Shown here: positions 1-30,604 of the stretch, in pieces | Layout of the letters: the number at the start of each line of letters is the position of its first letter | Numbering within the stretch: position 1 is the first letter of the stretch | Virus record (IMG/VR): IMGVR_UViG_3300017740_000042 | Coordinates: 1-30,604 of that record | DNA: 30,604 bases | Source: a virus | Direction: 5' to 3' (one strand) | The notes under the pieces: model-generated | Seen by the model: only the letters and a program-made list of their open reading frames with translations | Database searches by the model: none | What the model was told of the DNA's origin: nothing | Program-made: the position numbers and the translations under genes

Positions 1-28
1 AAACCAAGGGCGCACCCAGAGGCACACA

Positions 29-68
29 TAAAAGACCCCCTAGAGAAACACACAATCCCTAGAGGGTC
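29..68 (-). terminator. Rho-independent terminator after the last late gene
   Basis: On the minus strand a 10-bp stem (arms at 59-68 and 34-43, one G-U wobble, 15-nt loop) is followed directly by a short T-rich run (TTTTA). It lies about 35 nt past the stop of the last gene and would end late transcription. The large loop and short U run make it weaker than the terminator after the capsid gene. The rest of 1-102 holds no gene. The genome end or a terminal repeat may lie beyond the window, but I see no direct evidence of it here. Confidence 0.7.
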
Positions 69-102
69 ACATATACACTATATAACACAAACAAAGTTAT
101 CT

Positions 103-354
103 TTAAAAGTCTTCGTAGCTATCATCATCATCTAAGTCGTCATCCCACTCGATGTCAAGCTCATAATCATCACTAGGAAGTAGGGCATCAGAGACCACTT
201 TATGTGCGACTGTAGAAAGCCCTAGAGCAGCAAAGCTGTTGTTATACTCAACCTCACACTCATGGGGTTTGTCAGCAGCCACTATCAGGTAGCTCTCAAA
301 GTGTTCTCCGAGTATCACCTGACATTGCTCTATTGGGGTTAATTCATCATCCAT
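103..354 (-). CDS. Small acidic hypothetical protein after large terminase
   Basis: I do not recognise a functional family. From the ATG at 354 the product is 83 aa. A GTG at 369 would add five residues, and neither start has a clear Shine-Dalgarno. The N-terminal two thirds look folded (motifs CQVILGEHF and SFAALGLSTVAHKVV), and the last 20 residues are almost all Asp and Glu (WDDDLDDDDSYEDF). It is the last gene of the late strand, after terminase and a 150-nt spacer, where T7 keeps small late genes such as gp19.5. The acidic tail could mimic DNA or contact a basic partner, but that is inference only. Confidence 0.6.
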   Translation of the reverse strand: MDDELTPIEQCQVILGEHFESYLIVAADKPHECEVEYNNSFAALGLSTVAHKVVSDALLPSDDYELDIEWDDDLDDDDSYEDF

Positions 355-423
355 ATACTTAAAGTTCACTAATATTCACATTCATCCTAATACCTATTAA
401 CATAGTCAAATTATGAGATTCAC

Positions 424-548
424 TTATTAACACTTTAAGTGTACCATAGGGGCTATTTACCCCTCCTATTCCCTCTGTCTTGTAAGTCTTTGTTATTACT
501 ACTGTTATGAATGTACCTTTATATCCAATTATTAACACTAAGTGAACC
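424..548. repeat. Pair of palindromic direct repeats around the terminase stop
   Basis: Two related copies lie at 424-445 and 529-548 on the plus strand. They share ttattaacact, then aagtg, then acc, so each contains a small palindrome (cacttTaagtg and cactAagtg). The second copy overlaps the last codons of the large terminase gene; the first sits in the 370-518 spacer. A short hairpin (aggg/ccct arms, 448-464) lies between them. Nothing else in the spacer looks like a gene. The repeats may be operator, promoter or RNA-processing sites; I cannot decide which. Confidence 0.4.
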
Positions 549-2189
549 CTTATTTCTCTTATGGAATGTGTTCTCAAACTCTAGGAGTTGTTCTTTAATA
601 AGGTCGTGTTTTCTTTCTTGCATCTTTAGGTCAGCATCTTGGTTCATTTGTTCTACCCAATAGCTGACAGCCATAGATAGAGCATCAAGTCTATCATCAT
701 GAGTAATAGCCCCACGGTCTCTTGTTATACGAGACATCTGGTAGAACAGTTGGTACTTTAGTTGAGCTTCTGGTTTATATGAGCTGCAACTATCGTAGTC
801 CTTACGGATAACCTTAGGGTCAACTACGAGCTTATGGTTAGCCATTACAGGCTCTAGGGTCTCAATAATGCGTAGTTCTTTTTGTTTAGAGTGACGGACT
901 TCTTCTATGGTGCATGGGTAAACCTTATTTAGAATGGGTCTAAGTAGTTCAACGAACATACCATCACCGAAGTTAGACTCGACTATGATAGCGTTTACCT
1001 TGTGTTCCTTAGCTATCATTGTCAGATTCTTAAGGGTAGCCTCGTCGTAGCCACCAGAGAGACCACCTGCTTCTGGGACAAATAGTGTACCATTGAGCAT
1101 CTTAACGACAGCATATCCAGTCTCATCCTTACCACGCCCAGAGGGGTCAATACTAAGGACACTGCCTGTGAACTCTACGTGGTCACCCACGGTGGTCATA
1201 GGGCGGTAGTATCTGTCCCCTGAGAGTCCGACGTTAGGGATGCTGCCGTCATACTCAAGGTCAGGGGAAGATGCCCACACGAGCTTCTCAGGTGCTACCT
1301 CTTTGTCTATAGGGGTAACGATGAGGTCACTGAGTTTTAGGGGGTATCTATCAACATCACTCAAGCGAGCATCCAGCATGAACTGCATGGCAAAACCAGC
1401 AGAACCGTAGGATATTTGGCGCTCTCTGAGGTCGATGTTAGAGAAGCGGGTGGGTTCAGTAGAATCTCCTTCTTTCTCAGAATCGACACAGAGGGGGCTG
1501 ACGTTGCCGTTATAGGCGTTTTCGTGCTTGGTTGGAGTAATATATTGCGCAGTCCATATGCGCGTCTTGTAGCCCCTCTCAGACAGCTTATAATAGATTG
1601 TGTCTTCACACTGTGGTGTCCCTAGGACTAATACCTTAGCGTCATCGTTAGGTTTGAGGATAGCGTCGAACTCTTTGATTTGTTCTGACAGCTTGTCCCT
1701 CATGGTTTGGGTAGCACTATTGTTGGGTACTTCTACGTCGTCCGCTACAATGATGTCAGCACGACTACCTTTTAGCTGCGAAGTGACCCCAAGCGACTTG
1801 ACGGAGGGTGCATGGGAGGCTGGGGCGAGTCCAACGTCAAAAGATATCTTAGAGAATCTCTGATTTGCTTTAGGTCGCAGGTGTTCCAGTATATCAAGTT
1901 CATGGATAATCCTAAGCGTAAATGTCGAGAAATCGTCCGCTCTAGTCTTTGAAGCCGAGACAACAAGGATATTCTTTCGAGGGTCGAGGAGCAACTGGTG
2001 TACAACAAAAGCAGAGCATATCCACGACTTTCCAACTCCTCGGAAACCCTGTATAATAGCTCTTCGGTCTCCTGATTGCATAAAGGAAGCAATCTCATAT
2101 TGGATAGGGGTAGGGTCTGGAAGGTTGAGTTCTTTCCATACAATGTAAAGGAAGTTACGAAAATCCTTTAACTGTTCAGGGACTTCCAT
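519..2189 (-). CDS. terL: Terminase large subunit (T7 gp19-like)
   Basis: This is the DNA-packaging ATPase and nuclease that docks on the portal and pumps phage DNA into the procapsid. At 556 aa it is close to T7 gp19 (about 586). The N-terminal ATPase domain has a Walker A motif (GFRGVGKSW, K54) and a Walker B motif (IIVADDVEV, D150/D151). The C-terminal RNase H-like nuclease domain shows acidic residues in SIDPSGRGKDETG (D348), IIVESNFGDG (E404) and HDDRLDALS (D498-D502). The ATG overlaps the stop of the small terminase gene as TAATG, indicating translational coupling. All expected catalytic residues are present, so it should be functional. Confidence 0.96.
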   Translation of the reverse strand: MEVPEQLKDFRNFLYIVWKELNLPDPTPIQYEIASFMQSGDRRAIIQGFRGVGKSWICSAFVVHQLLLDPRKNILVVSASKTRADDFSTFTLRIIHELDILEHLRPKANQRFSKISFDVGLAPASHAPSVKSLGVTSQLKGSRADIIVADDVEVPNNSATQTMRDKLSEQIKEFDAILKPNDDAKVLVLGTPQCEDTIYYKLSERGYKTRIWTAQYITPTKHENAYNGNVSPLCVDSEKEGDSTEPTRFSNIDLRERQISYGSAGFAMQFMLDARLSDVDRYPLKLSDLIVTPIDKEVAPEKLVWASSPDLEYDGSIPNVGLSGDRYYRPMTTVGDHVEFTGSVLSIDPSGRGKDETGYAVVKMLNGTLFVPEAGGLSGGYDEATLKNLTMIAKEHKVNAIIVESNFGDGMFVELLRPILNKVYPCTIEEVRHSKQKELRIIETLEPVMANHKLVVDPKVIRKDYDSCSSYKPEAQLKYQLFYQMSRITRDRGAITHDDRLDALSMAVSYWVEQMNQDADLKMQERKHDLIKEQLLEFENTFHKRNKGSLSVNNWI

Positions 2190-2425
2190 TAATCGTTATA
2201 GGCTCGTATCACTTTGTCTACAGCGTCATCTTTAAATGGCAATACTTTTACAAGTTCATTCATAGGATTGTCGTTGGTTACTGTAGCGGAGATGTTATTA
2301 TCTTTGAGCATCTGCCGAGCAGCATTAAGGTCGCTAGGGGTAGCGTTGCCACTGTTAATACGACTGATAAACTCGTCAATAAGAATATCCTGTAAGTTAT
2401 TAAGTTTAAGGGACTTGTCACTCAT
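2189..2425 (-). CDS. terS: Terminase small subunit (T7 gp18-like)
   Basis: A 78-aa protein just before the large terminase, overlapping it by TAATG, the T7 gp18/gp19 arrangement. T7 gp18 is about 89 aa. The sequence is mostly helical with a central segment resembling DNA-maturase small subunits (ATPSDLNAARQMLKDNNIS). Its role would be recognition of concatemeric phage DNA and regulation of the large subunit. The assignment rests on size, position and the ARQMLKDN-type motif. Its ATG overlaps the stop of the upstream 49-aa membrane protein in the same TAATG manner. Confidence 0.85.
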   Translation of the reverse strand: MSDKSLKLNNLQDILIDEFISRINSGNATPSDLNAARQMLKDNNISATVTNDNPMNELVKVLPFKDDAVDKVIRAYND

Positions 2426-2574
2426 TATTTTAATTCCTTTATAATTTTAATTATTAGATAGATAAACGAGGCGAGACCTACGAATATAGCCACGACAACA
2501 TTAATATCTGCTAATGTTAGAGTGCCGAGGATACCCATGAATCCGACAAGTGAGGGGAAGTGCTGTGATTCCAT
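2425..2574 (-). CDS. Holin-like small membrane protein (T7 gp17.5 position)
   Basis: A 49-aa ORF between the tail-fibre and small-terminase genes, exactly where T7 encodes its class II holin gp17.5. A short polar N-terminus (MESQHFPS) leads into a hydrophobic segment (VGFMGILGTLTLA). A second, longer one follows (INVVVAIFVGLASFIYLIIK), and the protein ends in a basic tail (KIIKELK). Two candidate membrane spans with a charged end fit a small holin that would let endolysin reach the wall. It starts 9 nt after the fibre stop and ends in TAATG with the terminase gene. Function is inferred from topology and synteny. A second holin-like pair lies near the lysozyme gene. Confidence 0.72.
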   Translation of the reverse strand: MESQHFPSLVGFMGILGTLTLADINVVVAIFVGLASFIYLIIKIIKELK

Positions 2575-2583
2575 TTTATTATC

Positions 2584-3666
2584 CTATGATTCATACATAA
2601 TGTTAACTGACCCTGCATCAAAAGCACCACCTGAAGATTGCTTTATTCTTAATCTGTCTACAGTTCCACCTACTGAAACATCTCCACCCCCAAACATACC
2701 ATTGCTTGTATTGTATTTGCCAGAATGAGCATTAACATAAATATTTGAACCCATATGTGCTATTGTCATAATCCCTGACAAAATATTACCACTTTCAATT
2801 CCATACATATAAAAACCAGTTGCGTCACTACTTCCACCACTTCCATAATGAGAAGTAGAAAGATACCCTGATGTAACTAAACCACCACTTGTACCAAGTT
2901 GTACTAAAACACCAGTATCAGAACCACTTGAACTTACTCCTCTAAATATTACAGAAATTCGTTTTGCAGTTGATGGTATGCCAGTAAAGTCTATTGCTGT
3001 TCCAGACGTAGTAGCTACAGTTGTTCCTGTAACTAAAGTAGAAGTGTTCGTAAGTTGACTTCCATCAACCGCAGGTAGTTTAGCAGTGCCATCAAGTTTC
3101 ACTAGGTTGTTCGCACTTGTTCCAACACCACTAGCAAGTTTACTGTCAGCAATACTTCCTGCTAACTGTGCGCTTGTTATACCACCTGCAAGCTTATCTT
3201 GGGAAATACTTCCTGCAAGCTTATCGTTAGTAATACCACCTGCTAGGTTACTGTTAGTAATACTTACATTCGCTAGTTGTGAACTGACTATGTTACCTAT
3301 ACCGCTACCACCTTCAGGGTCAGCATCTTCTGCTACCTCTTGTGCCACAAACAGTCCTTGTTGGTAAGCTGTATCAAGGTCACTCTCTGACAACCTTGAG
3401 CCGTTCTGGAAGTCTATCAATGGTTCCGTTGTGGAAGAACGAAACACACGTATCTTTGAGTAAGAACCAGAAGTTGGTGTAGCACTCAGAGTGACTGTTG
3501 TCGTTCCTCTTGAGGATATTGTTAGTTCTGTCCATGTGCTTCCATTTAATCCTTTTATGCGGATGTCATTGATGCTTAAGAACTTAGTAGGGGCAGTGAA
3601 GGTGGTCTGTGAGAGACCATTTGTTCCACTGCCTGCGGTTGTATATTCAACATATGAGTTTGCCAT
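2584..3666 (-). CDS. Tail fibre protein (T7 gp17-like N-terminus)
   Basis: A 360-aa receptor-binding fibre, shorter than T7 gp17 (about 553). Residues 1-115 match the T7 fibre N-terminal domain that attaches to the tail (opening SYVEYTTAGSGT, later VFRSSTTEPLIDF). Residues 128-181 are six nine-residue repeats of the x-x-x-K-L-A-G-S-I type, a likely thin shaft. After a linker (LDGTAKLPAVDGSQLT) comes a Gly/Ser-rich tip of about 145 residues containing AIDFTGIPSTAKRISVIF, a tip type I know from other marine phage fibres. No Shine-Dalgarno is visible before the ATG, only a C-rich stretch. The attachment end is conserved, while the tip should determine host range. Confidence 0.9.
   Translation of the reverse strand: MANSYVEYTTAGSGTNGLSQTTFTAPTKFLSINDIRIKGLNGSTWTELTISSRGTTTVTLSATPTSGSYSKIRVFRSSTTEPLIDFQNGSRLSESDLDTAYQQGLFVAQEVAEDADPEGGSGIGNIVSSQLANVSITNSNLAGGITNDKLAGSISQDKLAGGITSAQLAGSIADSKLASGVGTSANNLVKLDGTAKLPAVDGSQLTNTSTLVTGTTVATTSGTAIDFTGIPSTAKRISVIFRGVSSSGSDTGVLVQLGTSGGLVTSGYLSTSHYGSGGSSDATGFYMYGIESGNILSGIMTIAHMGSNIYVNAHSGKYNTSNGMFGGGDVSVGGTVDRLRIKQSSGGAFDAGSVNIMYES
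3124..3285 (-). repeat. Six tandem 27-nt units in the tail-fibre gene
   Basis: Six in-frame 27-nt units encode nonapeptides at residues 128-181: SSQLANVSI, TNSNLAGGI, TNDKLAGSI, SQDKLAGGI, TSAQLAGSI and ADSKLASGV. Position 5 is always Leu and position 9 Ile or Val. Units are diverged at the DNA level but keep the period exactly. Such arrays form repetitive fibre shafts and can change length by recombination. Confidence 0.85.
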
Positions 3667-3678
3667 TGTAGTAGGGGG

Positions 3679-6600
3679 TTAGAATTTAGGTAGTAAGTCT
3701 TTAAAGGATTTTAGTTCCATTACTTCAGGTGGGTCGATTGTCGTAAACTCTTCGGTTTCATTAATGTAATCCAATATAGGTTTATCATTTTCATCTATGA
3801 AGTTTTCGAGGAAAGACTGGTCAGATAAGAGTTCATCTTTAATAATTTTATAGTGATACCGAAGTTCTTTATTGAAGTCTTGAAAGCCAAGATTGACTGT
3901 CTCATCACCTACTATTTGTAACTGTCCAGTATCTATGCGTTCTACAAAGTCATTCATAATATCTTGAAGACCATATTCAGCAACGCGTAACTTGAAGTGG
4001 TAATATAAGTCGATACCCTCTTCGTCCACAAAGTTTTTCATGTTTGTTCCTTCAAGAGATGAACTAGGTTCGATTGGGATAGCCGCTTCTTTGTCGGCTG
4101 CTACGATTTCTTCCCAAGGCTCATAAGGACGTTTGCGAGCGCCTGCATATCTATTGACGGTGTGCCAAGCAGTATGAGAACTTGTTTCAGGTTCACCCAT
4201 CATGTTAAGTCTTATCTTCTTATTGCCCGCACCAAATGCTCCATAGACTAATCGTTCTCCAAAGCTTGCTCCACGTAAGTCGGCAATGCTCTCACCGTTC
4301 GATATCTTTCTAGTTATCTTTTTAACTTGTTGTGGATTAGGAACATATGAACTTATCCACTTAGCAACAACGTCCGCTGACCTTTCACTAACAAATGTTT
4401 TCATGTCGCGTACTACTTGGTTTGTGGGCATTTCGTTTGCCGCAGCTACCACTGATTGGATAGTCACAGTTAATGGAGTTGTATCCTTTGATAAGTTCTT
4501 AGGCTGTCCGTCCTGACCTTTGTTTTCTAATTCAGCAGCATACCGTCCTAAGTCGGACATAATAGCCACTAGAAATACAATAGGTGCGGCTGCCTTATAG
4601 TCCTGACCCATGAATTGAAATCTTGCTAGGTTTGGATTTCTTTCCTTCTGTGCGTCCGTTAAGAAAGCGTTAGAGCCTGTTGCATATCCTGCATAACCAG
4701 CACCAAACGCCATACCACCAACGCCAATTTGAAGCATAACATCAACTAAGACTTCTTGGTTGTATTTAAACTTGCGCTTCTCTGCTCTATCTATTCGTGT
4801 ATTAAACTCATTAATACGTGTGTTAGAGTCAGCCATCTCCTTCTTAATTCTTTTTGTATTAGCTTCGTTAGGAGACTCTTTTAGTTGCTCACGGAACCTT
4901 TTGTAAGCAATACGTTCTGTTGCTACATTTCTATTTAAGTCGCTTATTAACTTATTGTAGGGGTTAAGCTTAAGACCTGTAACACGTAATGGATTTGCGA
5001 GAGTGAATGACTTCGTAGCTGTATAGACCGCAGTCTTATAGAAGGTAAATGCTACCGTCTCTAGAAGGGCTGAAGTAAACGAACCACGAATACTCGCGTC
5101 TGAATCAGGCATCATCTTTCTGATTGGCTCAATAAGTCTTTGTCTAATTAGATTATCTGCAACGTCTTCAATGTTGTTTGACTTGGAAGCCATCATAAGG
5201 TTTTCCGTAATCTTCATGTAGTCATACTCTAGCTCTTCTATCTTTCCGAGAATATGTAAACCGTCAGATTCCGTAAAAGCATTTTTAAATAACTCGTCGC
5301 TATAAGCTTTTGCTTTGGCAGGGTCATTAGGGAACTTAAGTGTCCCTTGCTGACGGAACTCTACAAGTGCTTTTTGTTCAAACAATACTTTCTTAAAGCC
5401 TGAGTCTGCCGCAAGAATACCTCGTGCGCCCATAGATAAAATATCCATAAAGCGTCCTAGTCGTAGGTTATCTTTGAGAAACTTATTAATACCCTCTATA
5501 CCTAGTGCTGCGTCTTCTGCATCACGAATAGCTTTATCCATTACCTTTCGTGTACCGCGAGGCATTAACTGTTGGTCGATAGGAGTGTCATCCATATACC
5601 GAGATGACTTGTCGAACATTGGGTCTTCACCTTCTCTAAAGGCTCTTCCCATGTGTTTTCCAAGTTGCTTCCTCTTTTCTTTATTAAATAGATATTGAAA
5701 TGCGTAACTAGCTCCTTCAAGCTCGTGCATCGCAAACTTGTCTCCAACCTTGCCTCGTTTCAATATGCGAGTAGCGAGCGCCCTTGGGTACTGCTTTAGA
5801 ACTTCAATAGCTCCTGTAGCGAGTCCAGCTTCAACAGAAGTTATCGAGGCAACCAGCGAAGTCTTACGAATAAGTCTCGCTCCACGTATACCTTTAATCC
5901 AATTATTAGTAGCATTTTGAGCTATCTCGGAATCGGTGTAGTTACGAATTGCCTTGTATAACTCTAGCCTGTCGCGGGTCAATAAAGCTTTTTGCTCATC
6001 TTTAACCAAGTTTCTTAGACGCTCTCTAAAGTATTTTTTAGCTGCGGCTATTTGTCCTTTTAACTTCTTGATTTCTGGACTAGGTTCGTCTGGTTTTGGC
6101 TTACGCTTAGACCCTTTGAGTTCACCTTGCATTTCATCAGGGACATCACGCTTGGACACTGCGATTAATCTATCTGCTTCTTTTTGCAGTTTGATAATCT
6201 TCTCGTTCTCTGCGATGTATCTTTTTACATTCTTGATGCTATTCTTAAGTGCAGCTATTCTAGCGTCTTCGGTTCTTGACCCTTTGCCTTTACCTTTTTC
6301 TTTTGGTGTACCTTTAACAAGGTCATCAAGTTCTTTTTGAAGTTTAGCAATACGCTTTTCTAATATTGCTTGTGTCTTATCAGGACTGCTTGGTGTGCTT
6401 TTTCCCCCTTTACTAGCAGGGGTAGCATCGTCGCCATCAACTTTACCAGCAGGAATAGCGTCATCTTCATCAATTATTTTTTTAAGTGAAGGAATAAAGT
6501 CATCCCCAGCATCACCTAGTATTTCATCAAGGCGTGTTTTAAGGGCATTAAGAGCTTCTTTTAGTTGTGCTGTGTTTTGTGAATCAACACTGCGATTAGC

Positions 6601-9570
6601 AACTTGCTCAAGGTCTGCTCGATTGGCTCTCACCGCGCGACCACCTATAGAGTTGAGTTGTGCAAACACACTATTAAGCAACTTAATCTGAGTTACGATT
6701 GCTTCACGGTATTGAACCAAAGTTCCTCTTTCGATTGTCTCTCCAGCCATTTTGCGTAACGCTACGTTCTCATTGAAGATAGCATTATCAAATAACTTAT
6801 TAGCTCGGATGATTATGTTTTCAACAACAGTAGAACCTGTGTTTCCTTCAACAGCTTCTTTCCAATCCTTATCCCATCGCCCTATCTCTTGGTCGAGTTT
6901 GCTTGTGGGAACTGGGGTGTCTTTAGGAGCTGGGGTAGCCTCTGGGGTTTCTTTAGGTGTCGCTAGAGCGTCTTTAGCTTCTCTCTCAAGCTTACGTTTA
7001 GCCACCCTTATATTATCCGCCATCATCCGCTCTACTTGTTTTTCAGCAGTATCTTTAAAACCTAGAAGAAAACCACGGTCTTCCCCGTCTACTAATATCT
7101 TAAAATTACCATCTTCGGTCTCTACTATTTTATATTCAGGTATCTCTAAACCTTCTGGAACATCTTTAAGTGCTGTAGATGTATCATAAGAAGCTGGTGT
7201 AGATAACTTCTCTCCTTTGATATTGAATTCTAGGTCATCTCCTAAAACAATGTCAGAAGGGTCAATTTCTGAAACCTGCTTGCTAGATGAAATATCAAGT
7301 AAAGGTTCTCCGTCGTAACCCTCTCCTACACGCTTACCACTAATTTCAAAAATCTTTCGGTTATCAGAAATGAGTTCAGGGAGAGTTTCTATCGACTCGC
7401 CAAACTCTGTCTCATCAAATGCATTGGGCTGTAGGATATACTTGCCAGTTTTTTCGTCCTTGTAGGCAAGATATACCGAGTGTCCTTTTTCATCTTTACC
7501 CGTTATGTAATTTTTAGAAGCTCCTTCAGGTAATTCGCCAAATCGAACGTAAGTACCCTCTGCCTTGTAAGGGATTCCTCCTGCGTTAAATTCTATCTCT
7601 GGGGTTTCTTTAGGTGTCGCTGGGGCTTCTACATCTAGTGTATTTTTAATAGATATATTTTTGTCATCAAATACAACATAGTTAAATGACTCTTTATCTC
7701 CTTTTCGGCTTGTCGCATCAAGATATTTAATACCCTTGTAACCTTTTGACTCAAAGAACTTCGCTACGTTTTTCGCTGCTGTTGTTTTACCTGCTTTAGT
7801 TTTGCCCTGCTTACTTATTTCACTAGATAACAAACCATTATGTAAGTCGCCTAATGTAGTATTTTTATCTACGACAAACTTAAAACCTCTTTGTTTTATT
7901 ATCTTTTGAACTTCTTTTACTACTTTGTTAATATCTCCTTTTTGCTGTTCTAAAGGGACATCCCACAGTAACATTTCTGACTCCTTTAAATTTAAAGTAG
8001 CCTTATATAAATTGCCTTTAGATTTTTCTCCAAAAGTCATATCAACCCCGTCAAGAGCTTCTTGTCCTAACTCATCTAAGGCTTTGTTAATTCTTTTCCC
8101 TTGTTGGTAATCAAGAACGATGTTTTTAACAGCAATAAATTCGTTTAGTTCTTCGCCTGAAAGCGACGAAGTATCAACCTTAGAAATTTTACCATCTAAC
8201 GGTATATCTATTCCTTTATAAGTTACTGAAGTTATTGGCTCTCTAGTTTTTTTTGATAATACTTTTTGATACCACTTTGCTATTTTTTCATCTGCTGCAA
8301 AATAAAGTCCATGCCCAAACGCTTGCGCTCCTTCACCCGTTCCTATTTTATTTACATCAAATGATTTAATTTCGTGAGGAGTTCCATGAAATACTTCAAT
8401 GTTTTTATCTGAAGCGTCTTTAGGTGTCGCTGGGGCTTCTACCTCTGGCTCATCATCAAATGGCTTCGGTGGCTTCTCATCAATGTCTAAAGGTTTCTGA
8501 GCTGGCTGCTCTGTCTCAACCTTAGTATTGATTTCATCGGCTTGCTTAAACTGCTCTAGGTTATCTTGGAGTATTTCCCTTGCATCTTGGTGTTCTTTAA
8601 GTTTGTCTTTTAGTTTTTTTAAAGTAACTACATAACCTCTAGGATTGTTCCCTTTGCCTTTTGCTGTAAGTTTATCTATATCAGCAGTAACAAGCTCAAT
8701 GGCTTCGTCCATGCGGTCTACTGCGCGTTGACTTAAGGTGTTGGCTTGGGTTCTGCCCCATGCGCCTGTCTTAGAGAAGACACCAAACATTCCGTTGATA
8801 CCTGCACCTGCACCAGTAGAGATGATGTAGTCCCAAGCATTGCGTGACTCTTGGTCTTCAAATACTTGAATAGCTAACTCTTGGCGTAAGGCAGATTCAG
8901 CAAGACCTAGTGTAGCACCGCTGACCATCTTAGGTGCGCCCTTGATAACAACCTCTCGTGCTTTCCAAGCTCCGAGGTCTACCAAGCCATCACTGATTTT
9001 CCAGTTAGTGCTTTTGATTAGTCGTTCGCCAATCTTAAAACCTTCCATACCCTTCTCAATAGGTTGGGCAATAGAGCCAAACACGGCAGTAGAGATTAAC
9101 TCACCTGCATATATCTTGTCTTGAACACCATATGCTTTACGGATGCTTTGACCAAATAAGTTACCAGTTGCCCATATAGCAGCTTCAGTCCCCGCGAAAC
9201 CAACAACTTGCACCACTGCTCCAGGAATTGTGGTAGCTTTAGGCGCTGTAGCAACGTTAGCAAGTTGAACACCACGGATTGAATTATAAATATACTTAGC
9301 GTTACGAACTGAGTTAGCGTATCTTCCAGCGCTATTAAGTTTGTAGCTAAGTGCTAGACTTGTGGTCATCTCACCAGTAAATCCTAAACCATAACCAGCC
9401 ACATAGTTTGCTTCTTGCTCTTTCTTCTGGTTGTAGTCGTTGACGTAATTCATCACCTCAATAGGCAACCCATCTCTTGCGATGTTTACGCTAGGCTCAA
9501 TCGGAGGACTTACTGTATCAAGACTTTCATTGTCGTCTTGGAACAAACTATTTGCGTCAAATGTACTCAT
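3679..9570 (-). CDS. Giant internal virion protein (gp16-like) with ADP-ribosyltransferase-like domain
   Basis: A 1963-aa protein at the T7 gp16 position (T7 gp16 is 1318 aa), directly after the gp15 homologue with a TAATG overlap. It should be in the internal core and ejected through the host envelope. Residues about 1-375 are helical with Gly/Ala-rich hydrophobic stretches; I see no lytic transglycosylase motif, unlike T7 gp16. Residues 391-643 resemble ART-PolyVal domains (FHGTPHEIKSFD, GHGLYFA, SFNYVVFDD). Pro/Thr linkers (VEAPATPK at 377 and 647, ATPKETPE at 870) separate this from an unrecognised module (656-868). Charged, Lys/Glu-rich helices, probably coiled coil, run to about 1170. 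The C-terminal part carries hydrophobic segments near 1606-1636 and 1657-1675. The gp16 role is inferred from order, size and composition; the ART call rests on motifs. Confidence 0.85.
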   Translation of the reverse strand: MSTFDANSLFQDDNESLDTVSPPIEPSVNIARDGLPIEVMNYVNDYNQKKEQEANYVAGYGLGFTGEMTTSLALSYKLNSAGRYANSVRNAKYIYNSIRGVQLANVATAPKATTIPGAVVQVVGFAGTEAAIWATGNLFGQSIRKAYGVQDKIYAGELISTAVFGSIAQPIEKGMEGFKIGERLIKSTNWKISDGLVDLGAWKAREVVIKGAPKMVSGATLGLAESALRQELAIQVFEDQESRNAWDYIISTGAGAGINGMFGVFSKTGAWGRTQANTLSQRAVDRMDEAIELVTADIDKLTAKGKGNNPRGYVVTLKKLKDKLKEHQDAREILQDNLEQFKQADEINTKVETEQPAQKPLDIDEKPPKPFDDEPEVEAPATPKDASDKNIEVFHGTPHEIKSFDVNKIGTGEGAQAFGHGLYFAADEKIAKWYQKVLSKKTREPITSVTYKGIDIPLDGKISKVDTSSLSGEELNEFIAVKNIVLDYQQGKRINKALDELGQEALDGVDMTFGEKSKGNLYKATLNLKESEMLLWDVPLEQQKGDINKVVKEVQKIIKQRGFKFVVDKNTTLGDLHNGLLSSEISKQGKTKAGKTTAAKNVAKFFESKGYKGIKYLDATSRKGDKESFNYVVFDDKNISIKNTLDVEAPATPKETPEIEFNAGGIPYKAEGTYVRFGELPEGASKNYITGKDEKGHSVYLAYKDEKTGKYILQPNAFDETEFGESIETLPELISDNRKIFEISGKRVGEGYDGEPLLDISSSKQVSEIDPSDIVLGDDLEFNIKGEKLSTPASYDTSTALKDVPEGLEIPEYKIVETEDGNFKILVDGEDRGFLLGFKDTAEKQVERMMADNIRVAKRKLEREAKDALATPKETPEATPAPKDTPVPTSKLDQEIGRWDKDWKEAVEGNTGSTVVENIIIRANKLFDNAIFNENVALRKMAGETIERGTLVQYREAIVTQIKLLNSVFAQLNSIGGRAVRANRADLEQVANRSVDSQNTAQLKEALNALKTRLDEILGDAGDDFIPSLKKIIDEDDAIPAGKVDGDDATPASKGGKSTPSSPDKTQAILEKRIAKLQKELDDLVKGTPKEKGKGKGSRTEDARIAALKNSIKNVKRYIAENEKIIKLQKEADRLIAVSKRDVPDEMQGELKGSKRKPKPDEPSPEIKKLKGQIAAAKKYFRERLRNLVKDEQKALLTRDRLELYKAIRNYTDSEIAQNATNNWIKGIRGARLIRKTSLVASITSVEAGLATGAIEVLKQYPRALATRILKRGKVGDKFAMHELEGASYAFQYLFNKEKRKQLGKHMGRAFREGEDPMFDKSSRYMDDTPIDQQLMPRGTRKVMDKAIRDAEDAALGIEGINKFLKDNLRLGRFMDILSMGARGILAADSGFKKVLFEQKALVEFRQQGTLKFPNDPAKAKAYSDELFKNAFTESDGLHILGKIEELEYDYMKITENLMMASKSNNIEDVADNLIRQRLIEPIRKMMPDSDASIRGSFTSALLETVAFTFYKTAVYTATKSFTLANPLRVTGLKLNPYNKLISDLNRNVATERIAYKRFREQLKESPNEANTKRIKKEMADSNTRINEFNTRIDRAEKRKFKYNQEVLVDVMLQIGVGGMAFGAGYAGYATGSNAFLTDAQKERNPNLARFQFMGQDYKAAAPIVFLVAIMSDLGRYAAELENKGQDGQPKNLSKDTTPLTVTIQSVVAAANEMPTNQVVRDMKTFVSERSADVVAKWISSYVPNPQQVKKITRKISNGESIADLRGASFGERLVYGAFGAGNKKIRLNMMGEPETSSHTAWHTVNRYAGARKRPYEPWEEIVAADKEAAIPIEPSSSLEGTNMKNFVDEEGIDLYYHFKLRVAEYGLQDIMNDFVERIDTGQLQIVGDETVNLGFQDFNKELRYHYKIIKDELLSDQSFLENFIDENDKPILDYINETEEFTTIDPPEVMELKSFKDLLPKF
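6940..8442 (-). repeat. In-frame linker repeats delimiting two modules of the gp16-like gene
   Basis: Copy A (8417-8442) and copy B (7607-7632) are an identical 26-bp string beginning tctttaggtgtcgctggggc on the plus strand. They encode VEAPATPK and are 810 bp (270 codons) apart, flanking the ART-like domain. Copy C (6940-6964) shares 25 bp with the region of B (7597-7621) and is in frame, 657 bp (219 codons) further on. A partial fourth copy (ctttaggagctggggt) lies near 6920. Recombination between A and B would remove the ART-like segment without breaking the frame. Confidence 0.9.
7642..8400 (-). other. ADP-ribosyltransferase-like (ART-PolyVal type) domain of the gp16-like protein
   Basis: Residues 391-643 of the gp16-like protein. 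The first motif, VFHGTPHEIKSFD, supplies the NAD-binding His (H395) of H-Y-E type transferases. The second, GTGEGAQAFGHGLYFA, gives the Tyr (Y423). The domain ends with YKGIKYLDA and ESFNYVVFDDKNISI, the usual end of this family; E627 is a possible third residue but its alignment is uncertain. Domains with this signature occur in large phage and plasmid polyvalent proteins delivered with DNA. Activity and target cannot be told from sequence. Confidence 0.72.
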
Positions 9571-11921
9571 TATTTTAGAAAGTCAGCTTGGACTGTAGCA
9601 AAGTATTGGAGGGTTTCGTCATTAGAAATACCAAAAGATGTTATAACCTTGAGTGTTTCTTTTTCTTCATCAGTTAAACTATCAGGGTCGTTAGTTGCTT
9701 TTGATAATACGGGAGACCACTGGGTGTTTATTGTATTAACAAACTCGTCCCTGTCCCTAAAGAGTCTTACCTCATTGATTCCTAACTTAGACCTCTTAAG
9801 GTCGTCAGCCGACTTAGGGTCAAACCCGTGGCGGTATCCATAAATAAGCATAGTAGCCGTTAGCTCGGCAGTCTCTTTGTTTTTACGATGACTCTCGTAG
9901 GCATCCGTAAGGGTCTGCGGTGTAGGTATATACTTACCCTTACCAAGCTTCTTTACGTTAGAATATTTGATATGCTCATATTCAGTATCGTCAACAGTTT
10001 CTTCTATCTTAGCTTCAATAGAACCTTTTACAGTATCTTCCGAACCATCAAAAGGCACAAATGGTATATCCTCGTCGGTAACTAAATCTGCTACCGAACC
10101 AGTAAGAGGAGTTTCATCATATAGACCAATTAATAGATTACGTCCTTTGAACAACTCATTTTCAATCTCTACATACTCATCCATCTGTGAGTTTATAAAA
10201 TCACCAATGGCTTTATTACGCACCACAGGGTCAGCGTTTATAATTGAGATGTCTTTTCCATCTTGTTTCACAATACCATTACGAGCAAATTCTCGTATGT
10301 CTGCAACAAGTAAACCATAAATTGAACTACTACGCGCAGATGACTCACCCGTTAAGTTTAGGTCTTTAAATCCTTGTTGTGTTCTGTTTAGTTGTGTTGT
10401 TGCACCAAAAGATAGTTTTAATTTATTAGTAACATCTGATTCTGAAAGGCTTTTAACAGCAGGAACTTCTGAAATATAATCAATTGCGTGAACCTCATCA
10501 TATATCGTTTGTAATTCTGCTGGGACTTTTGCTTTCCCAAAGCCATAATTAGCAACCATCTGTGAGGGCAGCGCGTTAGGATTTGCTGTGAAGAAGTCGT
10601 ATGCTTGCCCTGTAAGATTTTTTACTTGGGTATCGTTAAGACCACTGATGGATTCAGGGGATACACTATTAAGTTGTATTTGTGTCTCAAGTAAGTTCTG
10701 CGCGGATAAGTTAAAGACTTCTTTAGAAAGGTCTGAAGCAGCTTTACCATCAATGGTTCCTTGCCCTAACTCTAATAAGAAATCGTTATATAGACGAATA
10801 CGAGCTTGGGTGTCTTCTGTGCCTTTTAGTGTTTCAAAGAACTGGCTTACACTATCACCTTCAATGTCTACATTAGGTCGTATTAGGGAAAACACATCCT
10901 TCATTTGATTTAATGATGCGTCTTTTATTTCTTTACCAAGTAGGGAATAGCTTACGCTTTCACTTGCTCGCCTGACCTCAGTAGCAATGCTTGATGTCTT
11001 ACGTTCGGTGTCAGCCTCTTGTCCTCTTTCAATAGCATCAAGAAGGTTAGACAGTCCTTGTCGGTCTTTTCCAGCAAGCTTTGCGCCCTTGTAGAACTCA
11101 TAATCAAGCGCTGCTTGGACAGCTTTCTTGGCTTCAGCATACTGTCCGTTGTTTTTAAGTTCAGTTCCAATAGCAGTTGTGTGTACGACAAAGTTTGCTT
11201 TAGCTAATTTATTATCAACACCATCAAGACTTTTAATTTCCCCAAGATATGCTTTGTAGGCTACTGTGGGGTCAGCTCCATCTTTTACTTGGTCTGCTAA
11301 GTGCGCTCCTTTAATGTCCAAGGTATAGTTAATCTTATTGGTCTCATACATCTCTGTAGTCTGTCCAATAACCTCAGTCATTATTTTGTCACCGAAGGCA
11401 TTGAGAGCCATTACACGGTTAGGGTTATTACCAAACTTTTCTTGTAGTTCACCTATAAGTGCGTTCTTCTCTTCTGTGATAGCTGTGTCAAATTCTGCGT
11501 CACTGCCATACGCTGCTGGGTTAGCTGCTAAGTTTGTAAAGCGTTGAGTGATATCACCTTTAGTGCGAACAAAGTGGTCTTTAACAAGCTCTTCTTGGAA
11601 CGTCTTGTCATACCCTAGCCACCTAGAAATCTTCTTGTCGTCCTCCATTGCTTCTTTCTTCTCAGCCTCAGTCATCTGAGAGAAGTCCTCTTTGGCTTGT
11701 GCTTGTCCTATATTCTTAGCAGCCCCAAGTATCTGTGGAACTTGATTCAAAGCCTTAGCGAAGTTCAACGCTTGGTTTGTTTGGGGCATCGCTTGAACAA
11801 CCGTTCCGCTACCTCTGGTCTGTTGAACAGTGGGCGCTAAGGTAATCTCAGAGGGGTCGTAGCTTACTTGGACGCGCTCGTCTGAAATGCCTAGTAGTGA
11901 TTTTAGAGTTTGTTTAGCCAT
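9570..11921 (-). CDS. Internal virion protein (T7 gp15-like)
   Basis: A 783-aa protein (T7 gp15 is 747 aa) between the gp14-like and gp16-like genes, coupled to both by TAATG overlaps. It is largely helical and charged with no signal peptide or clear membrane segment. The N-terminus (LKSLLGISDERVQVSYDP, then QALNFAKALNQVPQ) resembles gp15 homologues of marine podoviruses. In T7, gp15 forms part of the internal core and helps build the periplasmic DNA conduit and ejection motor. The assignment rests on order, size and composition rather than on a catalytic motif, but the synteny is complete. Confidence 0.85.
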   Translation of the reverse strand: MAKQTLKSLLGISDERVQVSYDPSEITLAPTVQQTRGSGTVVQAMPQTNQALNFAKALNQVPQILGAAKNIGQAQAKEDFSQMTEAEKKEAMEDDKKISRWLGYDKTFQEELVKDHFVRTKGDITQRFTNLAANPAAYGSDAEFDTAITEEKNALIGELQEKFGNNPNRVMALNAFGDKIMTEVIGQTTEMYETNKINYTLDIKGAHLADQVKDGADPTVAYKAYLGEIKSLDGVDNKLAKANFVVHTTAIGTELKNNGQYAEAKKAVQAALDYEFYKGAKLAGKDRQGLSNLLDAIERGQEADTERKTSSIATEVRRASESVSYSLLGKEIKDASLNQMKDVFSLIRPNVDIEGDSVSQFFETLKGTEDTQARIRLYNDFLLELGQGTIDGKAASDLSKEVFNLSAQNLLETQIQLNSVSPESISGLNDTQVKNLTGQAYDFFTANPNALPSQMVANYGFGKAKVPAELQTIYDEVHAIDYISEVPAVKSLSESDVTNKLKLSFGATTQLNRTQQGFKDLNLTGESSARSSSIYGLLVADIREFARNGIVKQDGKDISIINADPVVRNKAIGDFINSQMDEYVEIENELFKGRNLLIGLYDETPLTGSVADLVTDEDIPFVPFDGSEDTVKGSIEAKIEETVDDTEYEHIKYSNVKKLGKGKYIPTPQTLTDAYESHRKNKETAELTATMLIYGYRHGFDPKSADDLKRSKLGINEVRLFRDRDEFVNTINTQWSPVLSKATNDPDSLTDEEKETLKVITSFGISNDETLQYFATVQADFLK

Positions 11922-12562
11922 TAACTATATGCTTTAAAGGGTGATTTATATACAGGGAGGTCTAACATTCCCATATTAGAAGATTTTTGACTTAACTTAG
12001 CGACACTTTTCATTGATGTTCCTGATGTGCTACCAGATGATTGTCCGAACCCAGAACCTTGAAGTGCGCCATAAGTTGCTAGTCCAGTTTGTGCGCCACT
12101 TACTAACGCACCTGCATAGTCTACTTCTGCGATTGGGCGATTGATGCGTAACATATTATTAGTAAATCCTAGTCCTGCACTTCTAAGTGAAATGTCGCGT
12201 CTTACGTCTAGCATCTGTGCTTGGGTATTTACCGAGTTATTATACATCGCTTCCTTACGAGTTAAGTCATTCATAAGTGCATCTACGCTAAGTCCTGCAA
12301 CACCTGCTTCACCAGCAGATACTCTAGCGGTGGCTCTGGCTTCTCTAGCTTTTGTCTTATTAGCTTGTAACTTCTGAGCCATCGCAACTTGCTCTTGACC
12401 TTGCTGTGTGCGCAATGAGGATACTTCATTGAGGTAACGCTGCCTCTCAACTATAGAAGCATTTTTTTGTACTTTTTCTTGAGTTTTGGCTTGTATCTGC
12501 TGTCCTCTGATTGACACGGCAGCAGAAGCGATTAACATTCCTATTGATACTGGGTCACACAT
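11921..12562 (-). CDS. Internal virion protein (T7 gp14-like)
   Basis: A 213-aa protein (T7 gp14 is 196 aa) that starts MCDPVSIGMLIASAAVSI, a hydrophobic N-terminus typical of this family, followed by a long Gln/Ala/Arg-rich helical region (QGQEQVAMAQKLQANKTKAR). It probably lies at the portal end of the core and forms the outer-membrane part of the ejection channel. The Ser/Gly-rich C-terminus (GSGFGQSSGSTSGTS) is likely disordered. Its stop overlaps the next ATG as TAATG. Family evidence is the N-terminal pattern, the size and the position. Confidence 0.87.
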   Translation of the reverse strand: MCDPVSIGMLIASAAVSIRGQQIQAKTQEKVQKNASIVERQRYLNEVSSLRTQQGQEQVAMAQKLQANKTKAREARATARVSAGEAGVAGLSVDALMNDLTRKEAMYNNSVNTQAQMLDVRRDISLRSAGLGFTNNMLRINRPIAEVDYAGALVSGAQTGLATYGALQGSGFGQSSGSTSGTSMKSVAKLSQKSSNMGMLDLPVYKSPFKAYS

Positions 12563-12565
12563 ATA

Positions 12566-13042
12566 TTATTGCTTTCTGTAAGTTATGATAAATTCGTAAA
12601 AGGGTTGATTATTAAATGATAGTGTTCGCGTAAACTTTGCACCACAAAACTTAAGCCACTTAATGGCAGTCTTATTTTCGGTATGAACAAAGTTAAAGGT
12701 TGCACCGTAGGGTTTAGTTAAAGACTGGGTTACTTTGCGGGATGCTTTAAGGAAGTCGTAGGATGCGTCATGAACGGCATCAGTGCCTAGCATCCAAATA
12801 TACGCCATATCAATGACTTGTCCAACACCAAGCATGGCAATAGGGACATCACCGCCATCAACAATCGTGAGGGTGACATCATCAGTTTCAAAAGCTCTAT
12901 GCAGGGATTCCTCTGGAGTGCTGCCCATACAAGCAACTTCAAGTCTATCCTCCTTGCGTATAAAGGGAACGATGTAGTCAATATGGCTTTTCTTTGCCTT
13001 TATTAACTTATGTGTCCCTTGCTGAAATACTGGGTTAGCCAT
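12566..13042 (-). CDS. Virion assembly protein, T7 gp13-like (GNAT-like fold)
   Basis: From the ATG at 13042 (MANPVFQQGTHKLIKAKK) the product is 158 aa. An upstream Met at 13120 lies deep inside the tail tubular B gene and is unlikely. The gene overlaps tail tubular B by 8 nt and precedes the gp14-like gene, the position of T7 gp13 (138 aa). Motifs such as DVPIAMLGVG, YIWMLGTDAV and the late NKTAIKWLKFCGAKF follow an acetyltransferase-like pattern also seen in the gp13/DUF2833 family. T7 gp13 is needed for internal-core assembly. I see no convincing acetyl-CoA loop, so catalysis is doubtful. Confidence 0.72.
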   Translation of the reverse strand: MANPVFQQGTHKLIKAKKSHIDYIVPFIRKEDRLEVACMGSTPEESLHRAFETDDVTLTIVDGGDVPIAMLGVGQVIDMAYIWMLGTDAVHDASYDFLKASRKVTQSLTKPYGATFNFVHTENKTAIKWLKFCGAKFTRTLSFNNQPFYEFIITYRKQ

Positions 13043-15863
13043 ATCGGTTAGAGCGAGAGTGAACAAAGGATTCAAACTCAGCACTCTGGAAGTTACTTGG
13101 GAGTGCGCTTCCATTCTCAATAGTAATAGTTGTATCCTGTGCTTTGGTAAGTATAGGGAAACGATAGAAGCCTGTGTCTAGGTTAAGAGTTCCTATTGTA
13201 GTGGAGCCTACAACGTCAGGGGTAAAGATATTCTCATAGGTATCACGGAACTTAGGAGTCACCTTGACCTTAAAGAAAGCCGTCTTGTCAAAGTATATAG
13301 AGCCATTGCGTATCAACAACTTAGCGGCATTAGAAGGACTTGTTCCGTTGCCTGATTTGGCTTTGAATAGTTGCTCAGAGAAGGTGTACTTCATGGTGTA
13401 GGGGATGCCTACGAATACAGGTGTATCCGATGTCACCGCTTGTGTAAGAGTAACAGTAGCGCCTGAGTTTGTAGCGTTGAGCTTGAGACCATCTGTTGTG
13501 TAAACCTCTACTGAGTTGTCTGCTGGGGTGTATGGTAGGGTGATTGTAGACGCACCGTTGGTGACTGTAGATGCCACTCGCATATCTAGGTGAGTAACAA
13601 AGCCAGCCGAGTCAGTTAAGCCAGACTCTAGGGGCATCTCAACGAGGTTAGTTTCTCCGTTGTTTACGATGACTGCGTATAGACTAGATTTAATAAACTC
13701 AATGCCTCGTATCTCACCAGTAAAGGTAAACTTCGACCAAGCACTCAGTACTTTTTGGTTGTTGTTCCAGAAGTAATTATAGATGTATAGCGAACCTTCC
13801 TCATCACCACTCAGTAACGCAATTACGTCCTCAGAGGTAGTCCCTGCCATATCTATGATGTTGCTGGGGATATAAGCAGGAACGTGTTCAGTGACCTCTG
13901 TGGAGTCGTAATTATCTGTAGAGGCATTTACGGTGAACTCTCTCATCCCTGTAAAGGCTCCACGAGTGAACGGGAAGTAGATGTAAGAACCTAGTGGCAA
14001 TGGGTCTACTTGGTCTTCAAAACTGAAGTTTGTAATAGGGGTGACGCTGACCGTCTTAGGGGTCAACACATCTCCACCCTTCATAACGAACTGTCCATTC
14101 TCTGAGAACAACACGAGGTTCTCTTGAAACCCCTTAGCTGATTTAAGGTTAGTCACTCGGCTACTGGATACCGATACATCAATAGGGTCGGAGTCTAACA
14201 GAGCGGTCACTGAGGTTCGTCCAAAATTGAACACCAAGTCACCCGAAACGTCGATAGCTCCAAGACCGCTTTCTGAAATTATTATGTTTTCGTTTGATAA
14301 AAATCCCAGCCTATTTTTGAAAAAGAACATATTTTTAATAGTTTGAGAGACAAAAGAAGGGAGGGGATTAGTGTTGTCATCTCCAACTAGTCTTTCAGCG
14401 AATTTAGTTTCTTGTAAAAGAAAACTATTTTCACCAGTACTTATGAGAGAAAGAGGAAGACTTGAGCTTGCTACACCTATGCTGATTGAAGGAGCAACAG
14501 TTTCTATCCAACTACCTTTACCGACTTTACTCTGTACGCCATTACTTAATGTAGTTACACCTGTATTAGTTTCAAATTTAACGTAGTAATCATCGGCATT
14601 TAACTCAGCATCTCCCCTGACTTTTACAACAAAACCATCTGGTGCAAACATAGGTAGGTCTGAGAGAGAACTAACTTCCTTATAGATAAGTCCCAGACCT
14701 TGATTAGCTAATCCATCAAATCCAGATATCTGAAAATCAGTGCCATCTTTTCTCACCATTTCTATAAGATTATTAGTTCTCTTTATATGGAAAGCACCTG
14801 AAAATTTTGAGTCAATGTCCGTACTGCCTCCATTGTCGTGCAGTTTATCTATTATAGTTTCTGTCGATAGTTCGGTTCCAGTAGCGTTAGTAGAAGCAGC
14901 GGAGGTTATTGATGCTTCTACAGTTGAACCTGCTCCAGATACGTTTTCATCAACAATGGTCGTTGCGTAGTTACTCCCTGTAGCGGGTGAATTGAAACCT
15001 TGAATAATTGGGTAAGTGTTACCTGACCCGCTCTGGTTTGTACCTAAACCCGTAAAAAGCCCTTGATTATTAACGTCTGCGTTGCCAGCAGGTGAACCAT
15101 TAGCGATTGGAAAAGTTACGTTTTGTTCTGTTTGAGTCGTCACTCCTGTAAGTTGAAGGGTTGCGGTTCCTGTATAGCTGCTTCCGCTGCTCGCAACAGT
15201 TGCACCAGCTATATACCAATCCCGTCTATAAGTGTTACCGTTCCGACCTCCCGTTACGAATACGTCATTGTAAGCCCAATTTACAGTAGCAGTTGCGCCA
15301 CTACCTATAACTATAACTGCATCGCTACTTGAAGTTATTTTAATACCATACTCTCTTTCGTAGTCGGCTTGTTTAATGAATATTAAAGCCTTCTTTTCTA
15401 ATTCAGGAGTGGTATCTATCTGGTTATTACTATCATTTTTTAAGCTGACAGATTTTGAGGTATTAAGTAAAAAGGTTCTATCAGCGACCGTAAGAGCCTT
15501 CATGTCGGTTCTCGGTGTGAGTGTATCTAAATAGCTTCCTGTAGCTGGTGTATAAGAACTAGCGTTGTTTATTGTTGCTGGGTATCCTGTAACTGAGTTC
15601 CACGCTTTTATTGTTGTGCCATCATGAATAAGAACATACTTCTCTGAGTCACTCCTATTGATAAAGTGAACAAAGCTATTACTGTCTATAGCCGTCGTAA
15701 GCAACCTAGCAATGTGCCTAGTATTAGGACGCTTCTTCAGTCCATCTGCAACAGAGCTAAGAGCGTTTTCCTGCTCCTCACATTGACCAGCAAAACGAGT
15801 TGCGTCTGGTTGTTGAGATACCCCTTGGATGAGGTTAGGGACACTTGTATTAATTAATGCCAT
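13035..15863 (-). CDS. Tail tubular protein B (T7 gp12-like)
   Basis: A 942-aa nozzle protein (T7 gp12 is 794). The start ALINTSVPNLIQGVSQQPD is diagnostic of the family. FAGQCEEQENALSSVADGL and KRPNTRHIARL follow, and further on FFKNRLGFLSNENIIISESG and DPIDVSVSSSRVTNL, all expected in gp12 homologues. Residues about 205-345 form a Ser/Thr/Gly/Asn-rich, beta-looking stretch that may explain the extra length and could be a surface domain on the tail tip. It is coupled to tail tubular A by TAATG and overlaps the gp13-like gene. It should form the distal tube and contact fibres and receptor. Confidence 0.95.
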   Translation of the reverse strand: MALINTSVPNLIQGVSQQPDATRFAGQCEEQENALSSVADGLKKRPNTRHIARLLTTAIDSNSFVHFINRSDSEKYVLIHDGTTIKAWNSVTGYPATINNASSYTPATGSYLDTLTPRTDMKALTVADRTFLLNTSKSVSLKNDSNNQIDTTPELEKKALIFIKQADYEREYGIKITSSSDAVIVIGSGATATVNWAYNDVFVTGGRNGNTYRRDWYIAGATVASSGSSYTGTATLQLTGVTTQTEQNVTFPIANGSPAGNADVNNQGLFTGLGTNQSGSGNTYPIIQGFNSPATGSNYATTIVDENVSGAGSTVEASITSAASTNATGTELSTETIIDKLHDNGGSTDIDSKFSGAFHIKRTNNLIEMVRKDGTDFQISGFDGLANQGLGLIYKEVSSLSDLPMFAPDGFVVKVRGDAELNADDYYVKFETNTGVTTLSNGVQSKVGKGSWIETVAPSISIGVASSSLPLSLISTGENSFLLQETKFAERLVGDDNTNPLPSFVSQTIKNMFFFKNRLGFLSNENIIISESGLGAIDVSGDLVFNFGRTSVTALLDSDPIDVSVSSSRVTNLKSAKGFQENLVLFSENGQFVMKGGDVLTPKTVSVTPITNFSFEDQVDPLPLGSYIYFPFTRGAFTGMREFTVNASTDNYDSTEVTEHVPAYIPSNIIDMAGTTSEDVIALLSGDEEGSLYIYNYFWNNNQKVLSAWSKFTFTGEIRGIEFIKSSLYAVIVNNGETNLVEMPLESGLTDSAGFVTHLDMRVASTVTNGASTITLPYTPADNSVEVYTTDGLKLNATNSGATVTLTQAVTSDTPVFVGIPYTMKYTFSEQLFKAKSGNGTSPSNAAKLLIRNGSIYFDKTAFFKVKVTPKFRDTYENIFTPDVVGSTTIGTLNLDTGFYRFPILTKAQDTTITIENGSALPSNFQSAEFESFVHSRSNRYG

Positions 15864-16453
15864 TAAGAGATGTCGTAGTTACGATTGATGCCAACTCTAG
15901 CTGAGGTGTCATAGTTGTCAAATATAGTTCTGTCAGAGGTGCTTCCGTCGGCTTCTAATAGGTTAGCTCTGGCAACGTATTCATCACGAGCAATCAAAGC
16001 TTCTAATTCCCTAGACCCAATGATGCGTCCTTGGAATACTCTTGATGCTTTGAGGGTGATGTATCTACGTGCTACCTCTGGTAAGCTATCCCAATCTAGT
16101 AAACGCATTTGGTTTACCGTTAGGTCGCTTGTAAAAGTTGTTGTATTATTCTTACGGTCGAACAAGGTCGCTCCGCGTTGAACAATATCTAATGATGTGT
16201 CAATGGGGTCAAACTGTATAATGTCGGCAGGGACGGTAATAGCACCACCTACAGGTGAATACTTTACATCTATCTCAGTATTAAAATGCCACCCTTCTGA
16301 TTGCACCTCTTTACTCACTTCATTAAGTGCAGCGATAGCAGTGGATACAGACACGGGGCGTGCTGCGGTGTCACTAATGCTATTCACAGGTGATTCACCT
16401 ATGTGACCTAGCATTGAGTTTACTGCTTCAAGTTGGGTAGTATATGTAGCCAT
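15863..16453 (-). CDS. Tail tubular protein A (T7 gp11-like)
   Basis: A 196-aa adaptor matching T7 gp11 (196 aa) in length and pattern. TQLEAVNSMLGHIGESPVNS at the N-terminus and VQSEGWHFNTE in the middle are family hallmarks, as is RYITLKASRVFQGRIIGS in the C-terminal half. It forms the ring joining the portal to the gp12-like nozzle and is essential for tail assembly. Its ATG overlaps the stop of a 42-aa gene and its stop overlaps the start of tail tubular B, both as TAATG. Confidence 0.95.
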   Translation of the reverse strand: MATYTTQLEAVNSMLGHIGESPVNSISDTAARPVSVSTAIAALNEVSKEVQSEGWHFNTEIDVKYSPVGGAITVPADIIQFDPIDTSLDIVQRGATLFDRKNNTTTFTSDLTVNQMRLLDWDSLPEVARRYITLKASRVFQGRIIGSRELEALIARDEYVARANLLEADGSTSDRTIFDNYDTSARVGINRNYDIS

Positions 16454-16455
16454 TA

Positions 16456-16584
16456 TTATTTATCTTTCTTTTTAGGAAATCCTTTCTTCATATTGTCATA
16501 TGACTTCTTAGAGACCGTGGATTTCTTCTTACTGCGGCTAATGCCTAGTTTCTTGCGTCGGTTAATATTTTCGTATAGGGACAT
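16456..16584 (-). CDS. Small basic phage protein (42 aa)
   Basis: A 42-codon ORF between the DUF6321-type gene and tail tubular A. It starts 3 nt after the previous stop and ends in TAATAATG, running into the next start. The product MSLYENINRRKKLGISRSKK continues into a Ser/Lys stretch ending GFPKKKDK; nearly half the residues are Lys or Arg. Similar short Lys-rich proteins with an M-x-LY-x-NI start and an N-M-K-K-G-F-type end occur next to this gene in marine podoviruses, from memory. The charge suggests nucleic-acid or capsid binding; function is unknown. Confidence 0.75.
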   Translation of the reverse strand: MSLYENINRRKKLGISRSKKKSTVSKKSYDNMKKGFPKKKDK

Positions 16585-16587
16585 AAT

Positions 16588-16827
16588 TTAACATTTCCAT
16601 CGTTTAAGGGCTAAAGCTTTACGAGTAGGGCGACCCTTAGAGTCTTTCATCGCTCCTTTAACACCTGACATTCTTGCACAGAAGCTACGCTTTCTAGCGC
16701 CTCCTTTGGGTTGTGGTGCTTTAAGGTTAGAACCCGTCTTCTTATTATAGTAGTCACGACCTTTCTTGGTGAGACCGCCTTTATCAGACTTATGTTCTTT
16801 TCGTAGTGATACGCCTTTTCGTTTCAT
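16588..16827 (-). CDS. Basic conserved phage protein (DUF6321 type)
   Basis: A 79-aa, very basic protein carrying the signature GGLTKKGRDYYNKKTGSNLK, then APQPKGGARKRSFCARMSGV and a C-terminal TRKALALKRWKC. I associate this pattern with the DUF6321 family common in marine phages. Function is unknown; the three Cys residues (including FCAR and the terminal WKC) and the positive charge suggest nucleic-acid binding or a virion role. It begins only 5 nt after the U run of the capsid terminator and has no Shine-Dalgarno, so its expression should depend on readthrough. Confidence 0.85.
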   Translation of the reverse strand: MKRKGVSLRKEHKSDKGGLTKKGRDYYNKKTGSNLKAPQPKGGARKRSFCARMSGVKGAMKDSKGRPTRKALALKRWKC

Positions 16828-16832
16828 AAAAT

Positions 16833-16871
16833 AAAAAAAAGCCCCCCAAGGGATTAACCAAGGAGGGCTTT
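16833..16871 (-). terminator. Rho-independent terminator after the capsid gene
   Basis: On the minus strand a GC-rich stem (AAAGCCCTCC with GGGGGGCTTT, one G-U wobble, loop closed further by GG/CC) is followed by eight T residues and then ATTTT. It sits 13 nt past the capsid stop, the position of Tphi after gene 10 in T7. It would raise capsid mRNA relative to tail genes while letting part of the transcription pass. Confidence 0.93.
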
Positions 16872-16884
16872 GACTTAAGAGGTT

Positions 16885-17943
16885 TTAAGCAGGAAGAATC
16901 TTCACTGCACACTCAGGGCGAAGGACACCATGACCCATTGCATATTTAGCAACGAATAGTGTACCTTGACGCTCGATTTGGTACTCGGACTCTGTAGCGA
17001 GGTCGAGAAGCTTAACTGTACCGATAGCTTCCTTAGTACCAACGAGGATACCATGTTCACCACTGTTGTTAAGCGTAGCGAAGTTACCATTGTAACCTAC
17101 TCCACTTCCACCGAACACATCATTGTTTGAGGAACCATCATCATTGTCAGCATTGGTTTGGTCATTAGACCCACCAGTACCAGCAGCAGAGATGTTGCCT
17201 TCAGCGATAACTTCTAGGAAGTTGTTGCTCTTCTTCAGTTGGATACCTGCAACTTCAACTACAGTGCCTTTAGCAGCATCAGCAGAACCACCAGAGGTGT
17301 CCTTGTTGATAGCAACATTATCAGCAGTCAATAGCTTGTAGTATTGAGCAGGAGTTACGATAGCGAAACGTCCTTCACTTGGAGCATCTACTTCGTCAAG
17401 CTTAGTAGCAGCCGCATATAGTGCGTCAACGATACCAGAAGTGGTGTTAGTAGTTGCACCAGAGATGGAGTTACCACCAGCTTGTGGAGCAGAAGCGCCA
17501 GCAGAAGCAGCAGCGAAGAGAGTCTTCATTGTTGCGATGTCGAAGCGTTTTGCTAGAGCCTTACCAAGTTCAGAAGCATAAATGCTACGAACGTCGTAGT
17601 GACTCTTTAGTTCATCAATGTTAGCAATGAATGTGGACGATACAAGAACATCATCAATAGTGATGACACGCTCGTTCATTCCAATGCTGCTTAACATTGA
17701 GTTACCTGAGTCAGCGATGTTGACTCCAGGTGTGTGATATTTTGCAGAAGCAATTCCTGATACTGGGAACTGAGCAGACTTACCTGATGTGATTGTACGC
17801 ATCAAGTGCAAGTCCTTCATGACATTGTTCTGTTCAAAAGCAGTCAGGATTTCTCCTGAGAAGACTTTGAGAAACAATGCATCATTGTCAGAACCACCAG
17901 AAATAAGACCACTGCGACTTGGGGATGTATTACCATTTGCCAT
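16885..17943 (-). CDS. Major capsid protein (T7 gp10-like)
   Basis: A 352-aa HK97-fold capsid protein (T7 gp10A is 345 aa). The N-terminal SGGSDNDALFLKVFSGEILT, then FEQNNVMKDLHLMRTITSGK and QFPVSGIASAKYHTPG, are typical of the family. The C-terminal YAMGHGVLRPECAVKI is the usual ending. It lies after scaffold and the lysis-like genes, has its own 117-nt leader and is followed by a strong terminator. This is consistent with separate high-level expression. The RBS is only A/G-rich (AGAAAGA) rather than consensus. Confidence 0.97.
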   Translation of the reverse strand: MANGNTSPSRSGLISGGSDNDALFLKVFSGEILTAFEQNNVMKDLHLMRTITSGKSAQFPVSGIASAKYHTPGVNIADSGNSMLSSIGMNERVITIDDVLVSSTFIANIDELKSHYDVRSIYASELGKALAKRFDIATMKTLFAAASAGASAPQAGGNSISGATTNTTSGIVDALYAAATKLDEVDAPSEGRFAIVTPAQYYKLLTADNVAINKDTSGGSADAAKGTVVEVAGIQLKKSNNFLEVIAEGNISAAGTGGSNDQTNADNDDGSSNNDVFGGSGVGYNGNFATLNNSGEHGILVGTKEAIGTVKLLDLATESEYQIERQGTLFVAKYAMGHGVLRPECAVKILPA

Positions 17944-18060
17944 AGTTTTTTCTTTCTTTTATTGGGGTTAGTTTTAGTTTATTGTTTTTGTCTTCGATTA
18001 TCTGCTTACCAAATGTTATCCTCCTCGGAGGGCATTGTGCTTATTAATCTTAAACGAAAG
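17944..18060 (-). promoter_or_regulatory. Capsid leader, candidate promoter and 5' UTR
   Basis: The longest non-coding gap inside the structural region, where T7 places its strongest promoter (phi10). On the minus strand it reads an AT-rich block (GATTAATAAGCACAATG), a compact GC-rich inverted repeat (CCCTCCGAGGAGG), then about 70 nt of A-rich sequence to the capsid ATG. The GGAGGATAAC within it is the best Shine-Dalgarno match seen here, yet it is about 85 nt from the capsid start. An ATG just before it opens only eight codons. I could not recognise a known phage promoter consensus. Confidence 0.5.
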
Positions 18061-18513
18061 TTATAGGAAGGTCATAGCTCGTTGAGCATAACCCTCCAGT
18101 CGTAATTGTTTACGGTCACTGATAGGATGATGTACTCGTCTCCAAGCACCACCACCACCGTTCCATATAAACAACCAATGCTTTACGGTCGGTTCTATTC
18201 CTTGTCTTTTAATATGTTTTGAATAGTGCGCCAGAACTGTATAAGCGATTTCTTTAGAAATTTTAGGGTTAAAACAATCTTCATGTACAAGACTTTGACC
18301 GCTGATACGATTGTAGTCCCTAACCATAATACTCGTGATTTGATAGTAGCCAAAAGCTTTCCCACCGTCGCCAATGACGTTAGGCTTACTATTCGGATAC
18401 ACTTCCCACAAAGGGATTTTTGACACGAATTGGGCGACTGACAGATTTTCATTTGCTTTTAATTGAGGGATTAGGAACGCAAGAAAAGATAATAGTATTA
18501 GATAGGATTTCAT
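18061..18513 (-). CDS. Secreted lysozyme-fold endolysin
   Basis: A 150-aa protein with a cleavable-looking signal peptide (MKSYLILLSFLAFLIPQLKA, then NEN) and a lysozyme/transglycosylase-like domain. IPLWEVYPNS places Glu37 where the catalytic Glu belongs, and GDGGKAFGYYQIT matches the G-x-x-G-x-x-Q-I loop. DCFNPKISKEIAYTVLAHY and FIWNGGG follow. It should cut peptidoglycan in the periplasm after Sec export. Two small membrane-protein genes lie just upstream, making a lysis-like cassette between scaffold and capsid, unlike T7, whose amidase gp3.5 is an early gene. A virion-associated hydrolase is an alternative, but the signal peptide favours lysis. Confidence 0.82.
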   Translation of the reverse strand: MKSYLILLSFLAFLIPQLKANENLSVAQFVSKIPLWEVYPNSKPNVIGDGGKAFGYYQITSIMVRDYNRISGQSLVHEDCFNPKISKEIAYTVLAHYSKHIKRQGIEPTVKHWLFIWNGGGGAWRRVHHPISDRKQLRLEGYAQRAMTFL

Positions 18514-18518
18514 TCATC

Positions 18519-18674
18519 TTATTTCTTTTTTTTATTATGGAAATCAAAAAGAATTTTTACTTTTTCTGAAAGAGACTCGACGTTGTAGTGCATCCGCGCC
18601 ATTACAATTATTAACGTAATGATACCAATAAGAACTGGTGTGATGGATGAGATAACATCAAGAACCTCTGTCAT
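18519..18674 (-). CDS. Small single-span membrane protein, holin or antiholin candidate
   Basis: A 51-aa ORF whose ATG overlaps the upstream stop as ATGA and which ends 5 nt before the lysozyme start. Residues 7-25 (VISSITPVLIGIITLIIVM) form one membrane span. A helical, coiled-coil-like stretch (NVESLSEKVKILFDF) and a Lys-rich tail (HNKKKK) follow. The size, one span plus coiled coil and the place next to a lysozyme fit holin, antiholin or XhlA-like accessory proteins. Which of the two upstream membrane proteins forms the hole cannot be told from sequence. Confidence 0.7.
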   Translation of the reverse strand: MTEVLDVISSITPVLIGIITLIIVMARMHYNVESLSEKVKILFDFHNKKKK

Positions 18675-19069
18675 TTAATTTGAGATGAGCCAAAGTAGAA
18701 ACCTACGATAGCTAAAGCGGTTTGTCTGATTTCAGGTAGGATTACAAATCCTTGAACGGTTTCCCATTTAACGCTCTTAAAGAACCCTAGAAAGCCTCCA
18801 GTCTCTCTGGCAACGCTGACACCCACATCTGTCCATGCAAACACGAACGGGGCAATTACTATGGCAAAGACAGTGGAGACCACTAGGAATCTGCGAACTA
18901 ATACACCGCCATTACGTTTGGCAGCGGCATCAGCCGAGGCATCTGCTGCTTGCTGGGACTTAATCATACGCTCAAACTGACGAGCTTGATTTTCCATCTG
19001 TGTTCCAATGAGCTTCATTACGAAGCCACTGAGTCCTCCTCCGAGCATTGCTATTAGTTCTGGGGTCAT
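18671..19069 (-). CDS. Membrane protein, putative holin component
   Basis: A 132-aa protein. Residues 4-21 are hydrophobic or amphipathic (ELIAMLGGGLSGFVMKLI). An Ala/Gln/Arg helix follows, then a clear span at 61-79 (FLVVSTVFAIVIAPFVFAW) and a weaker one at 115-127 (RQTALAIVGFYFG). Three hydrophobic segments with this spacing recall the three-span holins of gene-transfer agents, but I do not claim that family. It lies 2 nt after scaffold and overlaps the 51-aa membrane protein by ATGA. With the lysozyme gene it makes a contiguous set. Confidence 0.62.
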   Translation of the reverse strand: MTPELIAMLGGGLSGFVMKLIGTQMENQARQFERMIKSQQAADASADAAAKRNGGVLVRRFLVVSTVFAIVIAPFVFAWTDVGVSVARETGGFLGFFKSVKWETVQGFVILPEIRQTALAIVGFYFGSSQIK

Positions 19070-19071
19070 AA

Positions 19072-19866
19072 TTAAATTGCGGTTGTGACTGAGAGTCGTT
19101 GTTCAACAAGTTTTCTGTATCCTGCATCTTCAGCATACTTAGGGTCACGCATAGCTCTGGTAACCTCAGCGGCAGAACCATATGGTTTTACTCCAGCGTC
19201 AGCAGCAGAAGTTCCACCTTTTTCAAGGGAAGGCTCTCCACCACCTAGTGCTTTGTACTGAGCATATAAGCCTTTGACTGCAACATTTGCTTGGCTTACT
19301 GTGCCACTCTCAACAATAGTGTTGAAGGCATCTAGCTCATCATCAGCTAAGTTTTCACCAGCCCATCGAGCCATCGCTTCATACTCACCTTCACCACCCA
19401 CAACCTTGTGGATGTTTGCAGTCTGAGCGTCTACTAATGACTGTTGACCAGCGATGTATGCGTTGACCATTTCACGGGAGAGACCAGCTTTCTCAAGACT
19501 TTCATAGGTCTTGTCAGATAGCTCTCCTTTATTAGAAAATTCTTCGGAGGCACTTGAGATAACACTGTCAGAAGGTTCAGAAGTTTCTTCAGTTTTAGCT
19601 TCTTTACTTTCCTTGGTGTCCTTTGGCTCTGATAGTTTCTTCTCAGCTTCGGAATAGGCTTTAGCCATATCTTCTGGTGTGTCAAACTTCTCAGGCAACC
19701 ACTCAGGGCGCTCACTTTCAATAGGGGTCTCTGTCTCTTCAACCTTTTCAGATTCAGATACAATAGATTGACCTCTAGCTTTGGCGGCTTCGTCTTGCAT
19801 AGCCGATTGTTTTTCTAGTGAGATATTTTCGTCCTCACTGTGTTCCTGTATAACTACTCTTTCCAT
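19072..19866 (-). CDS. Scaffolding / capsid assembly protein (T7 gp9-like)
   Basis: A 264-aa, strongly acidic, helical protein (T7 gp9 is 307 aa) directly after portal. The N-terminal third is Glu/Ser/Lys-rich and likely disordered. The motif PEWLPEKFDTPEDMAKAYSE is the hallmark of gp9-like scaffolds, and RDPKYAEDAGYRKLVEQRL near the C-terminus is the expected capsid-contact region. It guides capsid assembly and leaves before packaging is complete. Confidence 0.95.
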   Translation of the reverse strand: MERVVIQEHSEDENISLEKQSAMQDEAAKARGQSIVSESEKVEETETPIESERPEWLPEKFDTPEDMAKAYSEAEKKLSEPKDTKESKEAKTEETSEPSDSVISSASEEFSNKGELSDKTYESLEKAGLSREMVNAYIAGQQSLVDAQTANIHKVVGGEGEYEAMARWAGENLADDELDAFNTIVESGTVSQANVAVKGLYAQYKALGGGEPSLEKGGTSAADAGVKPYGSAAEVTRAMRDPKYAEDAGYRKLVEQRLSVTTAI

Positions 19867-19868
19867 TA

Positions 19869-21428
19869 TTACTCGCTTGCTTCTACTTGTTGATTCATAT
19901 TCGCTCCTTCTTGAGCTTGGCTTAACTGGCTACTAATCGCATTTACGCCATTAGGTACGGCAGCTTGCATCATCGCTGCTTGTTGGGCTTGTTGTGCCTC
20001 TTGCTGCATCTGTTCAGGACTCTTGATTAACTCTTGAGTCTTGATACCCAGAGAGGTTGCTCTACGTTTGAAGTATTCACTTACATTAACGAACTGAGCA
20101 ACAGCTTCAGCACCAACCACTTGAGCTGCTCCAGCTAGGAACAAGTCAAGTTTCTGTAAATCATTACCACGACCTAGTGCTTCAACACCTGTAATGATAA
20201 CAGGGTTCACCACATTCTTAGGTAGTTCAGGTAACGATTTCTTTTTCTTCATTACTACCAACAGTCGGTTGACCATAGGCATTTGAAGTTCTGTACTAAG
20301 TAGAGAATAGAGACCACCAAGGGCAGACTCTAGTTCAATACTTAACATTCTTATTTCTTCGGCAGTCACACGTTCGGCTTGGCGAACAACTCCTGAAGTA
20401 AGTAAGAAGGCGTGTCCAAGTCTATCTTTGATTTCTTTGATAGTTTCTTGGGCAACACGAAAGTCATTAAATTTATTAAGTTGTAGAACCGATACGTCCT
20501 GAGCATTACCTTGGGTGATAGCACCATTAGGTGACTCAGCTAGTGTCCTTGCTCTGGTTGTTCCGTTAGGATTTACCATGAATAGAACCTTGGCTGCTGC
20601 TGCGCTACCTTCAACGATAGCTTGGGTAAGGGTCTCAAGTGACTGAAGGTCTCCGAGGTATTCTTCTACATAACCTCGTCCATAATCTTCACCATCAATG
20701 CGAGTAAAGCGAAGAGGGATAAATGGGTTCTTGTCGAGTTTGTATTTTCCTTCAGAGGATGGGATACGAATACCATTGATGTCTTGGTATACAAACCAGT
20801 GGTCACTCTTACGACACACTGCTGTATAAAGATTGATAGCCTCGTCAGCACTTTCTCCTTGGATGCCTACGAGTTCTTTCAACTCATCGGATAAGGTCAT
20901 ATAGGAAAGTGTTTCCTTGGTGCAGATGTATAGGGTATTACCCATAGCATCACGCTCAACACAATAACGGTCGAGATGGAACACACGCATACCTCCGTCA
21001 TCAGGCATATATACTAAAGCATTACCAGCAACGATAAGATGCTTAAGTGCTTCATGGATAGCAACGCGATAGGTCTCACGACTAATCTCATCCATCACAG
21101 AATCTTCTACTTGTTGAAGTCCTGCTTCGATTTCAGACAGTACACTCGCATCAGCGCCTTCGGCTGCCAAAGCATACTTGTCTATGTTTAATCTAAAAAA
21201 GGGGGCGTTGGGGGGTAGAAGTGCCAACAGTAATTTAGAAGCGAGGTTGTTTACTCCTCTTGCCCCAACGCCTTGAAATGGTGTCTCTAACCGTGAATGA
21301 GAACCGAAGCCCTCATCAGGCATTACATAAGGTAAAGTTAATTTAGATGCTTGTCTGGCTCTGTCTAGGTATTGGTAGCGCTTCCCCTCGAGGGAGGTGT
21401 ATAAGCTTTCGGCAGATTTGTTACTCAT
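19869..21428 (-). CDS. Portal protein / head-tail connector (T7 gp8-like)
   Basis: A 519-aa portal (T7 gp8 is 536 aa). SLEGKRYQYLDRARQASKLT, then LPYVMPDEGFGSHSRL and LASKLLLALLPPNAPFFRL, are diagnostic of the podovirus head-tail connector. The helical QVVGAEAVAQFVNVSEYFKR and a Gln/Ala-rich C-terminus follow. It forms the ring at one capsid vertex through which DNA enters and leaves and to which terminase and tail tubular A bind. The RBS (GAGGA) lies in the last codons of the preceding gene. Scaffold follows after 2 nt. Confidence 0.97.
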   Translation of the reverse strand: MSNKSAESLYTSLEGKRYQYLDRARQASKLTLPYVMPDEGFGSHSRLETPFQGVGARGVNNLASKLLLALLPPNAPFFRLNIDKYALAAEGADASVLSEIEAGLQQVEDSVMDEISRETYRVAIHEALKHLIVAGNALVYMPDDGGMRVFHLDRYCVERDAMGNTLYICTKETLSYMTLSDELKELVGIQGESADEAINLYTAVCRKSDHWFVYQDINGIRIPSSEGKYKLDKNPFIPLRFTRIDGEDYGRGYVEEYLGDLQSLETLTQAIVEGSAAAAKVLFMVNPNGTTRARTLAESPNGAITQGNAQDVSVLQLNKFNDFRVAQETIKEIKDRLGHAFLLTSGVVRQAERVTAEEIRMLSIELESALGGLYSLLSTELQMPMVNRLLVVMKKKKSLPELPKNVVNPVIITGVEALGRGNDLQKLDLFLAGAAQVVGAEAVAQFVNVSEYFKRRATSLGIKTQELIKSPEQMQQEAQQAQQAAMMQAAVPNGVNAISSQLSQAQEGANMNQQVEASE

Positions 21429-21435
21429 AAATATA

Positions 21436-21666
21436 TTAGTCCTCTTCGACTTCTAGGGGTGAATAGGTTTCAACAGTAGCGGACTCTTCGGACTCGTCGA
21501 GGTCATACTCAGAAACATCTAAAGCCCACATACCGTCAGCCGTAGGGACTGGCTTAGTCACCCAACGTGTTGTTCCTCCAGTAGTCCAATAGGGGAAGTT
21601 GCGGTCTTTGCCTTCTTCGTCGGCTCGCTCTAGGGCGGCTTCTTCGCTTGCGTAGATTAGATACAT
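21436..21666 (-). CDS. Small acidic hypothetical protein before portal
   Basis: A 76-aa protein whose ATG overlaps the stop of the lectin-like gene as TAATG; portal starts 7 nt after it. It opens MYLIYASEEAALERADEEGK. A Trp/Gly/Thr-rich middle (YWTTGGTTRWVTKPV) and a Glu-rich tail (ESATVETYSPLEVEED) follow. The compact mix of strand-like and acidic segments suggests a folded virion or assembly factor. I do not recognise a named family, although short acidic proteins before portal are common in marine podoviruses. Confidence 0.75.
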   Translation of the reverse strand: MYLIYASEEAALERADEEGKDRNFPYWTTGGTTRWVTKPVPTADGMWALDVSEYDLDESEESATVETYSPLEVEED

Positions 21667-23300
21667 TAGTAGATGTCGTATTGATTGTTAATGTTAGCTT
21701 CGATGGCGGGACGGTTGGCTGACTGGTCGGAGGCATAAATGACAATTTCTTGGATTTGCCCTAACCAATTATTAACGTTACCAGAATGATTTTTGCCAAT
21801 CATAATTCCAGACATTGGATAGTCGCCAACGTCTCCAGATGCCGCTGATGCACCGTTGATAAATAGCACAGAAGCAGCACCGTTGAATAACGCTGAAAAT
21901 AAATTCTTATCATTCGTTGCTGTAACGCCAGTACTTATAACGTCGTCGGCAAAGAAACCAAATTCACCTGAACCATCGGTGCCAAGAAATAACATATTTC
22001 GTTTTGTGCTAGCGGTTCCATCATATACTTTTCTATTTATGTCAGCCGCAACGTCCAGCTTTGCTATACTAAAAATAGTGTTTGCTTGCACTAAGTCTCC
22101 TTGGGTAAACGCAGTTTTTGATAGGCACTCAGCTCCATCAAAATCAATTTCTGGGTGTCCCTTAGAATCCCTGACCAAAGAACCAGCATTTACAATCTTA
22201 GGTTGCTCAGTGGATGTGATTTGCACAGCATCATTGCTGTTACCTGACTGGTCATACCAAGTCTCTACAAAGCCACTCTTACCTGTTACTGTAACTGAGT
22301 TAATTGTAACAGTTGCTCCAAAACTTCCTGCGGTAGCCGTAAAATGAGGATAACCGCCAGTATAACCACTAGAAGCAATTAAATTAAACGTAACATCTTG
22401 ATTGTCCCCATTATTAACGCTTGCAGTGCCAACGGTAGTATTACTGCTAGCTTTCCTTAGCCTAAACGTCATATCACCAACTATACCAGATACAGACATA
22501 TTGAAGACCACTTGGTCTCCTGCTTCAGCTATAACATAATTGCTTTTGGGGAGAACTCTAGTTGTGCCTGAACCTGTAAACGAAACAGTAGATGTTGTAG
22601 CCGTAGAAGATGCAGATGTAATAGTAGCGGTGGAGTCATTGAACGTAGCTTGTGTGTTCCAACCAGTTATAGGAGCGGTTACCCAATCCTCTAGTGTACC
22701 ATTAGATACCTCCTTGGCTAAGAATTTACGCGAACCACCACTAGAACGCCTTACTTCAACTACCTTGTTGTTCCCTGCTTTGTCGTTGAGGTCACGTAGG
22801 CTATATGCTGCTGCTGCTCCACCTACTACTTTACTTAGTAGTGGACGAGACTCACCCTTACGGTCTGAATCTATTACGGAAGCTGTGCGGTCTACTGTGA
22901 TTGTCTCTTCAGCAGAACTAAGAGTAACATTATTAGATGCAAAGCTACTTGCTACCTGCCAAGGAACTATAACATTTTCAGCAACACTTATGTTGAAACT
23001 AGGTGTACCATCAGAGCCATCAATAAAACTCCAAGCAAAACCACTGCCAGTTGGTTGTCTATAAATAGCTCCATCACCTCCGACTTGACTCCAATTTAAA
23101 GATGTAGAGTGTGGTCTTGTGTAAGTTCCTGATAGTGAAGAGTTATCATTACCATTACTATCGGTACCAGTAACAGTAACTTGCATTTCGGTAGTGCCAT
23201 CACTCAATGGAGTGGTAGCAGTCATAGTTCTTACACCTGCAAACCTATCACGATTAAATGTGAAGGGTTGACCGTTTACCGTTAGGGTTTTGTCTGCCAT
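21666..23300 (-). CDS. Beta-rich lectin-like structural protein (AbfB / LamG-like)
   Basis: A 544-aa Ser/Thr/Gly/Asn-rich protein. Residues 164-193 (AAAYSLRDLNDK, then VEVRRSSGGSRKF) and 348-390 (WYDQSGNSNDAVQ, QPKIVNAGSLV, IDFDGAE) match the two halves of the arabinofuranosidase-B-like concanavalin fold. The C-terminus (MIGKNHSG, WLGQIQEIVIYASDQ) is LamG-like. Between the halves, residues about 207-343 form an extra beta-rich segment resembling a carbohydrate-binding module. I infer a virion decoration or accessory fibre that binds host or environmental polysaccharide; hydrolysis is not evident. The place between a gp7.3-like gene and portal is unusual. Residues 1-140 are unassigned. Confidence 0.72.
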   Translation of the reverse strand: MADKTLTVNGQPFTFNRDRFAGVRTMTATTPLSDGTTEMQVTVTGTDSNGNDNSSLSGTYTRPHSTSLNWSQVGGDGAIYRQPTGSGFAWSFIDGSDGTPSFNISVAENVIVPWQVASSFASNNVTLSSAEETITVDRTASVIDSDRKGESRPLLSKVVGGAAAAYSLRDLNDKAGNNKVVEVRRSSGGSRKFLAKEVSNGTLEDWVTAPITGWNTQATFNDSTATITSASSTATTSTVSFTGSGTTRVLPKSNYVIAEAGDQVVFNMSVSGIVGDMTFRLRKASSNTTVGTASVNNGDNQDVTFNLIASSGYTGGYPHFTATAGSFGATVTINSVTVTGKSGFVETWYDQSGNSNDAVQITSTEQPKIVNAGSLVRDSKGHPEIDFDGAECLSKTAFTQGDLVQANTIFSIAKLDVAADINRKVYDGTASTKRNMLFLGTDGSGEFGFFADDVISTGVTATNDKNLFSALFNGAASVLFINGASAASGDVGDYPMSGIMIGKNHSGNVNNWLGQIQEIVIYASDQSANRPAIEANINNQYDIY

Positions 23301-23305
23301 TTATA

Positions 23306-23512
23306 TTAGTAAGAGATATTTGCACCTGTGCCACTTGAGCCAGTGTTGACTGTAGAGCGACGAATAGTAAGAGCAGCAAGACCACGCTTCTTAGACGAAC
23401 CACTGCGATTCTTAAGAGCTTTATTCTCCACTGTCTTCGCTGTCTTAGTAGGAGGGGGAGGAGGTGCGGGTGGTGGTGCTGGGTCTGGTATATCTGGTGA
23501 TGACATGCACAT
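23306..23512 (-). CDS. Proline-rich small virion-associated protein (T7 gp7.3-like C-terminus)
   Basis: A 68-aa protein starting MCMSSPDIPDPAPPPAPPPP and ending in a basic stretch (KNRSGSSKKRGLAALTIRRS), then GSSGTGANISY. The C-terminal pattern (basic, then an L-T/S-x-x-R-x-S segment, then Gly-rich ending in N-I) resembles T7 gp7.3, a small tail/virion protein encoded just before the T7 portal gene. The poly-Pro N-terminus is likely extended and unfolded. Placement upstream of portal fits, though the lectin-like gene and a 76-aa gene intervene. Homology is suggested, not proven. Confidence 0.7.
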   Translation of the reverse strand: MCMSSPDIPDPAPPPAPPPPPTKTAKTVENKALKNRSGSSKKRGLAALTIRRSTVNTGSSGTGANISY

Positions 23513-23516
23513 GGTA

Positions 23517-23705
23517 TTATTCTTTCGTTAGGATGTTTTCGTTTTGAATATCGAATTGATGGGTAAGAAAGTTAATGACCGAGCGTTGTCCATTATGAAA
23601 GTCCATATCTCTTAATGACTTACTCGTATCGAAATCTTTTTGGGGGAAGTTTTCGACCAAAGCCTTAAGTATTTGTGGGTGTATTGGGGGAAATGAGTCA
23701 GCCAT
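23517..23705 (-). CDS. Small conserved hypothetical protein (62 aa)
   Basis: A 62-aa soluble protein (MADSFPPIHPQILKALVENF, then LRDMDFHNGQRSVINFLTHQ). The F/Y-PP-x-x-P-x-x-L-x-x-L-x-x-x-FP opening and the G-Q-x-x-V-I-x-F-L pattern recur in small proteins at this place in marine phages, as I recall. It lies 2 nt after the DUF5664-like gene and 4 nt before the proline-rich gene. No function can be given; neighbours suggest a virion or assembly accessory. Confidence 0.75.
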   Translation of the reverse strand: MADSFPPIHPQILKALVENFPQKDFDTSKSLRDMDFHNGQRSVINFLTHQFDIQNENILTKE

Positions 23706-23707
23706 AA

Positions 23708-24103
23708 TTACCTTTCTTCTTGGTTCGATACTTCATATTCCCTCTTCCTTATGTCATCTAACGACTTAGGTAACTTACCATTCTTAATCCATTCCTCAGT
23801 TTGAAGCATACACATGACGTTCCATATGATAGCACCTCCGTGGTCTTCATCTTGTTCATCTTCCATCCATTGCCAGAGGTGACGATATAAGCTGTCAACG
23901 TATCGGCTGAGAGGAATACCCTTTTGCCAGTTGTTACGCCCATAGTGAACCGCTCCATCTTCAAAGCGTTTAGCTGCGGCTCGTAGGGCAAAGGGCGGTA
24001 TAAGACTTGGGATTCCATTGCCTGTCTTAGAGTCCCTTACAGCCCCAGTCTCATATTCAGCTTTAACACCAGAGTTTGGTAATGTTACTTTCTTGGTTTC
24101 CAT
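23708..24103 (-). CDS. DUF5664-type protein, putative dATP/dGTP diphosphohydrolase
   Basis: A 131-aa protein with the signature of the DUF5664 / MazZ-like all-alpha hydrolases. The motifs are SLIPPFALRAAAKRFEDGA, then VHYGRNNWQKG, and YRHLWQWMEDEQDEDHGG (residues 73-90), which carries the acidic metal-binding cluster. In cyanophage S-2L the related MazZ removes pyrophosphate from dATP and dGTP in support of a Z-base genome. No PurZ gene is visible here, so general nucleotide-pool control is more likely. The start overlaps the exonuclease gene by 19 nt. Family call good; activity inferred. Confidence 0.8.
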   Translation of the reverse strand: METKKVTLPNSGVKAEYETGAVRDSKTGNGIPSLIPPFALRAAAKRFEDGAVHYGRNNWQKGIPLSRYVDSLYRHLWQWMEDEQDEDHGGAIIWNVMCMLQTEEWIKNGKLPKSLDDIRKREYEVSNQEER

Positions 24104-24822
24104 AGCTTTATCTCTTTAGTTTCTAAGTTGTAATGTTGTTTCTGTAGGATGTAGGCTAGTCGTGCTGTGAGTAGGGCATCCTCTTCCGTGAGGTCATGCT
24201 TCTTATACTCATTAACAACGGTCTTCCACGTAGCACCATTCTTATCTAGTATCTTTTCTGCGGTCTTAATGCCAACACCCTTGAGACCTTTGTATCCATC
24301 AACAGGGTCACCCGTGAGTGTTTGGACAAGGTGAAAGCGTTTAGCTTTTCTTATTCCTGTCTTAGTAATCTCGTCCTTCAAGTGGTTATACCAAGTGATA
24401 GGCAGTGTGCCGAAGTCCTTGTCACCGCTAACCGCTATGGTATCCTTGGGGTTCCTAGTACAGAGAACACCGATGAGGTCATCAGCTTCTAAGTTATCTA
24501 CAATCAACCCGTTATGGTAGTCATACATATACTCGGTTAATCCCTTGATGCCCAACGGCTTACGCTTGTCGGAACGGTTAGCCTTGTAGGCTGGATAGAG
24601 GTCATGACGGAAGTTAGTCTTACTACTAATACACGTAATGTAATCAGTAGCTTTTAACTTCTTCATAATACCCTCAACGAGTTCGTCTACCTTTGAGGTA
24701 GCTGCCGCCTCTGAAGAATGAAGTGTCCATATATCATCATCCCATTTAGTTTCCACCTCTGATGAAAACGCTGCACGATATATAATCATATCGCCATCTA
24801 TCATTATTGTTTTACCGCTCAT
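24085..24822 (-). CDS. 5'-3' exonuclease (T7 gp6-like, FEN/PIN superfamily)
   Basis: A 245-aa nuclease (T7 gp6 is about 300). Acidic residues sit in IMIDGDMIIYRAAF (D9, D11), NLEADDLIG (E112, D114, D115), SGDKDFGTL (D134, D136) and TGDPVDGYKGLKGVG (D172, D175). The last motif leads into the helix-hairpin-helix (GVGIKTAEKIL). YPAYKANRSDKRKPLG matches the arch region of T5/T7-type enzymes. It should remove RNA primers and degrade host DNA for precursors. The ATG overlaps the stop of the 49-aa coiled-coil ORF as ATGA. Confidence 0.94.
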   Translation of the reverse strand: MSGKTIMIDGDMIIYRAAFSSEVETKWDDDIWTLHSSEAAATSKVDELVEGIMKKLKATDYITCISSKTNFRHDLYPAYKANRSDKRKPLGIKGLTEYMYDYHNGLIVDNLEADDLIGVLCTRNPKDTIAVSGDKDFGTLPITWYNHLKDEITKTGIRKAKRFHLVQTLTGDPVDGYKGLKGVGIKTAEKILDKNGATWKTVVNEYKKHDLTEEDALLTARLAYILQKQHYNLETKEIKLWKPRK

Positions 24823-24968
24823 ATTTCTTTTTTGAATGTTTCTAGTTTGGTTATAAGTTTGACTAAGTGAATACGCTGTAGCTCTAGACTACTGAGAGTT
24901 TGTTTAAGCTCATCAATCTTAACTTCTAAACCCAGCACAATAGATTCTTTTACTAAGTGTTCAGCCAT
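24819..24968 (-). CDS. Small coiled-coil protein between polymerase and exonuclease
   Basis: A 49-codon ORF filling the gap between DNA polymerase (TAATG overlap) and exonuclease (ATGA overlap). The sequence MAEHLVKESIVLGLEVKIDE, then LKQTLSSLELQRIHLVKLIT, then KLETFKKEI is almost one continuous helix with Leu/Ile at heptad-like spacing, a probable coiled coil. The exact fit between two coupled genes and the lack of low-complexity bias support it being real. Oligomerisation or binding to one of its replication neighbours is inference. Confidence 0.72.
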   Translation of the reverse strand: MAEHLVKESIVLGLEVKIDELKQTLSSLELQRIHLVKLITKLETFKKEI

Positions 24969-26767
24969 TAGTGTGTATCCTTCCAGTTGTTTCCTACTTT
25001 ATATTCACCATCAAGAGGACACTTGAAGTTCAAGTCATCACCTGCCTTGGTAATTGCTTTGACGAATAACTCTCCAAGAACTGGAGCATCCTTAGCGTCG
25101 CAACTAAACTGCACCTCGTCGTGAACATTGGCATGCATCAGATAGAACCTTGGAGCCTCCTCCGCAAAGTTCACTAGGGCTTGTTTCATTATGACTGCAC
25201 CTGCTGACTGCAACAGTAAGTTGAGTGCTGAGTGTGCTGAACGACAGGGTAGCTTGCGTCCGTCAAGACCGATGAGTGAACCGACTGATGTGACCTTAGC
25301 TTCGACTGCTGTTACTAGCTTGCTGTATGCTGGTAGGTTCTTCTTGAAGTTACCCTTGAGGCGTTTGCCTTCCTTGGAACTACCACCAACAATAGAACCA
25401 ATCTTGGCATCACCTGCACCATATAGTGTGGCATAGATGAAAGTCTTAGCTTGGTCTCTTGTCTCTAGTCCTGCTGCTTTTTGATTAGCTGTGTGGATGT
25501 CACCTTCAAGGATAGTCTTAGCATACTTGCCGTCATCCCAAGGGTATAGATAGTGAGCAAGACATCTTAGTTCTAATCCACTAGCATCACATCCTACTAA
25601 TACTTTACCCTCTGGTGCAGTGAATAGTTCTCTACACTCACCACCATAGGGACTACGCACAGATGGGACTTGAGCTACGTTAGGATTTTGATGAGTGCAT
25701 CGACCACTGATAGCACCATTAGTATTTATACCACCATGTATCTTACCCTCACGCTCTAACTTAATCCAAGCTTGATTACCCTCCATGAGTTGTCCAAGTC
25801 TTTTGGAGATGGTCAAGAACTGTAATAGCTTGAGAGACTCCGCAGTGTTAATATCTTTAAGAACGCTTTCGTTTATAGCAGGACGCTTACCATCAAACGC
25901 ATCAGGCTTCCATCCTTGCTCCATTAACCTAGTAGAGATTTGGTCACGACTGTTAGGGTTGAATGGAATAGATTTAGTTTTGCGGTCACCCTTAATACAA
26001 TCGTTAGCTTTGTAGCCGACCTCTAGCATAGCTTTCTTTGTAGGAAAGACATCACCGTTTCGGTTCTCCCATTGGAAACTTTTTGTTTCTTCAACGATAG
26101 GAGGAAAAGCTTTTTGTAGGTCGGACTCTATCTCACACCTCTCAAGCATCAGCCTCTCCATAAGCTCAACAGCTTTTCTATTATCAAAAGGAAAGCCGTT
26201 GTATTCTTGCAGACGCATTTGGGTAGCAAACTTATGCTCAAGCTCTATCATTTGTTCTGATGGATGTCTGGCTTTTAACCACAGATATAAAGCAGAAGTC
26301 ACACGAACATCTTGCTCACAGTAATCTTGCATCTCTTGTGTCCACTGTGACCAGTCCGCTGTCTCACCATAGTTATCCTTGAGGATACCTAGTCGAGTTC
26401 CCCAAGCCTTCAGTGAGTGTGAGCCTATTAGCTTAGTGTCAAAGTCTACACGCTTGAAGTCATCGTTGCGTACATCTGGAAAGATGCACCGAGCCAACAC
26501 CAAGGTGTCTATCACGTTGTCGTGAGTGAACCCATATAACTTCCGTAGGGCAGGGACATCGAACCCTATGACGTTGTGTCCTACAATAGTCTTAGCGTTC
26601 TTTAACTTCTCAAGTCCTTCTTCAATGTTACCCGCTACTGTGCTGTAGCTGCTCATCTCTTGAGTGTATGACTCGTAGATGGATAAACAATGTAGTGTGT
26701 CTAGGTCACTCAGTGTTGCCCAGTTTTTAATTCCGTTTGTTTCTATATCAAATGTCAGTGTGTTCAT
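24968..26767 (-). CDS. DNA polymerase, family A (T7 gp5-like)
   Basis: A 599-aa replicative polymerase, shorter than T7 gp5 (704). The 3'-5' exonuclease domain is intact: FDIETNG (D7, E9), VGHNVIGFD (D70) and YCEQDVRVT (D153). The polymerase domain has motif A VGCDASGLELRCLAHYL (D394), motif B RDQAKTFIYATLYGAG (R437, K441, Y445) and motif C NVHDEVQ (D550). Tyr445 aligns with E. coli Pol I F762 and T7 Y526, the Tyr type typical of T7-like podoviruses. The region matching the T7 thioredoxin-binding loop (about residues 230-262) looks shortened. It overlaps the upstream 73-aa gene by 20 nt. Confidence 0.97.
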   Translation of the reverse strand: MNTLTFDIETNGIKNWATLSDLDTLHCLSIYESYTQEMSSYSTVAGNIEEGLEKLKNAKTIVGHNVIGFDVPALRKLYGFTHDNVIDTLVLARCIFPDVRNDDFKRVDFDTKLIGSHSLKAWGTRLGILKDNYGETADWSQWTQEMQDYCEQDVRVTSALYLWLKARHPSEQMIELEHKFATQMRLQEYNGFPFDNRKAVELMERLMLERCEIESDLQKAFPPIVEETKSFQWENRNGDVFPTKKAMLEVGYKANDCIKGDRKTKSIPFNPNSRDQISTRLMEQGWKPDAFDGKRPAINESVLKDINTAESLKLLQFLTISKRLGQLMEGNQAWIKLEREGKIHGGINTNGAISGRCTHQNPNVAQVPSVRSPYGGECRELFTAPEGKVLVGCDASGLELRCLAHYLYPWDDGKYAKTILEGDIHTANQKAAGLETRDQAKTFIYATLYGAGDAKIGSIVGGSSKEGKRLKGNFKKNLPAYSKLVTAVEAKVTSVGSLIGLDGRKLPCRSAHSALNLLLQSAGAVIMKQALVNFAEEAPRFYLMHANVHDEVQFSCDAKDAPVLGELFVKAITKAGDDLNFKCPLDGEYKVGNNWKDTH

Positions 26768-26969
26768 ATGTTATTGTGTAGTTCTGTGGCATTATACCTG
26801 CGACATTGTAATCAATCCATTCTACTGCTTCCTCATCTGTCATGCCTTGCGACATAAATACCTTGATAAGTTTTGCATACGAATAGACTAAGTAACCTCT
26901 ATTATCGTGCCCAATGATTGCATCATCGCAACCATCAAATCGTATCGCCTCGTCAACTAAGCTCTCCAT
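26748..26969 (-). CDS. Conserved small phage protein (73 aa)
   Basis: A 73-aa acidic protein (MESLVDEAIRFDGCDDAIIG, then NRGYLVYSYAKLIKVFMSQG and MTDEEAVEWIDYNVAGIMP). The order A-I-I-G-x-D-x-R-G-x-x-V-Y-S-x-x-K-L-I, then G-M-T-x-E-E-A-x-E-x-I-x-Y-N is a recurring pattern in short phage proteins that I recognise but cannot name. It overlaps the polymerase start by 20 nt and the upstream gene by 17 nt, so it is translated with the replication genes. Function unknown. Confidence 0.8.
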   Translation of the reverse strand: MESLVDEAIRFDGCDDAIIGHDNRGYLVYSYAKLIKVFMSQGMTDEEAVEWIDYNVAGIMPQNYTITYEHTDI

Positions 26970-27324
26970 TGTTTTTAAGTTCTGTTAATCGTTCTAGTGG
27001 TAATAGGATGCCCTTGCTAGAGTTCTTATCTCCACCTCGCTTATCCATAGTGCTTCCCTTCATTGGTTCAATCATCTCCTTGAGTTTGGTTGTCTCAATG
27101 AAGATGAAAAGATTCTCGAAAGCAAAGCACCAGTAGTCTGCCTCGGAGCGAGAGATACCAGAGGGCTTGCCCCGTGATTCATATTCAATATATAGGTTGC
27201 CAGTAGTCTTCGCTTTAAGGTCTCTTTTGACCTCAATCTTTTTGTCTTGTAAAAGGTCAGCCACTTGCTTCTCAGCAATCTGTCCCACCTTGAGGTCGTA
27301 CTTGAAGTTTGAACAATATTCCAT
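26953..27324 (-). CDS. Putative PD-(D/E)XK-like nuclease (123 aa)
   Basis: A 123-aa protein with a helix carrying a conserved-looking Glu (KVGQIAEKQVADLL, E18), then a strand-turn-strand stretch KIEVKRDLKAKTTGNLYIEY, then ESRGKPSGISRSEADYW. The E...D...I-E-x-E spacing with nearby Lys and the SGI...ADYW element resemble small resolvase- or restriction-like phage nucleases, but the last Lys of the canonical E-x-K is not certain. T7 endonuclease I is encoded separately upstream. It lies 3 nt after the helicase stop and overlaps the 73-aa gene. Moderate confidence in a DNA-processing role only. Confidence 0.6.
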   Translation of the reverse strand: MEYCSNFKYDLKVGQIAEKQVADLLQDKKIEVKRDLKAKTTGNLYIEYESRGKPSGISRSEADYWCFAFENLFIFIETTKLKEMIEPMKGSTMDKRGGDKNSSKGILLPLERLTELKNNGELS

Positions 27325-27327
27325 AAT

Positions 27328-28911
27328 TTAAAAATAATTTTCACCTGCGTCTCCCTCTGTTAATTTTTCCTCCGTCAATCGTCCTGTCTCTACTTGCCAC
27401 CGTAAGTTGCAAGCAACACCAGTATCGCCACTGAATCTATTCTTCAGGACTCTTACTGATGTGAGATGTTTACTCTCTGCGTCTTGTTGATTTCGTTCTA
27501 AACCAATAACCATATCGCTTAGTTGTGCGATACCTGCCGACCCACGGAGTTGTGCTACGGATGTCGTTGCACCATCTTCATGTCCTCTACCTTCTGGTCG
27601 CTTCAAGTGACTGACGAGTATGACACCCATCTTGCACTCTTCGACCAAGGCACGGAGCTTTGTCATTAGGTTGTCTATCATCCGACGTTCATCACCTTCA
27701 GAGCTACCTGAGATAACGATTGAGATGTGGTCGAGAACTATGTACTCAACATCTAATGACTTAGCCATGTATCTTATGTGACCAACAAGCTTGTCTCCTT
27801 CCAGAGAACCCCAGTGGTCATACAAAAAGAATCTACCGTTACCCACAGTAGCCTCGTATGCTGCTTTGTATTCCTCGTTAGCATCGAAGTTATCTAAGTG
27901 TAGTAATTTATTGAGATGTAAACCAATGATACCATTGCCAGTTCTCTCAACACTTTCTTCAAGTGCAATGTATCCAATCTTCTTATCGGTGGTGGTCAGT
28001 ATGTTGTAAGCTACTTCCTTACATATCTGTGACTTACCTATGCCACTGCCAGCACAGAAAGTAATTATCTCTCCAGTGCGGATACCACGAGTGACCTTAT
28101 TCAACCCCTCAAAAGGATAAGGGATAGACTCAAAGTTCTTAGGTGATGTAAGCCTTTCATATAACTCATCTCCACCTACGATTGCGTCTAGTCCCCACAC
28201 CTTGGCGTTCCATATAGCCTTTAGTATTTCCTTGGGCTGCTCGGCTAACAACAATTCGTTAGCATCCTTCATGGGTAGGTTAGCAATCTTACACTTACCT
28301 GCTGGTATGATGTGAGCTACATCTTGCATGCCTTGCTTGCCCACCTCATCGGAGTCAAACATAAGCACAATCTCTTCAAACTTATTCAACCATTCAAGCT
28401 GACGTTTGAATAATGACTTGGCACTCTGCACTCCAGAACTAAGAGAAACCACTTCCCAAGTGTTATTCTGAACCTGACTAACTGTAAGACAATCTATCTC
28501 ACCCTCGGTGACTACTAATCGTTTACCACCATTGGGGAATAGGTGCTGTCCGAAGAAGTGAGTAGGAGAACCGTTACACTTGAATGTCTTATCAGCGTAA
28601 CGATATTTTTGGGCAACGACTTTTTTATTTAAGTCACAATAGTTGGCGATGTGGACGGTCTGTCCATTAACCTCTCCTATTCTATAGTTGTATTTCTTAC
28701 AGGTCTCTTCATGAATACCTCTCTTGGGAAGTGGCATGATTTTACCCTTAACGAAATTGTCTGCTACCTCTCCAACAACAGTGTCATTGGTGGTAGTGAA
28801 GTCACCACACGAATAACATTTAGTTGTTCCGTTGGTGTTTAATGTAAGTGCGTCACTGCTGCCACAGTCTGGGCAAGGTTGGTGTGTTTTTAGTGGTGTT
28901 AAATCATCCAT
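27328..28911 (-). CDS. Primase-helicase (T7 gp4-like)
   Basis: From the ATG at 28911 (MDDLTPLKTHQPCPDCGSSD) the product is 527 aa; an earlier ATG at 28938 would add nine residues. The zinc finger is C13/C16 and C32/C35. The TOPRIM primase has VVTEGEIDCLTV (E136) and LMFDSDEVGK (D186, D188). The RecA-like helicase has Walker A CAGSGIGKSQ (K293), ALEESVERT and the Walker B-like YIVLDHISI. The C-terminus is acidic and ends in Phe (EGDAGENYF), like the T7 gp4 tail that touches the polymerase. It unwinds DNA and makes primers. The start overlaps the endonuclease gene by 13 nt. Confidence 0.96.
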   Translation of the reverse strand: MDDLTPLKTHQPCPDCGSSDALTLNTNGTTKCYSCGDFTTTNDTVVGEVADNFVKGKIMPLPKRGIHEETCKKYNYRIGEVNGQTVHIANYCDLNKKVVAQKYRYADKTFKCNGSPTHFFGQHLFPNGGKRLVVTEGEIDCLTVSQVQNNTWEVVSLSSGVQSAKSLFKRQLEWLNKFEEIVLMFDSDEVGKQGMQDVAHIIPAGKCKIANLPMKDANELLLAEQPKEILKAIWNAKVWGLDAIVGGDELYERLTSPKNFESIPYPFEGLNKVTRGIRTGEIITFCAGSGIGKSQICKEVAYNILTTTDKKIGYIALEESVERTGNGIIGLHLNKLLHLDNFDANEEYKAAYEATVGNGRFFLYDHWGSLEGDKLVGHIRYMAKSLDVEYIVLDHISIVISGSSEGDERRMIDNLMTKLRALVEECKMGVILVSHLKRPEGRGHEDGATTSVAQLRGSAGIAQLSDMVIGLERNQQDAESKHLTSVRVLKNRFSGDTGVACNLRWQVETGRLTEEKLTEGDAGENYF

Positions 28912-29282
28912 GTGTTTGGTATTTCTTTGTGACACCACATGAATCCATGAGTGTCACACCATTGTGCGTATGTTGTTTTACTCTTTCGACTAAGAGTGTT
29001 GTATGCGTTTTGAAATACAAACCTGATGTCCAACTCTGGATGGCACTCTTTAACGAGCTTGTGTTTAGTCCTATCGCTGGGTAGAAAATAACCTTTAACT
29101 TCAAGAATAACTCCGTTAGGTAAAATAAAATCAGGTTTGTAGTGGCTCGTTCTGTAATACTCCAACCTCAGAGTTTCGTAGGAGAAAGCAACCTTCGCAT
29201 CTTTAAGTGCGCTAGCTACTCTCTCCTCGAAACCTGAACGGTAGGGAGATTTAGAACGGCGCTGTTTCCGATGATGTCTCAT
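28899..29282 (-). CDS. Endonuclease I, Holliday-junction resolvase (T7 gp3-like)
   Basis: From the ATG at 29282 the product is 127 aa, close to T7 gp3 (149); the open frame extends upstream inside the SSB gene, but the homology starts here. YRSGFEERVASAL (E19), HYKPDFILPNG (D51) and VILEVKGYF (E61, K63) line up with the T7 catalytic residues E20, D55, E65 and K67. HPELDIRFVFQNA and TYAQWCDTHGF also match. The dimer resolves branched DNA and helps degrade host DNA. The gene overlaps SSB by 32 nt and the helicase start by 13 nt. A weak SD (GGAAA) precedes the ATG. Confidence 0.95.
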   Translation of the reverse strand: MRHHRKQRRSKSPYRSGFEERVASALKDAKVAFSYETLRLEYYRTSHYKPDFILPNGVILEVKGYFLPSDRTKHKLVKECHPELDIRFVFQNAYNTLSRKSKTTYAQWCDTHGFMWCHKEIPNTWMI

Positions 29283-29847
29283 TCGTTTCCGTAAATGTTT
29301 CGTTGAAGGATTCCCCTGTATATCCCCCATCACTTTTACCGAAACCGTAGCTGTCAGAAGACCCACCACCATACTCAACCAACTCCATAATCTGGACTGC
29401 CTTGAGGCGTAGTGTGTATCCGAACCCTTGGCTTGGGATGAACCAGAAGTTTGGCTCAACAGCAAGTTTAAGTTCAGAACCACTGCCTACTTTTGGTGTG
29501 GCTATTTTGCTTCCTTGGCTATCAAAGCAGACAACAGTGAACTCAATGAGTCCTCTTGTTTTAGTCTGCCGTTGAGCTACCTGCTTGGCAAAAATCTCAT
29601 AGTCCCCATCAGGAGTAATCCTTACTGGTTTGTTTGCTGATTTCTTCAGCTTCTTACCATGAGCTTTGCACTCAGCGTCATATGCTGCGTCATATAATTT
29701 ATCAATGCCCAACTCAAAAGCTTTGAAGTCGTCCTCACTTACGTGAAGCTTGCAAGAGTACAAGCCGTCTTCGTTAAACTTTGTGTCTGGGGTGTCGATA
29801 CGTGGGTAAACTGCTTTACCCTGTGGTGTTGTTATTGTATTTGCCAT
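29251..29847 (-). CDS. Single-stranded DNA-binding protein (T7 gp2.5-like)
   Basis: A 198-aa OB-fold protein (T7 gp2.5 is 232 aa). The N-terminal core (QGKAVYPRIDTPDTKF, EDGLYSCKLHVS, then PEFWF-like EPNFWFIPSQGFGYTLRLKA) fits gp2.5. The C-terminal tail is Ser/Glu-rich and ends in Phe (NETSSETAPF), the feature that in T7 mediates binding to polymerase and helicase. It coats ssDNA, supports annealing and coordinates the replisome. The ATG overlaps the end of the 207-aa gene by 16 nt. An AAAGGAA element lies about 13 nt upstream of the start, longer than usual. Confidence 0.94.
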   Translation of the reverse strand: MANTITTPQGKAVYPRIDTPDTKFNEDGLYSCKLHVSEDDFKAFELGIDKLYDAAYDAECKAHGKKLKKSANKPVRITPDGDYEIFAKQVAQRQTKTRGLIEFTVVCFDSQGSKIATPKVGSGSELKLAVEPNFWFIPSQGFGYTLRLKAVQIMELVEYGGGSSDSYGFGKSDGGYTGESFNETFTETNETSSETAPF

Positions 29848-30455
29848 AATTTATTTGCGTTCCTTTTGTTATACAGAATTGTTGCTAGAGTTATTTCAAA
29901 AAAATTAATTAATAAATCAGGAGTGTATTCTCTCTGATACTGGGTACATCTACTTGTCCCTTTAACATTACCGCAGATAGAGCGAACGATGCCTTTCTCA
30001 CAGTAATGTGTAGTCAAATCTTTTTCAGGAAGCGTTGGGAGTTGATTATGCTGTAACCCACAAAAGTATAGTTTAGTTTTTTTAGCTACAGCGACATGAC
30101 CAAAGTCGTGCTGGTCAATTAAAATACTGAAGCCTCCGAACTCATCTTCAAACTCATCTGGATTTGGGAGAACGGAACCAAATAAACGAGAGCCTTCAGG
30201 GTGTTCTAGGATACCGCCAACTTCTCTTATCTTATCCACTGACCAAGTGGCTAAATCTTTTTCATTAGGTCTGGCTCTTGTAGCCATGTGAGACAACCTA
30301 CCCCAAGCTCTGCAAGGTGGGTGACAAACTACTGGTAAGTCTTCATCATAACTAAGAGCATCTCTTTTTACATCATATACATCCCAAGCCTCTCGCTTCT
30401 TATACGCTGAGTCCTCTCTACAAAATAATGCTATGTATTTATGTGTGTTTGTCAT
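29832..30455 (-). CDS. Cytosine-methyltransferase-like protein with reduced motifs
   Basis: A 207-aa protein translated directly after RNA polymerase (ATGA overlap). VVCHPPCRAWGRL (C48) resembles motif IV (P-C) of C5-cytosine methyltransferases. GGILEHPEGSRLFG (E84) resembles motif VI, and DQHDFGHVAVAKKTKLYFCG (114-133) resembles the F-G-x-x-x-x-R-x-R-x-Y-x-x-G of motif VIII. The N-terminal SAM-binding F-x-G-x-G motif is absent: only about 40 residues precede HPPC. Similar short phage proteins exist, usually unnamed. It could be a divergent methyltransferase, a base-modifying relative or a DNA-binding remnant. Fold moderately likely; activity unknown. Confidence 0.6.
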   Translation of the reverse strand: MTNTHKYIALFCREDSAYKKREAWDVYDVKRDALSYDEDLPVVCHPPCRAWGRLSHMATRARPNEKDLATWSVDKIREVGGILEHPEGSRLFGSVLPNPDEFEDEFGGFSILIDQHDFGHVAVAKKTKLYFCGLQHNQLPTLPEKDLTTHYCEKGIVRSICGNVKGTSRCTQYQREYTPDLLINFFEITLATILYNKRNANKLWQIQ

Positions 30456-30604
30456 GAGAAAAAGTATTCACTGTTCTTTAGTTGTGTGAGGTCAGCGTTC
30501 CCGTAGGCAGGCGGGTCTGGGAATGTTATGTCGGTGTTGTTGACTTCTAGTTGATGTTTCCAATCTTGAAGGAGGTCAACACTAAACATCTCATAGAAGA
30601 CATT
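30452..30604 (-). CDS. Phage RNA polymerase, C-terminal end (partial)
   Basis: Only the last 50 codons are in the window; the gene continues beyond base 30604. The peptide (NVFYEMFSVDLLQDW at the start, PDPPAYGNADLTQLKNSEYF near the end) aligns with the T7 RNA polymerase C-terminus, where PALPAKGNLNLRDILES is followed by DFAFA. The shared pattern is P-x-x-P-A-x-G-N-x-x-L-x-x-L-x-x-S, then the aromatic foot that here ends FFS. That C-terminal foot is part of the T7 active site. Its place directly before the replication genes fits Autographiviridae. The stop overlaps the next ATG. Confidence 0.87.
   Translation of the reverse strand, partial: NVFYEMFSVDLLQDWKHQLEVNNTDITFPDPPAYGNADLTQLKNSEYFFS

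Follow-up and report, generated by a model that had tools for sequence, protein, structure and literature searches.

The closest known relatives of the system considered here are polyvalent proteins, in which ADP-ribosyltransferase (ART) domains of the H-Y-D type occur (Iyer et al. 2017, PMC5512222). That paper includes an N4-like virion RNAP with an ART from Roseovarius Plymouth podovirus 1, and it treats polyvalent proteins injected by phages as carriers of ARTs, taking T4 Alt as its model. It also describes the Helicobacter prophage jhp1044 proteins, whose orthologues gain, lose and rearrange effector domains in a mosaic fashion, giving up to 50 domain combinations. In T7-type ejection proteins, domain swapping has been reported for the peptidoglycan hydrolase, which is found in gp15 or in gp16 (PMC8954989). 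Finally, marine phages show under-recruitment of metagenome reads at their internal virion proteins, which lie in metaviromic islands whose cause is called obscure (PMC3909814; for the HTVC010P region, PMC10504331); cassette exchange is not proposed as a cause in the available parts of these reports.

We analysed a window of 30,604 nucleotides comprising IMG/VR virus record IMGVR_UViG_3300017740_000042, in which a sequence-only reading had noticed an ART-like domain inside a gp16-like protein. This protein, P0001, is encoded by a single uninterrupted reading frame (Table 1). Its gene occupies the T7 gp16 position in the order gp14/gp15/[gp16]/tail fibre/gp18/terL, which is kept across the group, and P0001 resembles T7 gp16 (PMC8954989) as a large internal core protein with gp14, gp15 and fibre neighbours. 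The backbone matched the annotated 'internal virion protein D' of the Pelagibacter phage HTVC025P (hhalign probability 98.4%) and gp36 of CRP-171 (95.9%), whereas T7 gp16 itself gave no detectable hhalign match. The gp16-like assignment is thus upheld by gene order and the HTVC025P profile match, but not by similarity to the T7 protein, and for this reason ejection of P0001 rests on position and on homology to annotated core proteins; on these grounds it is probably injected into the bacterial host. A further difference from T7 gp16 is that P0001 carries effector-type cassettes; Pfam found no transglycosylase domain in it. The gp15-position protein had no match in Pfam, PHROG or INPHARED. The terminase shows affinity to marine alphaproteobacterial phages. 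In INPHARED neither the gp16 backbone nor its linker had a cultured relative, and all members of the family that were found are uncultured.

Table 1. Features of the gp16-position gene and its neighbours, in window coordinates
Feature	Position	Strand	Evidence or remark
Terminase large subunit, T7-type (terL)	519..2189	-	PF22530
Tail fibre, T7 N-terminal domain	2584..3666	-	PF03906
gp16-position internal virion protein P0001	3679..9570	-	1963 aa; synteny and profile match to HTVC025P internal virion protein D
Coiled middle and C-terminal backbone, residues 891-1963	3682..6900	-	
25-bp repeat, copy 2	6940..6964	-	657 nt (219 codons) on from copy 1; begins linker ATPKETPEATPAPKDTP
Second cassette (M2), residues 658-869	6964..7599	-	84% DNA identity to L081 cassette
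25-bp repeat, copy 1, AGCGACACCTAAAGAAACCCCAGAG	7597..7621	-	flanks M2; overlaps 26-bp copy 2
26-bp linker repeat, copy 2	7607..7632	-	identical to copy 1; 810 nt (270 codons) from it
ART-like cassette, residues 386-646	7633..8415	-	motifs, repeats, Pfam, predicted fold
D635 codon	7666-7668	-	
N630 codon	7681-7683	-	
Y423 codon	8302-8304	-	
H395 codon	8386-8388	-	
26-bp linker repeat, copy 1, GTAGAAGCCCCAGCGACACCTAAAGA	8417..8442	-	exact direct repeat; encodes VEAPATPKD
N-terminal backbone domain, residues 1-376	8443..9570	-	89% identical in cassette-less L014/L037/L041
gp15-position protein, 783 aa	9570..11921	-	position
gp14-like internal virion protein	11921..12562	-	PF24072 T7_gp14, phrog_805

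The motifs HGT (H395), GHGLYFA (419-425, containing Y423) and NYVVFDD (630-636) were found in P0001 at the positions originally given. The Pfam profile for ART-PolyVal (PF18760) matched the whole protein with E=1.2e-4 (23.3 bits) and the isolated domain, its limits set from the cassette boundaries (about residues 386-646), with E=1.9e-6 (29.1 bits). The proposed ART-PolyVal type was therefore recovered above chance but 2 bits short of the gathering cut-off of 31.2 bits, and because of this shortfall we use the name ART-PolyVal-like. Two sister cassettes from the same slot, those of L070 and L082, pass the cut-off (61.4 and 49.7 bits). Full-length relatives were retrieved by tblastn from INPHARED (vir555, E=1e-22; phiGT1, 3e-15) and from IMG/VR (at least 580). 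Both vir555 (BK063671) and Rhodobacteraceae phage LS06-2018-MD07 (OP947163) carry the window-type ART in a giant protein encoded two genes after an 'internal virion protein' gene; hhalign did not match the vir555 giant-protein backbone to that of the window. The closest ART is about 35% identical to the window's own, and since there is no closer relative, the presence of an ART in this particular gene rests on one metagenome contig.

Conservation was assessed in 80 independently retrieved relatives that are about 30% identical overall, lack FNYVVFD and were found with a glycine-motif pattern including neither H395 nor Y423. Every one keeps both residues, so the loss among homologues that the sequence-only reading had named as evidence against an ART was not seen. 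The invariance of FNYVVFDD in a first alignment was set aside, this string having been a scan pattern, and the last strand was retested on the 80 loci without FNYVVFD: N630 is invariant (78/78 relatives with a residue there), while D635 occurs in 55 and D636 in 41. The terminal motif lies where it had been placed, but its DD is not a conserved pair and, given an invariant N630 beside variable aspartates, need not supply the third active-site residue.

In the AlphaFold model of the domain (pLDDT 88), strand 1 holds His and strand 2 holds Tyr (H395 within 6-12, Y423 within 37-40), as in ART-PolyVal and Tox-ART-HYD2 domains; the Asp of those families lies in strand 5, and D635/D636 come directly behind the strand here. 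The model's neighbours in BFVD were viral models carrying the ART-PolyVal name, the best with E=7e-14; small models at 11-14% identity were among them. A fold unlike that of ARTs was consequently not seen, although the resemblance holds for viral models and not for known structures: with neither of two models, built from 9- and 83-sequence alignments, did Foldseek retrieve a solved ART from the PDB at E<=0.001, and searching solved structures by sequence produced nothing above noise. Pf-WMP3_26, a cyanophage gp16-position protein that matched the ART model structurally, has no Pfam domain and was not counted. The R-S-E active site of T4 Alt/VIP2 ARTs is absent from the window domain, which has a His-Tyr signature in its place; T4 Alt is also a separate protein of a different clade (PMC5512222). 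These results confirm that residues 386-646 are an ART-PolyVal-like domain.

Exact DNA repeats, 26 bp long for the ART and 25 bp for M2, enclose these two in-frame cassettes; copies stand before and after each and encode a Pro-rich linker peptide. M2 had no convincing Pfam match. On another contig, L014, with a terL 98.9% identical to that of the window, gp16 is about 90% identical (about 91-94% over residues 891-1963, compared with 20-33% in other groups) but lacks residues ~381-869. At the empty site of the cassette-less gp16 there is a single linker copy, and the cassettes are absent in frame. The same linker DNA marks the slot in more than 20 other uncultured marine T7-like gp16s, where the contents are ART-like, GNAT, ParB-like and unannotated cassettes. 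Every linker-DNA match inspected in IMG/VR falls within a gp16-like reading frame, and a linker 23-mer had no match in prokaryote genomes. The labels 'ART-like' (FHAS, YHRT, YRAEN, FHGSP and VYRGG types) and 'ParB-like' are motif judgements only, Pfam finding nothing convincing for two ParB-like cassettes and several ART-like ones; matches of cassettes to CooT and ADAMTS were taken as chance. The sequence-only reading had missed that many exchangeable cassettes with linker repeats at their borders exist, of which the ART is one.

In L052, L031 and L051 a C part 99.9-100% identical in DNA is joined to three different cassettes. Conversely, M2 is 84.4% identical in DNA over 698 nt to the cassette of a distant gp16 (L081), with identity dropping from 0.9 to 0.4 at the linkers, and this is one of nine cassette pairs common to diverged backbones (75-93% DNA identity) with ends at or near linkers. 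We infer from these comparisons that whole domains are gained, lost and exchanged in reading frame at the linker repeats. We consider it likely that P0001 is ejected and has a slot for effector cassettes that are exchanged by recombination, here occupied by the ART-PolyVal-like domain and M2. P0001 would serve a marine T7-like phage as an internal core protein of the gp16 type, with the cargo slot between the N-terminal domain and the coiled C-terminal part and a Pro-rich linker flanking each cassette. Recombination through linker DNA would let phages gain, lose and swap cassettes with the reading frame kept, and varying host defences or targets may select among them. More tentatively, and at somewhat less than even chance, marine T7-like phages may possess a dedicated cassette-exchange arrangement in this core protein, linker-coding repeats serving as shared homology sites through which effectors (ARTs, acetyltransferases, ParB-like domains and others) can be inserted, stacked, removed and passed in frame from one phage to another that is only distantly related. 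The outcome would be comparable to polymorphic-toxin or integron cassette systems, yet inside one injected protein.

A rather unlikely alternative is ordinary illegitimate recombination, from which only joins in flexible linkers survive, the linker DNA being kept by selection or recent common ancestry and not as a recombination site. Disordered linkers tolerate joins, the linker peptides resemble one another and mosaicism of ejection proteins is documented (PMC8954989). However, codon identity in the EAPATPK linker across groups is 0.90, compared with 0.47 for conserved backbone residues, and includes the rare Ala codon GCG (10% usage); such synonymous conservation counts against selection on the peptide, which does not predict it. 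The exact copies on both sides of each window cassette likewise speak for the linker DNA itself.

For the recombinational slot, the proposed course of infection is that P0001 is ejected as T7 gp16 is, and that the ART would draw on NAD+ to modify a molecule of the host, a protein being the likeliest target, ahead of phage gene expression; T4 Alt offers the parallel of an ART carried in the head, injected and acting at that stage. It is unlikely that the slot instead stays in the periplasm or membrane, with the ART acting there, acting on phage proteins or only consuming NAD+, and without host cytoplasmic targets: NAD+ is cytoplasmic, and the GNATs found in the same slot likewise need a cytoplasmic co-substrate. 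T7 gp16 lends this alternative some weight, as its residues 1-228 go to the periplasmic tunnel and its C part to the membrane and cytoplasm (PMC8954989), and a slot placed between the N and C parts could end up on either side. We regard as less probable still a catalytically dead or structural domain, such as a spacer in the core or tunnel. The uncertain third active-site position and the failure to retrieve a solved ART would fit it, but His and Tyr are invariant in distant relatives, the slot elsewhere holds other enzyme types (GNAT), and the closest gp16 is without an ART, which argues against a required structural role. Very improbable is an assembly artefact, in which assemblers joined unrelated phages at short shared linker repeats: every member is a metagenome contig, the collection contains no other close copy of the window ART, and different phages have near-identical linkers as long as 84 bp (98.8% in L063/L070), but chimeric joins would give shared cassettes about 100% identical and not the 75-93% observed, the same cassette-backbone pairs recur in independent samples (L043/L044/L045 and L074/L076), the joins examined are in frame, and near-identical linkers on diverged backbones would still need explaining.

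P0001 resembles the polyvalent ART proteins (PMC5512222) as a large virion-associated phage protein with a polyvalent-type ART and predicted delivery with DNA. With ART and M2 it combines at least two disparate domains near virion genes; other family members combine ART or GNAT with ParB-like and further domains, and as in polyvalent proteins several unrelated enzyme domains occur across relatives. Since phage-injected polyvalent ARTs have been known since 2017, the ART by itself adds to a known type, and the general idea of the sequence-only reading was already in print. Unlike the polyvalent ART proteins, P0001 has a T7-type gp16 backbone on which linker repeats at the DNA level set off the cassettes; the text of PMC5512222 nowhere uses the word 'linker'. 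The jhp1044 proteins share the mosaicism of the gp16 group but differ in their PBECR and ParB domains and phage type, and the available part of the same paper reports no repeat-bounded in-frame cassettes for them. The novelty is in the surroundings of the ART, where cassettes can be interchanged and have DNA-level linker repeats at their borders; the literature searched contained no report of linker-mediated cassette exchange in internal virion proteins, an absence that is not proof of novelty.

If this interpretation is correct, the earliest effectors of a common marine phage type are modular and traded across lineages, and the slot is a way for a structural protein to bear exchangeable enzymes with its reading frame intact. 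It would help explain why internal virion proteins lie in hypervariable islands of marine phage genomes, and is a possible cause of their metaviromic islands. The sequences between linkers would provide a list of enzymes that may act in anti-defence or takeover; most are unannotated, and each can be cloned and assayed. Although it does not indicate the route of entry, the GC content of the ART cassette, 33% compared with 40-44% for the backbone, suggests a foreign origin.

All three motifs by which the sequence-only reading had recognised an ADP-ribosyltransferase (ART) of the ART-PolyVal type were confirmed at exactly the claimed positions of the 1963-aa gp16-position ORF. Scanned alone, the domain matched Pfam PF18760 (E=1.9e-6), 2 bits under the curated cut-off. 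At least 580 relatives came out of a profile scan of IMG/VR, and 80 of them were kept. His395 and Tyr423, whose consistent loss among close homologues would have spoken against an ART, are invariant in all 80; N630 is invariant wherever the residue is present, D635 is conserved in 55, and the FNYVVFD pattern is absent throughout. An AlphaFold model from 83 sequences (pLDDT 88, pTM 0.79) was matched by Foldseek to viral models named ART-PolyVal or polyvalent, including small proteins at 11-14% identity, but to no solved structure. The assignment as an ART therefore stands on similarity in sequence and to viral models, and the domain is best described as ART-like. It would act by NAD+ chemistry on a host target. 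ARTs of the H-Y-D type with predicted early action have been published in phage polyvalent proteins (PMC5512222), as has ART packaging into phage heads (PMC9503650).

The genes of the 30.6-kb IMG/VR virus record follow a T7-like order on the minus strand, and the record's terL is 68% identical to that of uncultured MedDCM-OCT-S45-C18 and about 60% identical to that of Roseobacter phage CRP-171. The relatives examined conserve the order gp14-gp15-gp16-fibre-gp18-terL over the extent of their contigs. A combined backbone profile matched HTVC025P internal virion protein D (98.4% probability) and CRP-171 gp36 (95.9%), with no direct match to T7 gp16. From gene order, these profile matches and published work on T7 (PMC8954989), we infer that the gp16-position protein is delivered into the host by ejection. 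The gp15-position protein matched nothing in Pfam, PHROGs or INPHARED. Compared with the window, the related contig L044 (IMGVR_UViG_3300009705_000068) is 97.5% identical in terL, 100% in gp18, 93% in gp13 and 85% in gp14, with only 34% in gp15 and about 33% in gp16; between these phages, which are very close in other respects, gp15 and gp16 seem to have been replaced together as one unit.

Features of the window and of related loci (window coordinates unless a locus is named)
Feature	Coordinates	Details
Minus-strand order, first part		ssb, endonuclease I, primase-helicase, DNA polymerase, exonuclease, portal, scaffold, capsid
Minus-strand order, continued		tail tubes, gp13-like, gp14, gp15-position protein, gp16-position protein, tail fibre, gp18, terL
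gp15-position protein	9570-11921	783 aa
gp16-position protein	3679-9570, minus
ART segment		flanked by two exact copies of GTAGAAGCCCCAGCGACACCTAAAGA, spaced 810 nt
M2 segment	6964-7599	'IPYKAEGTYVRFGELPEG...'; flanked by two exact copies of AGCGACACCTAAAGAAACCCCAGAG, spaced 657 nt
Region compared with L044	519-13120
Split gp16 relative	L019:10001-12224
GGDEF-ART protein	L001:4452-11162	2236 aa
Pf-WMP3 ORF26	L168:1215-5702
GNAT-containing gp16	L066:1932-7283
Shared cassette, window M2/L081		84.4%
Shared cassette, L033/L064		90%
Shared cassette, L052/L053		89%
Shared cassette, L051/L084		91%
Shared cassette, L066/L069		93%
Shared cassette, L034/L073		85%
Shared cassette, L053/L082		90%
Shared cassette, L049/L082		87%
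Shared cassette, L044/L084		75%

Sequence comparison places the ART-like domain in a slot, between N-terminal domain and C-terminal backbone, whose in-frame cassettes are present or absent and are swapped among relatives. The gp16 of IMGVR_UViG_3300050343_000081 (L014=L018=L037=L041) is about 90% identical over its full length and lacks window residues ~381-869, which comprise two segments, ART then M2. Both repeat spacings are whole codons, and a single repeat copy stands at the empty site. The ART segment has 33% GC, against 40-44% elsewhere in the gene. M2, without a convincing Pfam match, occurs in several gp16 backbones (window, L081, L034, L073, L028, L172) and is a candidate for an uncharacterised effector. 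In L019, a close gp16 relative that also lacks the ART, a frameshift around residue 218 divides the gene, either a sequencing error or a broken gene.

A repeat 20-mer matched 14 IMG/VR stretches, all at interdomain linkers of gp16-like ORFs with differing domains between. Re-collected by C-terminal backbone alone, to remove linker-based selection, the family forms 13 groups at 50% identity with 0 to 5 cassettes per slot. These include some ten different ART-like cassettes (two of them scoring 61 and 50 bits with Pfam), two GNATs that lie above or close to the Pfam cut-offs, and ParB-like, SAP-like, M2 and other unknown types, several ART-like and ParB-like labels being judged from motifs only. 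In this unbiased family, codon identity between groups is 0.90 for EAPATPK and 0.89 for TPK[ED][TA]PE, against 0.47 for the same amino acids at aligned identical residues of the C-terminal backbone; the Ala of ATPK is mostly GCG, which makes up 10% of Ala codons. This supports inheritance or exchange of the linker DNA itself, but does not on its own identify the linker as the crossover site.

Three contigs from three metagenomes (L052, L031, L051) are 99.9-100% DNA-identical in the C part yet carry three different cassettes, identity collapsing at the linkers. Cassettes also recur across groups with backbones that mostly have about 20-30% protein identity. Where groups 0 and 7 match in the N- and C-terminal backbone, this reflects a common backbone, and such matches were left out of the cassette counts. 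Cassette ends lie at most 15 residues from a linker motif, excepting matches cut by contig ends. Matches that cover the linker only go up to 98.8% over 84 bp (L063/L070; backbones about 25% identical). The main worry is that cassette joins are chimeric assemblies at the repeats. The shared cassettes cannot be fresh chimeras, because they are only 75-93% identical, and some cassette-backbone combinations were found again in independent samples (L043/L044/L045; L074/L076). The window's own ART lacks a second assembly, so its join, seen once, is provisional. Cassettes may be exchanged between phages by a recombination route, with host defences selecting among them.

Helicobacter prophage proteins (PMC5512222) and ejection proteins (PMC8954989) are known to show domain mosaicism, and marine metaviromic islands have been seen to include internal virion proteins, with no explanation offered (PMC3909814). 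Our literature search found no report of in-frame effector cassettes bounded by repeats in an ejection protein. Elsewhere, the L001 protein combines a GGDEF diguanylate cyclase domain (E=6e-11) with an ART of the window's type. ORF26 of Phormidium phage Pf-WMP3, at the gp16 position of this cyanophage, matches the model of the window ART in structure and gave no domain in a Pfam scan. In L066, the cassette after the GNAT, with no convincing Pfam match, carries 'QEEVIHAEHLLE', which resembles a metal-binding motif.
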